Below the pieces are notes generated by a model. That model was given only the letters and a program-made list of their open reading frames with translations. It did no database searches and was not told where the DNA came from. Made by a program: the position numbers and the translations under genes. From Gammaproteobacteria bacterium (GTDB lineage: Bacteria > Pseudomonadota > Gammaproteobacteria > UBA4575), in the NCBI GenBank assembly GCA_011523795.1, contig WTFY01000010.1:283792-347791 (forward strand): 64,000 bases of DNA, given 5' to 3'. This document shows positions 1-64,000 of this stretch, in pieces. How positions within the stretch are numbered: position 1 is the stretch's first letter; each line of letters starts with the position of its first letter.

Positions 1-3
1 GGC

Positions 4-3000
4 ATGACGTGCGCCCAGCGCGAGACCGGCGCGCCGCAACAGGCTTCTTCGACAGATTCCAGACAGACACCTCCACGAGGCCACTTACGGTCTGACTCGC
101 GTTTCGGGACGGCAGCGTACGCGCTCCACGCCCTCCTCTGCGGTCTCCTCCCTGCGCTTGCCTTAATGCTCGGCCCGGCAGATCTGCGGGCTGCGGCCGA
201 GTGCAGCAACACCCCCAACGCCGGCAACTGGATCGAATGCACCGAAGACAGTACATCGACCAGCAACATCAACATCAACGCCAGCAGCATCGATATCGAT
301 ACGAGTGCCGATAGTGTGCCGGGGGTGAGAGCCTTCAACGAGGGCAGCGGAAACATCAACATCAACATTACCGGAACCACGACGGAGCCGTCGACCATCG
401 ATACGACGGGGGGGTTGAGTCATGGCGTTGACGCATATTATAGAAACACGAGCAGTACCAATGCCGCCACCGTCACCCTGGAGAATACCGAAATTAGCAC
501 ACAAGGCCGAGGTGCACACGGTGTCAATGTGGATCACAGGGGGCTTGGCGAAGTCAAGGCAGATATGAACACGGGCGTTGTGATCGAAACAAGCGGAGAA
601 CGGGCATCCGGAATCCATGTTACCCATGAAAACGGCGCCGGGACCGGCGATTCCATTATCGAAGCGCAAGGGATCCGGGTCACCACACGAGGCAGTCAAG
701 GTTACGCCTTGTGGGGCAACCATTACGGATCGGGCGAGGTCCGGATGGATGTCCGTGACAGCACGATCGTGACACATGGCAACACTGGACACGGCGTGTT
801 TGGCTATCGACCGAATAGCAGCGGCGATATCGATATTGATGCGGTGGGGGGCAGTGTCACGACCAATGGCTACCTGGGCTTTGGCATCTACGCCAGGCAC
901 CAGCGCATCGGGCGAGACAATACCGGCAACCTCGAAATCACAACCCGAAACCATGCCATTGAGACGGCAGGCACGGCACATCATACGAGTCTGCAAGGTA
1001 CCTACTCCTACGGCATCTATGCGGACAACGAGAACACCGGGAACACCGTCATTGAACTGGGGGAAGGGTCCTCCGTGATCACGAGAGGCAAGAACTCGCA
1101 TGGCATCGTGGCCTATCAGCGTCATGCTACGAACCCCGGCAGCATCGCCATCACGCTGGATGGCCCGATCACCGTGCACGGTGCGGATGCGCGAGGCGTT
1201 CAGGTAGGGACGGTCGACGGCAGCGGCGTCCCGTCGCGCATGGCCGCGCTGGACAGTGAAGGCTACCGCCAGCATACGGTGACGGTTAACGGTTCGATCA
1301 CCAGCACGGGCGAGGGCGTGTACCTGGCCAACGGCGGCAAGGTGATCATCGGGGCCTCAGGCAGCATTAACTCTAGCAAGGGGATTGCGATCCTGGCGAC
1401 GGGCACCGTGCCGGAAGACAGGACCGACCCCAATAACGTGATCGCGGCGATCCCGCCGAAGCTGCATGTGGCGCTGACCTTGGACGGTCGCCGGGTGGCG
1501 GAGGTGATCGGGACGAATGGCTGGATCATCAACGATGGCGGCACCACCACCATTGTGGTCAACGGTGTGAAGCTGCACGACGGGAGTACGGGCACCGTGA
1601 CCGAGCTGGACACGGGCACCAACACGCAGGTCCCGGTGAGCGTGGCGAACGGGGTGTGGGACGTATCGATGCGGGTGGAGGGCGTCACGGTGACGGACCG
1701 CACGGACCCGGACCCGGCGAACTGGACCATCACCGACCCGGCTACGGGCGTGATTACCGACCGCGACTTCTCGGCCACCGACTTCAACGAGGTCGAGGTC
1801 AGGGAGGATCCTGTAGTAGACCCGCCACCTCCACCGCCGCCTCGACCTCGGCCACCGCCGCCTGAGCCTGAGCCTGAGCTGCAGATGCACGAGGTGAACG
1901 AGGCCATGTCGGCCGGTGCCGAGGTGCCGGCCGCCATTCAGATCGAGGGCGACGGCGAGGTGCATATCGGGGCGCAGGGCAGCCTGCGTGCGGCCTCCGG
2001 CATCGTCATCCTGGCCACGGGCGATACCCCGGAGCTGCTCGTGGACATGGACCTGGACGGTCGCCGGGTGGCGGAGGTGATCGACGATGACTGGATCATC
2101 AACGACGGGGGCGAGACCACGATCGTGGTCAACGAGGTGAAGCTGCACGACGGGGGTACGGGTATCGTGACCAAGCTGGACCCGGACACCGACATGCAGG
2201 TTCCGGTGAGCGTGGCGAACGGGGTGTGGGACGTATCGATGCGGGTGGAGGGCGTCACGGTGACGGACCGCACGGACCCGGATCCTGCGAACTGGGTCAT
2301 CAGCGAGCTGGCCGCAAACGTCATCACCGACCGCGACTTCTCGGTCGAGGATTTCATTGAGACCCGTGAAGAGCCTGAACCTGAACCCGACCCCGAACCG
2401 ACCCCGCCCATGCTCATCGAGGAGTATGCCCCACGCGCGGCCGTCTACGAGGCCCTGCCGGACGTGTTGCTGGACCTGCAGGAGCGTACTGCGCGCGCGC
2501 CGCGCCGCGACCCGGTCTGGTTCACGGTGAGCGGGCGCACTGGATCCAGGGACTTCGATCGCTCGACCGTGGGGATCGAGGTGGACACGGACTATCTTGA
2601 GGTCGAGGCGGGCAAGCATGTGCCAATGAAAGGCGGCTTTGATGCCTGGGCGGTCCTGCATTACCTCACCGGCACTGCGGAGGTGGACTCACCGGTGCAG
2701 GGCGGGGACATCGACATAGAGGGTTTTGGAGCCTCGCTGGAGGTGCGCTGGAGCCAGGCGGGCCACTCCTATGTGTCAGGTCAGGCATTACTTATGAACT
2801 ACGAACTGGATCTGGACTCGGACAAGCGGGGCCGGCTGAAGTCGGGGGTGGATGCCTACGCATACGCCCTGTCGCTTGAGGCCGGGCGGCGCTGGCAGCG
2901 GGGGGCGGTGCAACTGAGTCCGAGAATCCGCCTGGAGCATACCAATGTGTCCGTAGACCGGTTCACGGATGCGGTGCAGGCCCGGGTCTCGTACCCGGAC

Positions 3001-3303
3001 GAGGACCGCCTCACGGCCGCCCTGGGGGTGCTGGCCGAGACGGGGCACGGTGTCAAGGAGGACGGGCTGTCGTTGTGGGGTTCGCTGGATGTGAACTACA
3101 CGCTGGACGGTGCCAGAACCACAGCGCGGGTATCCGGAGAAAAACTGTCCGCCGAGGCTGGGGACAGCAGTGTCCTGCTCGGTGCGGGCGGTATCTGGCG
3201 GCGGGGCAGCCTGGGGGTCAATGTCGGTCTGTCGGCCCGCGAGGAACTGGACTCCGGCAGCGAGGAGTATGGAGCCACCCTCAACCTCGGCCTGCAGTTC
3301 TAG
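4..3303 (+). CDS. Large autotransporter (type V secretion) with beta-helix-like passenger
   Basis: A 1099-residue predicted surface or secreted protein. An extended basic N-terminus leads into a hydrophobic segment (about residues 37-60) ending near RAAA, which fits a long autotransporter signal peptide. Residues 67-480 are Ser/Thr/Gly/Asn-rich with recurring 'GxHGV/GYGIYA' units, typical of beta-helix passengers. Residues 487-790 hold two copies of a roughly 110-residue module joined by a Pro/Arg/Glu linker. Residues 835-1099 look like a beta-barrel translocator with alternating amphipathic strands and a terminal Phe (LQF). The passenger's role (adhesin or other) cannot be told; I see no protease or lipase motif. 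The ATG is three bases from the window edge, so the true start could lie upstream. The next gene is convergent and unrelated. Confidence 0.8.
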   Translation: MTCAQRETGAPQQASSTDSRQTPPRGHLRSDSRFGTAAYALHALLCGLLPALALMLGPADLRAAAECSNTPNAGNWIECTEDSTSTSNININASSIDIDTSADSVPGVRAFNEGSGNININITGTTTEPSTIDTTGGLSHGVDAYYRNTSSTNAATVTLENTEISTQGRGAHGVNVDHRGLGEVKADMNTGVVIETSGERASGIHVTHENGAGTGDSIIEAQGIRVTTRGSQGYALWGNHYGSGEVRMDVRDSTIVTHGNTGHGVFGYRPNSSGDIDIDAVGGSVTTNGYLGFGIYARHQRIGRDNTGNLEITTRNHAIETAGTAHHTSLQGTYSYGIYADNENTGNTVIELGEGSSVITRGKNSHGIVAYQRHATNPGSIAITLDGPITVHGADARGVQVGTVDGSGVPSRMAALDSEGYRQHTVTVNGSITSTGEGVYLANGGKVIIGASGSINSSKGIAILATGTVPEDRTDPNNVIAAIPPKLHVALTLDGRRVAEVIGTNGWIINDGGTTTIVVNGVKLHDGSTGTVTELDTGTNTQVPVSVANGVWDVSMRVEGVTVTDRTDPDPANWTITDPATGVITDRDFSATDFNEVEVREDPVVDPPPPPPPRPRPPPPEPEPELQMHEVNEAMSAGAEVPAAIQIEGDGEVHIGAQGSLRAASGIVILATGDTPELLVDMDLDGRRVAEVIDDDWIINDGGETTIVVNEVKLHDGGTGIVTKLDPDTDMQVPVSVANGVWDVSMRVEGVTVTDRTDPDPANWVISELAANVITDRDFSVEDFIETREEPEPEPDPEPTPPMLIEEYAPRAAVYEALPDVLLDLQERTARAPRRDPVWFTVSGRTGSRDFDRSTVGIEVDTDYLEVEAGKHVPMKGGFDAWAVLHYLTGTAEVDSPVQGGDIDIEGFGASLEVRWSQAGHSYVSGQALLMNYELDLDSDKRGRLKSGVDAYAYALSLEAGRRWQRGAVQLSPRIRLEHTNVSVDRFTDAVQARVSYPDEDRLTAALGVLAETGHGVKEDGLSLWGSLDVNYTLDGARTTARVSGEKLSAEAGDSSVLLGAGGIWRRGSLGVNVGLSAREELDSGSEEYGATLNLGLQF
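1462..1800 (+). repeat. Intragenic repeat copy 1 in the autotransporter gene
   Basis: First copy of a direct repeat at an offset of 570 bp. It encodes a module beginning LDGRRVAEVI and ending near VITDRDFS. The stretch around 1633-1712 is identical at DNA level to 2203-2282, while flanking parts differ, which suggests duplication with recent gene conversion. Confidence 0.8.
2032..2370 (+). repeat. Intragenic repeat copy 2 in the autotransporter gene
   Basis: Second copy of the module, 570 bp after the first and in the same frame. About 80 bp (2203-2282) match copy 1 perfectly. The two copies are separated by a Pro-rich linker encoded at about 1812-1880. Confidence 0.8.
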
Positions 3304-3599
3304 TCCTCCGGCACACTCAGCCCAAACCTCCTCCGAGCCCGGAAAAGAACGCTTTGCCTGGGACTCCACGTACCCTTCGGCAACAAGCGAATCACCATTC
3401 CGGCAGTTCATGAAGTGGTGGCTGAAATCCACGCCGAGCAGGTGACTTCAACGGGAGCTCGGCTCGGCCGCCTCACGGACTTCACGCCAAGCGTCGTGCT
3501 CGCACCAGTTTGAAAAATGGAGAAATCGCGCCCGTCGGAACCTTGTTCCGTATAGTCCTGGGAAGTTCTAAAATTATCGGTATAACGGTAATAGAAGCC
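3304..3599. other. Intergenic region between convergent genes
   Basis: About 296 bases between the autotransporter stop and the NO reductase stop. Short open frames here and into the reductase look like shadows of the real genes. I see no clear hairpin with a T-tract and no promoter-like pair. Confidence 0.5.
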
Positions 3600-5891
3600 T
3601 TATGCGTCTTTTCGTGTGCGCGGGCCCAGTTCAAGCCGCAGGAGAAAAATGAGCAGCAACAGGGCCCCCAGCGCAAACACCACATCGCCCGGCACCCGCA
3701 GCCAGACCAGTGTTTCCATCAGGGGGGAGTGCAGGAGTTCCGGTGCACGTGCATGCCAATAGCCGCTGTCAAACGATACCAGGGCCTGGACGATACCTTG
3801 CGGCAGCAGCGAGCCAAACACCATGAGTGCGAGGCCACCGTTGAAAAGCCAGAATATCCATTTCAGGACCCGGTCAGACCATGCCCCGGCTGCCTGCGGC
3901 AGATCGCGGCGGCACAGCAGCAAGAGTCCGATGCCCAGCATGCCGTAAACACCGAACAGTGCCGCGTGACCATGGGCCGGTGTCGTGAGCAGTCCCTGCA
4001 GGTAGTAAAGCGATAGCGGCGGATTGATCAGAAAGCCCAGCACACCGGCACCGACAAGGTTCCAGAAGGCTACTGCGAGGAAGAACATCAGCGGCAGGTG
4101 GTAGCGCTGGACCCATGGCGCATGCCGTTCCGCGCGCCAGTGGTCATGGGCTTCAAAGGCGATCAGTGCCAGGGGGACGACCTCGAGGGCCGAGAACACG
4201 GCACCCAGTGCCAGGACAGGTTCCGGCGTACCCGAAAAATACAGGTGGTGAAATGTACCCAGCACACCGCCTCCCAGGAAAATCATGGCCGAGAACATGA
4301 CATAGACCGCCGCGGTGGAGGGCCTCAACAGCCTCATGTGCACGAAAGCCCAGGCCACCCAGGCCGTTGCAAAGACCTCGAATATACCCTCCACCCAGAG
4401 ATGCACCACCCACCACCGCCAGTACTCGGCGATGGTGAGGTGGGTGTCACGCTCGTAGAGAAAGCCTGCACCGAAGAGCAGGCCAATCCCGGCCGAGGAG
4501 AACAGCAGCAGGATCAGCAGATGTTTGTCCGGCCCTGCTCTGCGGATTGCGGGAAGAAGACAGCGCATCATCAACGCCAGCCAGATAAGCAGGCCGGCAA
4601 AGATCAGCATCTGCCAGAAGCGCCCCATGTCGAGGAACTCGTAACCCTGATGGCCGAACCAGTACACCAGCGCGGGATCCGTCATCCGCCCGGTGAGCGT
4701 GAGCCATTCACCGGCAAGCGAGCCAAGCACCGCAATGACCAGAGCAATCCAGAGCGTATTGACCCCGAGACGCTGCAGGGGCGGCTCGTGGCCGGCAATC
4801 ATTGGCGCAAGGTAAAGACCTGCCCCAAGCCAGGCCGTGGCAATCCAGAGCACTGCAAGCTGTACATGCCAGGTCCGGGTCAGTGCATAGGGTGCAAATT
4901 CCGAGAGCGGTATGCCGTAGAATTCGTGGCCTTCCACGGCGTAGTGGGCAGTCACCGCACCCAGCAGGATCTGCAAACCGAGCAGGATGCTGACGATCCA
5001 TATGTACTTGACGGTCGCGCGCATGGAAGCCGTTGGCCTCACGGCTTCAACAGGGTTGTCATCCGGGTAGCCATCCAGAGGTTCCATGTCTCTTTGCCAT
5101 TCCTCCCGTTCGCGCAGAAAGAACCAGCACAGCGCACCGATGCCGACAATCAGCAGGACTATTGATACGAAGGTCCAGATGAAAGTCGAGCTGCTCGGGC
5201 GATTGCCTACCAGCGGCTCGTGTGGCCAGTTATTCGTGTAGGTGACCGTGTCATCGGGCCGCAAGGTCGAGGCAGCCCATGAGGTCCACCACCACCAGGC
5301 GACGAGTGCACGGATCTCATCATCGGGTTCGCTGCCAAGTGGCTGATTGGGGATTGCAAAGGCCTCGCGCAGGGCTTCTGCTTCCGGTCCATCACCGGTG
5401 CCTCCAAAGAGTGCCAGGTAGTGGGCAGTGACGACCTCTATCGCCTGCGCCCGTTCGGGTGAAACATGGATTCGCCCCGTATCAGGGTCATAGGTGTTGA
5501 TACGTATGCTTGCCGCAAGCGCGGCGATCCGGGCGGCTTGTTCAGGCTCCGAAAGCGTGGTGAAGTCACCTTCTGACATGAGCATGGCCTCCGCTTCACG
5601 ATGCAGCACATCGGATGTCCAGTCAGGCGCCAGGTAACTGCCGTGGCCCCAGACCGAGCCGAGTTCCATCCCCCCCAGCCGGCGCCAGACATCACGCCCT
5701 TGATGAATGTCATGACTCGTGAACAGCACTAAAGACTGGTCGCCATCCGTCACCACTACTTCCGAGGGAAGCGGTGGTGCTTCCTGGAAGGCCCGGCCTC
5801 CAACCAGTAACAGGACACCGAACATCACGACGAGCAGGAACGCAAACAGCGTCCAAAGCCGGGTGAAACTGAAAAACTCGCGGTAATTCAA
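3600..5891 (-). CDS. norB: Quinol-dependent nitric oxide reductase (qNOR, NorB/NorZ type)
   Basis: A 763-residue single-subunit inner-membrane enzyme predicted to reduce 2 NO to N2O with electrons from quinol, for NO detoxification or denitrification. The N-terminal helix is followed by a long periplasmic domain (about residues 45-235) and then 12-13 membrane segments. The catalytic-core motifs are intact: VVHLWVEGIFEVF (heme ligand and the conserved Glu), FHHLYF (FeB histidines) and AHGHAALFGVYG (heme ligand). The HHLYF motif argues for a true reductase rather than a NO dismutase. The start is TTG at 5891, backed by an AGGAAGG Shine-Dalgarno sequence 6-7 bases upstream. No NO-sensing regulator or second Nor subunit is adjacent. 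Confidence 0.92.
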   Translation of the reverse strand: MNYREFFSFTRLWTLFAFLLVVMFGVLLLVGGRAFQEAPPLPSEVVVTDGDQSLVLFTSHDIHQGRDVWRRLGGMELGSVWGHGSYLAPDWTSDVLHREAEAMLMSEGDFTTLSEPEQAARIAALAASIRINTYDPDTGRIHVSPERAQAIEVVTAHYLALFGGTGDGPEAEALREAFAIPNQPLGSEPDDEIRALVAWWWWTSWAASTLRPDDTVTYTNNWPHEPLVGNRPSSSTFIWTFVSIVLLIVGIGALCWFFLREREEWQRDMEPLDGYPDDNPVEAVRPTASMRATVKYIWIVSILLGLQILLGAVTAHYAVEGHEFYGIPLSEFAPYALTRTWHVQLAVLWIATAWLGAGLYLAPMIAGHEPPLQRLGVNTLWIALVIAVLGSLAGEWLTLTGRMTDPALVYWFGHQGYEFLDMGRFWQMLIFAGLLIWLALMMRCLLPAIRRAGPDKHLLILLLFSSAGIGLLFGAGFLYERDTHLTIAEYWRWWVVHLWVEGIFEVFATAWVAWAFVHMRLLRPSTAAVYVMFSAMIFLGGGVLGTFHHLYFSGTPEPVLALGAVFSALEVVPLALIAFEAHDHWRAERHAPWVQRYHLPLMFFLAVAFWNLVGAGVLGFLINPPLSLYYLQGLLTTPAHGHAALFGVYGMLGIGLLLLCRRDLPQAAGAWSDRVLKWIFWLFNGGLALMVFGSLLPQGIVQALVSFDSGYWHARAPELLHSPLMETLVWLRVPGDVVFALGALLLLIFLLRLELGPRTRKDA

Positions 5892-6156
5892 GATGCCCTT
5901 CCTACGAAAACCGGGTGTGATGCTGAACCACTATCCGTTTAACCTCAATGCTTGACCAACCTTCGGCACTTCATGATTCCCTGAAACGCTCAACAAACCG
6001 GCCCGTGCTGCCTGAATGCCGCCAGCACCCGATCCACCGAATACCTCCTGGGCTGCATCGGGCATCCTCGTTTTTTGCCCAGAGCCTGTCAGAAATCACA
6101 TATCCTGTGGCCCGGTTTTTTGGTGGGCCCTCACGGGTTGCAGAGTACTCTTTCGT

Positions 6157-6951
6157 TTAGAAGTTACTGATTTCAACAGACTTGAGAATTCCCTGCCGCG
6201 TTTCTTCCGCATTAGGCAATACGTCGTACGCGACGGTCTCCTGGCCACATTGACTTTTCTTTGACTTGATTCGGCCGTACCAACTCTTTATGTTTTCCCT
6301 TTCATCGATCAACGTGTTACAGCCTGCGACCTCGCAAAGATGAATGTAGGCTGTCCAGTACAGGTCCGCCCAGGTGTACTTGTCACATGCAATGAACTTT
6401 TCACCTTGCAGTTGTGTGTCCAGGGCATCGAAATATACCTTGAGTCCTTCACAACAGGCATTGATCACCTGCATATCGGGAGAATGAGAAGCGTCATCCA
6501 CTTTCTTTGTGATGGCTTCATCAACGATCAGTTTTACAAGCGAGGCAACGTTCACCGCTGCCATCTCAACCCAGTAATTCTGAGCTGCCGCAAGCGTGAC
6601 ATTGCGAGGGGTCAGTGCGTAACCCAGTCCCCTTGCATCGATAAATGCCGTGATCGCATCACCCCCGCAGGTAATAAAATCCGCCTCTTTCAAACAGGGT
6701 GTAATGGACAAGGGTGAAATTTCTGCAATGGATTCATTCATGTTCTCTACTGCATCGGCAACCATGCTGTAGCAATTCATTTCCATGCCCTGCTCTGCAG
6801 CAGTGAGTATGCATTTGAGCGTATCGGCATCCGTTGGACTTCCAATCAGTTCCAACACATACTGTGTCTTTTTCATGTCTCCGGACAACCCGTATCGAGA
6901 GCTGTCTGTATGGCCGGATTTTTCAGCCATTGAATCGAATAGGTCTGTCAT
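6157..6951 (-). CDS. Divergent GST-fold protein (longer of a tandem pair)
   Basis: A 264-residue soluble protein laid out like a glutathione S-transferase: a thioredoxin-like half (about residues 30-105, with SITPCLKEADF where GSTs have the cis-Pro 'VPxL' segment) and an all-helical half with FIACDKYTWADLYW resembling the GST 'ysiADi' N-capping box. The usual N-terminal catalytic Ser/Cys/Tyr context is not evident, so GST activity is doubtful. An AAGGA sequence precedes the ATG. It lies 40 bases downstream of the second GST-like gene on the same strand, probably in one operon. The 265 bases after its stop (5892-6156) hold no gene that I can support. Fold assignment is moderately sure; function is unknown. 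Confidence 0.6.
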   Translation of the reverse strand: MTDLFDSMAEKSGHTDSSRYGLSGDMKKTQYVLELIGSPTDADTLKCILTAAEQGMEMNCYSMVADAVENMNESIAEISPLSITPCLKEADFITCGGDAITAFIDARGLGYALTPRNVTLAAAQNYWVEMAAVNVASLVKLIVDEAITKKVDDASHSPDMQVINACCEGLKVYFDALDTQLQGEKFIACDKYTWADLYWTAYIHLCEVAGCNTLIDERENIKSWYGRIKSKKSQCGQETVAYDVLPNAEETRQGILKSVEISNF

Positions 6952-6991
6952 GATTCCTTACCCGTGGATGTTTGTTCTAAATAATTGCCCA

Positions 6992-7588
6992 CTACTTGCC
7001 AGTATCGGTGTCGTACTGTGGAATTTCACTTTTTATCGTTGCAAGCCACTTGCCGATGTTGTCAAAGCCGCTCAACAGGGCACCGTGCCCTTGTTCCTCT
7101 AGTGCCTTGCACGTTGCAGACCAGTGAATGTCTGCAAGTGAAAATTCACCGACAATGTGACTCGAGTCTGCCAAATCTGCATCCAGTACTTCCAGAATCC
7201 CGGATATGGACGCCTGGTTTTTCTGGATATCGTCCAGCAACGGCTCCAGTTCTCTTGTGAGGACTTGGATCCAGTACTGCTGTGCAGCCAGTACCCTGGC
7301 CTTTCTCGGGTGGATGGTAGGGGTACGCCCTTTGATATTTAAATAGGTCAGGGCAGCGCTCGGCCCGCAAACCTCGAGATCACCTTCTTCAACACGAGGG
7401 AATCGATTCAGGCCCGCCGAAGATTCAGGCAGCTTGTCTTCGGGTGCGGACGAAGCTTCCCATTCAACATCGATTGTGAGCTTTCTATAAGCGGCTAAAA
7501 AAATGCATTTATAAGACTGTGCATCACCTGAAAGGCAGACAAGCTTTGGTGCTTCGGCTGCTTTTTTCTTAGAGCTAAATAGACCCAT
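6992..7588 (-). CDS. Divergent GST-fold protein (shorter of a tandem pair)
   Basis: A 198-residue protein, first gene of the two-gene unit. A Lys-rich N-terminus (GLFSSKKKA) precedes a thioredoxin-like half (LVCLSGDAQSYKC, then NRFPRVEEGDLEVCGPSAALTYL) and a helical half containing IVGEFSLADIHW, the GST C-domain signature region. The segment IHPRKARVLAAQQYW aligns with LTPRNVTLAAAQNYW of the neighbour, so the two are paralogues. A GGAGA sequence lies about 9 bases before the ATG. I recognise the fold but not a function. Confidence 0.6.
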   Translation of the reverse strand: MGLFSSKKKAAEAPKLVCLSGDAQSYKCIFLAAYRKLTIDVEWEASSAPEDKLPESSAGLNRFPRVEEGDLEVCGPSAALTYLNIKGRTPTIHPRKARVLAAQQYWIQVLTRELEPLLDDIQKNQASISGILEVLDADLADSSHIVGEFSLADIHWSATCKALEEQGHGALLSGFDNIGKWLATIKSEIPQYDTDTGK

Positions 7589-7810
7589 GGCATTAATCTC
7601 CAGATCTCAGCATGAATTAATATGTTATTGATTCAAGCATACTATCTTATTCAATCCTGTATGTTAAAAATTATGAACAAAAGACTGATTTGCATCCGTT
7701 GAGATTGAACTTCCGCCTGATTGACTGCCACACCGGATGAGGGTTCAACTCCTTTTTGAAATTGGAAAAATCCTGCACCCATCATTGTACAGCTTTGGAT
7801 TTTAAATTGA

Positions 7811-7850
7811 GGCCCGGCAGGACTCGAACCTACGACCAAAGGATTATAAG
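7811..7850 (-). repeat. Left attachment-site copy: 3' half of the CAT-anticodon tRNA
   Basis: Matches 13381-13420 with two mismatches, covering the 3' acceptor strand, T-arm, variable loop and into the anticodon loop. Similarity ends abruptly at 7850/7851, the expected limit of a tRNA att site. The 5' half of a tRNA is absent, so this is not a gene. Confidence 0.88.
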
Positions 7851-8056
7851 AGCTAGAAAAACTGATAAATCGTTGATTATATTGAGACAGGAAATATTCA
7901 GTACACTGAGTATAAATCTCGTTAGCTTAATGAAGGTAGTGAAAACTGAGTGGTGTGCCGAAAGTGTACCGCTAAAACTGAGATTTTCAGAAAACCCTTT
8001 ATCTGAAATTGAAATAGTATAGTGGTCACAGTTCGCATATACATAGAATTTCAAAC

Positions 8057-8095
8057 TTATAACTGAAGGCCCGCAGGTGCAAATCCTGCCCCCAT
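8057..8095 (+). repeat. Initiator-tRNA-like 3' fragment, left copy
   Basis: Reads like the 3' half of initiator tRNA-Met from the anticodon loop onward. It contains a TGAAGG element, a 5-bp T-stem (GCAGG/CCTGC) round a 7-base loop (TGCAAAT), then a CCCCCA acceptor-like run. No 5' half precedes it. The strand is opposite to the main att copy. Possibly a footprint of a separate integration. Confidence 0.5.
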
Positions 8096-8163
8096 TAAAG
8101 ATAACGCCGCTAACTCAATTGGCGAGGCGACTGGCTCGTATCCGGTGCGGCGATCGGTGTACG

Positions 8164-9279
8164 TCATTGGGAGTACTTGCGACGGAGCAATTCGTTGATT
8201 GTACGGTAGATGTTTGCCAGATAGTTGCCGTCGATGCTGCCGGTCCAGCAGTGGGCGATGTCGTCTCGATAGCTGGTCAACGCCTCAAGACTGAGCGTGC
8301 CTCCAACGACCGTAGGGTCATGCGCGAGTCTGGTCTTTGGGCTGGGGGGCGTATAACCCAGCTTTTTTCTAGATTCCGATAGCGACTGCCACAAGCTGAG
8401 GTAGTGGAGTCGCCTAAAGTCGTCGTCCTTGTAGTCGTCCCAATAGAGAGTGTTGACCAGCAATGCTATGTGCTCGGAGGTCAGGTCGACTTCCATGCGA
8501 GAGATGGTTGCGCCAAGGCTCACGGCAGTCTCACGGAAAGCATCAGCGTCGAGGGGGCGTACGACATCGGCTCTGGCGGACATGAAGCCTGTCGACATTG
8601 GACATACGAATCGGTCGTCGTCAGTAACTAAGCAGCTTTGATCGATACGCTTGAGAATCTCGTCGTGGGCATCTTGGGATGCGCGTGTCGCAGCGAGAAT
8701 CATGTTGACTGTCTGTTCATCGCTTGGAATGTCCGGCCAAGAACCGTCCATAGTCTCGAACGCCATGATAAATCTCGCGTTGGGGCGACCTCCGGTGAGA
8801 AGTGGGGTGGGCTGGCCATCTTTGTAGCCGACCTCGTCGACCGAAGCGCACCCTCTGTCAAGCAGCAATGGAGGGAAACTGTGCAACTCTTCGACAACGA
8901 GGTATGGTTTGATACCTACTCCTTGGGAATCCACTTTCTGGATTAACTCAGTCACCTTATGGCGGAGAGGTGGACTCAGGTCATAGTGCGGGTTGTTAGA
9001 CTGCTCGAAGTACGCACTAAGATCACAAACTAAACTAGCGTCCACGGAATTCGATCGGTAGATGGTGTAGTGAGTGATCGGCTCAGTTGGCTGGGCACGC
9101 GGGAAGTCGAAGATCCGGGTGTGGCAGTGCCGATCGACAGTACAGGTGATCCTTTTGGAGTTCGCGGATTTTTTGACAGCGTTAAGCATGCCGTCAGCCA
9201 TTGCTAATGTACCGTCGGGCTTCACGGGGTGGGAGGCGAGACTTCTGAGTCTGTCTATGACGGGACGTCTTGTGGGCAT
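8164..9279 (-). CDS. Unknown protein with C-terminal HEPN-type RX4H motif
   Basis: A 371-residue soluble protein of no family I recognise. The C-terminal helical region (about residues 265-370) contains SYRDDIAHCW, in which Arg338 and His343 form an RX4H motif with a polar residue after Arg, as in HEPN ribonucleases; a Trp/Tyr-rich helix (NTLYWDDYKDD) precedes it. The N-terminal 260 residues have several Cys and His but no clear catalytic pattern. An AGAGGA Shine-Dalgarno lies about 10 bases before the ATG. It is separated from the NYN gene by 158 bases on the same strand, and both lie between the two initiator-tRNA-like fragments. The HEPN call rests on a short motif and secondary-structure impression only. 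Confidence 0.5.
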   Translation of the reverse strand: MPTRRPVIDRLRSLASHPVKPDGTLAMADGMLNAVKKSANSKRITCTVDRHCHTRIFDFPRAQPTEPITHYTIYRSNSVDASLVCDLSAYFEQSNNPHYDLSPPLRHKVTELIQKVDSQGVGIKPYLVVEELHSFPPLLLDRGCASVDEVGYKDGQPTPLLTGGRPNARFIMAFETMDGSWPDIPSDEQTVNMILAATRASQDAHDEILKRIDQSCLVTDDDRFVCPMSTGFMSARADVVRPLDADAFRETAVSLGATISRMEVDLTSEHIALLVNTLYWDDYKDDDFRRLHYLSLWQSLSESRKKLGYTPPSPKTRLAHDPTVVGGTLSLEALTSYRDDIAHCWTGSIDGNYLANIYRTINELLRRKYSQ

Positions 9280-9437
9280 TAGTGTCTTCCTCTAGCTACT
9301 GTGAATCGTCCCTGGTTTTCGTGGCAATTTGGTTTGAGTCATACCGCCCTATAGATATGATCACTGGCGGCATAGTGATTTGCTTCGACCCCTGCATGCG
9401 GAATGTTACCGATGGGGCCGATTGTTCTTCAACCAAC

Positions 9438-10199
9438 TCACCAACCATGTGGCTTGGATATTGCGGTACCAGGAAGCCTGTCAAGGAATTGTGCTGCCCT
9501 AAGCATTGCAGAATGGATATGGCGAACGTGACTTGCCACATTCTGTAGCCGAGGTGCGATTTGCCATCGTCCTGGACACACGACAAAAACAGGCTTGCCC
9601 TGTTCGTTGGACACCATACGTATCGGGGTCACCAAGTCGGTATCATTTGAGATGACGACCGCCGCATCAAAAGAGGCTTTCCAGGCGTCATTTAACAGAT
9701 AGGCAGCAAGGTTTACATCAGACCCTTTCTCTTCCATCGTGTGAAATTCAGCGATGAGGGCATCAGCAATTGGGGCCGCGGCCCTTTTCCGGTTCGTATG
9801 CTCGTCCGGATAAGTGCCAACCGGAAGCATCTGCCGTCGCCCGCCTAGAACCGGATGCTGGCCTGCAGGTAGAGTGACTGGGTCCGGAGTGGAAATCTCC
9901 CTTCCAGCAACGGGCAGGTTTTCAAGAGGGCGCCAGACAGTCTTTGCAAGGAATCGGCCGTAGTGAATGCGGACCTCAGGCAGTGTGGAAAGTGCATTCA
10001 GATAGACTCTCTGACGGGCCGGTGCCGTGGGGTCAGATTTACCTGATACCAATGCCGTGAAGTACCTCAGTCGATCAACTATGTGGCCTTGAGGAAGAAG
10101 AATAGTGGCTAGGCGGACAGGGTCTAGCCATTTGTACGGAGTGCCTTTCAGAGCCCCATAGTACAGATTGAAACCATCAACATAGACCCAAGTTTTCAT
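9438..10199 (-). CDS. NYN-domain (PIN-like) ribonuclease
   Basis: A 253-residue predicted metal-dependent RNase. Motifs in order: WVYVDGFNLYY (Asp8), then EKGSDVNLAAYL (Asp161), then AVVISNDTDLVTPI (Asp186 and Asp188), the acidic set of NYN/PIN nucleases. A stretch at about residues 100-145 containing HTNRKRAA resembles an insertion seen in some bacterial NYN proteins. I chose the ATG at 10199 because the domain begins at residue 4 from it; the longer frame upstream adds low-complexity residues. NYN proteins act in RNA decay and in some toxin or defence modules; the substrate here is unknown. It sits in the island near HEPN-motif genes. Confidence 0.85.
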   Translation of the reverse strand: MKTWVYVDGFNLYYGALKGTPYKWLDPVRLATILLPQGHIVDRLRYFTALVSGKSDPTAPARQRVYLNALSTLPEVRIHYGRFLAKTVWRPLENLPVAGREISTPDPVTLPAGQHPVLGGRRQMLPVGTYPDEHTNRKRAAAPIADALIAEFHTMEEKGSDVNLAAYLLNDAWKASFDAAVVISNDTDLVTPIRMVSNEQGKPVFVVCPGRWQIAPRLQNVASHVRHIHSAMLRAAQFLDRLPGTAISKPHGW

Positions 10200-10391
10200 C
10201 GGCCCCAAAACGAAGCAAGGGCAACTCCTAGGAGCTGCCCCTGAGCTGACAGCATGCTGCCAGCGGGTAATTGATAACATTTTAGGACAGCCGGTTGGTA
10301 CGTGCAAGCCATCTATATAAGTCTTATGTTTTTGTTCAATTTATAGACGAAATATGTGAGGCCCCAGTTCCTAAACAAACTGAGTCCCAAG

Positions 10392-10421
10392 CCCGTAACC
10401 TGAAGGTCGGGGGTTCAAATC
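10392..10421 (+). repeat. Initiator-tRNA-like 3' fragment, right copy
   Basis: Thirty bases resembling the anticodon-loop to T-loop part of initiator tRNA-Met (GTAACC, TGAAGGTCG, GGTTCAAATC). Same orientation as the fragment at 8057-8095 and similar to it, so the two are direct repeats spaced about 2.3 kb. The acceptor-stem end is lost. Confidence 0.5.
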
Positions 10422-10456
10422 ACGCGATCATGCGATCACAATTTGCGATGGTCTGA

Positions 10457-11785
10457 TCAAGCGCGGCATTGGAACTTGGTCTTACCCACGTACACATTCT
10501 GGTCGTCGACGTGAATAACACGACCACTCCAATAGAAATCAGAACCTGAATCCCTCCTGATCTCAATCTGGTCGCCGGGCCGTAAGTCGTGTTGGGAATC
10601 CCATAGCTTTAACCAGAACTCGTCTTCGACAGATCCAGCCCAAATGGACTCGTGAATCGACAAGAAACGACGGGCCTCAGTACCTCTGAGAGGTCGACTG
10701 CTTACCAAGTGATAGGACGAGGAGTTACGCTCGGTGACAATGAGGAGTTCGATGAGAAACAGATGGGCTAAATACATCCGAGCATCCAACTCCGTGTGAC
10801 ACCATGCTGGATTCGTGTCATGCGGGTTTTCGGTGGCCAGCCAGAACCCGGTCGGTAGGAGTCGTATAAATCCCAGCAAGTCTCCCGCCGGTGTGGTCAC
10901 AAATCGATTACTGGCTCCCACGTCCCGGCGGACGCGAGTCTCTATGTCCATGCGCTGGACTGGTTCTGTCTTGATCAGTGCAAAAGCCATGGTCCTCAGA
11001 GCAAGGTCTTCGGAACCTGTCAAGTTATAGCAAACGCTCCTTGCGGCAAAGTCCGCGTGTTCGTCGCCGATGGCGTTGCGATGGGCCGTGAGCGCTCTGA
11101 TTGCATCCATATAGCTGTCTTGTCCTTCCAGCCATTCCAGATATGTTCCTTTGGAGGACTCGCTGCGTGATGCCAGGGATTCGAGGCGGTGCGTGTCGAG
11201 AAAAGCCCGCTTTGCAAAATATTCAATCCGATCAGCGATGGTTCCATGGCACGGTTGTATGGCCTCATCGAGGGCACAGAGGATTTCGTAGTGGAATTCA
11301 ATGTACACGGACTCCATGGCCGGATCGTCAATTGAAGACTCCAGTTCTAGGTAGCGCATGCGCTCGAATTGCTTATTGTTGCCGGTCTTCTCAAGATAAT
11401 CTTGGAGCGATGTCAGATGACGAAAGTCTGGATCCCGCGTGTCCGTGCCGTAAAATCCGGTCGCTGCGGCAAAAGCATTGTCCAACGATTCAGCGATGCC
11501 GGAGTAGCACGCCCTCAACTCGTCGAGAAGAGTACGTAAATCGTGCGTGTGCGAATAGGGTATCCCTCTGCTCTTGATAAGGTATTTCAGGCCATCTTCT
11601 ATGGCTGTATGGGCCGTTGACAATCTGTTCAGCCGTTGGGGAGTGATAGTCTCGCGCAACTGACGGTGCCTTCCCTCCTCATCGGGAGGCAGGGGAGCGC
11701 TGGTCATATGGGGGATGATGGAGCCCGAATATCGAGTGGCATCCCGGATACGCCACAAAATCGATTCTTTTGATACTTCCGACAT
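10457..11785 (-). CDS. HEPN-like protein with RX6H motif, otherwise unknown
   Basis: A 442-residue soluble protein. Residues 50-90 (HTAIEDGLKYLI followed by YSHTHDLRTLLDEL) resemble the 'A..aiE..lK.ll...G..y..tHdL..L' helices of HEPN proteins. Residues 235-243 (HRNAIGDEH) give an RX6H motif with Asn directly after Arg236, the classic HEPN active-site form. The C-terminal 45 residues (RPGDQIEIRRDSG, then GRVIHVDDQNVYV) look like a small beta barrel that might bind nucleic acid. It is transcribed leftward like the NYN gene, with 257 bases between them that contain a tRNA-like fragment. No known toxin or defence family is recognised. Confidence 0.55.
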   Translation of the reverse strand: MSEVSKESILWRIRDATRYSGSIIPHMTSAPLPPDEEGRHRQLRETITPQRLNRLSTAHTAIEDGLKYLIKSRGIPYSHTHDLRTLLDELRACYSGIAESLDNAFAAATGFYGTDTRDPDFRHLTSLQDYLEKTGNNKQFERMRYLELESSIDDPAMESVYIEFHYEILCALDEAIQPCHGTIADRIEYFAKRAFLDTHRLESLASRSESSKGTYLEWLEGQDSYMDAIRALTAHRNAIGDEHADFAARSVCYNLTGSEDLALRTMAFALIKTEPVQRMDIETRVRRDVGASNRFVTTPAGDLLGFIRLLPTGFWLATENPHDTNPAWCHTELDARMYLAHLFLIELLIVTERNSSSYHLVSSRPLRGTEARRFLSIHESIWAGSVEDEFWLKLWDSQHDLRPGDQIEIRRDSGSDFYWSGRVIHVDDQNVYVGKTKFQCRA

Positions 11786-12101
11786 AGTTGGTTCAATCTT
11801 CTTGTTTTACATGCCCGGCGCCGGCCATGCTACCGTCGACGCGCATCTGGGCTGTGTTTGCCTCTGCCATTCGAATCAACCCTGGCATCTGTGCAATCAC
11901 GCCCCGCTGCCAGCATTGCATAGCTTATTCCGACTCTAGGTAGTGGAGTCAAAAGGGAATCGCGTGCCCTACGGTCTAGACGACATCAACAAGAATACCT
12001 GAATGGAAAGACAGCTCGCAGCAGTATACATTTACTTGGCCAAGCTACTCCAAGATATAAGTAAGGCAACGGAGTAACTCTAATCAAAAAAATTTGGGAT
12101 A
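11786..12101. other. Divergent intergenic region inside the island
   Basis: About 316 bases between the start of the RX6H protein gene and the start of the DUF4145 gene, transcribed away from each other, so it must hold both promoters. The right end (from about 12045) is AT-rich. I see no gene longer than a dozen codons and no hairpin of note. Confidence 0.5.
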
Positions 12102-12899
12102 ATGCAATCAACAATGAAACATGTCTCACCCTCAGTTCAGAAAACTGCTTTCAATTGTCCGCACTGTGGGGCACTTGCAAAACAGTTCTGGTGCTCCCTA
12201 CATGCTAACTGGCTACCCAATAAGGATCCATTGCCAAAAATCCTCAGACCAGAACAGCGTGATATGCTCATCCTTGAAAATGCTAAGGATGCTGAAGAGC
12301 GTAAAAGATTCTCGCAATTGGCTGACATGATAGTGGAAGGCCTCCCAGTATTAAACACAGAGGTCGGGAGGTATGCTCACCTATACCTGCACAACACATT
12401 TGTTTCAGAGTGCTTCAACTGCAAGGGTATTTCGATCTGGATTTATGACAAGCTGGTTTATCCCCAACGTGGGGAAGCCCCGCCTGCAAATCCGGACCTG
12501 CCAGATGCCATACGCCGAGACTACGATGAAGCTAGCAGCATTCTTGACTTGTCACCTAGAGGTTCAGCTGCCCTGATCCGGTTGGCCATTCAAAAGCTTT
12601 GTAAAGAACTTGGTAAACCAGGGAAGAATCTTAACGATGATATAGGTGCCTTGGTTTCTGATGGGCTTAATCCACGTATCCAGAAAGCCCTTGATACAGT
12701 GCGAGTGATCGGAAATAACGCTCTCCATCCAGGCCAGATTGACCTTGAAGATGACAGGGCAACTGCTGAGACTTTATTCCGCCTTCTGAACCTGATTGCT
12801 GAAAAAATGATTTCCGAGCCGAAACATGTTGATGAAGCCTACGCAAAGTTGCCTGATGGTGCACGCAAAGCAATTGAAGAACGTGATGCCGATAATTAA
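12102..12899 (+). CDS. DUF4145 (HEPN-like) protein with N-terminal zinc ribbon
   Basis: A 265-residue protein. Two Cys pairs near the N-terminus (FNCPHCG and SECFNCKG) form a likely zinc ribbon. Residues 145-240 match the DUF4145 pattern: DYDEASSIL, SPRGSAALIRLAIQKLC, then RVIGNNALHPGQ and a final helix. DUF4145 is a helical HEPN-related family common in restriction and anti-phage loci, where it may act as a partner or nuclease. Two ATGs (12102, 12114) are possible; I see no strong Shine-Dalgarno for either. It is the only island gene on the plus strand. Confidence 0.78.
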   Translation: MQSTMKHVSPSVQKTAFNCPHCGALAKQFWCSLHANWLPNKDPLPKILRPEQRDMLILENAKDAEERKRFSQLADMIVEGLPVLNTEVGRYAHLYLHNTFVSECFNCKGISIWIYDKLVYPQRGEAPPANPDLPDAIRRDYDEASSILDLSPRGSAALIRLAIQKLCKELGKPGKNLNDDIGALVSDGLNPRIQKALDTVRVIGNNALHPGQIDLEDDRATAETLFRLLNLIAEKMISEPKHVDEAYAKLPDGARKAIEERDADN

Positions 12900-12920
12900 C
12901 TGCTTTCAGCATACCAAGCA

Positions 12921-13250
12921 TCACCTTCCAAGATAGGCCGCAGTCACCTGCTCCCGTTCATGCCCCAGTTCCTGGCTGATGGTCATTCGTGCTTCATGGT
13001 CCAGTTCTCTTTGTTCCGGATTCAGGGTTGTATGATTGGGTCCTCCCTGTGCAGGACAGTGCCAGTCGGTCAGCTCCTCATAGCGTTCCTGGGCATAGGC
13101 GTGGCGTAGCCCGTGCATGCTCGAGAGTCCGGCCCGGTCGATATACACGTCGCGCACCATCTCGTCCTCAGTGCGCTTGGCCCAGTCCAGAGCATCGCGC
13201 TTGGTACGGAAGGTCTTGATGGTGGTCGGCCAGACGCGCTTGCGGATCAT
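12921..13250 (-). pseudogene. Internally deleted tyrosine-recombinase integrase
   Basis: A 109-residue frame that joins the two ends of a phage-type integrase. Residues 1-40 are an arm-binding N-terminus (TTIKTFRTKRDALDWAKRTED). Residues 44-109 are a catalytic C-terminus with HGLRH (His46, Arg49), the LGHER box (His97) and the Tyr nucleophile in AAYLGR (Tyr106). The central part, including the first catalytic Arg, is missing by an in-frame deletion near residue 41, so it cannot be active alone. Its start lies 129 bases from the tRNA 3' end, the usual place for an island integrase. Full-length relatives would be three or more times longer. Confidence 0.85.
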
Positions 13251-13378
13251 CGCCTTCTAGGTGTTCGAGGGAGTCTTTGTGATGGTGGTCAAAGGCTAAT
13301 TCCAGTAGAGGTGTGCCGGAATTTACCGAATGACACAGGGATTGGAAAGGTAAATCTTTAAGTACTTGATAAAATTGA

Positions 13379-13452
13379 TGGGCCCGGTAGGACTCGAACC
13401 TACGACCAAAGGATTATGAGTCCTCTGCTCTAACCAACTGAGCTACAGGCCC
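13379..13452 (-). tRNA. tRNA with CAT anticodon, probably tRNA-Ile2 (lysidine type)
   Basis: A 74-nt cloverleaf: 7-bp acceptor stem GGGCCTG/CGGGCCC, a D-arm with AGCTCAGTTGGTTAGAGC, anticodon loop with CAT, variable loop TTGGT and a T-arm with GTTCGAGTC. CCA is not encoded. The AGAGCAG start and the CTCATAATC/TTGGTCG context look more like tRNA-Ile2 (C34 converted to lysidine by TilS) than elongator tRNA-Met, but identity needs comparison with the other CAT tRNAs of the genome. It lies 25 bases behind rpoD on the same strand and is the island's integration target. Confidence 0.92.
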
Positions 13453-13477
13453 GGGGGAAGTACTGATACAGGAAACT

Positions 13478-15307
<1,830 letters not shown>

Positions 15308-15398
15308 TCGAAACTTGTCGCCTCCGGTTCAAGATTTGGCTAACCGAACCTGTAATTTTATCATAACATGCATGACCGGGATAGTATGACCCGAGACT

Positions 15399-17111
15399 TC
15401 AGGGAGGTTTGCGATGCAGCAGGTCCCGGAATTCCTGCTTCTCTGCCTCGTCCAGGCCTGCCCCTTTTTCCTTTTCGATCAGTTCCTGGATTCTTGCGCT
15501 CCGGGTCTTTTTGCAGATCCAGTTCAGGGCATCCCCGAAGGCCTGGCCAGGTTCCTGCAGCCTCGGCGATTTCCAGGTCAGCAGTTTCTGCAGCTGGTGC
15601 GCCTCGGGTTGTCCGTGGAAGCGCTCGATCAGCGCGGCATGCCCCAGTCCCGGCTCCTGTTTCCAGATCGTGATCACGCTTGCAAGCAGCGCAACACCCG
15701 GAATCGCGGATTTCTGCAACAGTTCCAGGGATGTGACCTCCTGTGCCAGGGCGGGTTCGTGCAGCAGGGCCGAGATTGCAAGCCTGACCGGTGTGGCCCG
15801 GGTCAGGGCATCGGTCAGCCCGAACTTTTTCGCAGGGGGGGTGCCGCCACGGTCCGGCTCGCGCAGCAGGGGTGTGCCGACCCTTTTTTCCAACTCCTCG
15901 AACACCAGCCGCTTGAACACCCCGTCCGGGAACCTTTCCAGCAACGGCCTGGCCTGCTGCGCGAGCCGGGCCTTGCCCGCAGGCGATTCGGTATCCGTAT
16001 CCTCGCCCAGCTTTTCAAACAGGAAGGTGGACAGCGGAACGCTTTCCTTCATCTTTTCGTCCAGGGCGGTTTTCCCCTGCGAGCGGATCAGGCTGTCCGG
16101 GTCTTCCCCCTGCGGCAGGAACAGGAACCTCGCTTCCAGCCCGTCCCGGAACACCGGGATGGTCTGCTCCGCTGCACGCCAGGCGGCCCTGCGGCCCGCC
16201 GCGTCGCCGTCGAAGCAGAAGACGATTTCCTCGGTATAGCGGTACAGCTGCTGGATGTGCGGGGTCGTGGTCGCCGTGCCCAGCGTAGCCACGGTGTTCT
16301 CCATGCCGTGCTGTGCCAGGGCCAGCACGTCCATGTACCCTTCCACCACGAGCACCCGCTTCTGCGCCTCCCTCGCCTTGCGCGCCTCGTGCATGCCGTA
16401 CAGGACTTCTCCCTTGCGAAACACCGGGGTTTCCGGCGAGTTCAGGTACTTGGGCACTGCATCGTCCAGGACCCGTCCGCCAAACCCGATCACGCGGCCG
16501 CGGCGGTCCCGGATTGGAAACATGACCCGGTTTCTGAACAGGTCATACATCCCCCGTTCGTTCCTCTTGAACAGCCCGGACTTCATGAGCAGTCCCTCGG
16601 GGGCGGCCTGCCGGAGCCGGTTCAGCAGGCCGTCGAAGCGGTCCTGGGCGTAGCCAAGGCCGAAGCGGGTGATGATCTCGTCACTCAGTCCGCGTTTCTT
16701 CAGGTAGCCGCCCGCCGCAGGGTTCCGGGCCAGCATGTCCATGAAGTGTGCATGGGCCTGCTCGAGCAGGCCGAACAGTTCCCGGTACGCCTGCTGTTCG
16801 GGTGTGGTCCTGTCCCGGGGAACCTCGAGGCCGGCACGCTGGGCAAGGGTTTCCACGGCTTCGAGAAAGTCGAGCCTTTCGTACTCCATCAGGAAGCCGA
16901 GTGCCGTGCCGTGCGCCTCGCAGCCGAAGCAGTAGTAAAACTGCTTGTCCTGGCTGACCGTGAAGGAAGGGGTTTTTTCATTGTGGAAGGGACAGCAGGC
17001 CATGAACTCCTTGCCCTTTTTTTTCAGCGGCACGTAGCTGTTGATGAGCTCTACGATATCCGTACGCGTGATCAGCTCGTCAAGGAAGGACTGGGGGATT
17101 CTTGTCGACAC
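15399..17111 (-). CDS. dnaG: DNA primase
   Basis: A 570-residue primase that makes RNA primers at the replication fork. It has an N-terminal zinc-binding domain (CCPFHNEKTPSF followed by YYCFGCEAHG) and a TOPRIM core with VVEGYMDVLAL and CFDGDAAGRRA. The C-terminal region that contacts DnaB is more divergent. The start is GTG (17109-17111), giving STRIPQSFLDELITR, which matches the usual primase N-terminus. It sits directly upstream of rpoD. The usual upstream partner rpsU is about 20.6 kb away in this window (37748-37963, same strand). Confidence 0.97.
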   Translation of the reverse strand: MSTRIPQSFLDELITRTDIVELINSYVPLKKKGKEFMACCPFHNEKTPSFTVSQDKQFYYCFGCEAHGTALGFLMEYERLDFLEAVETLAQRAGLEVPRDRTTPEQQAYRELFGLLEQAHAHFMDMLARNPAAGGYLKKRGLSDEIITRFGLGYAQDRFDGLLNRLRQAAPEGLLMKSGLFKRNERGMYDLFRNRVMFPIRDRRGRVIGFGGRVLDDAVPKYLNSPETPVFRKGEVLYGMHEARKAREAQKRVLVVEGYMDVLALAQHGMENTVATLGTATTTPHIQQLYRYTEEIVFCFDGDAAGRRAAWRAAEQTIPVFRDGLEARFLFLPQGEDPDSLIRSQGKTALDEKMKESVPLSTFLFEKLGEDTDTESPAGKARLAQQARPLLERFPDGVFKRLVFEELEKRVGTPLLREPDRGGTPPAKKFGLTDALTRATPVRLAISALLHEPALAQEVTSLELLQKSAIPGVALLASVITIWKQEPGLGHAALIERFHGQPEAHQLQKLLTWKSPRLQEPGQAFGDALNWICKKTRSARIQELIEKEKGAGLDEAEKQEFRDLLHRKPP

Positions 17112-17258
17112 CTTGGGTCCGTTGCACAGGCAGCACTGGGTTCAATGGTTAGGGTTATTCATCACGGTCCGTCTGCTCCCGGATGCCCGGCAGCACCCGG
17201 CCGATTAATGATGCGCTTTCGGTCTGGACCGGGTCAAGCCTGCGCATGCAGTGCGTGT

Positions 17259-18449
17259 TCAGATGATCTTGGCATCGAAAATGCGTTCGTGCTCGGCAAT
17301 CGCGTACCGGTCGGTCATGCCCGAGATGTAGTCGGCAATGATCCGAGCCCGTGCACTCTCCCCGGACCGTTCCTGGGCGGAGACGGCCTGTTGATGGTAT
17401 TCGTCCGGCATCAGCCGGGAGTCCTCGAAGAATGCCTTGTACAGGTCCGAAACCACCCTGTTGGCCTGCCGGTTCATCCGGTGTACGCGGTAGTGCCGGT
17501 ACAGGTGTTGCTGCAGGAAGGACTTGAGTTCGCTGTTTTGCTGCCGCATGGGCTGGCTGAAACGGATCAGTACCCCGTCATGGCGGCGCACGTCCTCGAT
17601 GTCCGCCACCTGATGGCGGTCGATGGCTGCCTGGCTGGCGGCCACCAGGTCGTCGATCAGGTCGCGCCGGATGCGCCGAATGGATTCGTACAGCTTCCTG
17701 CGCATGGTCAGTTCCGGATGTCCGCGTTCCACGGCACGGTAGTGCTGGCCGAACAGCGTCACGTCCCTCAGCTGGGAAATGGAGATCAGGCCGGCACGCA
17801 GGCCATCATCGACATCGTGGGTGTTGTAGGCAATCTCGTCGGCGACGTTGACCAACTGCGCCTCCAGGCTGGGCTGTGTACGGTCGATAAACCGCTGGCC
17901 GATCTCGCCCAGGGCCCGGGCATTCTTTCTGGAACAGTGCTTGAGGATGCCCTCGCGTGTTTCGAAGGTCAGGTTCAGCCCCGGGAATTGCAGGTATTTC
18001 AGTTCCAGCCGGTCCACGACCCGCAGGGACTGCAGGTTGTGCTCGAACCCGCCGTGCGTGCGCATGCATGCGTTCAGGGCATCCTGGCCGGCATGGCCGA
18101 AAGGGGTATGGCCCAGGTCATGGGCCAGTGCGACGGCCTCGCTCAGGTTTTCATTGAGCTGCAGGGCGCAGGCGATGCGGCGCGCCACCTGGGCCACCTC
18201 GATGGAATGCGTCAGGCGCGTACGGAACAGGTCTCCCTCGTGATTGACGAACAGCTGGGTCTTGTACTCGAGCCTGCGAAATGCCGTGCTGTGGATAATC
18301 CTTTCCCGGTCACGCTGGTATTCCTGCTGGCGGGACACCCAGTCCTCTGCGTGCAGGCGGCCTTTCGAGGCTGCATCGCACGCGGCATAGGGAGCCAGGC
18401 CTTGCCGGGGTTCAGACGGTTCGGGGCGCGACCGGCGTGCACGGCTCAT
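17259..18449 (-). CDS. dgt: Deoxyguanosinetriphosphate triphosphohydrolase-like HD protein
   Basis: A 396-residue HD-domain phosphohydrolase predicted to cleave dNTPs to deoxynucleosides and triphosphate. HD motifs are intact: [13 protein letters not shown] (first His), [15 protein letters not shown] (His-Asp pair plus the following His) and [16 protein letters not shown] (distal Asp). Length and N-terminus ([20 protein letters not shown]) fit the shorter Dgt-like subfamily rather than E. coli Dgt. Its ATG overlaps the aroB stop by four bases, so it is translationally coupled in an aroK-aroB-dgt unit. The exact substrate preference is not readable from sequence. Confidence 0.92.
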
Positions 18450-19537
18450 GCCCCGCAGAATTCCTGCAGCACGTCTTTGAGTTTCGACGCGGGAAAGTCC
18501 GCCGTGAGCACGGCCTGGCCGATGCCGCGCAGCAGCACCAGGTGCAGCCTGCCGGCCCGGGTTTTCTTGTCGACGGCCATGCGCTCTAGGAACTGTTCGG
18601 GCCGCATGCCTTCGGGCGCCCGGGCAGGCAGCCGGGCCTTGCCGAGCAGGCGCTCGATGCGCAGCCTGTCCGCCTCGTCCAGCCAGCCAAGCCGGACCGA
18701 AAGCCGGGCGGCCATCAGCATGCCGCAGGCCACGGCCTCTCCGTGCAGCCAGTCTGCGTACCCGGTACAGGTCTCGATGGCATGGCCGAAGGTATGGCCA
18801 TAATTGAGCAGGGCGCGGGTTCCGCTTTTTTCCAGTTCGTCCTCGGCCACGACCACCGCCTTGTTTTTGCAGGAACGGTGCACGGCCTGGCCCAGGGCCT
18901 GCGGGTCCCGTGAGAGCAGGCGGTCGATATTCTGTTCCAGCCAGTCAAAGAACCCGGCATCGCGTATGAGCCCGTACTTGATGATTTCCGCGATGCCGGC
19001 ACTCAGCTCCCTGTCGTCCAGGGTGTTGAGGGTATCCAGGTCGGCAATGACGCACTGCGGCTGGTAGAACGCTCCGATCATGTTTTTGCCCAGCGGGTGG
19101 TTCACTCCGGTCTTGCCTCCGACGGAGGAATCCACCTGGGCCAGCAGCGTGGTGGGGACCTGGATGAACGGGACTCCACGCATGTAGGTTGCCGCGGCAA
19201 AGCCCGTGATGTCACCGATCACGCCTCCGCCCAGTGCAAGCAGCGTCGTGTCCCGGTCGCAGCGGTTTTCAAGCAGGGCGCTGTACACGCGGTGCATGGT
19301 TTCCAGTGACTTGCAGGACTCCCCGTCCGGCAGCACCAGGTGCTTGCAGCGGTACGCCCCGAGGTGCTGCTTCACTGCGTCCAGGTACAGCGGGGCCACC
19401 TTATCGTTGCTGAGGATGAATACGGAGCTGCCGTGGAGGTGATCCTCCAGGCACCGGGATTGTGCAAGCAGGCCTGCGCCGATGTAGATCGGGTAGCTTC
19501 GCTCGCCCAGCTCCACTTCAAACGTGATCATGCGCAA
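18446..19537 (-). CDS. aroB: 3-dehydroquinate synthase
   Basis: A 363-residue cytoplasmic enzyme of the shikimate pathway, converting DAHP to 3-dehydroquinate with NAD+ and a divalent metal. Diagnostic segments are [38 protein letters not shown] and the metal-ligand region [12 protein letters not shown]. The frame has ATGs at 19537 and 19531; either gives a normal N-terminus ([14 protein letters not shown]). It lies 18 bases after aroK and overlaps dgt by 4 bases, so it is part of one operon on the minus strand. Confidence 0.97.
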
Positions 19538-19555
19538 AAACTCTCCGGTGGGCGC

Positions 19556-20077
19556 CTAGCCGGGACTGCGGTCCAGTTGCCTTACGATCTCGTCGGCAAT
19601 CCAGCTCGTGCCGCGCTGACCGGTTGTGATGGTATGATCCGCAGCCTGCATGTAGAGCGGCTCTCTTTGCAGCAGCAGATCGGCCAGGGTGCGTTTGCGG
19701 TCGGTCGTTTTCAACAGGGGGCGGTTGGAGTCGTTCCGGACCCGTTCGAACAGGGCGTCCACGGTGGCCTGCAGGTAAAAGACCGTGCCGGATGCCGACA
19801 GGGCATCCCGGTTGCGCCGGGAGAGCACCGCGCCTCCACCGGTGGCAAGAACGATGGTTTCGAGCCGGCACAGCTCGGCGATGGCATTCTCCTCGCGTTT
19901 GCGAAAACCTTCCTCACCCTCGTATTCAAAGATCGTGGCGATATCGACACCTGTCTTTTCTTCAATCACCCGGTCGCTGTCGTAGAACGTCCTGTCGAGG
20001 CGCCTGGCGAGCTTGCGGCCGACCGTCGATTTGCCGGCGCCCATCGCGCCGACCAGGATGATGTTACCGGATTTCAT
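19556..20077 (-). CDS. aroK: Shikimate kinase I
   Basis: A 173-residue kinase phosphorylating shikimate at the 3-position with ATP. It has a Walker A motif (GAMGAGKSTVGRK), shikimate-binding residues in DSDRVIEEKTG, GFRKREE and ATGGGAVL, and a lid region with RNDSNRPLL. I set the start at the ATG at 20077 (KSGNIILVGAMG), which gives standard length; the open frame extends 30 codons further upstream with no conserved sequence. First gene of the aroK-aroB-dgt unit. In most gammaproteobacteria pilQ lies directly upstream; here a tiny ORF and the PKS locus do. Confidence 0.96.
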   Translation of the reverse strand: MKSGNIILVGAMGAGKSTVGRKLARRLDRTFYDSDRVIEEKTGVDIATIFEYEGEEGFRKREENAIAELCRLETIVLATGGGAVLSRRNRDALSASGTVFYLQATVDALFERVRNDSNRPLLKTTDRKRTLADLLLQREPLYMQAADHTITTGQRGTSWIADEIVRQLDRSPG

Positions 20078-20204
20078 CAGGCAATGTGTTTTGCAGGTCT
20101 CGGATAACGGGAGGAAAAAGTCTTGTGCAGTGGAGGCAGTATAAATGAAAACGCCGGGTTCCATCACGTGCGTGAACCGGTGAAAGCAGCCAGGTCCTGC
20201 AAAT

Positions 20205-20384
20205 TCATGATCTGTGACGGATCGCAGGAAAAATTTCGACGCTGAATTCCCGGATGACCACCTTCATGAAGGAAATTGCATCGGCGAAGGACACGCCGGG
20301 GTCTGCGAGTGAAGCCTCGAAGTTCGGGTCCGGATCCGGGGGATGCCGAACGAGTTCTCGGATACGGTGTTCCATGGTTGCCAT
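20205..20384 (-). CDS. Possible 59-residue small protein upstream of aroK
   Basis: An open frame starting ATG at 20384 with an AAAGGA Shine-Dalgarno about 9 bases upstream, ending TGA at 20205. The product begins MATMEHRIRELVRH, has an acidic Pro-rich turn (PDPDPNFEASL), and then a hydrophobic/amphipathic stretch around FADAISFMKVVIREF. Codon choice looks coding-like. No family is recognised. It is divergent from the PKS gene and shares its upstream region, so it could be an unrelated leader, a relic, or a small regulator. Confidence 0.4.
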   Translation of the reverse strand: MATMEHRIRELVRHPPDPDPNFEASLADPGVSFADAISFMKVVIREFSVEIFPAIRHRS

Positions 20385-20406
20385 GGTAAAATCCTTTAAG
20401 CGGTTA

Positions 20407-20436
20407 TTGTGATTTTCAAGATGGCTTGGGTATTAT
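20407..20436 (+). promoter_or_regulatory. Candidate sigma-70 promoter for the PKS gene
   Basis: TTGTGA at 20407-20412 and TATTAT at 20431-20436, separated by 18 bases (4/6 and 5/6 matches to consensus). This would start transcription near 20443, about 70 bases before the chosen PKS ATG. It is a visual match only. Confidence 0.5.
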
Positions 20437-20512
20437 ACGGATATGAATTTCACTTGCCTTGATTCGGTGTGGGCACGAGTTTGCCACCGACTTCGACCCG
20501 GGCGACCTGGCT

Positions 20513-23500
20513 ATGAATTCATCCCAGTCCACGGACGACCTCTTCATGGCGAAGCCAGACCAGCCTTCTACCCCCGCTGACCCTCAGGAGCCGAAGCGTG
20601 TCGCGGGTGATCCACCTGTAGCAGTCATAGGCATGGCCTGCCGGTTCCCCGGCGCGCCGAATATCCCGGCTTTCTGGCATCTGCTCGAAAGCGGCGGGAA
20701 CTCGATCAGCGAGGGAATTTCCGGCACGGCTGGCGAGCGCATGGAAGAGCTTTTCCCTGGCGGTTCGGTTTCGAACGAAGCCTGCCGCTTCGGGTCCTTC
20801 GTTGCCGATATCGATCAGTTTGATGCCGCGTTTTTCCGGATTTCACCGGCAGAAGCACAACTGATGGACCCACAGCAGCGCATGATGCTCGAGACCAGCT
20901 GGCAGGCACTCGAGGATGCGGGGATCGATCCGGACCGGCTCAAAGGCGGTCGGACCGGCGTCTACACCGGGATCAGCAACGACGAGTACCGGATGCTGGT
21001 TCTGGACACGAACAAACCGACCGAGGCGGCCGGGTGTCTCTATGCGCTCAGCGGCACCAACCTGAATGGCGCCAGCGGGCGGGTTTCTTTCGTACTGGGT
21101 CTCATGGGGCCGGCGAAGGCCGTGGATGCCGCCTGCGCGTCGTCTCTGGTCTCGATCCACGATGCAGTGGTTGATCTGCAGCAGGGCAAGGCGGACCTGG
21201 CCATTGCCGGTGGCGTGCAGGCCCTCCTGAACAGCCGCGTGTACGAACTGCGTGCGGACGCGATGATGCTGTCTCCCGATGGCCAGTGCAAGGCTTTTGA
21301 CGCCTCTGCGAACGGTTACGTGCGCGGCGAGGGCTGCGGGGTCGTGATCCTGAAACGGCTGAGCGAGGCGGAAGCGGATGGTGACCGCATCTGGGGCGTC
21401 ATCCGGAGTTCGGCGGTGAATCACGGCGGAGCCAGCGTCGGACTGACGGTTCCCAATACACCCGCGTTGGAACAGGTGATTGAGACAGCGCTATCGCAGG
21501 CGGGCATTTCTCCGTCGGAAGTGGATTACCTGGAAGCGCACGGTACCGGAACGACGGTCGGTGATCCCATTGAAATCAATGCGGTGGCCTCGGTCTACGG
21601 AAAGGGACGCGAGGCGGACCACCCGCTCCTGGTCGGTTCCGTAAAGACCAACGTCGGACATCTGGAGTCTGCTGCCGGGGTTGCCGGACTGATCAAGGCC
21701 GTGTTGGCGGTGGAGCGAGGCGTAATACCGAAACACTTGCATTTCCAGGATCCCCACCCGGGTATCGACTGGGATCATCTGCCGCTGCAGATCACCTCGT
21801 CCACGGCGGACTGGCCCCGCCATCGCGGGCGGCCGCGACTGGCGGGCGTGAATTCCTTCGGGATATCCGGAACGAATGCCCACATTGTGGTGGAAGAGTA
21901 CGACGGTCCGGGTCCGGCCCTGGGCGAAGGATATCGGGCTGCGGGTCCCGCAAGGGCCGTGGAGATCTCGCCGCCAATGGCCGTGGCGGACCTGCCGCGG
22001 CTGGAGCAGGAAGGGAATGGACGCAAGAGCCGTCTTTTGCCGTTGTCGGGCAAGTCGGAGGGCGCGCTTCGGGAGCTGGCAAAGCGGTACCTGTCGTGGC
22101 TTGACGACCGGGCCGAGGAATCTGCAGAGAACATTGCCATGGAACCGTTGCTGTCGGACATGGCGTGGACCGCCGGCGTGGGGCGGAGCCATTTCGATTA
22201 CCGTGCGGGGATCGTGTTCCGTGATGCCGAGTCGCTGCGCAAACGCCTGGGAGATCTGGCCGAAGCAGACGACAGCGTAAAACCGGGGAGGGCGGCCAGG
22301 GTGGCGTTTGTCTACACCGGTCAGGGAAGCCAGTGGGCCGGCATGGGACAAGCACTCTACGAACACGAACCGGTTGCGCGCGCGGTGCTGGATCGCTGCG
22401 AAGCGGCATTCCGGGATGAACGGGGAGTCTCCCTGCTGGACGTGATGTTTGGCCGGGCCGGGGGTGAAGGCGAACTTGGAGACACGGCGTGGGAACAACC
22501 GGCTCTTTACGCTTTGGAGTGCGCGTTGACAGCGCTATGGACGAGTTTGGGTATCCGGCCCAGCGTGGTCGTGGGGCACAGCGTCGGGGAACTGGCGGCA
22601 GCCCAGGCGGCAGGCGTCTTCAGTCTTGAGGACGGGATGCGGTTTGCCGCGATCCGGGGTGCATTGCTGTCGGAAACCGAACCGGGCGCCATGGCCGCGG
22701 TTTTCACGCAACCGGAGCCGGTGGCATCGGAGGTCGAGACATTCAATACCTCGTCGGCCGGCGCCAGGCTGAGCGTTTCGGCGTACAATGGAAGCCATCA
22801 GGTGATCAGCGGCCCGACCGGGGAAATCGAAGCCATCTCGAAACACCTCGAATCGGAAGGAATCCGGGTCAAGCGTCTGAACACGACCCGGGCGTTCCAC
22901 AGCGCCCTGGTGGAACCGGCTCTGGACGCGCTGGAAGCGTCCCTGGAGGGCATCACAATCAGGCCTCCCTCCCTGACCGTGGTCAGCAACCTGACGGGTC
23001 AGGCCGTGGGACCTGACGAGGTGCTGGACGGGGCCTATTGGAAACGGCATGCTCGGGAGCCGGTGGCCTTCGCCAGTGGCGTTGGAACCTTGGCGGAACT
23101 CGGGGTGGACCTGGTGCTCGAGATCGGTCCACGCTCCGTGCTGGCTCCCATGGCGGTTGCGGCTTGGCCCGAATCCGCACAGGCTCCCGCGGTACTGTCG
23201 AGCCTGCGCCCGCCATCCGGCAACGGCAAGGCAGCCGCCAGCGGCAGTGATTTTGCAGAGGCCGTCGCGCAAGCCTATCAGGCACGGCTGCCGATTCATT
23301 TCCCGGGACTTTTCACGGGCGAAACGCGGCGACGAATTTCATTGCCGGGCTATCCGTTCCAGCGCGAACGCCACTGGGTCCAGGCCTCGAAGCGACGGCT
23401 CCTGGCCGAAGGTCACCCCTTGCTGGGCGTCCGGCATGAATCCGCCAGTGGCGAGATCATTTTCGAGACCGAGATCTTCCCCTCGGATCCGGCGTGGTTG

Positions 23501-26500
23501 AGCGACCACCGGGTATTCGGTCTGCTCATCGCACCGGGTGCCCTGTATGGCGGTATGGCGGCATCGGCCTCTCTTGCCGAAGGCGGCCGGCCGATGGTGG
23601 TCGAAGACCTGCAGCTGCATAACCCGTTGATCTTTTCGGACGCGGAGGCGAGGGACGGGGAAGAGGAGAATGGCCGAAAGGTGCAGGTTGTGCTCGATGC
23701 CCCCGAACAGGCGCCGTCGCGGCGTGTCCGGATATTCAGCAGGGGAGGCGAGGAAGGCTGGGTGAAGCACATTGAGGGCCGTGTATCGACGGGCACTTCC
23801 ATGCCGGAAGGCAGCACCCAGATCGATGTCGAAAAACTGAAGTCCGGCCTGTCGCCCGCTGACGTGTCGGCTTATTACCGTGCCAAGGCAGCGACCGGAA
23901 TCGACCTCGGCCCATTCTTCCGCACGCTGAGGAAGGTGTGGTCCGGGCCAGGTGAAGCGTTGGGAGAAGTGTCTTTGCCGGAATCCCTGGGCCGGAACGA
24001 GTTGGATGTCCACCCGCTTGTGCTGGACGGTTGCTTTCAGGTCGTGGGTGTGGCGCGAAACGTGACGGGCGCCCAGGGGGAGGCGACGTACCTGCCGTTC
24101 GGCTGGGAGCGACTGTGGCTGGCGAAGCCACTGCCAAACCGGGTGCTTTGCCACGTGCGCATCAATGAGGCCTCGGCCGGCCAATCGGAAGAGAAAACGG
24201 ATCTGGCGGCGGAGGTCCTGAGCGGGGAATTGCGTATTTACGATCCGGCCGGGGCTTTGCTTGGCGGGTTGAGCGGGTACATGGTGAAACGGGCGACGCG
24301 GGCGGCGCTGTTGTCGGCGGTCGAGGGAGTGAAGGATCTGCTGTACGAGATTGTCTGGCGCGACTGCGCCCTCGAACAGGGAATAACTTCTGCCGACTTC
24401 TTTCCGGATCCGTCTTCTGTCGCAGCCGGTGCGGGATTGTTCTCTGAGTATGTAGCGGCCGAGGGAGTCAAGCCGGAGGACAGGAACTCCCTGCTGATGG
24501 ATTTGGAACGGTGGTCGCGATCCTATGCGCTCACGAATCTGGAGAAGCTGGGCTGGCAGCGCGAGGTGGGCATGACCGTAGACCCTGATGATCTGCGGCA
24601 ACGCCTGGGAGTCGTCGAGGATCACAAACGCCTGTTCCGCCGGCTGTTCGAAATGCTTGCCAAATCGGGAGTGCTGGAGGAGACGCAGGAGGGGTTCACT
24701 GTCGTGCTTGGGCCGGAAGACCCGCTGCCGGATGAACTGCCGGACAACCCCGAGGAATTCCACACACGGATGGCCGAACTCTATCCGCACGGTCTGACCG
24801 AGATCGGATTGTTCTGCCGGTCCGGCGGTGCCCTGACCGAAGTGCTGCGTGGCCAAGAGGATCCGCTGACGCTACTGTTCAGCAGCGGAGAGCCGACTGC
24901 GGCGGATTTGTACCTGAAGGCGCCGGTTGCACGGGCCGCGAACCGGATGCTGGCCGATGCGGTGCGGACGCTCGTGGCCACGTTGCCCGAAGGGCGGCGC
25001 CTCAGGGTCGTCGAAGTCGGTGCAGGCACGGGATCGGCGACTGCGTCCGTCCTCCCGGAGCTTCCACCGGGACGGTTCGACTACACGTACACGGACATTT
25101 CGGCAGGCTTTTTTGCGGAAGCGGAGGCGCGCTTCGGGGATGCTGGCGGCTGCATCGAATACCGACCGCTGGATATTGAAAAGGACCCCATCACTCAAGG
25201 TTTCAGCTCCCACGGTTATGACTTGCTGATTGCATCCAACGTGCTGCACGCGACGCGCCATCTTGATGAAACACTGGGACACTGCCGGGATCTTCTTGCA
25301 CCATCGGGACAGTTGATCGCACTGGAGAACCTCCACGGCCAGGGCTGGATGGACCTGACTTTCGGGCAGCTGGACGGCTGGTGGCGGTTTGCCGATGACT
25401 ACCGTCCCCACCACGCCCTCGCGAGTCCCGCGGTGTGGCGTCAAGCACTTGGCAACTCGGGTTTCGGGGAAGTGGAAGTTCTTGGAGTGGACGAGTCCGG
25501 TGCAGCCAAGATGCCGGACAAGGGCGTGATCGTCGCACGGGGTCCCGTGGAAGTGGCGGAGCCCCCGGGCGTATGGGTGCTGACAGCGTCTCGTGGAGAT
25601 GCGGCCACCGCGCTTGCGGGCTTGCTGGCAGCAAGGAACCAGACAGTCGTACTGGCAGGAAGCGAATCGTCCGAAGACGGGCAATTGGCAGCCGGTGGTC
25701 CCGGCGTCTTCAAGGCCGCCGTGGAAATGGATCGGCGCGAATCGTGGCAGCTACTGCTGGAAAGCCTGCCCCGGGAGGTGCCGTTCAACGGCGTGGTGCA
25801 TCTTGCGGCGCTGGACGGCCATGGGGCCAAGGCGTTGACCGGGGAAATGGCGGAAGACGTCAAACAGGCCTGCGCGAGCGCATTGGCGCTGGTGCAGGGA
25901 ATGGCCGATGCCGACGTGACACCCGACAAGGGCGTATGGTTTGTCACGCGGGGAGCACAGGTGCTTGAGCGGGAGCGCGACGGGGAACTCGCAGGCGCGA
26001 CACTCTGGGGTTTTGGCAAGGTGGTGGCTCAGGAGGCGGCGCATCTGCAACCGAGGATGATCGATCTGGATCCCGCGGAAACAGCTTTCCCGGCAGACTT
26101 TCTCAACGAATTGCTGTACCCGGACCAGGAAAACCACATCGCCTATCGCTTGGGTGACCGCCTGGCTGCACGCCTGGTTCGATCTGGCACCGAGGCGGAG
26201 CGGCTGGTTCTGCCGGAAGAACCGGACTGGGTGCTGTCTCCGGATCCGGGCGGGATGTTCGAGAAGCCGGAAATCAAGCTGCTTCCGGAGCGCACCCTGG
26301 AGCCGAAACAGGTCCGCGCCACGGTCGAGGCCACAGGGCTCAACTTTTGGGATGTGTTCCGCTCGCTCGGTTTCATCGAGGAAGGAAACCTGGGGAGGGA
26401 GCTATGCGGCCATGTTCTCGAGGTGGGCTCCGACGTCACTGCCGTCTCGGTCGGAGACCGCGTGGTTGGACTGGGATTCGGGGCATTTGGGCCGGAGATG

Positions 26501-29500
26501 ATTACCCGGGAAGAACTGGTGGCCCCGGCACCGCCGGGCGTTTCAGTGTCGGCGCTCGCCACGATACCGAGCGCATTCGTATCGGCCGCACTGTCTTACG
26601 AGCTGTCCGGCCTGGAAGCCGGAGACCGTGTTCTGATTCACGCGGGTGCGGGTGGCGTGGGGCTCGCGGCAATCCAGCTTGCCAATGCTGCGGGAGCAAA
26701 AGTTTTCGCCACTGCAAGCGCGCCTAAGCAGGCCTATCTCCGGTCACTGGGTGTGGAACACGTGTTCGACAGCCGCCAGACGGCATTCGGGAAGGAGATC
26801 CTCGAAATTACGGATGGCGCAGGAGTGGACGTGGTGCTGAACTGCCTGACGGGAGAAGGCTTCATCGACACCAGCTTGTCCTGCCTGGCGAAGGGGGGGC
26901 GTTTTGTGGAACTGGCCCGGCGTGACATCCTGAGCCAGGACGAGATGGCTGCGGCACGCCCGGACGTGGCCTATGACATTCTGGAACTGGACGTTCTGAA
27001 AAAAACAGACCCGGCGTGGGTAGGAAGGGTTCTGAGCGGCATCATGGAGCAGTTTTCATCGGGGAAACTGAAGCCGATCGTCCACAGCAGGTGGCCGCTG
27101 GCCGAAGCGGGCGCCGCATTGAGGTTCATGCGTTCGGCACGGCACCTCGGAAAAATCGTCCTGACTCCGCCAGCGCTCATCAGGGGTCAGTTGCGCCACG
27201 ACCGGACCTACCTGGTGACGGGCGGATTGGGTGGAATCGGGTGTGCCGTGGCCGAGTGGCTCGCGGGCCAGGGAGCGGGAGCCATCGTGCTGAATGGGCG
27301 CCGGGATCCGGATGCTGCGGCCGAGAAGACGATCAGCGCGCTCAGGGAACGCGGGATAACGGTGCAGGTGGAGCTGGCGGATGTGCTGGACGTCGCTGCG
27401 GTGGATCAAATGCTGGCGCGAATCGATCAGGACCTGCCGCCCCTCGGCGGCGTGATCCACAGCGTGGGGGTGCTGTCGGACGCTGCGCTGACCAACCAGA
27501 GCTGGGAGAGTTTCGAGAAAGTGCTGTGGCCGAAGATTCTGGGGGCCTGGCATCTGCACCGCGCGACAGTGAATCGCGACCTGGATCTTTTCATTCTCTT
27601 CTCGAGCCGGGTTGGCGTGATGGGCAATCCCGGCCAGGCGAATCATGCCGCGGCCAATGCCTTCCTGGACCAGCTTGCTGGCCATCGCCGCGCGCTAGGC
27701 CTCCCGGGACAGGCCATTGCCTGGGGGGCTTGGTCGGAAATCGGTGAAGCGGCAGAGCAACGGGAGCGGATCGATCGCCGCCGCACCGCGCTCGGTGGCC
27801 GCTGGTTCACTCCGCAGCAGGGAATCAAGGCGCTTGAGAACCTGGTGCGCCAGGACACTACGAATTCCGTGGTGATGGCGATGGACTGGGCCGTGTTCGA
27901 GGAAGCCACCGGAACCCGTCCTCCCCTGCTGGAGGATCTGCTGTCCGTTGCGTCGGACAACGAGGCCGAAGCCTCAGCCCTGTCGGGAGACCTGCTTTCC
28001 CAGCTGCGCGGGGTGCCTGCGGCAGCGCACAAGGAACTCCTCGTCTCTTTCTTGCAGCAAGAGGTGCAAGCGGTGCTGAGACTGCCGACGGCGCCTGCAC
28101 CCACAGTAGGATTTTTCGATCTTGGAATGGACTCACTGATGACAGTGGAGTTGCGCAACCGCTTGAACCGGGCCTTTTCCGAGGAGTACACGGCACCCAA
28201 CACGGTTGTGTTCGACTACCCCGACATCACAACGCTCGCCGGTCACTTGGCCGAAGAGATCGGCGATATTGGCAGCGCACCTGCCCCTCAGGCTCAACCC
28301 GAGCCTGAGGAACAGCCGGTGGCACAGCGGAAGGATGACGGCATCGCAATCGTGGGCATGGCGTGCCGATTTCCTGGCGCTCCGGATCTCGCGTCATTCT
28401 GGCGTGTACTTGAGGCCGGCGAGGACATGGTGACCGACGCGCGCCGGGATTCCGACTTCTGGGGCGAAATTGAGAAAGACTTTCTCACCCGATATGCCGC
28501 TTACTGCCGCGGCGGGTTTGTGGAAGGGCTCGACAAATTCGATGCGCGCTTCTTCGGCATCCGGCCGATCGAGGCACGAACCATGGATCCCCGGCAAAGG
28601 TTGTTGCTGGAAATGAGTTGGCAGGCACTCGAGGATGCCGGAATGGATCCCGGTCTGCTGAAAGGCAGCCAAACCGGGGTCTATGTGGGGTTGGGCGGCA
28701 GCGAATACCGGGACCTGGCCACAGCCCTCGGCGAGGAAGGCAACTATATCGGTACTGCCGGAAGTGTAGCGGCCGGGCGGATTTCCTATGCACTGGGTTT
28801 CATGGGACCGGCGATTCCGCTGGACATGACCTGTGCCTCGTCACTGGTTGCTGTGCATCAGGCGGCCGCGAGCCTGCAGCGGGGCGAGGTGGATTTGGCC
28901 CTGGCCGGAGGGGTCAACGTGGTCCTGTCCCCCGCGGTCACAAAGTTCATGGCGGACTTCGGGATGCTGTCGGCGAGCGGGCGGTGCAGGGCTTTCGATA
29001 CCGCAGCAGATGGTTTCGTGCGAGGCGAGGGTTGCGGGATCGTGGTTCTCAAGCGGTTGAGCGAGGCGGAAGCGGACGGTGACCGAATCTGGGGTGTTAT
29101 CCGGGGTTCGGCAGTCAACCAGAACGGGGCAAGTGCCGGCATATCGGCGCCGAGCGGAACGGCACAGGAGCAGGTGCTGGGCGAGGCACTGGCCCAGACC
29201 GGGATGCCGCCGTCGGAGGTGGATTACCTGGAGGCTCATGGAACAGGCTCGGAATTGGGTGATCCGATCGAAGTGTGCGCGGCTGCAGCAGTGTACGGCA
29301 AAGGGCGCGAGGCGGATCGTCCGCTGCTGATCGGCTCAGTCAAGCCGAACATCGGGCACCTGGAATGGGCGGCGGGAGTTTCGGCGCTGATCAAGGTCGT
29401 GCTGGCGATGCAGCGGGGGGTGATTCCCGGACAACTGCACCTCCGGAATCCGAGCCCGCAGGTGGACTGGGACCGGTTGCCCGTACGGGTGGCGTCGGAA

Positions 29501-30865
29501 ACGACCGACTGGCCACTCGACCCCGACCGCCCGCCGCGGGCAGGTGTGAGTGCTTTTGGGCTGTCGGGGACGAATGCTCATGTCATCGTGGAGGGTTACG
29601 ACGCGCCGCAGGGCAGGCCATTCAAGTCCGACGGGATATCCGCCCCCAGGGGGGCCGAACAGGCTGTCGGCATCTTGCTGCCGGAATCCACCGAGGATTC
29701 GCTGCCGGCGGCAGGGGGGGAGTTCGACCCGCGTGCGGCAAGAATCCTGCCCCTCTCCGGGAAGTCGCATGCAGCACTTGGAGAGCTGGCTGGGAAATAC
29801 CGGTCATGGCTTGACGATCATGCGGGGGAGCTTTTCGAGGAAGGCGAAACTCCGGACCGGTTGCTTGCCGACATGGCGTGGACGGCCGGGATAGGGCGAA
29901 GTCATTTCACTCACCGCGCAGGTGTGGTGTTCAGCGATGCCGAATCCTTGAGGCACGGGCTGGAGGCGCTGGGAGAAGCGGGCGAAAGATCAGAGCCGCG
30001 AGTGGTGGCAAAGGCCGCGTTCGTGTACACCGGGCAAGGCGGCCAGTGGGTCAGGATGGGAGAAGCGCTGTATCGGAGTGAGCCGGTAATACGGGCGGTG
30101 CTGGATCAATGTGATACCTGGCTTCGGGAGGAACGGGAAGTTTCGCTACTGGAAGTGATGTTTGGCCGAACCGATTCGAAAGCAAGCCTGGACGATCCTG
30201 CATGGGCGCAACCGGCTGTCTATGCGCTGGAATGCGCGCTTACAGCATGGTGGCTGAGCATGGGGGTTCGCCCGAGCGCACTGATTGGCCATGGTCTCGG
30301 TGAAGTCGTGGCAGCGCAGGCGGCGGGAGTATTCAGTCTGAAGGATGGCTTGCAGTTTGCGGCAGCGCGTGGCGCGCTGGACGGGGTTTTGGATGAATTG
30401 GAAACGGCTTTTTCGGATTTCACGGTCGCGCCGCCGTCGATTCCCCTGATCAGCAGCACAATGGGTCGGCCGGTAGGGCCTGACGAAGTGCTCGACGCAA
30501 CCTACTGGCGCGAGCAAGCGGGTAAACCGGTGGAACTCCAGCAATGTGCCGCGGCGCTGGCGGATTTTGGAATCGATGGGCTGGTGGAAATCGGCCTGGA
30601 TGAGGCATTGGGCTCCAGGCTTGCTTCTGCCTGGGATGCCGGGGAGCCGGCGCGGATCCCAAGCTTGCACGAACCGTCTGGTGACGAGTCGGTGGAGGAC
30701 ATTTACCGGAAATTCGTGGGGACCGTGGCGAAGGTGTACGAGGCGGGCCTGCCGGTTTCCTTCCAGGGGCTGTTCGCGGGAGAGGCACGGCGTCGAATTT
30801 CACTGCCGGGCTATCCGTTCCAGCGACAGCACTACTGGATCAGTACGGCAGGCAAACAGCCGTAA
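20513..30865 (+). CDS. Type I polyketide synthase, KS-AT-DH-MT-ER-KR-ACP-KS-AT0
   Basis: A 3450-residue multidomain synthase. KS1 spans about residues 34-465 (Cys208 in DAACASS; EAHGTGT; NVGHLES). AT1 has Ser690 in GHSVGE and His796 in AFHS, a malonyl-type pattern. DH has His999 in HRVFGLLIAP and Asp1172 in VLDGCFQ. A C-methyltransferase has VVEVGAGTG near residue 1500. A structural KR half is followed by ER (about 1906-2218, HAGAGGVG), KR (about 2236-2430, TGGLGGIG) with His2378 where the catalytic Tyr is usual, and ACP (Ser2541 in GMDSLM). KS2 spans about 2610-3030 with Cys2774. AT2 has Gly3261 in GHGLGE instead of Ser and an in-frame loss of about 80 residues including the active-site His. 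No ACP follows. One module can make a fully reduced, alpha-methylated extension. The start is uncertain: ATG 20513 or TTG 20459. Confidence 0.95.
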   Translation: MNSSQSTDDLFMAKPDQPSTPADPQEPKRVAGDPPVAVIGMACRFPGAPNIPAFWHLLESGGNSISEGISGTAGERMEELFPGGSVSNEACRFGSFVADIDQFDAAFFRISPAEAQLMDPQQRMMLETSWQALEDAGIDPDRLKGGRTGVYTGISNDEYRMLVLDTNKPTEAAGCLYALSGTNLNGASGRVSFVLGLMGPAKAVDAACASSLVSIHDAVVDLQQGKADLAIAGGVQALLNSRVYELRADAMMLSPDGQCKAFDASANGYVRGEGCGVVILKRLSEAEADGDRIWGVIRSSAVNHGGASVGLTVPNTPALEQVIETALSQAGISPSEVDYLEAHGTGTTVGDPIEINAVASVYGKGREADHPLLVGSVKTNVGHLESAAGVAGLIKAVLAVERGVIPKHLHFQDPHPGIDWDHLPLQITSSTADWPRHRGRPRLAGVNSFGISGTNAHIVVEEYDGPGPALGEGYRAAGPARAVEISPPMAVADLPRLEQEGNGRKSRLLPLSGKSEGALRELAKRYLSWLDDRAEESAENIAMEPLLSDMAWTAGVGRSHFDYRAGIVFRDAESLRKRLGDLAEADDSVKPGRAARVAFVYTGQGSQWAGMGQALYEHEPVARAVLDRCEAAFRDERGVSLLDVMFGRAGGEGELGDTAWEQPALYALECALTALWTSLGIRPSVVVGHSVGELAAAQAAGVFSLEDGMRFAAIRGALLSETEPGAMAAVFTQPEPVASEVETFNTSSAGARLSVSAYNGSHQVISGPTGEIEAISKHLESEGIRVKRLNTTRAFHSALVEPALDALEASLEGITIRPPSLTVVSNLTGQAVGPDEVLDGAYWKRHAREPVAFASGVGTLAELGVDLVLEIGPRSVLAPMAVAAWPESAQAPAVLSSLRPPSGNGKAAASGSDFAEAVAQAYQARLPIHFPGLFTGETRRRISLPGYPFQRERHWVQASKRRLLAEGHPLLGVRHESASGEIIFETEIFPSDPAWLSDHRVFGLLIAPGALYGGMAASASLAEGGRPMVVEDLQLHNPLIFSDAEARDGEEENGRKVQVVLDAPEQAPSRRVRIFSRGGEEGWVKHIEGRVSTGTSMPEGSTQIDVEKLKSGLSPADVSAYYRAKAATGIDLGPFFRTLRKVWSGPGEALGEVSLPESLGRNELDVHPLVLDGCFQVVGVARNVTGAQGEATYLPFGWERLWLAKPLPNRVLCHVRINEASAGQSEEKTDLAAEVLSGELRIYDPAGALLGGLSGYMVKRATRAALLSAVEGVKDLLYEIVWRDCALEQGITSADFFPDPSSVAAGAGLFSEYVAAEGVKPEDRNSLLMDLERWSRSYALTNLEKLGWQREVGMTVDPDDLRQRLGVVEDHKRLFRRLFEMLAKSGVLEETQEGFTVVLGPEDPLPDELPDNPEEFHTRMAELYPHGLTEIGLFCRSGGALTEVLRGQEDPLTLLFSSGEPTAADLYLKAPVARAANRMLADAVRTLVATLPEGRRLRVVEVGAGTGSATASVLPELPPGRFDYTYTDISAGFFAEAEARFGDAGGCIEYRPLDIEKDPITQGFSSHGYDLLIASNVLHATRHLDETLGHCRDLLAPSGQLIALENLHGQGWMDLTFGQLDGWWRFADDYRPHHALASPAVWRQALGNSGFGEVEVLGVDESGAAKMPDKGVIVARGPVEVAEPPGVWVLTASRGDAATALAGLLAARNQTVVLAGSESSEDGQLAAGGPGVFKAAVEMDRRESWQLLLESLPREVPFNGVVHLAALDGHGAKALTGEMAEDVKQACASALALVQGMADADVTPDKGVWFVTRGAQVLERERDGELAGATLWGFGKVVAQEAAHLQPRMIDLDPAETAFPADFLNELLYPDQENHIAYRLGDRLAARLVRSGTEAERLVLPEEPDWVLSPDPGGMFEKPEIKLLPERTLEPKQVRATVEATGLNFWDVFRSLGFIEEGNLGRELCGHVLEVGSDVTAVSVGDRVVGLGFGAFGPEMITREELVAPAPPGVSVSALATIPSAFVSAALSYELSGLEAGDRVLIHAGAGGVGLAAIQLANAAGAKVFATASAPKQAYLRSLGVEHVFDSRQTAFGKEILEITDGAGVDVVLNCLTGEGFIDTSLSCLAKGGRFVELARRDILSQDEMAAARPDVAYDILELDVLKKTDPAWVGRVLSGIMEQFSSGKLKPIVHSRWPLAEAGAALRFMRSARHLGKIVLTPPALIRGQLRHDRTYLVTGGLGGIGCAVAEWLAGQGAGAIVLNGRRDPDAAAEKTISALRERGITVQVELADVLDVAAVDQMLARIDQDLPPLGGVIHSVGVLSDAALTNQSWESFEKVLWPKILGAWHLHRATVNRDLDLFILFSSRVGVMGNPGQANHAAANAFLDQLAGHRRALGLPGQAIAWGAWSEIGEAAEQRERIDRRRTALGGRWFTPQQGIKALENLVRQDTTNSVVMAMDWAVFEEATGTRPPLLEDLLSVASDNEAEASALSGDLLSQLRGVPAAAHKELLVSFLQQEVQAVLRLPTAPAPTVGFFDLGMDSLMTVELRNRLNRAFSEEYTAPNTVVFDYPDITTLAGHLAEEIGDIGSAPAPQAQPEPEEQPVAQRKDDGIAIVGMACRFPGAPDLASFWRVLEAGEDMVTDARRDSDFWGEIEKDFLTRYAAYCRGGFVEGLDKFDARFFGIRPIEARTMDPRQRLLLEMSWQALEDAGMDPGLLKGSQTGVYVGLGGSEYRDLATALGEEGNYIGTAGSVAAGRISYALGFMGPAIPLDMTCASSLVAVHQAAASLQRGEVDLALAGGVNVVLSPAVTKFMADFGMLSASGRCRAFDTAADGFVRGEGCGIVVLKRLSEAEADGDRIWGVIRGSAVNQNGASAGISAPSGTAQEQVLGEALAQTGMPPSEVDYLEAHGTGSELGDPIEVCAAAAVYGKGREADRPLLIGSVKPNIGHLEWAAGVSALIKVVLAMQRGVIPGQLHLRNPSPQVDWDRLPVRVASETTDWPLDPDRPPRAGVSAFGLSGTNAHVIVEGYDAPQGRPFKSDGISAPRGAEQAVGILLPESTEDSLPAAGGEFDPRAARILPLSGKSHAALGELAGKYRSWLDDHAGELFEEGETPDRLLADMAWTAGIGRSHFTHRAGVVFSDAESLRHGLEALGEAGERSEPRVVAKAAFVYTGQGGQWVRMGEALYRSEPVIRAVLDQCDTWLREEREVSLLEVMFGRTDSKASLDDPAWAQPAVYALECALTAWWLSMGVRPSALIGHGLGEVVAAQAAGVFSLKDGLQFAAARGALDGVLDELETAFSDFTVAPPSIPLISSTMGRPVGPDEVLDATYWREQAGKPVELQQCAAALADFGIDGLVEIGLDEALGSRLASAWDAGEPARIPSLHEPSGDESVEDIYRKFVGTVAKVYEAGLPVSFQGLFAGEARRRISLPGYPFQRQHYWISTAGKQP

Positions 30866-30938
30866 CGGGCCACCTTGCTTTTTCACGGCCTGCGGAAAAC
30901 TTCCTGACTCTCCGGAAGGGAATTTCCACCTGCACCGG

Positions 30939-31829
30939 CTAGGCTAGACCCTTGTGTTCCAGGAACTGCCGGACCGCTGTGACGCACTCTGCCGGCTGTT
31001 CCAGCTGGAGCAGGTGCGTCGCATCAGGGATGAAGTCATAATCCACGGTCATGACATGGCTGAGGTCGAAGGTTGGCAGGTATGCATAAGGCAGGGTGGG
31101 ATCGGCACCGACGACCTTCGTCGGGCAGGGAAGCGTTTCAAGGTCCACCAGCGGTGAAAAGCTTCTCACGTAATCCATGATCTGTGCCTCGTATTCGCGA
31201 GGACATCGCAGCTCGTAATCCTGTCCATCGGCAGATTTGCGAAGCGTGGTCCTGGCCATGAGTTGCAGGACTCCCGGGAGGACCCGGGTAAACGCCGGCA
31301 TATAGCTGAGAAAATCCGCAAATTCTTCCTCTGTCTGGAATCGATGTCCCCGCCGCCGCGTCATCGCCGCGGCGTGTTCGGCTGCCGCATCGAATTCGGC
31401 TTGACTGGAACCGGGCTTGCACACGGGCGGGTCGAAAAGGATCTGCGCGATGCAGCTGTTGATCTGGGGGGGTGACAGGAGTGATATCAGCCCCGAGACG
31501 GAGTGAAATACTCCGATCTTGGGTTTGCTTCCGTAGTGATGGTCGATGGATTCCAGGATCAGGCCGAAGTCCTGGATCATGACGGGTACATTATGCTCCC
31601 GGCGTACGCCGACCCTGTTCCAGCCGTGGTTCCTGAGATCGTAGACGATCAGGTCAAAGTCACCGGTGAGCTGTGACCAGAAAGGGTAGTAGAGATCGAT
31701 CGCGAGCCCGTTGCCATGACACAGGACGAGACGGGGGCCCGACGGATTCCCGTGTTGTCGCAAGGTTGTAACGGTGTCATCGTCCAGCCGGGTTTCACAC
31801 ACAGAAATTGGTTCGGGTAACTCCCACAT
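30939..31829 (-). CDS. Alpha/beta hydrolase, possible release thioesterase of the PKS
   Basis: A 296-residue alpha/beta-hydrolase. It has an oxyanion-hole region LVLCHGNGLAIDLYYPF, a nucleophile elbow GVFHSVSG (Ser as in HSxxG) and a distal His in IPDATHLLQLEQP. No signal peptide, so it is cytoplasmic. It is the last gene of an ACP-PPTase-hydrolase operon, 11 bases behind the PPTase, and convergent with the PKS (73-base gap). The PKS has no C-terminal thioesterase or reductase, so this protein is the natural candidate for chain release, but an unrelated esterase role cannot be excluded. Confidence 0.8.
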   Translation of the reverse strand: MWELPEPISVCETRLDDDTVTTLRQHGNPSGPRLVLCHGNGLAIDLYYPFWSQLTGDFDLIVYDLRNHGWNRVGVRREHNVPVMIQDFGLILESIDHHYGSKPKIGVFHSVSGLISLLSPPQINSCIAQILFDPPVCKPGSSQAEFDAAAEHAAAMTRRRGHRFQTEEEFADFLSYMPAFTRVLPGVLQLMARTTLRKSADGQDYELRCPREYEAQIMDYVRSFSPLVDLETLPCPTKVVGADPTLPYAYLPTFDLSHVMTVDYDFIPDATHLLQLEQPAECVTAVRQFLEHKGLA

Positions 31830-31840
31830 GGTGGTTCAGA

Positions 31841-32608
31841 TTATGACAGGGTTTCCTCGGGTTGTCCGGCGGAACCCGGGTCCAGTTCATAGGCGATGGC
31901 CGCAGCGAAACCTCGGGAACCCAGGTTTTCCAACTGCCACCGGACGGCGGGCAGCTGGGGAAAGTGGAACATGCTGCACCGTTTTACGCCGCCACGCACC
32001 GCAACGGGAATCTCAAAAGCCGACAGGTCCAGATAAAGTCCCCTGCCCACCGCCTTGACCAGTGCTTCTTTCATTGTCCAGAGCCTGAAAAACAGGTGAA
32101 TTTTCTGTTCTCCTTCTGCCGAGGCCAACTCCGCACGCTCGTTCGAAGTAAACATGGTCTCGATGGTTCCCTCGATACCAAGCCGGGTAACCCGTTCTTC
32201 CACATCCACACCGATGCGTCCTTCAGGAACCAGGGCAATCAGTCCATGCGAGCCGCTGTGACTGATATTGAAGCTGACGGGTGCCTGAATGCCGCCTGCG
32301 AGGGCGAACGGTTTTCCGTACTCCGAGGTATCGAAAGCAAGTTCCTCATTGTCGCAGCCAAGCTGATTGCAGAGGATGGCACGCAATGCCGCCCGGGACA
32401 AGCCAAATTCGCGCTGTGGGTGAGCATGTCGAAAATGATCCCAGCGAACCTGTTCCTTCGCGTCCAGCCAAGCCATCGCACTTGCCTCGCGGGCCGTATC
32501 AGGTGTCAGGTCTACATGGAAGACCTGCACACTTCCGGATTTGCGGTAGAGATGCCACCAGCATGGTGTCGCGGGGGCGGCTGGGCTGCGGCGATCATGA
32601 TCAGGCAT
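31841..32608 (-). CDS. Sfp-type 4'-phosphopantetheinyl transferase
   Basis: A 255-residue enzyme predicted to transfer phosphopantetheine from CoA to carrier-protein serines. Signatures are RAALRAILCNQLG, FNISHSGSHGLIAL, the metal-binding GVDVEE and the catalytic/binding WTMKEALVKAVGRGL. The length matches the Sfp/Gsp group used for secondary metabolism rather than AcpS. It lies between the stand-alone ACP (147-base gap) and the hydrolase (11-base gap) on the same strand. It should activate both the ACP domain of the PKS and the stand-alone ACP. Confidence 0.93.
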   Translation of the reverse strand: MPDHDRRSPAAPATPCWWHLYRKSGSVQVFHVDLTPDTAREASAMAWLDAKEQVRWDHFRHAHPQREFGLSRAALRAILCNQLGCDNEELAFDTSEYGKPFALAGGIQAPVSFNISHSGSHGLIALVPEGRIGVDVEERVTRLGIEGTIETMFTSNERAELASAEGEQKIHLFFRLWTMKEALVKAVGRGLYLDLSAFEIPVAVRGGVKRCSMFHFPQLPAVRWQLENLGSRGFAAAIAYELDPGSAGQPEETLS

Positions 32609-32755
32609 GCACAGCCCCGTCGAAAAGACTGTGCGTTGGCCTGCCTTGCAATCTAAACCATGCCGTGATCACGACTGCCCGGTATTCGGGGCAGTGAAAC
32701 CTGCTGGCCGCTTGTCGGGGGATGTCAATCCGAGGTCATGACTCCGGCATGCCCA

Positions 32756-32983
32756 TCAGGCACGTGAATCAATGTACTTGGCCAGGTCCCGCAGGCTCTG
32801 AAATTGCGAGAAGTCTTCGGGCGGAATTGCGACATTGAACTCTTGGCCGGCGAGCTTGATGAATGCCACTGCATCCACCGAGGAAACTCCCGAATCGCTG
32901 AACTTGATATCCAGGTCAGGCTCCCTGCCGGTATCTAGGTTTTCTTGGACAAGTTTTTTGAGGCGGTCTTCTGTTGATGACAT
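32756..32983 (-). CDS. Stand-alone acyl carrier protein
   Basis: A 75-residue acidic four-helix carrier protein. The phosphopantetheine serine lies in FSDSGVSSVDAVAFIK, where the usual Asp-Ser-Leu is Ser-Ser-Val, as in some specialised ACPs. I chose the ATG at 32983, which has an AGGAGA Shine-Dalgarno about 10 bases upstream; the frame continues upstream without it. First gene of the operon with the PPTase and hydrolase. Because the second PKS module (KS-AT0) has no ACP of its own, this protein is a likely partner in trans. It is clearly not the fatty-acid AcpP. Confidence 0.92.
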   Translation of the reverse strand: MSSTEDRLKKLVQENLDTGREPDLDIKFSDSGVSSVDAVAFIKLAGQEFNVAIPPEDFSQFQSLRDLAKYIDSRA

Positions 32984-33458
32984 GAGTGATAATCTCCTGA
33001 AGATTGTTATTGGTATGAACGCAGTCGATCTGTATTTTAGACGCAGGGGCACTGTCAGGCAAGGTGGATTGAACGATGTCAGACAGAATATTTCGGGTCA
33101 CTCCCGCTCAGGGTGTCATCAAGAAGACCTTTGCAGCGGAAGGACCGTGGCCATGTCTGCGCCAATCACCGGCTACCCTGTACGTTCCGGTGCCCGGGAA
33201 CTCCCGTGGGGTATCGAGAAAGCATGCAGAACAGCCTTGCCGGTGCCATGACTTGCAGGGTGCATTCCCTTACAATGACTTTACTGAAAACCAGCCTTTG
33301 CTGGAGCAATCCGTCTGCGCTGAGCGATGGAAGCCCGGAGCCTGTATGCCTGTATCTGGATATAAGGAAAGTGGTCGAACCGAACCGGATGGCGGTTTGG
33401 CCGGAAGACCTGTTGCACGCTGTCCGCAGGCTGGTTTCTGCACTTCTGTTCAGGGGCC
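32984..33458. other. Divergent intergenic region between the ACP operon and mrcA
   Basis: About 475 bases with no gene I can support. It contains the candidate ACP-operon promoter (33034-33062) and a TACAAT -10-like box at 33271-33276 facing mrcA without a good -35. Short open frames on the plus strand (for example from 33076) lack similarity to anything I know. No trace of pilM, which usually starts here, could be recognised. Confidence 0.6.
33034..33062 (-). promoter_or_regulatory. Candidate sigma-70 promoter for the ACP-PPTase-hydrolase operon
   Basis: Read on the minus strand: TTGCCT (33057-33062), 17-base spacer, TAAAAT (33034-33039), about 50 bases before the ACP start codon. Matches are 4/6 and 5/6. 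Visual call. Confidence 0.5.
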
Positions 33459-35918
33459 ATGTCCATTTTCCTGAAGCTTCTGCGACTCGGGCTTGCTTGT
33501 GTTTTCGGGGCCTTTCTCATCGCCATCGCTGCGGTGCTGGGGACCTATGCCTACCTGGCCCCTTCCCTGCCCGGGGTGGTCGTGCTCAGGGACGTGGAGT
33601 TCCAGGTGCCGCTCAAGGTTTACAGCCGTGACGGCAAGCTGATCGCGGTCTATGGTGAACAGCGCCGTGAGCCGCTGGAAATTGACGCGATGCCCGGCGA
33701 ACTGGTCCAGGCGTTCCTGGCGGCCGAGGACGACCGGTTCTACCAGCATCTGGGGGTGGATTACCAGGGTCTTGCGCGCGCGGCCATGAATGTGCTGCTT
33801 ACCGGGGAGAAGCGCCAGGGCGGGAGCACGGTCACCATGCAGCTGGCCAGGAACTTCTTTCTCGGTAACGAGCGCACCTACACCCGCAAGCTCAGGGAAA
33901 TCTTCCTGGCCCTTCGTATCGAGCATGAATTTGACAAGAACGAGATCCTCGAGCTTTACCTGAACAAGATCTACCTGGGCAACCGCGCCTACGGGGTCGG
34001 GGCGGCCGCGGAAGTCTATTACGGGAAGCAGGTTCACGAGCTGAACCTTGCACAGATCGCAATGATCGCAGGCTTGCCCAAGGCCCCTTCACGTTTCAAT
34101 CCCATCATCAATCCGGAACGGGCCACGCTGCGCCGCAACTACGTGCTGGGCAGGATGCATGCACTGGGCCTCATCGGTGAGGACACCTACCGGGGCATGC
34201 TCGAGGAGCCGGTTACCGCATCGCTGCACTACCCTGATGTGGAGGTGGATGCACCGTATGTCGGCGAGATGGCCAGGTTGCAGATGGTCGAGACCTACGG
34301 TAACGACGCCTATAAAAAGGGGTACCGCGTCTATACGACCGTCAACAGTGAACTCCAGCAGCAGGCGCAGCAGGCGTTGCAAAACGGGCTGCATGCCTAT
34401 GACCGGCGTCATGGCTACCGGGGCGCGGAATCCCGCGTTGAATTTGCATACCGGGACGAGGGGAGCCCCGATCAGGTGAAGCTGGATCAGGCACTGGAAG
34501 GGATGCGTGACACGGGCGGTCTGCAGGCGGCGGTAGTCACCCGCATCGAATCCGGCGAACTGGAAGTGTACCTGGGTGACGGGCAGTTCACGCGCCTGTC
34601 CATCGAGCAGGCAAAGTGGGCCAGGCCCTATGTGAACGAGAATGCCAGGGGCAAGGCCCCGGAGGACTTTGGCGACATGTTTGGCTTGGGCGATGTCATC
34701 CGGGTCGCGCGCACCGGGGCCGGCACGTGGACCCTGAGCCAGGTCCCGGAGGCGGAAGGTGCCTTCGTTGCCATGGATCCCCAGAACGGCAGCGTGCTGG
34801 CACTCACCGGCGGGTATGATTTCACGCGCAGCAAGTTCAACCGCGTGACGCAGGCGCAACGCCAGCCGGGGTCCAGTTTCAAGCCATTTATCTATTCTGC
34901 GGCACTGGAATCCGGCTACACGCCTGCCAGCATCGTGAACGATGCCCCGGTGGTTTTCGAGGATGCCGGCCTGGAGGACAGCTGGCGGCCCAAGAATTAC
35001 AGCGGCAAGTTTTTCGGGCCCACACGTCTGCGTGAGGCCCTGTTCAGGTCCCGCAACCTGATTTCGATCCGCGTGCTTCGGGAAGTGGGAACCCGCTACG
35101 CCATGGAGCACATCGCACGGTTCGGATTCGATACCGGGCGTCTGCCGAGAAACCTGAGCCTGGCCCTGGGCTCGGGTTCCGTGACGCCCTACGAGATGGC
35201 CCGGGGCTATTCCGTATTTGCAAATGGCGGATACTACGTTGAACCGTATGTCATTGAACGGATCGAGGATGTCAGGGGACAGGTCCTGTTCCGTTCCCGG
35301 CCGATGACGGTGTGCGAGGAGGACTGCCTGGACCTGCAGCAGCAACTGCGTACCGGCGAACAGGAGATCCTGGGTCCGGAAGGGCTGTCGGCTCCCGGGA
35401 TCCACATGGCCCAGCAGGTCCTGCCCCGGGATAATGCCTACCAGATGGTGAGCATGATGCGTGACGTGGTCCAGCGCGGCACCGCGCGCAAGGCCCGTCA
35501 GCTGGGGCGCGCCGACCTGGCCGGGAAAACCGGCACGACCAATGACCAGCGGGATGCCTGGTTCTGCGGGTTCAATGGCGATATAGTCGCTGTTGCATGG
35601 GTGGGTTTCGATGCGTTCCGGCCACTCGGGCGCAGGGAAGTGGGCGGAGTGGCCGCCCTGCCTGTCTGGATGGAATTCATGCGGTTCGCGCTGGCGGGCA
35701 GGGCGGAGAACACGCTGAAGCGCCCGCAGACCATCGTGAGCGTGCGGATCGACCCTGCCACGGGCTTGCCGGTTGACGACCCGGGCAGCGATGAAGGGAT
35801 CGAAGAGACGTTTCGCGAGGGGTATGTGCCCGTGCGGGGCAATCCTGCTGAATCCGGGGTCTCTGCGGCCCCCCTGCCGAATGACGGAGAAACGAAGGGT
35901 CCGGAACGGATTTTTTGA
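33459..35918 (+). CDS. mrcA: Penicillin-binding protein 1A
   Basis: An 819-residue bifunctional peptidoglycan synthase anchored by one N-terminal helix (residues 5-30). The glycosyltransferase GT51 domain shows EDDRFYQHLGVDYQGLARA, GGSTVTMQLARN and YLNKIYLGNRAYGVG. The transpeptidase domain shows PGSSFKPF (Ser-x-x-Lys), SRN in FRSRNLIS and KTGTTND. The interdomain region and length match gammaproteobacterial PBP1A (PonA/MrcA). In relatives this gene is divergent from pilMNOPQ-aroK-aroB; here it is divergent from the ACP operon of the PKS locus. Confidence 0.97.
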   Translation: MSIFLKLLRLGLACVFGAFLIAIAAVLGTYAYLAPSLPGVVVLRDVEFQVPLKVYSRDGKLIAVYGEQRREPLEIDAMPGELVQAFLAAEDDRFYQHLGVDYQGLARAAMNVLLTGEKRQGGSTVTMQLARNFFLGNERTYTRKLREIFLALRIEHEFDKNEILELYLNKIYLGNRAYGVGAAAEVYYGKQVHELNLAQIAMIAGLPKAPSRFNPIINPERATLRRNYVLGRMHALGLIGEDTYRGMLEEPVTASLHYPDVEVDAPYVGEMARLQMVETYGNDAYKKGYRVYTTVNSELQQQAQQALQNGLHAYDRRHGYRGAESRVEFAYRDEGSPDQVKLDQALEGMRDTGGLQAAVVTRIESGELEVYLGDGQFTRLSIEQAKWARPYVNENARGKAPEDFGDMFGLGDVIRVARTGAGTWTLSQVPEAEGAFVAMDPQNGSVLALTGGYDFTRSKFNRVTQAQRQPGSSFKPFIYSAALESGYTPASIVNDAPVVFEDAGLEDSWRPKNYSGKFFGPTRLREALFRSRNLISIRVLREVGTRYAMEHIARFGFDTGRLPRNLSLALGSGSVTPYEMARGYSVFANGGYYVEPYVIERIEDVRGQVLFRSRPMTVCEEDCLDLQQQLRTGEQEILGPEGLSAPGIHMAQQVLPRDNAYQMVSMMRDVVQRGTARKARQLGRADLAGKTGTTNDQRDAWFCGFNGDIVAVAWVGFDAFRPLGRREVGGVAALPVWMEFMRFALAGRAENTLKRPQTIVSVRIDPATGLPVDDPGSDEGIEETFREGYVPVRGNPAESGVSAAPLPNDGETKGPERIF

Positions 35919-35925
35919 ACAGGCG

Positions 35926-36558
35926 ATGCGCGCACGAAAACCAGACAGGAACCGGGAAACCCTTGCGCTGGAGGCCGCCAGGATCATCGTGGAGGAAGGC
36001 GTCAACGACTACCAGAAAGCCAAGCTCAAGGCCTGTGAACGGTTGCGTGCCCTGGGGTCGTTGCCCAGCAATTCCGAGATCGAAACGGCAGTCCAGTCTT
36101 TCATCAGGACCTTTTTGCCGGAGCATGAACGGCTGCTGTGGTGGCAGCGCACTACTGCCTTGACGGTGATGAGATGGCTGGAGCCTTTCTCGCCCTACCT
36201 GACCGGGCCGGTACTGGAGGGAACTGCCTGTGCCGGGACACCGATCAGCATTCACGTGTCCTGTGACTGCCTGGAGGAAGTCCTGTCCCATTTGCAGCAG
36301 TGCGTGGAGGACATCCGGATCGAGGACCGGAGAGTCCGGCAAAACCGGCACGCCACCCGCCTGCCTGGACTCGGGTTTTCGTGCATGGGCCATGAAGTTG
36401 AAGTCACGGTGTTCAGCCTGCGCCAGCGTCACCAGCCGCTGAAGAGCAAGACGCGAAATCACGGCATGCAGAGGATGAATGTCAAGGCGCTCGTGAAGCT
36501 GCTGGACGAAGCTCGGCACGAAGCGATTCCGGACTGGCGCAACCTTTCCGCAAGGTAA
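35926..36558 (+). CDS. Conserved protein of unknown function
   Basis: A 210-residue soluble basic protein directly behind mrcA (7 bases after its stop). The N-terminus (ALEAARIIVEEG, YQKAKLKACERL, LPSNSEIETAVQSF) resembles a proteobacterial hypothetical family I have seen annotated as nucleotidyltransferase-like, but no nucleotide-binding motif is visible. Two central Cys occur in HVSCDCLEEVL. An ATG at 35881 inside the mrcA end is an alternative start. The position suggests co-transcription with mrcA. Function is unknown. Confidence 0.7.
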   Translation: MRARKPDRNRETLALEAARIIVEEGVNDYQKAKLKACERLRALGSLPSNSEIETAVQSFIRTFLPEHERLLWWQRTTALTVMRWLEPFSPYLTGPVLEGTACAGTPISIHVSCDCLEEVLSHLQQCVEDIRIEDRRVRQNRHATRLPGLGFSCMGHEVEVTVFSLRQRHQPLKSKTRNHGMQRMNVKALVKLLDEARHEAIPDWRNLSAR

Positions 36559-36600
36559 ACCCGGCTCCGCACACAGCGTGCGGTCGTGGCCGGCCCGGGT

Positions 36601-37662
36601 TCAGTGGTATGCGGGGCTGAACTCCCTCACGGCATCGACCAGCACGGCAACCTTTTCCGGGTCCACGTACTGCTGGATTCCGTGCCCCAGGTTGAAGACG
36701 TGACCACTGCCCTGGCCATATTGATCGAGGATCTTTTTCACTTCACTGCGTATGACCCGGTCCGGCGCGTACAGTACCACCGGGTCCAGGTTGCCCTGCA
36801 GGGCAACCCGGGTGCCGATCAGGGCGCGGGCCTGGCCCAGTTCGGTGGTCCAGTCCAGTCCTACCGCATGGCACCCGGTGGTGGCCAGGTCCGTGAGCCC
36901 GTTTTGCACACCCTTGCTGAACAGGATGATGGGGACCGGGCATTCCCCCTGGTCCTGCAGAAGCCGGGTAACGATGCGCTGCATGGGTTCCAGGGAGAAC
37001 TTGAGATAGGCATCGTGCGCAAGCACTCCCCCCCAGGTGTCGAAGATCATGACTGCCTGGACCCCCGCGGCAATCTGTGCGGCCAGGTATGCAGCGGTGG
37101 CTGAACTCAGTATGTCCAGCAGCCGCCCGAGCATTTCCGGCTCCCTGTACAGCATGGCCTTGATCTTGCGGAAATCCCGGCTGCTCTGGCCTTCGACCAT
37201 GTAGGTGGCAAGCGTCCAGGGGCTGCCGGCAAACCCGATCAGTGGCACCCGCCCGTCCAGCTCGCGAATCGTGAGCCGCACCGCATCGCAGACATACTCG
37301 AGCGCGACCATGGGTTCTGACTGTCCGATCCGTTCCACGTCGCGCATGTTCGAGACCGGTCTTTCCAGCACCGGCCCTTCGCCCTCGTTGAAATGAAGCC
37401 CCAGTCCCATGGCGTCGGGGATGGTGAGGATGTCGGAAAAGAGGATCGCAGCGTCCAGCTCAAAGCGTTCGATGGGTTGCAGGGTGACTTCGCAAGCCAG
37501 CTCGGGGGTTTTGCACAGCTTGAGAAATCCTCCGGCACGCTTGCGGGTGGCCCGGTATTCGGGCAGGTAACGTCCTGCCTGGCGCATGATCCACAGCGGG
37601 GTGCGCTCTACCGGTTGTCTGAGCAGTGCACGGATCAGGACATCATTCTGTAAGCGGGGCAT
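36601..37662 (-). CDS. hemE: Uroporphyrinogen decarboxylase
   Basis: A 353-residue cytoplasmic enzyme of heme synthesis converting uroporphyrinogen III to coproporphyrinogen III. Signatures are [17 protein letters not shown] near the N-terminus, the catalytic Asp region [14 protein letters not shown], and [15 protein letters not shown]. Length is standard. It is convergent with the unknown gene after mrcA (42-base gap) and 85 bases downstream of... the rpsU stop lies on its upstream side, so it may be read from its own promoter or through rpsU. Confidence 0.97.
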
Positions 37663-37747
37663 GGCCGACTGAGTATAGCAGAGGTGACCGGCACATCACG
37701 CCGGGAGCAAGCCTCCTGCGCGGGAACACCCCCTGGCCGGGGGCGGT

Positions 37748-37963
37748 TCAGTACAGGCGCCTGCGCCGCAGGCTGGTACGGGCGACGCGCTTGAGATTGC
37801 GCTTGACGGCTGCAGCGGCTTTTCGCTTGCGGACCTCGGTGGGCTTCTCATAGAATTCCCGCCGGCGCACTTCGGTGATGATGCCTGCTTTCTCGCAGGA
37901 GCGCCGGAAACGCCGCAGGGCGAAATCGAACGGTTCGTTTTCCTTTACACGTATTCCTGGCAT
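37748..37963 (-). CDS. rpsU: 30S ribosomal protein S21
   Basis: A 71-residue very basic protein with the S21 signature: [40 protein letters not shown]. It is normally the first gene of the macromolecular synthesis operon with dnaG and rpoD. Here it has a strong promoter of its own, is divergent from tsaD, and is about 20.6 kb from dnaG although on the same strand. Confidence 0.97.
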
Positions 37964-38013
37964 GGTTCGCTGTGAATTCCTGCCTGCAGATCATTCAAGT
38001 CAAAAGAAGCGGG

Positions 38014-38041
38014 ATTATACCCGCGGGTGTTCAAAATTCAA
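38014..38041 (-). promoter_or_regulatory. Strong sigma-70 promoter of rpsU
   Basis: On the minus strand: TTGAAT (38036-38041), 16-base spacer, perfect TATAAT (38014-38019), with the start codon about 50 bases downstream. Confidence 0.7.
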
Positions 38042-38141
38042 ACAAAAAGTCCTGCCGGGCACGCGTCCGGGTCACAAGCATTCCCGACGGGCCTGCCGTC
38101 CCGGTCCGGATATCCGGAAGATAAGCCTTTTCAGGGCGGTA

Positions 38142-38147
38142 TATAAT
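38142..38147 (+). promoter_or_regulatory. -10 box of the tsaD promoter
   Basis: Perfect TATAAT about 60 bases upstream of the tsaD start. No good -35 hexamer is seen at the usual spacing, so the promoter may need an activator or be weak. Confidence 0.4.
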
Positions 38148-38207
38148 GGGTCTGGTCCGTGGCGGGATGCGTGTGGCGGGCCTGGGGTTGGATTTGGAGC
38201 TGAGAGT

Positions 38208-39218
38208 GTGCGGGTACTGGGTATAGAAACTTCCTGTGACGAGACGGCCGCTGCGGTAATCTGCGAAAACCGGGGCTTGATGGCGCATCAGCTGTATTCA
38301 CAGTGCGCGCTGCACGAGGAGTACGGCGGTGTCGTCCCGGAACTTGCCTCACGTGACCATGTTCGAAAGCTGGGCCCCCTGATCCGGCAGGTGATGGACT
38401 CTGCGCGATTGTCCCTGGCAACGGATATTGATGCCGTGGCCTATACGGCGGGACCGGGCCTGATGGGAGCGTTGATGGTCGGATCGGGAATGGGACGCAG
38501 CCTGGCCTGGGCGCTGGGCAAGCCGGCCGTGGCCGTACATCACATGGAAGCCCATCTGCTGGCACCGCTCCTGGAGGATGTCGCACCCGGCTATCCCTAT
38601 GTCGCACTGCTCGTGTCCGGTGGGCATACCCTGCTGGTGGAGGTCCGTGCCGTCGCGCACTACACCCTGCTCGGCGAGAGCATCGATGACGCAGTCGGAG
38701 AGGCCTTCGACAAGGTTGCCCAGATGCTTGGCCTCGGGTATCCGGGGGGCCCCCGGATTCAGCAGCTGGCCTTGCAGGGGAGCCCTGACCGATTCGTTTT
38801 TCCGCGGCCAATGACTGACCGTCCGAACCTCGATTTCAGTTTCAGTGGCCTGAAAACGCATGTGCTGAACACCCTCAGGGGACTGCAGGGCGTGGACGAG
38901 CGGACCCGTGCGGATGTGGCCCGTGCGTTCGAGGATGCCGTGGTGGATACGCTGTACATCAAGTCCGCGCGTGCGGTCCGGCGTACCGGGGCGAGGACCC
39001 TTGTGGTGGCGGGGGGTGTGGGCGCCAACCGGAAGCTGCGTCGCCGGCTGACCGGTAAACTCGGGGCACAGGATGTCGACGTGATCTTCCCGGCCCCCGA
39101 GTACTGCACGGACAATGCAGCCATGGTTGCCCAGCTGGGGCTGATACGCCTGCAAAACGGTGCCAGTGAACCCCTGCAGATACGGGTCCGGCCACGCTGG
39201 TCACTGGATGAAATCTGA
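38208..39218 (+). CDS. tsaD: tRNA N6-threonylcarbamoyladenosine transferase TsaD
   Basis: A 336-residue ASKHA-fold enzyme that installs t6A37 on ANN-decoding tRNAs with TsaB and TsaE. It has [14 protein letters not shown] at the N-terminus, the metal-binding HMEAH (usually HMEGH), [10 protein letters not shown], and [12 protein letters not shown] near the C-terminus. I chose GTG at 38208 because it begins the conserved '[10 protein letters not shown]' start and has GGAG about 9 bases upstream; the frame is open 111 codons further with no conserved sequence. Divergent from rpsU as in many gammaproteobacteria, followed by convergent plsY. Confidence 0.97.
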
Positions 39219-39821
39219 CTAGCGCTCGCCGAGTTTTTTCTCCTTTCCCGAGGCCAGGTCACGGATGTTGCTGGCATGACGCCAGAAAACCAGGACGGTG
39301 ATGACGGCCAGCACACCCGTCGTCCAGAAATCATCCCACCAGAATCGCAGCGCAAAACCCAGTGTGACGGGCGTGGCCACCAGTGCCGAAACCGATGAAT
39401 AGCGGAACAGCAGGGCCACGGCCAGCCACGTGATGGCCCACAGTACTCCCAGCATCCAGTTCAGGCCCAGCAACACCCCGAATGTGGTCGCTACCCCTTT
39501 TCCGCCACGAAAGCGATGGTAGACTGGATAGACATGGCCCAGCAGCGCAGCCAGGGCTACCGCTGAAACCAGCCAGGTGCTCCCGGTCATGGCATCGGTC
39601 AGAATGACCGGTACCAGGCCTTTCAGGAGGTCACCCAGCAGCGTGACGGCGGCTGCGGTCTTGTTGCCCGCGCGCAGTACGTTGGTGGCACCGGGGTTGC
39701 CGGAGCCCTCCGTGCGCGGGTCCGGCAACTGCATGGCCCTGCTGACCAGAATCGCACTGTTGACGGAGCCCAGCAGGTACGCTGCGACGATGGCTGCCAC
39801 CTGGAGAACCAGTGTACTCAT
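39219..39821 (-). CDS. plsY: Glycerol-3-phosphate acyltransferase PlsY
   Basis: A 200-residue inner-membrane enzyme using acyl-phosphate to acylate glycerol-3-phosphate, the first step of phospholipid synthesis. About five membrane segments carry the conserved loops SVNSAILVSRAM, GSGNPGATNVLR and HRFRGGKGVATTFG. The ATG at 39821 gives the standard length; the frame is open far upstream but only as antisense to bioH/bioC. Its stop directly follows the tsaD stop. Its start is only 11 bases from the bioH start on the other strand. Confidence 0.96.
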   Translation of the reverse strand: MSTLVLQVAAIVAAYLLGSVNSAILVSRAMQLPDPRTEGSGNPGATNVLRAGNKTAAAVTLLGDLLKGLVPVILTDAMTGSTWLVSAVALAALLGHVYPVYHRFRGGKGVATTFGVLLGLNWMLGVLWAITWLAVALLFRYSSVSALVATPVTLGFALRFWWDDFWTTGVLAVITVLVFWRHASNIRDLASGKEKKLGER

Positions 39822-39832
39822 GGGGAGGAATT

Positions 39833-40603
39833 GTGCCAGAACTGCATAGCTCAAAATCCGGTCATGGCCCGAACCTCGTATTGTTGCACGGATGGGGCTC
39901 GAGTTCGAAGGTGTGGCACGGCGTTGCCCGGAGCATGACTGCAGGGTTCCGGGTGTGGTGCGTGGATTTGCCGGGACATGGTAACAGCCATGCCGTGCAG
40001 TGGGATCACAGCCTGCAGCAGGGTGCCGAGTTGCTTGCACGGGTAATGCCGAAGATGTGCGCCGTGGTCGGCTGGTCCCTGGGCGGACTGTTCGCCCAGC
40101 TTTTCGCCCGGCAGTTTCCTCATCGTGTGAGCCGTCTGATGCTGGTTTCCAGCGCACCGCGCTTTGTCGCATCCGGGGACTGGTCGTGCGGCATGCCCCG
40201 GGAGGCGCTGTCACGTTTTTCCCGGCAGTATGCGAAGGCTCCCCGTCAGGCCCTGCAAAGGTTCTGCGCCCTTCAGGTCCTGCAGTCGGAGCATGCCCGG
40301 CGCACGCTGGGCGTGTTGAGGGCGGCCACGTCCGATCATTCCGGGAACAGGGAAAATATCGGATGGGGCCTGCAGTGGCTGGAGCGGGTTGACCTGCGTG
40401 CGCAAGCGGTTCCGGTCGGGATTCCTGTACGATTATTGCACGGGGAAGCCGACCGGGTGCTGCCCGTGGGTGTGGTGGAGGATACGGCTGCCCTCTGGCG
40501 ACAGGCCGAGGTGGAGCGGGTTGCGCATGCGGGGCATGCTCCGTTTGTTTCGCATCCGGACCGGTTTCTGCAGTGGATCCATCGAAGTACTTCAGATGAC
40601 TGA
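39833..40603 (+). CDS. bioH: Pimeloyl-[ACP] methyl ester esterase BioH
   Basis: A 256-residue alpha/beta hydrolase that removes the methyl ester from pimeloyl-ACP in biotin synthesis. The catalytic triad context is visible: GWSLGG (Ser), LLHGEADRVLP (Asp) and HAGHAPFVSHP (His); the oxyanion segment is LLHGWGSSS. The start is GTG at 39833 with a GGGGAGG Shine-Dalgarno only 4-5 bases upstream. It overlaps bioC by 8 bases (ATGACTGA), a tight translational coupling. Its promoter must lie inside plsY because the divergent starts are 11 bases apart. Confidence 0.93.
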   Translation: MPELHSSKSGHGPNLVLLHGWGSSSKVWHGVARSMTAGFRVWCVDLPGHGNSHAVQWDHSLQQGAELLARVMPKMCAVVGWSLGGLFAQLFARQFPHRVSRLMLVSSAPRFVASGDWSCGMPREALSRFSRQYAKAPRQALQRFCALQVLQSEHARRTLGVLRAATSDHSGNRENIGWGLQWLERVDLRAQAVPVGIPVRLLHGEADRVLPVGVVEDTAALWRQAEVERVAHAGHAPFVSHPDRFLQWIHRSTSDD

Positions 40604-41516
40604 ATGCCCGGACATAAAAAAACATCGCGTATGCGATGATTTCTCCAGGGCCGCACCAAGCTATGACGATGCCGCGGTGGTGCAGCACGAAGTCTGCAAG
40701 CGTGCCCTGCAGCGGGTGGACATGCTGGAGCTGAAGCCTGCAACCGTGCTGGACGTGGGCTGCGCCACGGGCCGTTGCCTGCAGGGACTCGCCTCCCGGT
40801 TTCCGCGCAGCCTGATGCTTGCCTGTGACCTGGCCATGCCAATGCTGCTGCAGCATCGGCGACAGCCTGCAGGCCCCGGGGCGGCGCGGCTGGTATGCTG
40901 CGATGCGGAACAGATGCCGTTTGATGAAGGGACGGTGGACCTGCTCTTTTCCACTTCCACCTTCCAGTGGTGCACGGATTTGCCCCGTGTACTGGCGGAG
41001 TGCGGGCGCGTACTGTGCGCGGGCGGCGTGCTGCTGTTCACGACGTTCGGACCGGACACCCTGCTGCAGTTGCGCCGCAGCTTTGCCAGGGTCGATGACT
41101 TGCCGCACGTGCACGAGTTCATCGACATGCATCATATCGGCGACATGATGGTCGAGGCAGGCTTTGTCGACCCGGTCGTGGACATGGAAATGATCGATAT
41201 CCAGTATCCGTCCGTGCAGCAGCTGCTGCGGGATCTGAAAGCTACCGGCAGCCAGGCAAAATTCGAAGCTTCCCGGTCCAAACCGCCGGGTCTGATGGGC
41301 AAGCGGAAATTCCGGTCTCTGCTCGAGGCCTATGAAGCGTACCGCCTGGAAAACGGACGGTTTCCTGCGAGCTACGAGGTGATCTACGGGTATGCACGCA
41401 AGCCGGCCCACCCGGGCTCCACGGCCGCCGGTCCGGGGGAAGTCAGGGTGCCGGCAAGCGGGATCAGGAAACTCGGGGAGGTCCAGGGTTTGCACGGTGG
41501 TACAAAAACTGAATAA
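40596..41516 (+). CDS. bioC: Malonyl-[ACP] O-methyltransferase BioC
   Basis: A 306-residue SAM-dependent methyltransferase that caps malonyl-ACP to start pimeloyl synthesis. The N-terminus DDFSRAAPSYDDAAVVQHEV is typical of BioC. SAM motif I is VLDVGCATGRCL, later motifs are CDAEQMPFDEGTVDLLFS and GRVLCAGGVLLFTTFGPDTL. The C-terminal 30 residues are a variable tail. With bioH it covers both steps that mask and unmask the pimeloyl intermediate; bioFDBA are not in the window. Confidence 0.95.
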   Translation: MTECPDIKKHRVCDDFSRAAPSYDDAAVVQHEVCKRALQRVDMLELKPATVLDVGCATGRCLQGLASRFPRSLMLACDLAMPMLLQHRRQPAGPGAARLVCCDAEQMPFDEGTVDLLFSTSTFQWCTDLPRVLAECGRVLCAGGVLLFTTFGPDTLLQLRRSFARVDDLPHVHEFIDMHHIGDMMVEAGFVDPVVDMEMIDIQYPSVQQLLRDLKATGSQAKFEASRSKPPGLMGKRKFRSLLEAYEAYRLENGRFPASYEVIYGYARKPAHPGSTAAGPGEVRVPASGIRKLGEVQGLHGGTKTE

Positions 41517-41649
41517 TACGCACCCTGCGCTGGCCTTTGGTATCCTGCCTTCTCCGGGCCTGCAGAGATTCCGTGTCCTGCGTGGCCAGGGTACCGGAAA
41601 GGAAGGAGACTGAACACCTGGAAACAACCATTCGGGGGATACGGGCAAA

Positions 41650-42678
41650 GTGAGTGGCAAGCGGCATGGCATCTTTCGCACCGGGGCGTTGGTGACCTGT
41701 TTGCTGGCCTTGCTGGTGGTCGTGCTGGGTGCGTATGTGCGGCTGTCCGATGCCGGGCTGGGTTGTCCGGACTGGCCGGGGTGTTACGGCCACCTGCTCG
41801 GCGTCCCGGAATCGGCCCAGGAAGTCGAGCAGGCGAACACGGCCTACCCGGAACGCGCGGTCGAGACGGGCAAGGCCTGGAAGGAAGTGATTCACCGTTA
41901 TTTCGCGGGTGCACTGGGGCTGCTGATCGCATGGCTGGCCCTGCTGGCCTGGCGGAATCGCAAGGACCCCCGCCAGGCAGTCGGCATGCCGGTATTCCTG
42001 GTGGCACTGGTCGTGTTTCAGGCACTGCTGGGGATGTGGACCGTGACCCTGCTGCTCAAGCCTGTCATCGTAATGCTGCATCTGCTGGGAGGGCTGGCCA
42101 TCCTGTCCTTGCTCTGGTGGATGTACCTGGGTGCCGGTGGCGTCCGGCGGGGGGCCAGGCAGCCCGCGGGGCGCATCGTGTTGCTGGTGCTGGGGCTGGT
42201 GCTGCTGATAGGACAGATCATGCTGGGAGGCTGGACGAGTGCCAACTATGCGGCGCTGGCCTGTACCGACTTTCCCACCTGCCAGGGACAGTGGTGGCCA
42301 CAGGCAGACTTCAGGGAAGGCTTCGTGTTCTGGCGCGGGCTGGGCACCAATTATGAATTCGGGGTCCTGGACAACCCGGCCCGTACGGCGATTCACTTGA
42401 GCCACCGGGTCATGGCCGTCGTGGTTGCCCTCTACTGGCTGCTGCTGCTGGCCTTTTTCCTGGCCGGGTCCCGTACCGGTGCCGCGTTGCGCGCAGCCAG
42501 TGCGGTGACCCTGCTGTTGCTGGTCGCGCAGCTTACGCTGGGTGTATCCAATGTCGTGCTGCACCTGCCGGTAAGTGTCGCCGTATTGCACAACGGCGGT
42601 GCGGCCGTGTTGCTGCTTGCTGTGATTACCCTGATTTTCCTGGCACGGGGGGCACCCGAGAAGATTCGGCTCAGGTAG
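41650..42678 (+). CDS. ctaA: COX15/CtaA-family heme A synthase
   Basis: A 342-residue inner-membrane protein with eight predicted helices. It starts with a helix followed by the family signature YVRLSDAGLGCPDWPGCYG, has KEVIHRYFAG and VIVMLHLLGG in the first half, and HLSHRVMAVVV and VAVLHNGGAAV in the second, supplying the conserved heme-ligand histidines. It oxidises heme O to heme A for aa3-type oxidase. The start is GTG at 41650 preceded by a GGGGGA sequence. No ctaB or oxidase genes are adjacent. Its end overlaps the end of rpoH by 8 bases (convergent). Confidence 0.93.
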   Translation: MSGKRHGIFRTGALVTCLLALLVVVLGAYVRLSDAGLGCPDWPGCYGHLLGVPESAQEVEQANTAYPERAVETGKAWKEVIHRYFAGALGLLIAWLALLAWRNRKDPRQAVGMPVFLVALVVFQALLGMWTVTLLLKPVIVMLHLLGGLAILSLLWWMYLGAGGVRRGARQPAGRIVLLVLGLVLLIGQIMLGGWTSANYAALACTDFPTCQGQWWPQADFREGFVFWRGLGTNYEFGVLDNPARTAIHLSHRVMAVVVALYWLLLLAFFLAGSRTGAALRAASAVTLLLLVAQLTLGVSNVVLHLPVSVAVLHNGGAAVLLLAVITLIFLARGAPEKIRLR

Positions 42679-43531
42679 CGACGGCTGCCTTCAGGGTCTT
42701 GATCGCGCTGCTCTCCAGCTGGCGGACACGTTCTGCCGAGATCCCGTATTTCGCTGCAAGGTCCTGCAGGGTGTCCCGCTCATCCGTCAGCCAGCGCCGG
42801 GTGATGATGTCCCGGCTTCGTTCATCGAGTGTTTCCAGCGCGGTCTGCAGGGACTGTTCCTGGTACGCCTGCCAGTCCTGTTTTTCTGCCACGGTCTCCG
42901 GGTCGTTCTCCTGGTGGCTCAGGTACTCGGCCGGCGCGAGCCCGGTGGATTCCCGGCGGGGACCGTGCGCCACGTCAAAGCCGAGATCGGCGTCACGGAG
43001 GCGCTTTTCCATTTCGATCACGTCGCTGCTCTTCACGCCAAGGTCCCTGGCAACCGTATCGATTTCTTCCCGGTTCAGCCATGCGAGACGCTGTTTGGAG
43101 TTGCGCAGGTTGAAGAAAAGCTTGCGTTGCGCCTTGGTGGTGGCCACCTTGACGATACGCCAGTTGCGCAACACGAATTCATGGATTTCCGCGCGAATCC
43201 AGTGAACGGCAAACGAGACCAGGCGAACACCCTTGTGGGGGTCGAACCGGTTGACTGCCTTCATGAGGCCCACGTTGCCTTCCTGGATCAGGTCCGCCAG
43301 CGGCAGGCCATAACCGAGGTAACCGCGTGCCACATGGATGACGAAACGCAGGTTGTGAATGATCAGTGTCCGTGCGGCGTCGAGGTTGTTGTGCTCGTAC
43401 AGGCGCAATGCCAGGGCATGTTCCTCTTCCGTGTCCAGCACCGGAATCTGCAGGGCCGAAGCCATATAGCTCTCGAGGTTGGCCGTGGAGATGGCCGGTG
43501 ATGCCTGAAGGAATGTCATCGCGGTGGTCAT
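42671..43531 (-). CDS. rpoH: Heat-shock sigma factor RpoH (sigma-32)
   Basis: A 286-residue alternative sigma factor. It has the RpoH N-terminus (LESYMASALQIPVLDTEEEHALALRL), region 2 with RFVIHVARGYLGYGLPLADLIQEGN and VRLVSFAVHWIRAEIHEFV, the RpoH box just after it (AQRKLFFNLRNSKQRLAWL), and a region 4 ending VRQLESSAIKTLK. An AGGAAA Shine-Dalgarno precedes the ATG. The upstream region carries a perfect CIRCE operator overlapping a likely promoter, so transcription should be repressed by HrcA in addition to the usual control of RpoH. Confidence 0.97.
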   Translation of the reverse strand: MTTAMTFLQASPAISTANLESYMASALQIPVLDTEEEHALALRLYEHNNLDAARTLIIHNLRFVIHVARGYLGYGLPLADLIQEGNVGLMKAVNRFDPHKGVRLVSFAVHWIRAEIHEFVLRNWRIVKVATTKAQRKLFFNLRNSKQRLAWLNREEIDTVARDLGVKSSDVIEMEKRLRDADLGFDVAHGPRRESTGLAPAEYLSHQENDPETVAEKQDWQAYQEQSLQTALETLDERSRDIITRRWLTDERDTLQDLAAKYGISAERVRQLESSAIKTLKAAVAT

Positions 43532-43588
43532 GGGTTTCCTGTTTCTCCTGTATCGGGTGCCTGTTGCCTGGGTTCCACAGGGATTATT

Positions 43589-43615
43589 TTAGCACTCTTC
43601 ACCATAGAGTGCTAA
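43589..43615. promoter_or_regulatory. Perfect CIRCE operator (HrcA site) upstream of rpoH
   Basis: TTAGCACTC, nine bases, GAGTGCTAA: an exact 9-9-9 inverted repeat identical to the CIRCE consensus. It is 58-84 bases upstream of the rpoH start. On the rpoH strand the distal arm runs into TGCTAAAAT, an extended -10 element (hexamer 43586-43591), so bound HrcA would block the polymerase. No other gene starts nearby: the phosphoesterase on the other side ends at 43642. Confidence 0.92.
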
Positions 43616-43641
43616 CAATTTTTGCAGGCGCGCCACGGCAC

Positions 43642-44385
43642 TCAGACCTCCAGCAACGCGTCGGGGCTGAAGGCTCCGTTCAGGGAGTGCGGGGAATAGC
43701 CCCGCGGGTTGCAGACCACCCGCGTTCCGCGGAGCTCATAGTCGAAGGAATCATGTACGTGTCCGTGCAGCCAGAGGGCCGCACGGTCTCTCCCCATCAG
43801 GGACTCCAGGTTGCTGGCAAAGGCTGCCGACAGCAGGTCACCTGCATACTTCGCATGCACGGACCTGGGGGAAGGGGCATGGTGAGTGATCACCACGGTC
43901 GGGCCATCAAACGGCCTTGCCAGGGTGGCAGCCAGCCACTCGCGGCTCACCCGGTGCAGGTCCATGGACTGGTTTGGCGTGAAGGGTCTGCCGTGATTGC
44001 GGATGACCAGGTAGTCCGTCATGCACTGCCAGGCCTGGTGGATGGCCGGGTCGCGGTACGCCTCGCCCAGCAGGCTGAAATCCGTCCACAGGATGCTGCC
44101 CAGAAACCTCACCCCGCCGAGGACCATGCTGTCATCGTTCAGGACGTGAACATGGTCCGGAGCGAGGAATCTGAACTCATCCAGCAGGGACAGGTCATGG
44201 TGGTAGAACTCGTGGTTGCCGGGCACGTAGATGACCGGCCGGTCGGGAAACCGTTCCCGGGCCCAGTGCAGGCCCTGCATGCCCACCCCGATATCTCCGG
44301 CCAGGACGATGACTTCGGCCTCCGTCGGCCGGGGCCGGAAATCCTCGAACTCGATATGCAGGTCGCTCAGGAGCTGGATTTTCAT
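43642..44385 (-). CDS. Calcineurin-like metallophosphoesterase
   Basis: A 247-residue cytoplasmic metal-dependent phosphoesterase. Motifs in order are SDLHIEF, VLAGDIGVG, YVPGNHEFYHHD, VVITHHAPS and LWLHGHVHDSFDY, all metal-ligand motifs intact. Substrate unknown. It starts 18 bases after the ftsX stop and is on the same strand, so it belongs to the ftsYEX transcript. In most gammaproteobacteria rpoH directly follows ftsX; here this gene stands between them. Confidence 0.88.
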   Translation of the reverse strand: MKIQLLSDLHIEFEDFRPRPTEAEVIVLAGDIGVGMQGLHWARERFPDRPVIYVPGNHEFYHHDLSLLDEFRFLAPDHVHVLNDDSMVLGGVRFLGSILWTDFSLLGEAYRDPAIHQAWQCMTDYLVIRNHGRPFTPNQSMDLHRVSREWLAATLARPFDGPTVVITHHAPSPRSVHAKYAGDLLSAAFASNLESLMGRDRAALWLHGHVHDSFDYELRGTRVVCNPRGYSPHSLNGAFSPDALLEV

Positions 44386-44403
44386 CTGGACGGCAAGCGG
44401 AGG

Positions 44404-45372
44404 TCAGCTCGGCTCGATCCGGGCAATATGGCGTCCGACGGCCATCCAGGCCCCGAGGATGCCCAGGCCGATGCTGGTTGCAACCAGGCCCAGGACCTGT
44501 CCGGCATCCGGCATGATCAGTTCGAAATCACTATTGTACAAAGTAACCAGGTGCTGCGCGGGCTGCTCGATGACCAGCAGTGTCGTATAAACCAGCACCA
44601 GTGCCAGTACGCCGCCCAGCAGCCCGTACCACATGCCGCCGTAGAGGAAAGGCCTGCGGATAAAACGGCTGGTCGCACCGATCAGCTTGGTGACCTCGAT
44701 TTCATCCCGCCGGTTTTCGATGTCCAGCCGGATGCTGTTGCCGACCACGAGCAGCACCGAGATGCCCAGCAGGATACCGATCATCATGATGGCACGCTGG
44801 ACGATTTCGGCCATCCCCTGCAGGCGCTGCAGCCACTGCATGTCGAACTGGATCTGTTCAACACCCGGGTACGAGCTGAACTCGCCCCGCAGCCGGCTCA
44901 GTATTCCCGGGGCCCTAGCTGTCTCGAAAGGAGTCAGGGTCAGGGTGGGGGGCAGTGGATTGCTTTCAAGCCCGTCGATCAGGTAGTCCAGTTCGCTGAG
45001 TTCGCGAAACTCCTCCAGCGCCTGGTCGGCAGACACGAATTCGACCGACTCGATTTCTTCCAGGCCACGCAGGCGGGCACGCAGTTTCTCGATTTCTTCC
45101 ACGGGCATGTGCAGGTCCAGGAACAGCGTGATCTGTCCGGAATCATCCCACTTGTGGGTGACGACACGCAGGTTGTCGAGCAGTATGAGCATGCTGGCCG
45201 GCAGGGCCAGTGCGACGGCAATCATGAGTACGGTCAGCGTCGAGGCAAAAGGCTGCCGGCACAGCTTGCCAAGGCTGAATACCAGGCTGCGCAGATGATC
45301 GCGTACATGCGCCTTCAGGCGCGTCGTCCGGTTGGGTTTCCTCAGGGGCTTGAGTTGCCTGGTTTTTACCAT
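44404..45372 (-). CDS. ftsX: Cell division protein FtsX
   Basis: A 322-residue inner-membrane partner of FtsE. A basic cytoplasmic N-terminus is followed by helix 1 (ALPASMLILLDNL region), a periplasmic domain of about 120 residues, and three more helices (IMMIGILLGISVLLVVGNS, GLLGGVLALVLVYTTLLV, LGLVATSIGLGILGAWM). The complex regulates cell-wall hydrolases at the septum through the periplasmic loop. It lies 21 bases after ftsE in the conserved ftsY-ftsE-ftsX order. Confidence 0.95.
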   Translation of the reverse strand: MVKTRQLKPLRKPNRTTRLKAHVRDHLRSLVFSLGKLCRQPFASTLTVLMIAVALALPASMLILLDNLRVVTHKWDDSGQITLFLDLHMPVEEIEKLRARLRGLEEIESVEFVSADQALEEFRELSELDYLIDGLESNPLPPTLTLTPFETARAPGILSRLRGEFSSYPGVEQIQFDMQWLQRLQGMAEIVQRAIMMIGILLGISVLLVVGNSIRLDIENRRDEIEVTKLIGATSRFIRRPFLYGGMWYGLLGGVLALVLVYTTLLVIEQPAQHLVTLYNSDFELIMPDAGQVLGLVATSIGLGILGAWMAVGRHIARIEPS

Positions 45373-45393
45373 GATGGCGTGCAGGCTGACGAA

Positions 45394-46065
45394 TCAGGCG
45401 AGTGGCCCGCCGCCTTCGGAACTGCGTCCGTCCCGCAGGCGGACGATGCGTTTGCGCATCCTTGAAATCAGGCTCAGGTCATGGCTGGCGACCAGCACGG
45501 TTACACCTACCTGGTTGAATTCGGAGAAGAGATGCATGATTTCCGCCGAGAGCTGCGGATCAAGGTTGCCGGTCGGTTCGTCGGCCAGCAGGATGGCTGG
45601 CTTGTTGACCACGGCGCGCGCGATTCCAACACGCTGCTGTTCCCCTCCGGACAGGGTGATCGGCATGCTGTGTTCCTTGTTCAGCAGGGACACCTTGTCC
45701 AGCGCGGCGCGTACCCGGCGCCGGATGTCTGCCTGTGCGTAGCCGGCAATCTGCAAGGGCAGTGACACGTTCTCGAAGACATTGCGGTCGTAGAGCAGGT
45801 GGTGGTCCTGGAAAACGATTCCCATGTAGCGCCGCAAGTTGGGCACCTTGTGTTTCGGGATGTGCGTGATATTACGCTGGTTGATGAAAATCTGTCCGTG
45901 CGTGGGTCGTTCGATGGCGGCCACGAGTTTCAGCAGGGTGCTTTTCCCGGCACCGGACGGGCCGGTGAGGAACACCATCTCGCCGCGCTCCAGGGCGAGA
46001 TTCAGGCTGGACAGGGCTTCCTGGTTGCCCGGGTAACGCTTGGTGACATTCTGCAGTTCGATCAT
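45394..46065 (-). CDS. ftsE: Cell division ATP-binding protein FtsE
   Basis: A 223-residue ABC ATPase. Walker A is GPSGAGKSTLLKL, Q-loop IVFQDHHLLYDR, ABC signature LSGGEQQRVGIARA, Walker B ILLADEPTGNLD, and the switch His is in VLVASHDLSLI. It works with FtsX at the divisome. The start overlaps the ftsY stop by four bases, so it is coupled to ftsY. Confidence 0.97.
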   Translation of the reverse strand: MIELQNVTKRYPGNQEALSSLNLALERGEMVFLTGPSGAGKSTLLKLVAAIERPTHGQIFINQRNITHIPKHKVPNLRRYMGIVFQDHHLLYDRNVFENVSLPLQIAGYAQADIRRRVRAALDKVSLLNKEHSMPITLSGGEQQRVGIARAVVNKPAILLADEPTGNLDPQLSAEIMHLFSEFNQVGVTVLVASHDLSLISRMRKRIVRLRDGRSSEGGGPLA

Positions 46066-46979
46066 GTTCCTGGGCCGGGGCTGGCCGGGGCCTGCAGCAG
46101 CGCTTCTGCGTAATGGTAGGCATCGAACACCCGCAGGTCATCCACGCCTTCCCCGATTCCGATAAAGCGGATGGGAATCCCCAGCCTGTCAGCGATGGCG
46201 ATCACCGTGCCTCCCTTGGCCGTACCGTCGAGCTTGGTGATGCACAGGCCGGTTACTTCAAGCGCCTGGTGAAAGCCCATGGCCTGTTTCAGGGCATTCT
46301 GTCCGGTGCCGGCTTCCAGCACGAGCAGGATTTCATGCGGGGCACTGGACTCGATTTTCTGCATGGCCCGCTTGATCTTGAGCAGTTCATCCATCAGGTT
46401 CTGCTGGGTGTGCAGGCGGCCGGCCGTGTCGGCAATCAGCACGTCGATGTTGCGCGACATTGCGGACCGGTAGGCATCGAAGACGACGGCTGCGCTGTCC
46501 GCCCCGCTTCGCTGTGCCACGACCGGGGCACCGATTTTCTCCCCCCAGGACTGCAGCTGCTCGACCGCGGCGGCGCGGAAGGTATCCCCGGCAGCCAGCA
46601 TGACCGTGCGGTCTTCTGCAATCAGCCGGCGCGCGATTTTCCCGATGGTAGTGGTTTTGCCGGCGCCGTTGATGCCTACCACCAGGATGGCGAACGGCCG
46701 TGCGCCGTGCGTCAGCAGCGGCTTGTTGCAGGGAGCCATGATTTCCGCGATGCTCTCCTGCAGGGCTTCCTGCACGCTTCCCTGCCGGTGGCGCCGTGCA
46801 TGCAGCGCATCCATGATCCGGGTGGTGGTCTCAATGCCTACGTCGGCCAGCAACAGGCGGTCTTCCAGTTCCGCGAGCAACTCCGCCGTGCCGGCCTGCG
46901 TGGCCAGCCCTGCCGTCAGCACGTTCCGGGTCTTGAGCAGCCCCTGTCGAAGGCGTGAAAGAACTCCTGATTCAGGCAT
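46062..46979 (-). CDS. ftsY: Signal recognition particle receptor FtsY
   Basis: A 305-residue SRP GTPase that docks the SRP-ribosome complex at the membrane. The N domain (LSRLRQGLLKTRNVLTAGL) is followed by the G domain: G1 GINGAGKTTTIGKIA, DTFRAAAVEQLQSW, G3 DTAGRLHTQQNLMDEL, G4 TKLDGTAKGG, and GIGEGVDDLRVFD at the end. The long acidic N-terminal A domain of E. coli FtsY is missing, as in many other bacteria. First gene of ftsY-ftsE-ftsX; divergent from the M16 peptidase gene. Confidence 0.97.
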   Translation of the reverse strand: MPESGVLSRLRQGLLKTRNVLTAGLATQAGTAELLAELEDRLLLADVGIETTTRIMDALHARRHRQGSVQEALQESIAEIMAPCNKPLLTHGARPFAILVVGINGAGKTTTIGKIARRLIAEDRTVMLAAGDTFRAAAVEQLQSWGEKIGAPVVAQRSGADSAAVVFDAYRSAMSRNIDVLIADTAGRLHTQQNLMDELLKIKRAMQKIESSAPHEILLVLEAGTGQNALKQAMGFHQALEVTGLCITKLDGTAKGGTVIAIADRLGIPIRFIGIGEGVDDLRVFDAYHYAEALLQAPASPGPGT

Positions 46980-47073
46980 GGATTTTTGAATGGCGGTTGT
47001 TGTATGGTTCCGCGATCATACATTAAGCTGTCTATGCGATGCCCATTTCAATACACGAACACCGGCTCAGGTC

Positions 47074-48444
47074 ATGAGCGTTATCCGGCTGCTTCTGGGG
47101 CTGGCCTTCATCTGCAATGCCTACGCCGGCATGGACGGGACCCATGAGAAGACACTCGACAACGGCCTCAAGATCATCGTCAAGGAGGACCACCGGGCGC
47201 CCGTCGTGGTCTCGCAAGTCTGGTATCGGGTAGGTTCTGCCCAGGAGCACAACGGAATCACCGGTGTGTCCCACCTGCTTGAGCACATGATGTTCAAGGG
47301 TACGGAAAAATATCCTGCTGACCAGTTCACGTCTACTTTAGCAGAAATCGGGGCACGCGATAATGCATTCACGAGCCGCGATTACACGGCTTACTACCAG
47401 CTGATGGGAAGTCCGCACCTGGAAGTGAGTTTCAGGCTGGAATCGGACCGCATGGTGAACCTGGTCCTGACACAGGAAGATTTCATCAGTGAGCGCAACG
47501 TCGTGAAGGAGGAAAGGCGCTGGCGCACGGATGACAACCCGAATGCGCAGGTGTACGAGCAGTTGCACGCCACCGCGTTCGTCAGCAGCCCGTACCACCA
47601 TCCGGTCATAGGCTGGATGGATGACCTGGACCATCTTGAACTGGGGGACCTGGAGACCTGGTACAGGCGCTGGTATGCGCCCAACAACGCCACCCTGGTG
47701 GTAGTGGGAGATGTCGAACCGGATGCGGTCTTTGCACTGGCCGATGAGCACTTCGGTGCGCTGGCAAACCGGCCCGTACGGGAGAGCAAGCCGCGACTCG
47801 AGTTCCTGCAGACCGGCCCGCGCAGGGTTACGGTGAAGGCCGTGGCCAAGCTCCCGTACCTCATGCTGGGCTACAAGGTTCCTTCGCTCGCCAATGCCAG
47901 GCAGGACTGGGAGCCCTATGCGCTGTCCGTGCTGTCCGGGGTACTGGATGGAGGTCGCAGTGCACGGCTGAGCAAGCGCCTGGTGCGGGAGATGGAACTG
48001 GTCGCGAGTGCCGGTGCCGGCTACAACATGCTTGCACGCTATCCCACCCTGTTCCTGTTCGAGGCGACGCCGGCCGTGGATCACAGTGCGGAAGAAGTCG
48101 AACAGGCGCTGTACGCCCAGATCGGGGAACTGCAGGAAACCCTGGTCAGCGACCGGGAGCTGGCACGCGTCAAGGCGCAGGTAATCGCGGGCGAAGTGTA
48201 CCAGCAGGACCAGATCCGGGGGCAGGCCGGCTTGATCGGCAGGCTTGAGGCAGCAGGGCTGGGCTGGCGGCTGATGCATGAGTACCGTGAAAGGATCGAC
48301 GCTGTCACGGCCGAACAGGTGCAGGAAGTGGCCCGGGTCTACCTGGTGGAAGAAGGCCTGACGGTAGGCATACTCGAACCGCAAAGCGAACCGGTGCGGG
48401 CGGGCGAGGCAGCGCCGTCCGCGGGCCCGCAAACCCTGTACTAG
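47074..48444 (+). CDS. M16 family zinc peptidase, catalytic partner
   Basis: A 456-residue exported protein. A signal peptide (SVIRLLLGLAFICNAYAG) is followed by an M16 domain with the inverted zinc motif HLLEH in GVSHLLEHMMFKG and the downstream zinc-ligand Glu in ERNVVKEERRWR. I prefer the ATG at 47074 because it starts the signal peptide; an in-frame start at 46990 would add 28 hydrophilic residues. The neighbour 6 bases downstream encodes the non-catalytic half, so the two should form a periplasmic heterodimer like other proteobacterial M16A/M16B pairs. The substrate is unknown. Confidence 0.9.
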   Translation: MSVIRLLLGLAFICNAYAGMDGTHEKTLDNGLKIIVKEDHRAPVVVSQVWYRVGSAQEHNGITGVSHLLEHMMFKGTEKYPADQFTSTLAEIGARDNAFTSRDYTAYYQLMGSPHLEVSFRLESDRMVNLVLTQEDFISERNVVKEERRWRTDDNPNAQVYEQLHATAFVSSPYHHPVIGWMDDLDHLELGDLETWYRRWYAPNNATLVVVGDVEPDAVFALADEHFGALANRPVRESKPRLEFLQTGPRRVTVKAVAKLPYLMLGYKVPSLANARQDWEPYALSVLSGVLDGGRSARLSKRLVREMELVASAGAGYNMLARYPTLFLFEATPAVDHSAEEVEQALYAQIGELQETLVSDRELARVKAQVIAGEVYQQDQIRGQAGLIGRLEAAGLGWRLMHEYRERIDAVTAEQVQEVARVYLVEEGLTVGILEPQSEPVRAGEAAPSAGPQTLY

Positions 48445-48450
48445 CCCGGC

Positions 48451-49758
48451 ATGCGATTCGCAGCTTGTCTTCTGGGGTTGTGCGTGGTCCTGCAGGGCAG
48501 TGTCTCGGCGGCCCCCCGGATCGAGCAATGGCATACTGAAAATTCCGTCAGGACCCTCTTTGTCGCAGCACCGGAACTTCCCATGCTGGATATCGGGGTG
48601 ACATTCGATGCCGGGAGCGGGCGTGATGCGCACCTTCCGGGCCTCTCGTTACTGACACACAGCCTGCTCAACACGGGCACCCGGGAACTGGACGCGGATG
48701 CCATCGCCGAGAAGTTCGAGGACGTGGGCGCGGAGTTTGGCACCGGCGTGAAACTGGACCGGTCGAGCATCAGCCTGCGCAGCCTGACGGACGATGCCCT
48801 GCTCGAGCAGGCGCTTTCCACGTATATCGCGGTCATCACACAACCCGTTTTCCCTGAAAAGGACTTCCAGCGGCTGAGAAACCAGGCACTGACCGCGATA
48901 AAGGATGAGCAGCAACGTCCCGGCAGCATTGCCAGCAAGGCATTTTACCGGGCCCTGTACGGAGACCATCCCTATGCGCAGCCCGTATCAGGAGATGAAA
49001 GCAGCATCCAGGCGCTGACACTGGAGGATGTCAGGGAATTCCACGGGCAGTACCTGGTGGCGGAAAACGCCGTCATTGCAATCGTCGGTGGGATCGATAC
49101 CGGGCGGGCCAGGCAGATTTCCGAGCGTATTGCATCAAGTCTGCCCCGGGGCATTCGGCCCGAACCCATTGCCCCTCCCGTCCCCCGGTTTCCTGCGCAG
49201 GACCTCTATATCCCGTATCCCTCCCGGCAGTCACATGTGTACATCGGGCAGCTGGGAGTCGCCCGCGGCGATCCGGACTATTTCACCCTGTATACGGGCA
49301 ACTACATCCTGGGCGGGGGCGGATTCAGTTCGCGCCTGATGAAAACGGTGCGCGTGGAGCTTGGCCTGTCCTACAGCGTGTACAGCTACTTCTTCCCCCT
49401 GAAATCAAGCGGTCCGTACATTCTGGGTTTGCAGACGCACGTCGACCAGGCGCAACAGGCTCTGGACGTTTCCCTGGAGACGGTCGAGGCATTCATTCGT
49501 GACGGGCCTGGCGAGGAGGAACTGGAGCTTGCGAAGAAAAGCATCATTGGCGGCTTTCCTTTACGCATCGACAGCAACCGGGATATTCTGGGCTACCTGT
49601 CGATGATTGCCTACTACGGATTGCCGCTGGACTACCTGGAAAGCTTTTCCGGCCGCATCGCCGCCGTCACCCTGGCAGACATTCGCGAGGCCTTCGGCAG
49701 GCGGCTGCACGGGAATCAGATGGTGAGGGTGGTCGTTGGCGGCCCGAACAAGGAATAG
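48451..49758 (+). CDS. M16 family peptidase-like protein, non-catalytic partner
   Basis: A 435-residue exported M16 homologue with a signal peptide (FAACLLGLCVVLQGSVSA). The zinc motif position reads LSLLTHSLLNTG, so the HxxEH ligands are lost. The C-terminal half has the substrate-closing region with GGGGFSSRLMKTVRVELGLSYSVYSYF typical of M16 partners that supply the conserved Arg/Tyr pair. It lies 6 bases after the catalytic partner and overlaps rsmD by 23 bases. Confidence 0.9.
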   Translation: MRFAACLLGLCVVLQGSVSAAPRIEQWHTENSVRTLFVAAPELPMLDIGVTFDAGSGRDAHLPGLSLLTHSLLNTGTRELDADAIAEKFEDVGAEFGTGVKLDRSSISLRSLTDDALLEQALSTYIAVITQPVFPEKDFQRLRNQALTAIKDEQQRPGSIASKAFYRALYGDHPYAQPVSGDESSIQALTLEDVREFHGQYLVAENAVIAIVGGIDTGRARQISERIASSLPRGIRPEPIAPPVPRFPAQDLYIPYPSRQSHVYIGQLGVARGDPDYFTLYTGNYILGGGGFSSRLMKTVRVELGLSYSVYSYFFPLKSSGPYILGLQTHVDQAQQALDVSLETVEAFIRDGPGEEELELAKKSIIGGFPLRIDSNRDILGYLSMIAYYGLPLDYLESFSGRIAAVTLADIREAFGRRLHGNQMVRVVVGGPNKE

Positions 49759-50299
49759 CCTGCGCATCGTAGGCGGGGCCTGGCGCAGTCGCCGCATCCG
49801 GTTTGCACAAGTCCCGCAGATCCGGCCTACTCCCGACCGGGTGCGGGAGACCCTGTTCAACTGGCTGTCGGACCGGATCACCGAAGCCTGTTGCCTGGAC
49901 CTGTTTGCCGGCAGCGGTGCCCTGGGCTTCGAGGCCGCTTCCCGGGGGGCGGGCCGGGTAGTGATGGTCGATCACGACGCGTCGGTCACGGCCGTACTCG
50001 CCGAACAGAAACACATGCTTGAAGCCGGGCAGGTCGAGATCGTGCAGGAAGATGCCATGCAGTACGTCGGGCATACGGAGCAGGCCTTTGATATCGTGTT
50101 TCTTGATCCACCTTTCGGGACCGGCCTGCTGCAGCAGGCGTTGCCGGTGCTTGTGGCGCGCAGGCTGGTCCGCACCACCGGCCTGGTGTACGTCGAATCC
50201 CCGGTGCAAGCCGCCTTGCCCTGTCCGGAATCCCTGTCCCGGGTACGCGGCAAAACCTCCGGGCAGGTACGCCATGAACTGTACTCGCTGGAACCCTGA
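49736..50299 (+). CDS. rsmD: 16S rRNA (guanine(966)-N(2))-methyltransferase RsmD
   Basis: A 187-residue SAM-dependent methyltransferase acting on the small ribosomal subunit. It has RIVGGAWRSRRIRF, the RPTPDRVRETLFNWL signature, SAM motif LDLFAGSGALGFEA and the amino-methylase motif FLDPPFGTG. The likely start is TTG at 49736, within the end of the preceding M16 gene; the first conserved residues follow soon after (NSLRIVGG). rsmD-coaD adjacency is common in bacteria. Confidence 0.95.
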   Translation: MAARTRNSLRIVGGAWRSRRIRFAQVPQIRPTPDRVRETLFNWLSDRITEACCLDLFAGSGALGFEAASRGAGRVVMVDHDASVTAVLAEQKHMLEAGQVEIVQEDAMQYVGHTEQAFDIVFLDPPFGTGLLQQALPVLVARRLVRTTGLVYVESPVQAALPCPESLSRVRGKTSGQVRHELYSLEP

Positions 50300-50351
50300 A
50301 CTTGAGTTGCGCCGGCAGGCGGTGCGTCCGTGCACAGGGGCTTCATGCTAG

Positions 50352-50852
<501 letters not shown>

Positions 50853-50862
50853 CCGGTCCCGG

Positions 50863-52563
50863 ATGCGGATCCTGGTTTTCGCGCTTTTCGCGCCCGCACT
50901 GGTCGCGTGCACGTTCCAGCATGCTCCCGGTTTCGCCTCGGGCCTTCCGGCCGGGCATGCCGTGGCCAGCGCACATCCGCTCGCCACCCGGGCAGGGATC
51001 GAGATTCTGGAGCAGGGAGGCAATGCCTTCGATGCGGCCGTCGCCGTGACCGCGGCCCTCGCCGTGGTGGAGCCCTATTCTTCCGGGCTGGGCGGAGGCG
51101 GGTTCTGGCTGCTGCACACGGCCTCGGATGACCGGGATGTCATGCTGGACGGCAGGGAAACGGCACCGCTTGCCGCAACCCGTGACATGTATCTGGACGG
51201 TACCGGGCAGCCCACCGGGCAGTCTGTCGCCGGTCCCCTGGCGGCCGGCATCCCGGGAGTGCCTGCCGCCATCGTGCACCTGTCTCGCAATTACGGAACA
51301 TTGCCGCTGGATGCGACGTTGCAGGAGGCTATCCGGCTGGCCCGGGACGGATTTCCGGTGGATACCCGTTACCGGAAGCTGGCGGCTTTCAGCATGGGCC
51401 GCCTGCGTGACTCGCCACGGGGTGGCGCCATCTTCCTGGATCACGGGGAAGTACCCGGGGAGGGATTCCTTTTGCGCCAGCCGCAGCTGGCCCGTGTCCT
51501 GGAACGCATACGCGACCAGGGTGCAGACGGGTTCTACGGCGGCGAGCTAGCCCGGCAACTGGTCGAGGGGGTCCGGCGAGCCGGCGGCATCTGGCAGTTG
51601 CAGGATCTGGCACGGTACCGGGTCAGGGAACGCCAGCCCGTGTCCGCCACCTACCGGAACATGAGCATTACCAGCGCGGCACTGCCCTCCTCCGGCGGCA
51701 TGGTTCTGGTACAGATGCTCAACATGCTGTCGTTGCAGGACCTCCCGCCGCCGGGAAGTGTTCAACGCACACATGCCATCGTCGAAGCGATGAGGCGAGC
51801 CTACCTCGACCGTGCCCGGCACCTGGGCGATCCGGATTTCGTGAAAGTCCCGGTGCGGGAGCTTTTGTCACGTCGCCATGCCAGCGACCTGTTTGCCGAT
51901 TTTGATCCCGGGATGGCCACTTCAAGCCGCCGGCTTCTGGATGAGTACGGGATGGGCGGTGCGCTTGATTCGGCTGCGGGTCGGGATACCACCCATTTTT
52001 CCATCATCGACCGCGAGGGCAACCGGGTTGCGGCCACGCTTTCCGTCAACTTCCCGTTCGGATCAGGGTTCGTGCCTCCCGGCACGGGGGTATTGCTGAA
52101 TAACGAGATGGATGATTTCGTGATCAAGCCGGGGTATCCGAACCTGTACGGACTGATCGGCGGTCAGGCCAATGCCATCGAGCCCGGAAAACGCATGTTG
52201 TCAAGCATGTCTCCCACGTTCCTTGACGACGGACGTCGGGTCGCAGTCCTGGGCACCCCCGGCGGAAGCCGGATCATCACCATGGTATTGCTGGCGGCAC
52301 TTGAATTTGCAGAAGGGGGCGGGGTACAGGCTATGGTCACGCGGCCGCGTTATCACCACCAGCTGGTCCCGGATCGCATCCAGTTCGAGAGCGGCGCCTT
52401 CGGCCCGCAACTGCAGGCGGAACTCACGGGCCTGGGGCATACCCTCGAGCGCCTGGGGCGCAGGTACGGGAACATGCAGGTCGTCATTTGGGAGCGCGAG
52501 ACCGGACGGGTCACTGCGGCAAGCGATCCACGCGGGATCGGCAGCATGGAAGTAGGGGAATAA
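50863..52563 (+). CDS. ggt: Gamma-glutamyltransferase, predicted lipoprotein
   Basis: A 566-residue precursor of an Ntn-hydrolase that cleaves gamma-glutamyl bonds, for example of glutathione. The N-terminus RILVFALFAPALVAC ends in a lipobox (LVAC), predicting lipid anchoring in the envelope rather than a soluble periplasmic enzyme. Self-cleavage would occur before the Thr in RDTTHFSIIDREGN. Substrate-binding parts are GGNAFDAAVAVTAALAVVEP, LDGRETAP and the C-terminal SMSPTFLDD and GTPGGSRIITMV. The ATG at 50863 starts the signal sequence, 10 bases after the coaD stop. Confidence 0.94.
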   Translation: MRILVFALFAPALVACTFQHAPGFASGLPAGHAVASAHPLATRAGIEILEQGGNAFDAAVAVTAALAVVEPYSSGLGGGGFWLLHTASDDRDVMLDGRETAPLAATRDMYLDGTGQPTGQSVAGPLAAGIPGVPAAIVHLSRNYGTLPLDATLQEAIRLARDGFPVDTRYRKLAAFSMGRLRDSPRGGAIFLDHGEVPGEGFLLRQPQLARVLERIRDQGADGFYGGELARQLVEGVRRAGGIWQLQDLARYRVRERQPVSATYRNMSITSAALPSSGGMVLVQMLNMLSLQDLPPPGSVQRTHAIVEAMRRAYLDRARHLGDPDFVKVPVRELLSRRHASDLFADFDPGMATSSRRLLDEYGMGGALDSAAGRDTTHFSIIDREGNRVAATLSVNFPFGSGFVPPGTGVLLNNEMDDFVIKPGYPNLYGLIGGQANAIEPGKRMLSSMSPTFLDDGRRVAVLGTPGGSRIITMVLLAALEFAEGGGVQAMVTRPRYHHQLVPDRIQFESGAFGPQLQAELTGLGHTLERLGRRYGNMQVVIWERETGRVTAASDPRGIGSMEVGE

Positions 52564-52638
52564 GTGGATGGGAACGGGATGCGCCCGGCAGGCATCCGCC
52601 CGCCCCGGTCCTGCGGGACCGGACCGCGTGCGGGCCTG

Positions 52639-53451
52639 TCAGTGCTGGCAGTGACTGCAGAAATAGCTGCTGCGCTGGCCCAGCACGCGAACCCGGATCG
52701 GCTGGCCGCACAGCCGGCACGCTTTTCCTGCACGGTCGTAGACGTTCAGTTCGAGGGCGAAGTAGCCCGGCCTGCCATCCTCGCGCAGGAAATCCCGCAA
52801 CGTGGTCCCCCCTGAATCGATGGCCTTTGCAAGCACTTTCTTGATGCTTTCGGCCAGTTTTTCATAGCGCTTCAGGGCGATGCGGTTTGCTGCCCGCTGG
52901 GGGTGGATGCCGCTCAGGAAAAGTGCCTCGCTGGCATAGATGTTGCCTACTCCTGCCACGATTTCACTGTTCATGATGAAGCCCTTGACGCTTCCCTTCC
53001 TGGATGCGGCACGGCCGTACAGGTAACGGCCGTTGAAAGCATCGCTGAGGGGCTCCGGGCCGAGCCTGTGAAGCAGCTTGTGCTGCAGGGGGTCCCGGCG
53101 GGTCCAGTGTATGCTCCCGAATCGCCGCGGGTCATGGAATCTCAGGATTTTCCCGCCCAGTACGAAGTCGACATGGTCGTGCTTCTGTGCGGGCGCATCG
53201 CTCCTGACGATTCTCAGGCTGCCGGACATGCCGAGGTGCACGATAAGGTGCCCGGCAGCGGTTTCGAACAGCAGGTACTTGGCGCGTCGTGATACGGAAC
53301 GTATCGACTGGTTTTTCAGCTTCCTTCCCAGCTGATGGGATACCGGCCAGCGCAGGTTGCGCTGGTAAATGACGAGGTCGGTGATGCGCTGGCCCGTGAC
53401 GTGCCGACTGATCCCCCTGCGGGTGGTTTCCACTTCAGGCAGTTCAGGCAT
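52639..53451 (-). CDS. mutM: Formamidopyrimidine-DNA glycosylase (Fpg/MutM)
   Basis: A 270-residue base-excision repair enzyme removing 8-oxoguanine and nicking abasic sites. The catalytic N-terminus PELPEVETTRRG is intact, followed by LGMSGSLRI and the H2TH region (EIVAGVGNIYASEALF). The C-terminal zinc finger has CRLCGQPI and FCSHC. The ATG at 53451 puts the catalytic Pro at position 2, which is required; the frame runs 22 codons further. Ten bases behind the chorismatase gene, convergent with ggt. Confidence 0.97.
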   Translation of the reverse strand: MPELPEVETTRRGISRHVTGQRITDLVIYQRNLRWPVSHQLGRKLKNQSIRSVSRRAKYLLFETAAGHLIVHLGMSGSLRIVRSDAPAQKHDHVDFVLGGKILRFHDPRRFGSIHWTRRDPLQHKLLHRLGPEPLSDAFNGRYLYGRAASRKGSVKGFIMNSEIVAGVGNIYASEALFLSGIHPQRAANRIALKRYEKLAESIKKVLAKAIDSGGTTLRDFLREDGRPGYFALELNVYDRAGKACRLCGQPIRVRVLGQRSSYFCSHCQH

Positions 53452-53461
53452 CCGGCAGGGT

Positions 53462-54505
53462 TCAGGCCTGGTAAAGGGCCTCGATTTCAACCAGCAGGTC
53501 ATCCCGGCACATGTCACCGCGGAGCAGGATCCTGGGCGTGGAACCGGGAAGCCTGGCAGCCAGGATAGGGTTGATCTGAGAGACGTCGTGCGGATGGCGC
53601 ACGTACACCTTCATATAGAGCAGGTCATCCTGCGCATTGAGCCGCGAGCCGTACCGGTCGTTGGCATGTACGACCAGCGTTTCCACGTTGTTCAGGGACT
53701 CGTTGAGCTGTGCCCCGACATTGTCGACGTGCCGGGTCTCATGCCCGACGATACTGGCGGTGCCGGAGACATAGAAATGCGTGTGCCGGCTCCAGGTCTT
53801 GAGTACGCCGCGTGAAAAAAGGGGCGGTGCGTGCGGGTCGACAACAGGGTAATCGTAGGCACTAGTCTGACGCGGATTTTCCACTGCGGTGCCGGGAGTG
53901 TCGCTGGCCAGGAAATACACCTGCAGGGTGTCGCGGCGGCTGCCGATCACGGTGGCAGCGGGGTAGACACTGTTCGTGATACCGCTCGCCTGCATGGCCT
54001 GCTTGCGCGCACTGCAGAACGCATCGTAACGGCTGGGGCGGCCCGCACACGGGAGCATGATACCCGGGAAGTAATTCCAGGTACGCAGCAGGTGCCTGCA
54101 GGCCGTATCCTGCAGGCAGCCATAGATTTCCAGGTAGGCTTGCCGCGCGACCTGGCTGAAGTCTGCTGATGGCGTACAGGGCAACTGTACATGACCGAAC
54201 AGCAGGTGCGGGCTGCACGAGTAGCATACGTGCCCGTACCGGCCCTGGACGGTTTCCGAGTGCGTGTGCCAGTACTGCATGAACGGGTTTGAGCCGGGGA
54301 GCATCTCCAGGCACGTCCGGATCGACAGCGAGCCCGGATGGGCCCGGGCGCCATTGCCGAAATGCAGGGATGCAAGCACCGGGTGGGATGTCGAGGGCGG
54401 TGCGGTGTGCTCCAGCACGGAAACGCCCAGTTCGGGCATTGTCCGGGAAGAGGAAGCCTTGGAACCGGGTGCTTCCACGGCAGCGGATTCGCCTTTGTCC
54501 GCCAT
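53462..54505 (-). CDS. Chorismatase family protein (FkbO/Hyg5/XanB2-like)
   Basis: A 347-residue protein of the chorismatase family, which turns chorismate into a hydroxybenzoate or dihydroxybenzoate derivative. Family landmarks are RTWNYFPGI, SRYDAFCSARKQAM, YPAATVIGS, VENPRQTSAYDYP, FSRGVLKTW, SGTASIVGHETRH and QLNESLNNVETL. A XanB2-type role (3- or 4-hydroxybenzoate for pigment or ubiquinone) is plausible because no ubiC is seen, but the subfamily cannot be set by eye. The start is uncertain: ATG 54505 gives the family length; the frame is open to 54667. Transcribed with mutM; divergent from the hydantoinase-type gene. Confidence 0.82.
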   Translation of the reverse strand: MADKGESAAVEAPGSKASSSRTMPELGVSVLEHTAPPSTSHPVLASLHFGNGARAHPGSLSIRTCLEMLPGSNPFMQYWHTHSETVQGRYGHVCYSCSPHLLFGHVQLPCTPSADFSQVARQAYLEIYGCLQDTACRHLLRTWNYFPGIMLPCAGRPSRYDAFCSARKQAMQASGITNSVYPAATVIGSRRDTLQVYFLASDTPGTAVENPRQTSAYDYPVVDPHAPPLFSRGVLKTWSRHTHFYVSGTASIVGHETRHVDNVGAQLNESLNNVETLVVHANDRYGSRLNAQDDLLYMKVYVRHPHDVSQINPILAARLPGSTPRILLRGDMCRDDLLVEIEALYQA

Positions 54506-54723
54506 GCTAGCTGTGGCGGCCGGGCATGGCTTTAAATTCCCGGTAAGGATGGTTAAAGTAGCGCCTTGCCGCCGCCATTCGGGCTGGGCCCTGCCATGGC
54601 ACTGCCGTGATGGATCCTGAACGCACACGGTGTTGCGTGGTGTGCGCAGTTGATCGCGGATTTCCACGAAGGCGGCCGGGCCGGTCCTGAACCCTTATCG
54701 GATCGGATTTATTCGGAAATATC

Positions 54724-56688
54724 ATGCATATACTGGGTGTTGACACTGGCGGAACCTTTACTGACCTGGTCTATTTTAATGGACAATCCGTGCTCACACA
54801 CAAGGAACTGTCTACGCCCGATGCGCCGGAACTTGCCATGTTGCGCGGGATTGACGCACTGGGGATCAATATCAATGCATTGCAGGTTGTGCATGGTACC
54901 ACGGTAGCCACCAATGCATTGCTGGAAGGGAAAGGTGCGCGCACGCTGTTCGTTACGAATCGCGGGTTCAAGGACCTGTTGCAGATCGGACGCCAGACGC
55001 GAGATGAACTGTATAACCTGACGCCCGGGGAAAGACGCATGCTGTGTGATCCGCAGCTGTGCCTGGAGACAGGCGGCAGGGTGGACCCGCAAGGCGAGAC
55101 AGTCGAGCCCCTGCCGGCTGAAGAGCTTGAGGCGCTCGTTGCACAGGTGGAACGGCTTGATGCCGAGGCCATTGCTGTCTGCTTGCTTTTCTCGTTTGTG
55201 GAGGACCGCTTTGAGAAGGCCATTCGGGACCGGTTTGCCGGCAGCCATTTCGTATCGGTTTCGTCCGAGGTCCTGGCTGAGTACCGTGAGTACGAGAGGG
55301 GGCTGGCGACCTGGATCAACAGCTACCTGGGACCGGTCATACAGGGTTACCTGTCGCGCTTGGGCAGACAGTTGCCGGACACCCGGATTTCAGTCATGCA
55401 GAGCGATGGCCTTACTCTGGGCGCGGATACCGCTCAGCGCAATGCCGTGCGCCTGCTGCTGTCCGGGCCTGCAGGCGGCCTGTGGGGCAGCTTGCATGCA
55501 GGGGAATGTGCAGGATGCAGTCGACTGCTCACTTTTGATATGGGAGGCACCTCCACGGACGTGTCGATCATCGACGGAGAATTCGGCCTGACCGGCCAGG
55601 GCCAGGTCGCAGGACTGCCGGTTGCCGTCCCCATGCTGGACATACACACCATCGGGGCTGGCGGGGGTTCGGTGGCCTGGGTGGATGAAGGGGGTCTGCT
55701 GCAGGTGGGGCCGGATTCGGCCGGGGCATCACCGGGGCCGGCCTGTTACGGTCTGGGCGGCAGCCAGGCCACCGTGACCGATGCGCACGTGGTGCTCGGG
55801 CGGCTGCCTGCAAGCTGCAGGCTCGCCGGCAACCTGGTGCTGGATGCCGCTGCGGCGGGCACTGCGGTCGCGAAACTGGCCGAGCGGCTGGACCTGGATA
55901 CCGAAACCTGTGCACAGGGCATCGTTCGCGTGGCAAACGAGCAGATGGTGCAGGCGCTGCGCGTGATCTCGGTACACCGTGGTCATGACCCGAAGAACTT
56001 CACCCTGGTCAGCTTTGGTGGTGCGGGGGGCCTGCATGTCTGTGACCTGGCAGAGGCCTTGGGCATCCATCAGGCGCTGGTGCCTGCCCATACCGGGGTC
56101 TTGTCTGCAGTGGGACTGCTGGCCGCCCCGCCCGGCAAGGAGGTTTCGCAGAGCCATATCAGGCTCCTCGGCGACTGCCGGGAAGAAGAGTTCCAGGCAA
56201 TCTTTGACCGGCTCCAGCTGAGGCTTGCCGAGGACCTGGGGCCGCAGACGGCCACGGAATACCGGTTCAAGCGTGAGGCCGACTTGCGCTACCAGGGGCA
56301 GTCGGCAACGTTGCGTTTGCCCTGGCTGGGACTCGATGCTGCAGGCCATGCGTTTCATGAACGGCATCGTGAGCGGTACGGTTATGCCCTGGATGTGCCG
56401 GTCGAACTGGTCAACGTGCGGCTGACTGCGCGGGGCATCGATGCGCTGGACATGCCCGTGTCGCACATGGACCGGCAGGAGTACGGTCGGCCGTGCGAGC
56501 AGACAGCGCTTCGGGAGCTTGGGTTACCGGCACCGGTATACCGAAGACCGGATCTCGGTCAGGGCCAGGAGGTGGAGGGCCCCGGGATTATCGTGGAGGC
56601 CCAGGCGACCCTGTACATCGCCCCCGGATGGAAGGCGGTGCAGCAGGATTCCGGCAGCCTCTTGCTGCACTGGGCGGATGCCTGCTGA
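54724..56688 (+). CDS. hyuA: Hydantoinase A / oxoprolinase-type ATPase
   Basis: A 654-residue ASKHA-fold protein of the N-methylhydantoinase A family, which hydrolyses cyclic amides with ATP. It begins LGVDTGGTFTDLVYF and has VVHGTTVATNALLEGKG, LTFDMGGTSTDVSII, HTIGAGGGSVAWVD, GPDSAGASPGPACYG and FGGAGGLHVCDLAEALG. Such enzymes usually need a HyuB partner encoded next door; the following gene is a desaturase, so the partner is missing or elsewhere. Substrate unknown. Confidence 0.85.
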   Translation: MHILGVDTGGTFTDLVYFNGQSVLTHKELSTPDAPELAMLRGIDALGININALQVVHGTTVATNALLEGKGARTLFVTNRGFKDLLQIGRQTRDELYNLTPGERRMLCDPQLCLETGGRVDPQGETVEPLPAEELEALVAQVERLDAEAIAVCLLFSFVEDRFEKAIRDRFAGSHFVSVSSEVLAEYREYERGLATWINSYLGPVIQGYLSRLGRQLPDTRISVMQSDGLTLGADTAQRNAVRLLLSGPAGGLWGSLHAGECAGCSRLLTFDMGGTSTDVSIIDGEFGLTGQGQVAGLPVAVPMLDIHTIGAGGGSVAWVDEGGLLQVGPDSAGASPGPACYGLGGSQATVTDAHVVLGRLPASCRLAGNLVLDAAAAGTAVAKLAERLDLDTETCAQGIVRVANEQMVQALRVISVHRGHDPKNFTLVSFGGAGGLHVCDLAEALGIHQALVPAHTGVLSAVGLLAAPPGKEVSQSHIRLLGDCREEEFQAIFDRLQLRLAEDLGPQTATEYRFKREADLRYQGQSATLRLPWLGLDAAGHAFHERHRERYGYALDVPVELVNVRLTARGIDALDMPVSHMDRQEYGRPCEQTALRELGLPAPVYRRPDLGQGQEVEGPGIIVEAQATLYIAPGWKAVQQDSGSLLLHWADAC

Positions 56689-56807
56689 ACCTGTGCAGGA
56701 ATTGGTCCGGAGCGCTTGCCTGTTTTGCGGATGACAGCGTATGATGGAGCCTCTTGAGGGCAGTCTGATGCCTCAGCGGAACAACTGTCACTGACCAGGA
56801 TCAATAC

Positions 56808-58001
56808 GTGATTGAAGGGCTTGTTACTTTACCATGGTGGGGATACGTACTCCTCACGCTGGCGCTCACACACCTGACGATTATCTCTGTCACCCTTTTC
56901 CTGCACCGTTGCCAGGCGCACTGTGCGCTGGCACTGCACCCGGTACCGGCACACCTGTTCCGGTTCTGGCTTTGGGCCACGACCGGCATGATTACCAAGG
57001 AATGGGTAGCCGTTCATCGCAAGCACCATGCGAATACTGAAACGGCAAAGGACCCGCACAGTCCGCACGTACTGGGGATTGGCATGGTGTTCTGGCAGGG
57101 CTCGGAGTTATACAGGGCGGAAGCCGGCAACCCGGAAACCCTGGAAAACTACGGCCACGGCACCCCCGATGACTGGATTGAGCGGAATCTGTATACCCGG
57201 TTTTCATACCTCGGCGTGCTGCTGACCCTGACCGCCAACCTGTGCCTGTTCGGGACAGTGGGCGTCATTATCTGGGCGGTACAGATGATCTGGATTCCTG
57301 TCACCGCGGCGGGTGTGGTCAACGGATTTGGCCATTACCTGGGCTACAGGAACTTCGAAACCCCTGACGGCTCGACCAATGTACTGAATCTCGGCGTGAT
57401 CATTGGCGGCGAGGAGTTGCACAACAATCACCATGCCTATCCCGGGTCAGCCAAGTTCTCATGCAAGCGGTGGGAGGTTGATGCCGGCTGGCTGTATATC
57501 CAGCTGCTGTCCTTTCTGCACCTGGCGAACGTGCTCAGGCGGGCTCCCGAGCCGATGAAGGGGAAGAGCAAGGACAGGATCGATCTTGAAACAGCCAGGG
57601 CGATCATTTCAAGCAAGCTGCATGTCATGGCCGATTATGCCCAGCATGTGACCCTGCCCACCTTTCGCGAGGAGTGGTCGGGTATCGATTCACGTTACAA
57701 CAAGCTGATGCGCCAGATGCGTACGGCGCTGGTGCGCGAGCATACCCGGCTGAAGCCGCAGCACCGCAAGCACCTGCAGGAACTTCTTCAGAACAGTGAT
57801 GCGCTGCACACGGTGTACGAATACCGAAGCCGGTTACAGCAGTTGTGGAGCGAGACCTACGCGAACCATGAGCGCCTGATCCAGGCAATCACCCAGTGGT
57901 GCAGGGAAGCGGAGGCTACGGGGATCGGGGTGCTGCAGGTGTTTGCCCGGAACCTGAAGCGGTATTCGCTGCAGCCCGCCAGGGTCCGCTGTACCAAGTG
58001 A
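56808..58001 (+). CDS. Membrane fatty acid desaturase (acyl-CoA delta-9 type)
   Basis: A 397-residue di-iron membrane desaturase. The three His boxes are present: HRCQAH, HRKHH and HNNHH. Hydrophobic segments at residues 10-35 and 125-170 fit the four-helix core. A hydrophilic C-terminal extension of about 130 residues (from KGKSKDRIDLETA) is helical and charged. It should introduce a double bond into saturated acyl chains, adjusting membrane fluidity. The start is GTG at 56808, with AGGA about 10 bases upstream. Not co-directional with the ribosomal genes that follow. Confidence 0.92.
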   Translation: MIEGLVTLPWWGYVLLTLALTHLTIISVTLFLHRCQAHCALALHPVPAHLFRFWLWATTGMITKEWVAVHRKHHANTETAKDPHSPHVLGIGMVFWQGSELYRAEAGNPETLENYGHGTPDDWIERNLYTRFSYLGVLLTLTANLCLFGTVGVIIWAVQMIWIPVTAAGVVNGFGHYLGYRNFETPDGSTNVLNLGVIIGGEELHNNHHAYPGSAKFSCKRWEVDAGWLYIQLLSFLHLANVLRRAPEPMKGKSKDRIDLETARAIISSKLHVMADYAQHVTLPTFREEWSGIDSRYNKLMRQMRTALVREHTRLKPQHRKHLQELLQNSDALHTVYEYRSRLQQLWSETYANHERLIQAITQWCREAEATGIGVLQVFARNLKRYSLQPARVRCTK

Positions 58002-58028
58002 CGCGATCCCGGAAAACCGCAGAAGCGC

Positions 58029-58196
58029 TTACTTGATCTTGGCTTCCTTGTAGGGGACGTGGCGCCGCACGACGGGGTCGAATTTTTTCATTTCCAGCTT
58101 GTCCGGTGTCGTGCGCTTGTTCTTGCTGGTCGTGTAGTAGTGCCCGGTTCCGGCACTGGAAACCAGCTTGATCTTTTCACGTACTGCCTTGGCCAT
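58029..58196 (-). CDS. rpmG: 50S ribosomal protein L33
   Basis: A 55-residue basic protein: [28 protein letters not shown], then [15 protein letters not shown]. This is the standard L33 pattern without the zinc-binding Cys pairs. It follows rpmB by 29 bases in the conserved rpmB-rpmG order. Confidence 0.97.
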
Positions 58197-58225
58197 GCCG
58201 GGAGTTCCTGTCTGCAGGCAGGGCC

Positions 58226-58462
58226 TTAGACCCTGACACCCTGTTTGCGAAGATCACCGAGTACCTCCTCGATGCCTTTCTTGTCAATGATACGCACGCC
58301 CTTGGAAGATACCCGCAGTTTTACCCACCTGTTTTCACTCTTCACCCAAAAGCGATGAGTATGTATATTAGGCATGAAACGACGCCGTGTTTTATTATGC
58401 GCATGGGAAACGTTGTTGCCTGATACCGGCCGTTTTCCTGTAACCTGACAAACGCGTGACAT
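58226..58462 (-). CDS. rpmB: 50S ribosomal protein L28
   Basis: A 78-residue basic protein starting [20 protein letters not shown], with [10 protein letters not shown] and [17 protein letters not shown], the L28 signature. The ATG at 58460-58462 gives the standard length; the open frame extends 21 codons upstream. First gene of the rpmB-rpmG operon, divergent from folB. Confidence 0.97.
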
Positions 58463-58588
58463 GGCTGTAGTTTCTGCCTCCGGTGCAGTAAAACCGTGTG
58501 CGGCGCGTGAAGATACCAGAATCACCCGTCAGGCACAAGCAGCCGGCCGTAACTTGCAGCGTATGACTTTCTCCTAGTAACAGCCAGT

Positions 58589-58951
58589 ATGGAAATGGAC
58601 ACAATTTTTCTGCGTGACCTGGAAGTGGATGCCACGATCGGCGTGTTTGAATGGGAACAGCGCATCCGGCAAAAGGTGCGAATCGACCTGGAGATGGCGG
58701 CGGACGTTACCCGGGCGGCAGCCTCATGCTCCCTGGAAGACACCCTGGATTACAAGGCCGTCGCGAAGCGTATTGTGGAATTTGTCGAGTCCGGTCGCCA
58801 TGAGCTGATCGAGACCCTTGTGGAAAATCTGGCCGAGCTCCTGATCCGCGAATTCAGTATCCCGTGGGTGCGGATCACGGTCAGCAAGCCCGGAGCCGTG
58901 CGCGGGGCGCGGGATGTGGGGATCACGATCGAGCGGGGAGCGAGGAACTGA
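58589..58951 (+). CDS. folB: Dihydroneopterin aldolase
   Basis: A 120-residue enzyme of folate synthesis that cleaves 7,8-dihydroneopterin. The fold is recognisable from IFLRDLEVDATIGVFEWE, TLDYKAVAKRIVEFVES and HELIETLVENLAELLI, with the C-terminal VRITVSKPGAVRGARDVGI. ATGs at 58589 and 58595 are both possible. The stop overlaps the folK start by one base (TGATG). Confidence 0.95.
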   Translation: MEMDTIFLRDLEVDATIGVFEWEQRIRQKVRIDLEMAADVTRAAASCSLEDTLDYKAVAKRIVEFVESGRHELIETLVENLAELLIREFSIPWVRITVSKPGAVRGARDVGITIERGARN

Positions 58952-59436
58952 TGCCCCGTGTGTTCATTGGCATTGGCAGTAACATCGACAAGGAAAAAAA
59001 CATCCTTTCATCAGTGACCGCGTTGCGGGATTGTTTTGGCCGGCTGGAGATTTCCAGTGTGTACCAGACCCGCGCGGTCGGATTCGAGGGTGACGATTTT
59101 CACAATCTTGTCGTCGGTCTCGATGCCCGGGTTTCTCCACGGGAGATCGGTCAGACGCTGAAGCAGATTGAGACGGAGCATGACCGCACGCATGGCAAGG
59201 AACAGTTTGAATCGCGCACCCTGGACCTGGACCAGTTGCTGTACGGGGACCTGATCGTGCAGGAAGACGGAGTGCGCCTTCCGCATCCTGATATCCTGCG
59301 CTACAGCTTCATGCTCAGGCCACTGGCCGAGCTGGCAACGGATGTACAGCACCCCGAGGAAAAACGCACGTTCGGCGAATTGTGGAAAGCCCATCGAATG
59401 TGCGGTGAGATGAAACGGGTCGAATACCGGTTTTGA
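58951..59436 (+). CDS. folK: 6-hydroxymethyl-7,8-dihydropterin pyrophosphokinase
   Basis: A 161-residue HPPK transferring pyrophosphate from ATP to the pterin made by FolB. Signatures are FIGIGSNIDKEKN, YQTRAVGFEGDDFHNLV and RTLDLDQLLYGD, followed by LPHPDILRYSFMLRPLAEL. Translationally coupled to folB. Confidence 0.95.
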   Translation: MPRVFIGIGSNIDKEKNILSSVTALRDCFGRLEISSVYQTRAVGFEGDDFHNLVVGLDARVSPREIGQTLKQIETEHDRTHGKEQFESRTLDLDQLLYGDLIVQEDGVRLPHPDILRYSFMLRPLAELATDVQHPEEKRTFGELWKAHRMCGEMKRVEYRF

Positions 59437-59489
59437 ACCTGCGCCGGGCGTGACGCCTGCCTGGTGGCACAGAAGTCCCGCTCTCTGCG

Positions 59490-59984
59490 TCACGTATTCT
59501 TGGGATAGTCGAACGCAGCCAGGTGCCCCTTTTCCCGGACCGCGTCCTCCCAGCTTTGCGCGTCGAATTCGATGCACGCAATGCTGCAGGTGGGCATGTT
59601 GTCGAGATCGCCTGCACAAAGGTGGTTGCACAGCTGTGTAACCCCCGGGTTGTGTCCCACCAGCATGGCATGCTGGTGGGCGTTGTCGATTTGCGTGAGC
59701 ACTTCGAGCAGCGTAGCGAGGCCGGCGGCGTACACGGAATGCTTTCTGAGGATCCGGCTCCTGTGAAAACCGATTTCCTCTGCGATCAGGTCCGCCGTCG
59801 TGGCGGCCCGCACGGCCGGGCTGGAGATGATGGCATCGGCCCGGTAGCCTGCACGGGCCAGCCGCTGGCCCATCATGGGTGCATTGCTGAGCCCGCGCCT
59901 GTTGAGGGGCCGTTCAAAATCCGTCAGCCCGGCATCGGCCCAGCTCGACTTTGCGTGGCGGACCAGTGTCAGGCTTCTTGGCAT
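59490..59984 (-). CDS. SixA-type histidine phosphatase
   Basis: A 164-residue small phosphatase of the phosphoglycerate-mutase fold. The RHG-type motif is LTLVRHAKSSW, with RPLNRRG, SSPAVRA and LVGHNPGV supplying the other catalytic residues. SixA acts on phosphohistidine of signalling proteins; the substrate here is not known. It starts one base after the stop of the SIS isomerase, so it is in the FAH-SIS-phosphatase unit. Confidence 0.88.
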   Translation of the reverse strand: MPRSLTLVRHAKSSWADAGLTDFERPLNRRGLSNAPMMGQRLARAGYRADAIISSPAVRAATTADLIAEEIGFHRSRILRKHSVYAAGLATLLEVLTQIDNAHQHAMLVGHNPGVTQLCNHLCAGDLDNMPTCSIACIEFDAQSWEDAVREKGHLAAFDYPKNT

Positions 59985-59985
59985 G

Positions 59986-60579
59986 TCATCCGTGTTCGTT
60001 GCGCGCCTTCAGCCCGAGGTAGCCGCCATGGTGACGCTTACCGTAGTCTTCCCGGCCGAAGTGCTTGAGTTCCATCAGCAACAGCGCCAGTGCATCACTG
60101 ATGGCGAGCATGACGGCCATGCTGGAGGTGGGTGTGAGGTCGAGCGGGCAGGCTTCCCTGATTGTTCCCATATCCAGAATGACATCGCTCAGATCGCGCA
60201 GCCGTGAATCCGGGTGGGAGGTAATACCGATCACCGTGTGCAAGCCCAGTTCGCGCCCTGCCGTGAGCACTTCGAGCACTTCACGCGTCTTGCCGCTGGT
60301 GGAAAAGGCGACCATCGCGTCGTTTTCCTCGATCAGGCCCAGGTCGCCGTGAGCCGCTTCACCGGGATGGAGAAAGGAGGCAGGGGTTCCCGTGGAAGAC
60401 AGCGTGGCCGAGAACTTGTTCGCGATGTGGCCTGCCTTGCCCATGCCGGTGGTCAGCACCTTGCCGGTACAGTCTTTCAGCAGGCCGGCGGCCTTTTCAA
60501 AATTATCGCTGATCGGTATCGAGGAAATGGCCTGCGCTTCCTGCAAGAAGATTTCCCGTACTCGCTTCTTTACATCCAT
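59986..60579 (-). CDS. SIS-domain sugar-phosphate isomerase, KdsD-like without CBS domains
   Basis: A 197-residue protein made only of a SIS domain. The core is VLTTGMGKAGHIANKFSATL, SFLHPGEAAHGDLG and AFSTSGKTREVLEV, close to arabinose-5-phosphate isomerases (KdsD/GutQ/KpsF). It lacks the C-terminal CBS pair found in KdsD (about 320-330 residues). CBS-less forms exist and can be active, so the activity is plausible for Kdo/LPS synthesis but not proven. AGGA lies 5 bases before the ATG. Confidence 0.82.
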   Translation of the reverse strand: MDVKKRVREIFLQEAQAISSIPISDNFEKAAGLLKDCTGKVLTTGMGKAGHIANKFSATLSSTGTPASFLHPGEAAHGDLGLIEENDAMVAFSTSGKTREVLEVLTAGRELGLHTVIGITSHPDSRLRDLSDVILDMGTIREACPLDLTPTSSMAVMLAISDALALLLMELKHFGREDYGKRHHGGYLGLKARNEHG

Positions 60580-60624
60580 CCTTCAAGTCCTCAGGTACTG
60601 GGAAGCTTGACTTCCTGCCGTGCG

Positions 60625-60647
60625 GGGCCTGCCTGTATCGCAGGCCC
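60625..60647 (-). terminator. Perfect 8-bp hairpin behind the FAH-family gene
   Basis: GGGCCTGC and GCAGGCCC separated by a 7-base loop, 8 bases after the FAH-family stop codon. There is no T-tract on either side, so it may only pause polymerase or protect the mRNA end rather than terminate. Confidence 0.4.
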
Positions 60648-60654
60648 GGGCGGG

Positions 60655-61545
60655 TCAGGCTGCGGTGACCGTATTCCGGATTGTACCGATCGATTCGATT
60701 TCACATTCTACTACATCACCCGGCTGCAGGTACTCGGGTGGAGTGCGGACGTACCCTACGCCACTCGGGGTGCCGGTTGCGATGATGTCCCCGGGTTCCA
60801 GCCGCATCCCGCGGGACAGGGTTTCGATGACCGTGGCGATATCGAAGATCTGGTGCCGGGTATTGGAATCCTGTTTGACCTGGCCGTTCACACGGGATTC
60901 CAGGTCCAGCGCTTGCGGGTCCGGGATCTCGTCACGCGTGACGATCCAGGGACCCATCGGGCATGAGCCGGAGAGGCTCTTGCCAAGAAAAAATTGCCGG
61001 TGGCGCTTTTGCAGGTCCCTCGCAGACACATCGTTGATCACTGTGTACCCGAAGACATGCTGCAGTGCCTGTTCGCGGCGGATGCCCTGGCCTCCCCTGC
61101 CGATAATCACGCCCAGTTCGACTTCCCAGTCCATCTTGTCCGAGACCGCATGGTTTACCGGGATGTCCGCATACGGGCCGTTCATGCTGGACACCGCCTT
61201 GGTAAACACCACGGGGTATTTCGGAAGCTTGGGTGCTTCCACCATCTTCCGTGTCGTTTCCTCGACATGATCCATGTAGTTCCAGCCGAGGCACATCACG
61301 TTTTGGCGCGGCCTGGGGATGGGGGATACCAGCTCGACGGAGTCCAGTTCGACCCACAGATCGGGTGCGGACTGCTGCACCAGTTCCCGCAACGCCGGCA
61401 AATACTGGTCACAACGGTCAATGACCTGCAGCATGCTGTCCACTTCCGGTGACCAGCCGGGACAGGTTGCAGGCAGCAGTGCAGAATCCGCTTGCACTAC
61501 AGCAAGACGCAATTCACTATTGTACATGCATGTGGCGAGTTTCAA
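60655..61545 (-). CDS. Fumarylacetoacetate hydrolase family protein
   Basis: A 296-residue metal-dependent hydrolase/decarboxylase of the FAH family. The core has VMCLGWNYMDHVEE, the metal ligands in MDWEVELGVIIG, and FGYTVINDVSARDLQ; the end has IIATGTPSGVGY. Substrates in this family range from fumarylacetoacetate to 2-oxohept-3-enedioate and acylpyruvates, and the sequence does not decide. I chose the TTG at 61545 (KLATCMYNSELRL matches the common family start); ATG 61527 is the alternative. Confidence 0.85.
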   Translation of the reverse strand: MKLATCMYNSELRLAVVQADSALLPATCPGWSPEVDSMLQVIDRCDQYLPALRELVQQSAPDLWVELDSVELVSPIPRPRQNVMCLGWNYMDHVEETTRKMVEAPKLPKYPVVFTKAVSSMNGPYADIPVNHAVSDKMDWEVELGVIIGRGGQGIRREQALQHVFGYTVINDVSARDLQKRHRQFFLGKSLSGSCPMGPWIVTRDEIPDPQALDLESRVNGQVKQDSNTRHQIFDIATVIETLSRGMRLEPGDIIATGTPSGVGYVRTPPEYLQPGDVVECEIESIGTIRNTVTAA

Positions 61546-61650
61546 GGCCAGGCACCGTCGGTGGTTCAGACGCGTATTGTAATCACAGCCCGATGCCTGA
61601 AACCAGATCAAGCACGATAAACCTGTAAGGGATCCTCAAGGAATTATGCG

Positions 61651-63780
61651 ATGAAAAAAATTGCCGTGTTGCTGGGCGTCATCATGCTGGTAGCCGTATT
61701 CTTCCTGCTGGACTTGCACCACTATCTTGATTTTTCCTATATCAAGTCCAGGCAGGCCGTCATCACCGGCTACTTTCATGCCTATCCCGTGAAAACAGCG
61801 CTGGTATTCTTTCTGGTGTACCTGGCCGTCACCGGCCTTTCCCTGCCGGGGGCGGCGGTGCTGTCTGTTCTGGCCGGTGCGATTTTCGGTCTGCCCGTGG
61901 GGGCCGTTACCGTCTTGCTGGCTGCCACGGCCGGTGCAACAGTCGCTTTCTGGCTTTCCCGGTATATCTTTCACGACTGGGTACAGGATCGATTTGGCGA
62001 CAGGCTCCAGGCCGTCAATGCCGGCATCAAGAAAGACGGTGCATTCTACCTGTTTACCCTGCGGCTGATCCCCATCTTTCCATTCTTCGTGATCAACCTG
62101 GTCATGGGCCTCACCCCAATGCGCACGGCTGTATTCTGTGTCGTCAGCCTGCTTGGCATGGTGCCGGGTTCCATCCTTTTTGTGAACGTCGGCACCCAGT
62201 TGGCCGATCTGGAGTCCCTGGGTGGAATCCTGACGCCGGATCTGGCCATCGCCTTTGGCCTGCTGGCGATTTTCCCCTGGGCTGCCAGGAAAGGACTGGC
62301 CCTTTTCAGGGCAAGGCGCGCCTATGCGGGGTTTCAAAGGCCTCGGAAATTTGACCGCAACCTGATCGTGGTCGGTGCAGGTTCCGGCGGTCTCATCGCC
62401 GCCTACATTGCCGCGGCGGTACGGGCTCGGGTCACGCTCATTGAAAAAGGCAAAATGGGCGGAGACTGCCTGAACACGGGCTGTGTGCCTTCCAAGGCGC
62501 TGATACGATCTGCGAAATTCATCGCACAGGCCCGGCGCGCGGCTGAATACGGGTGTGAACCGGTCGAGGTAAATTTTGATTTCGGGAAGATCATGCAGCG
62601 CGTACGCCGTGTCATCGGACAGATCGAACCCCATGATTCCGTGGAGCGCTATACAGAACTGGGGGTTGAATGCATTCAGGGGGAAGCGGAGCTGAAGGAT
62701 CCGTGGACGGTTTCGGTCCATGGCAGGGAGCTGACGAGCCGGAACATCGTCCTGGCGACGGGCGCAAGCCCTCATGTACCGGACATACCGGGCCTGTCAC
62801 AGGCCCGGTACTACACTTCGGATACCATCTGGAGTCTTGAGAGGCTGCCGGAGCGCATGGCCGTACTCGGTGGCGGACCGATAGGCTGTGAGCTGGCCCA
62901 GTGCTTTGCCCGTTTCGGCTCAAGCGTGACCCAGATTCAAAGAGGTCCCAGGATACTGCCGCGAGAAGATCCGGAGCTCTCGGAGCTGGTTGCGCAGGGC
63001 CTGGCCCGGGACGGGGTGCAAATTCTCACCGGACACAGCGCAAGGGAGATCCTCCAGGAGCCGGATTCCAGCATCCTGGTCTGCACCGCCAACGGTGCTG
63101 AAGCAAGGATCCCGTTTGATACGCTGCTGGTGGCGGCAGGGCGCAGGGTGACTTCGCATTCCGCCTGGGAAAAATCCCTGCAGATCGAACTGCAAGAAGA
63201 CGGAAAACCTGTGCTGAACGAATTCCTGCAGACCACCTACCCCAATATCTACGCCTGCGGCGACCTGGCCGGGCCGTACCAGTTTACGCACACGGCTTCA
63301 CACCAGGCCTGGTATGCGAGTGTCAACGCGCTGTTCGGCCGGTTCAGGAAGTTCAGGGTAGACTACTCGGTGATTCCGTGGTGTACCTTCACGGAACCTG
63401 AGCTGGCGCGGGTGGGTCTGAATGAGCAGGAGGCAAGGGATCAGGGTATCGAATACGAGGTCACCCGGTATGACCTGTCCGACCTGGACCGCGCCGTCAC
63501 CGACGAGGAAGCGCATGGAATGGTCAAGGTGCTGACCGTGCCTGGCAAGGACAGGATCCTTGGTGCGGCCATCGCGGGTGAACACGCCGGAGACCTGATC
63601 ACGGAATACGTTTCAGCCATGAAACACAAGCTGGGCCTGAACAAGATCCTGGGCACCATTCATATCTATCCGACCCTCGCGGAAGCCAACAAGTCTGCCG
63701 CGGGCGTGTGGAAACGCGCACATGCCCCGGAGAGGATACTGAACTGGCTAAAGAGGTATCATGCGTTTGAGAGACGATAA
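61651..63780 (+). CDS. Fusion of a TVP38/TMEM64 membrane domain and a flavin disulfide oxidoreductase
   Basis: A 709-residue two-part protein. Residues 1-225 are a TVP38/TMEM64 (DedA-like) membrane domain with LSLPGAAVLSVLAGAIFG and FLFTLRLIPIFPFFVINLV-like helices. Residues 240-705 are a class I pyridine nucleotide-disulfide oxidoreductase like mercuric reductase: FAD motif VVGAGSGGLIAAY, redox pair in CLNTGCVPSK, NAD(P) motif AVLGGGPIGCE, a second FAD motif IYACGDLAG, and the C-terminal HIYPTLAEANKSAA. No HMA domain and no C-terminal Cys pair, so mercury reduction is unlikely. The gene lies 30 bases before an ArsS-type gene, which suggests arsenic/selenium or thiol-related redox work at the membrane. 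Confidence 0.9.
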   Translation: MKKIAVLLGVIMLVAVFFLLDLHHYLDFSYIKSRQAVITGYFHAYPVKTALVFFLVYLAVTGLSLPGAAVLSVLAGAIFGLPVGAVTVLLAATAGATVAFWLSRYIFHDWVQDRFGDRLQAVNAGIKKDGAFYLFTLRLIPIFPFFVINLVMGLTPMRTAVFCVVSLLGMVPGSILFVNVGTQLADLESLGGILTPDLAIAFGLLAIFPWAARKGLALFRARRAYAGFQRPRKFDRNLIVVGAGSGGLIAAYIAAAVRARVTLIEKGKMGGDCLNTGCVPSKALIRSAKFIAQARRAAEYGCEPVEVNFDFGKIMQRVRRVIGQIEPHDSVERYTELGVECIQGEAELKDPWTVSVHGRELTSRNIVLATGASPHVPDIPGLSQARYYTSDTIWSLERLPERMAVLGGGPIGCELAQCFARFGSSVTQIQRGPRILPREDPELSELVAQGLARDGVQILTGHSAREILQEPDSSILVCTANGAEARIPFDTLLVAAGRRVTSHSAWEKSLQIELQEDGKPVLNEFLQTTYPNIYACGDLAGPYQFTHTASHQAWYASVNALFGRFRKFRVDYSVIPWCTFTEPELARVGLNEQEARDQGIEYEVTRYDLSDLDRAVTDEEAHGMVKVLTVPGKDRILGAAIAGEHAGDLITEYVSAMKHKLGLNKILGTIHIYPTLAEANKSAAGVWKRAHAPERILNWLKRYHAFERR

Positions 63781-63810
63781 ACGAGAGCCTGATCATCGGC
63801 GGTGCAGTGC

Positions 63811-64000
63811 ATGTACGATACTTTTCACCTGTTGAAACCTTCTGATTTTCCGGAAATTTCCCGTGAGAAAGTGGACACCCTGCAGGTTAACCTGGGTTAC
63901 CGGTGCAACCAGTCCTGTGTGCACTGCCATGTCAATGCAGGACCCGCCCGCAAGGAAGTGATGTCATCGGAAACCCTGGACACCGTTATGGACTACCTGC
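63811..64000 (+). CDS. arsS: ArsS-type radical SAM protein, 5' end only
   Basis: Only 63 codons before the window ends. The product starts MYDTFHLLKPSDFPEI and then has LQVNLGYRCNQSCVHCHVN, the CxxxCxxC iron-sulfur cluster site in the context typical of the arsenosugar biosynthesis radical SAM protein ArsS (DUF3641 family). The ATG at 63811 is chosen; GTG at 63802 is in frame. It follows the TVP38-flavoprotein gene closely, a pairing seen in other proteobacteria. Where relatives are selenoproteins the relevant residue lies beyond this window. Confidence 0.8.
   Translation, partial: MYDTFHLLKPSDFPEISREKVDTLQVNLGYRCNQSCVHCHVNAGPARKEVMSSETLDTVMDYL

Follow-up and report, generated by a model that had tools for sequence, protein, structure and literature searches.

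The closest described systems are the HrcA/CIRCE control of groESL, a CIRCE operator predicted upstream of rpoH in Geobacter sulfurreducens, and the sigma-E-dependent rpoH promoter of enteric bacteria. In Campylobacter, GroE stimulates the binding of HrcA, which is consistent with the titration model of B. subtilis (PMC8533110). The G. sulfurreducens prediction was made in 2004 and concerns a CIRCE whose arms match the consensus and which lies 51 bp upstream of rpoH; the genome also has hrcA and a CIRCE at groESL. G. metallireducens is not listed with such an rpoH site (PMC545781). A sigma-E promoter of rpoH is known in Salmonella (PMC4577112), and the enteric promoter of this kind is called P3 in E. 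coli.

Here we analyse a window of 64,000 nucleotides (the whole stretch of DNA under study) from a gammaproteobacterium, in which CIRCE likewise stands before rpoH. With the groESL system the locus shares the operator sequence and the repressor gene, and the window's genome carries a CIRCE at groESL too. G. sulfurreducens belongs to a distant lineage, and no sigma-E composite is described there (PMC545781). The enteric promoter is comparable in its sigma-E input, its box and spacing being found at rpoH of many relatives of the window's organism. It differs in that the left arm of the relatives' CIRCE lies inside the sigma-E promoter, and in that the window's own copy is without the -35; E. 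coli, unlike the window's genome, is without hrcA (control search). The link between CIRCE and rpoH therefore has a precedent, as it was predicted for G. sulfurreducens; the class-wide composite is put forward as the novel case. In the literature searched we found neither a nested sigma-E/CIRCE/sigma-70 promoter nor a gammaproteobacterial CIRCE at rpoH, and the study by Permina and Gelfand (2003), reportedly a survey of heat-shock regulons in beta, gamma and epsilon lineages, might hold one.

The operator and the predicted promoter of rpoH

The features of the locus are as follows.

42671..43531, minus strand: rpoH (sigma-32), 286 aa (TIGR02392 3.4e-115, NF005143 1.7e-120)
43586..43594, minus strand: extended -10 TGCTAAAAT of the predicted sigma-70 promoter, its TGCTAA being part of the CIRCE right arm
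43589..43615, minus strand: CIRCE operator, perfect 9-9-9, 18/18 arm bases
43589..43597, minus strand: right arm of CIRCE
43598..43606, minus strand: spacer of CIRCE
43607..43615, minus strand: left arm of CIRCE
43604..43608, minus strand: TCTAT, at the place taken in relatives by the sigma-E -10 (TCTAA)
43610..43615, minus strand: putative weak -35-like TTAGCA, 4/6 of TTGACA, 18 bp before TAAAAT
43625..43631, minus strand: GCGCCTG, a degenerate (3/7) sequence at the place taken in relatives by the sigma-E -35 (GGAACTT)

The original prediction held that a perfect CIRCE lies in front of rpoH and overlaps an extended -10, and both parts were borne out. The motif TTAGCACTC-N9-GAGTGCTAA occurs in the window as a single exact copy, which is also the sole match when up to 3 mismatches are allowed, and the gene behind it is rpoH by a clear score (TIGR02392, 384 bits against a cut-off of 323). 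On the minus strand, CIRCE positions 22-27 (TGCTAA) run on into AAT and so form the extended -10. The best -35 at a permitted spacing would be TTAGCA, the first six bases of the left arm; because it is weak, the strength of the promoter is a guess. The predicted start near 43579 would leave a leader of about 50 bases.

Two other explanations of the palindrome were rejected. A chance origin is ruled out by the rate in shuffled windows (0.02 CIRCE matches per window with 3 mismatches permitted) and by conservation in relatives. Service to the gene on the other side is ruled out by that gene's layout: a metallophosphoesterase gene (43642-44385, minus strand) reads in the same direction and stops before CIRCE, so that only rpoH lies downstream of the operator. 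This gene, which is calcineurin-like, is placed between ftsX and rpoH, which are usually direct neighbours.

hrcA, groESL and rpoE in the same genome

The window's assembly (2.07 Mb, 97.4% complete) encodes hrcA (TIGR00331, 321 bits against a cut-off of 197), on which the idea of HrcA control at rpoH depends, and the gene heads the order hrcA-grpE-dnaK. A search for further CIRCE copies at up to 3 mismatches returned one, an exact copy upstream of groES in groESL. At hrcA itself no CIRCE was found, the best candidate having 7 mismatches; across 41 hrcA upstream regions (L003, L201-L240), CIRCE at up to 4 mismatches precedes 22 of the genes, that of the window's genome not among them. Sigma-32 promoter scores at hrcA were 8-11 of 13, values obtained without a control. 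The genome also has rpoE and an RseA-like gene, adjoining each other.

Spread of CIRCE at rpoH and its link to hrcA

The survey covered the rpoH genes of 94 related genomes and of 80 named genome contigs, with 400 bp upstream of each gene searched for the operator. Each genome whose upstream DNA was readable contributed one rpoH to the counts (locus L144, at a contig end, was left out). With up to 3 mismatches allowed, CIRCE stands before rpoH in 60 of the 83 relatives counted, in addition to the window's genome, and in 40 of 80 named loci, including Thioalkalivibrio, Thiothrix, Alcanivorax, Methylocaldum, Plasticicumulans, Halieaceae and Silanimonas; by the same scan and threshold the Pseudomonas, Halomonas and Colwellia loci are without it. 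Reversed and scrambled control patterns never came within 3 mismatches. CIRCE at rpoH is thus common in hrcA-bearing Gammaproteobacteria, and the rarity implied by the original prediction, which regarded groESL or dnaK as the usual targets, is contradicted by these counts and by the G. sulfurreducens precedent (PMC545781).

The operator at rpoH also goes with the repressor gene. Both were present in 57 genomes, the operator only in 4, hrcA only in 4 (G031, G044, G055 and G089) and neither in 19 (Fisher p=1.9e-11); the Fisher tests in this study ignore kinship of the relatives, most genomes outside the window's family being from different families. Two of the four assemblies with CIRCE and without hrcA are 62% and 81% complete, so in those hrcA may simply be absent from the assembly.

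Some loci depart from the common form. Tandem operators occur at rpoH in L170 (G028) and L115, where a second CIRCE-like palindrome stands directly before the first. In L161 (G073, no hrcA found) the sequence upstream of rpoH (GTTAGCCCTC...CAGTGCTAATATC) looks like a CIRCE that has eroded, with additional bases separating its arms.

A putative nested promoter in relatives

An alignment of 96 distinct rpoH CIRCE sites shows which bases are kept. Both arms are near-invariant, with most bases above 90%, and the nine-base spacer is free except for its first three bases (T 70%, A 56%, A 67%). Two conserved blocks stand out from otherwise near-random flanks. The first, GGAACTT, occupies positions -16 to -10 relative to CIRCE and is followed after 16 bases by TCTAA, in which TC is the last two bases of the left arm and TAA the first three of the spacer. 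The second is positions 28-30 (A 67%, A 70%, T 95%), outside CIRCE at the end of the sigma-70 -10, where T30, the last T of the hexamer, is present in 91 of the 96 sites.

This pattern bears on whether the palindrome still works as a DNA operator. It might be a relic, kept only as its right arm forms the -10, with HrcA regulation of rpoH no longer meaningful. A -10-like TGCTARNAT stands alone in 11 of 62 CIRCE-less loci, compared with 1 in the reversed control, so a -10 can outlive its operator. However, both arms, the left one included, are near-invariant, the spacer is free beyond its first three bases, and the operator is gone in most genomes without hrcA, which makes a relic very unlikely. 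Alternatively, the palindrome might act in RNA, as a hairpin or stability element of the rpoH leader, since CIRCE in groE leaders can also influence mRNA stability. Here, however, the sigma-70 start is predicted downstream of CIRCE and a sigma-E start would fall inside it, so that the transcripts would not contain the whole hairpin; moreover, the sequence itself is conserved, beyond pairing, and tracks hrcA. Action in RNA is accordingly the most improbable of the explanations considered, and we keep to that of a DNA operator.

The GGAACTT box, the 16-bp spacing and TCTAA match the sigma-E consensus. The box turns up at a background rate of 1.4% per position, TAA at CIRCE positions 10-12 is associated with a GGAACTT -35 (p=1.6e-7), and the sigma-E-like -35, the CIRCE and the -10 T are found together in 62 of the 96 distinct sites. 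A sigma-E-like -35 (at least 5/7) occurs in 34 of 52 operator-bearing genomes with rpoE and in 0 of 9 without it (p=2.7e-4). The other 18 of the 52 are without the box, which would fit a box used by an activator or by a different ECF sigma factor; this is unlikely, given the agreement with the consensus in box, spacing and TCTAA, the complete absence of the box from the 9 rpoE-less genomes, and the established sigma-E control of rpoH in enteric bacteria (PMC4577112).

A sigma-E assignment of the box is therefore preferred, and two wider samples were compared with reversed controls. CIRCE-less rpoH genes (e.g., the Pseudomonas, Halomonas and Nitrococcus loci) have a sigma-E-like promoter more frequently than the reversed control. 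In 299 sampled genomes of the phylum, matches with an intact GAAC core came only from the class to which the window belongs, and the reversed control gave none. A composite of sigma-E box and CIRCE was also seen at L241 (G089:C8:47854-47898), before a gene that, judged by eye from its translation, appears to encode ClpB; the rpoH of that genome is itself without CIRCE.

The geometry at groES is different. There, CIRCE begins immediately downstream of the -10 in a promoter of TTGACA type, with TTGAC just upstream in 13 of 15 sites, T30 in 1 of 15 and no tendency of the spacer to begin with TAA, whereas the CIRCE at rpoH contains the -10 and in relatives also overlaps the sigma-E promoter. The rpoH site thus has a layout of its own and was not copied from a groES promoter.

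Taken over the hrcA-bearing Gammaproteobacteria, we consider it rather probable that the rpoH promoter is a compact three-way switch, in which one CIRCE palindrome serves two promoters: its left arm makes up part of one for sigma-E, and its right arm contributes the extended -10 of the sigma-70 promoter. The cytoplasmic folding state sensed by GroEL-HrcA would thereby gate both housekeeping and envelope-stress control of the heat-shock sigma factor.

The putative sigma-E input in the window's own genus

The window's rpoH does not carry GGAACTT-N16-TCTRA, having GCGCCTG and TCTAT at the equivalent positions, and no displaced sigma-E-like promoter at 9/12 or better was found within 500 bp upstream. 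Three readable relatives of the same genus are likewise without a good box (2-4/7), though rpoE is present. In the window's copy CIRCE and the extended -10 are intact. The genus thus seems to have retained the input from HrcA at rpoH and to have lost that from sigma-E.

Proposed regulation

The CIRCE in the window very probably works as an HrcA operator at the housekeeping promoter of rpoH, and rpoH and groESL are predicted to be released together on heat shock. At normal temperature, HrcA matured by GroEL would occupy CIRCE and keep sigma-70 RNA polymerase off the extended -10 formed with the right arm. Misfolded protein would draw off GroEL, the activity of HrcA would fall, and groESL and rpoH would be derepressed together, after which RpoH would drive its own regulon. 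The rise in GroEL would then restore HrcA and close the loop, if the GroEL feedback applies in this species. In many Gammaproteobacteria the 27-bp operator also covers the putative sigma-E promoter, and HrcA could there gate two promoters.

For the window's organism, repression of rpoH by HrcA is well supported by inference from the exact operator, its overlap with the promoter, the presence of hrcA and a groESL CIRCE in the genome, and the class-wide co-occurrence with hrcA. That part of the original prediction thus stands as a sequence-based inference. Its arrangement of the two heat-shock circuits in series is incomplete, as parallel control of groESL and rpoH with GroEL feedback is predicted instead; its picture of two circuits needs extending for the many relatives that show a further sigma-E-like input, one that the window's copy seems to be without.

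Significance

If HrcA controls rpoH, the two textbook heat-shock circuits of bacteria, that of the repressor (HrcA/GroEL) and that of the sigma factor (RpoH), are interconnected across much of the Gammaproteobacteria, and E. coli, being without hrcA, would be a poor guide to the lineages that bear it. The nested sigma-E/CIRCE/sigma-70 promoter of many relatives would be a compact, testable design that joins cytoplasmic and envelope stress signals.
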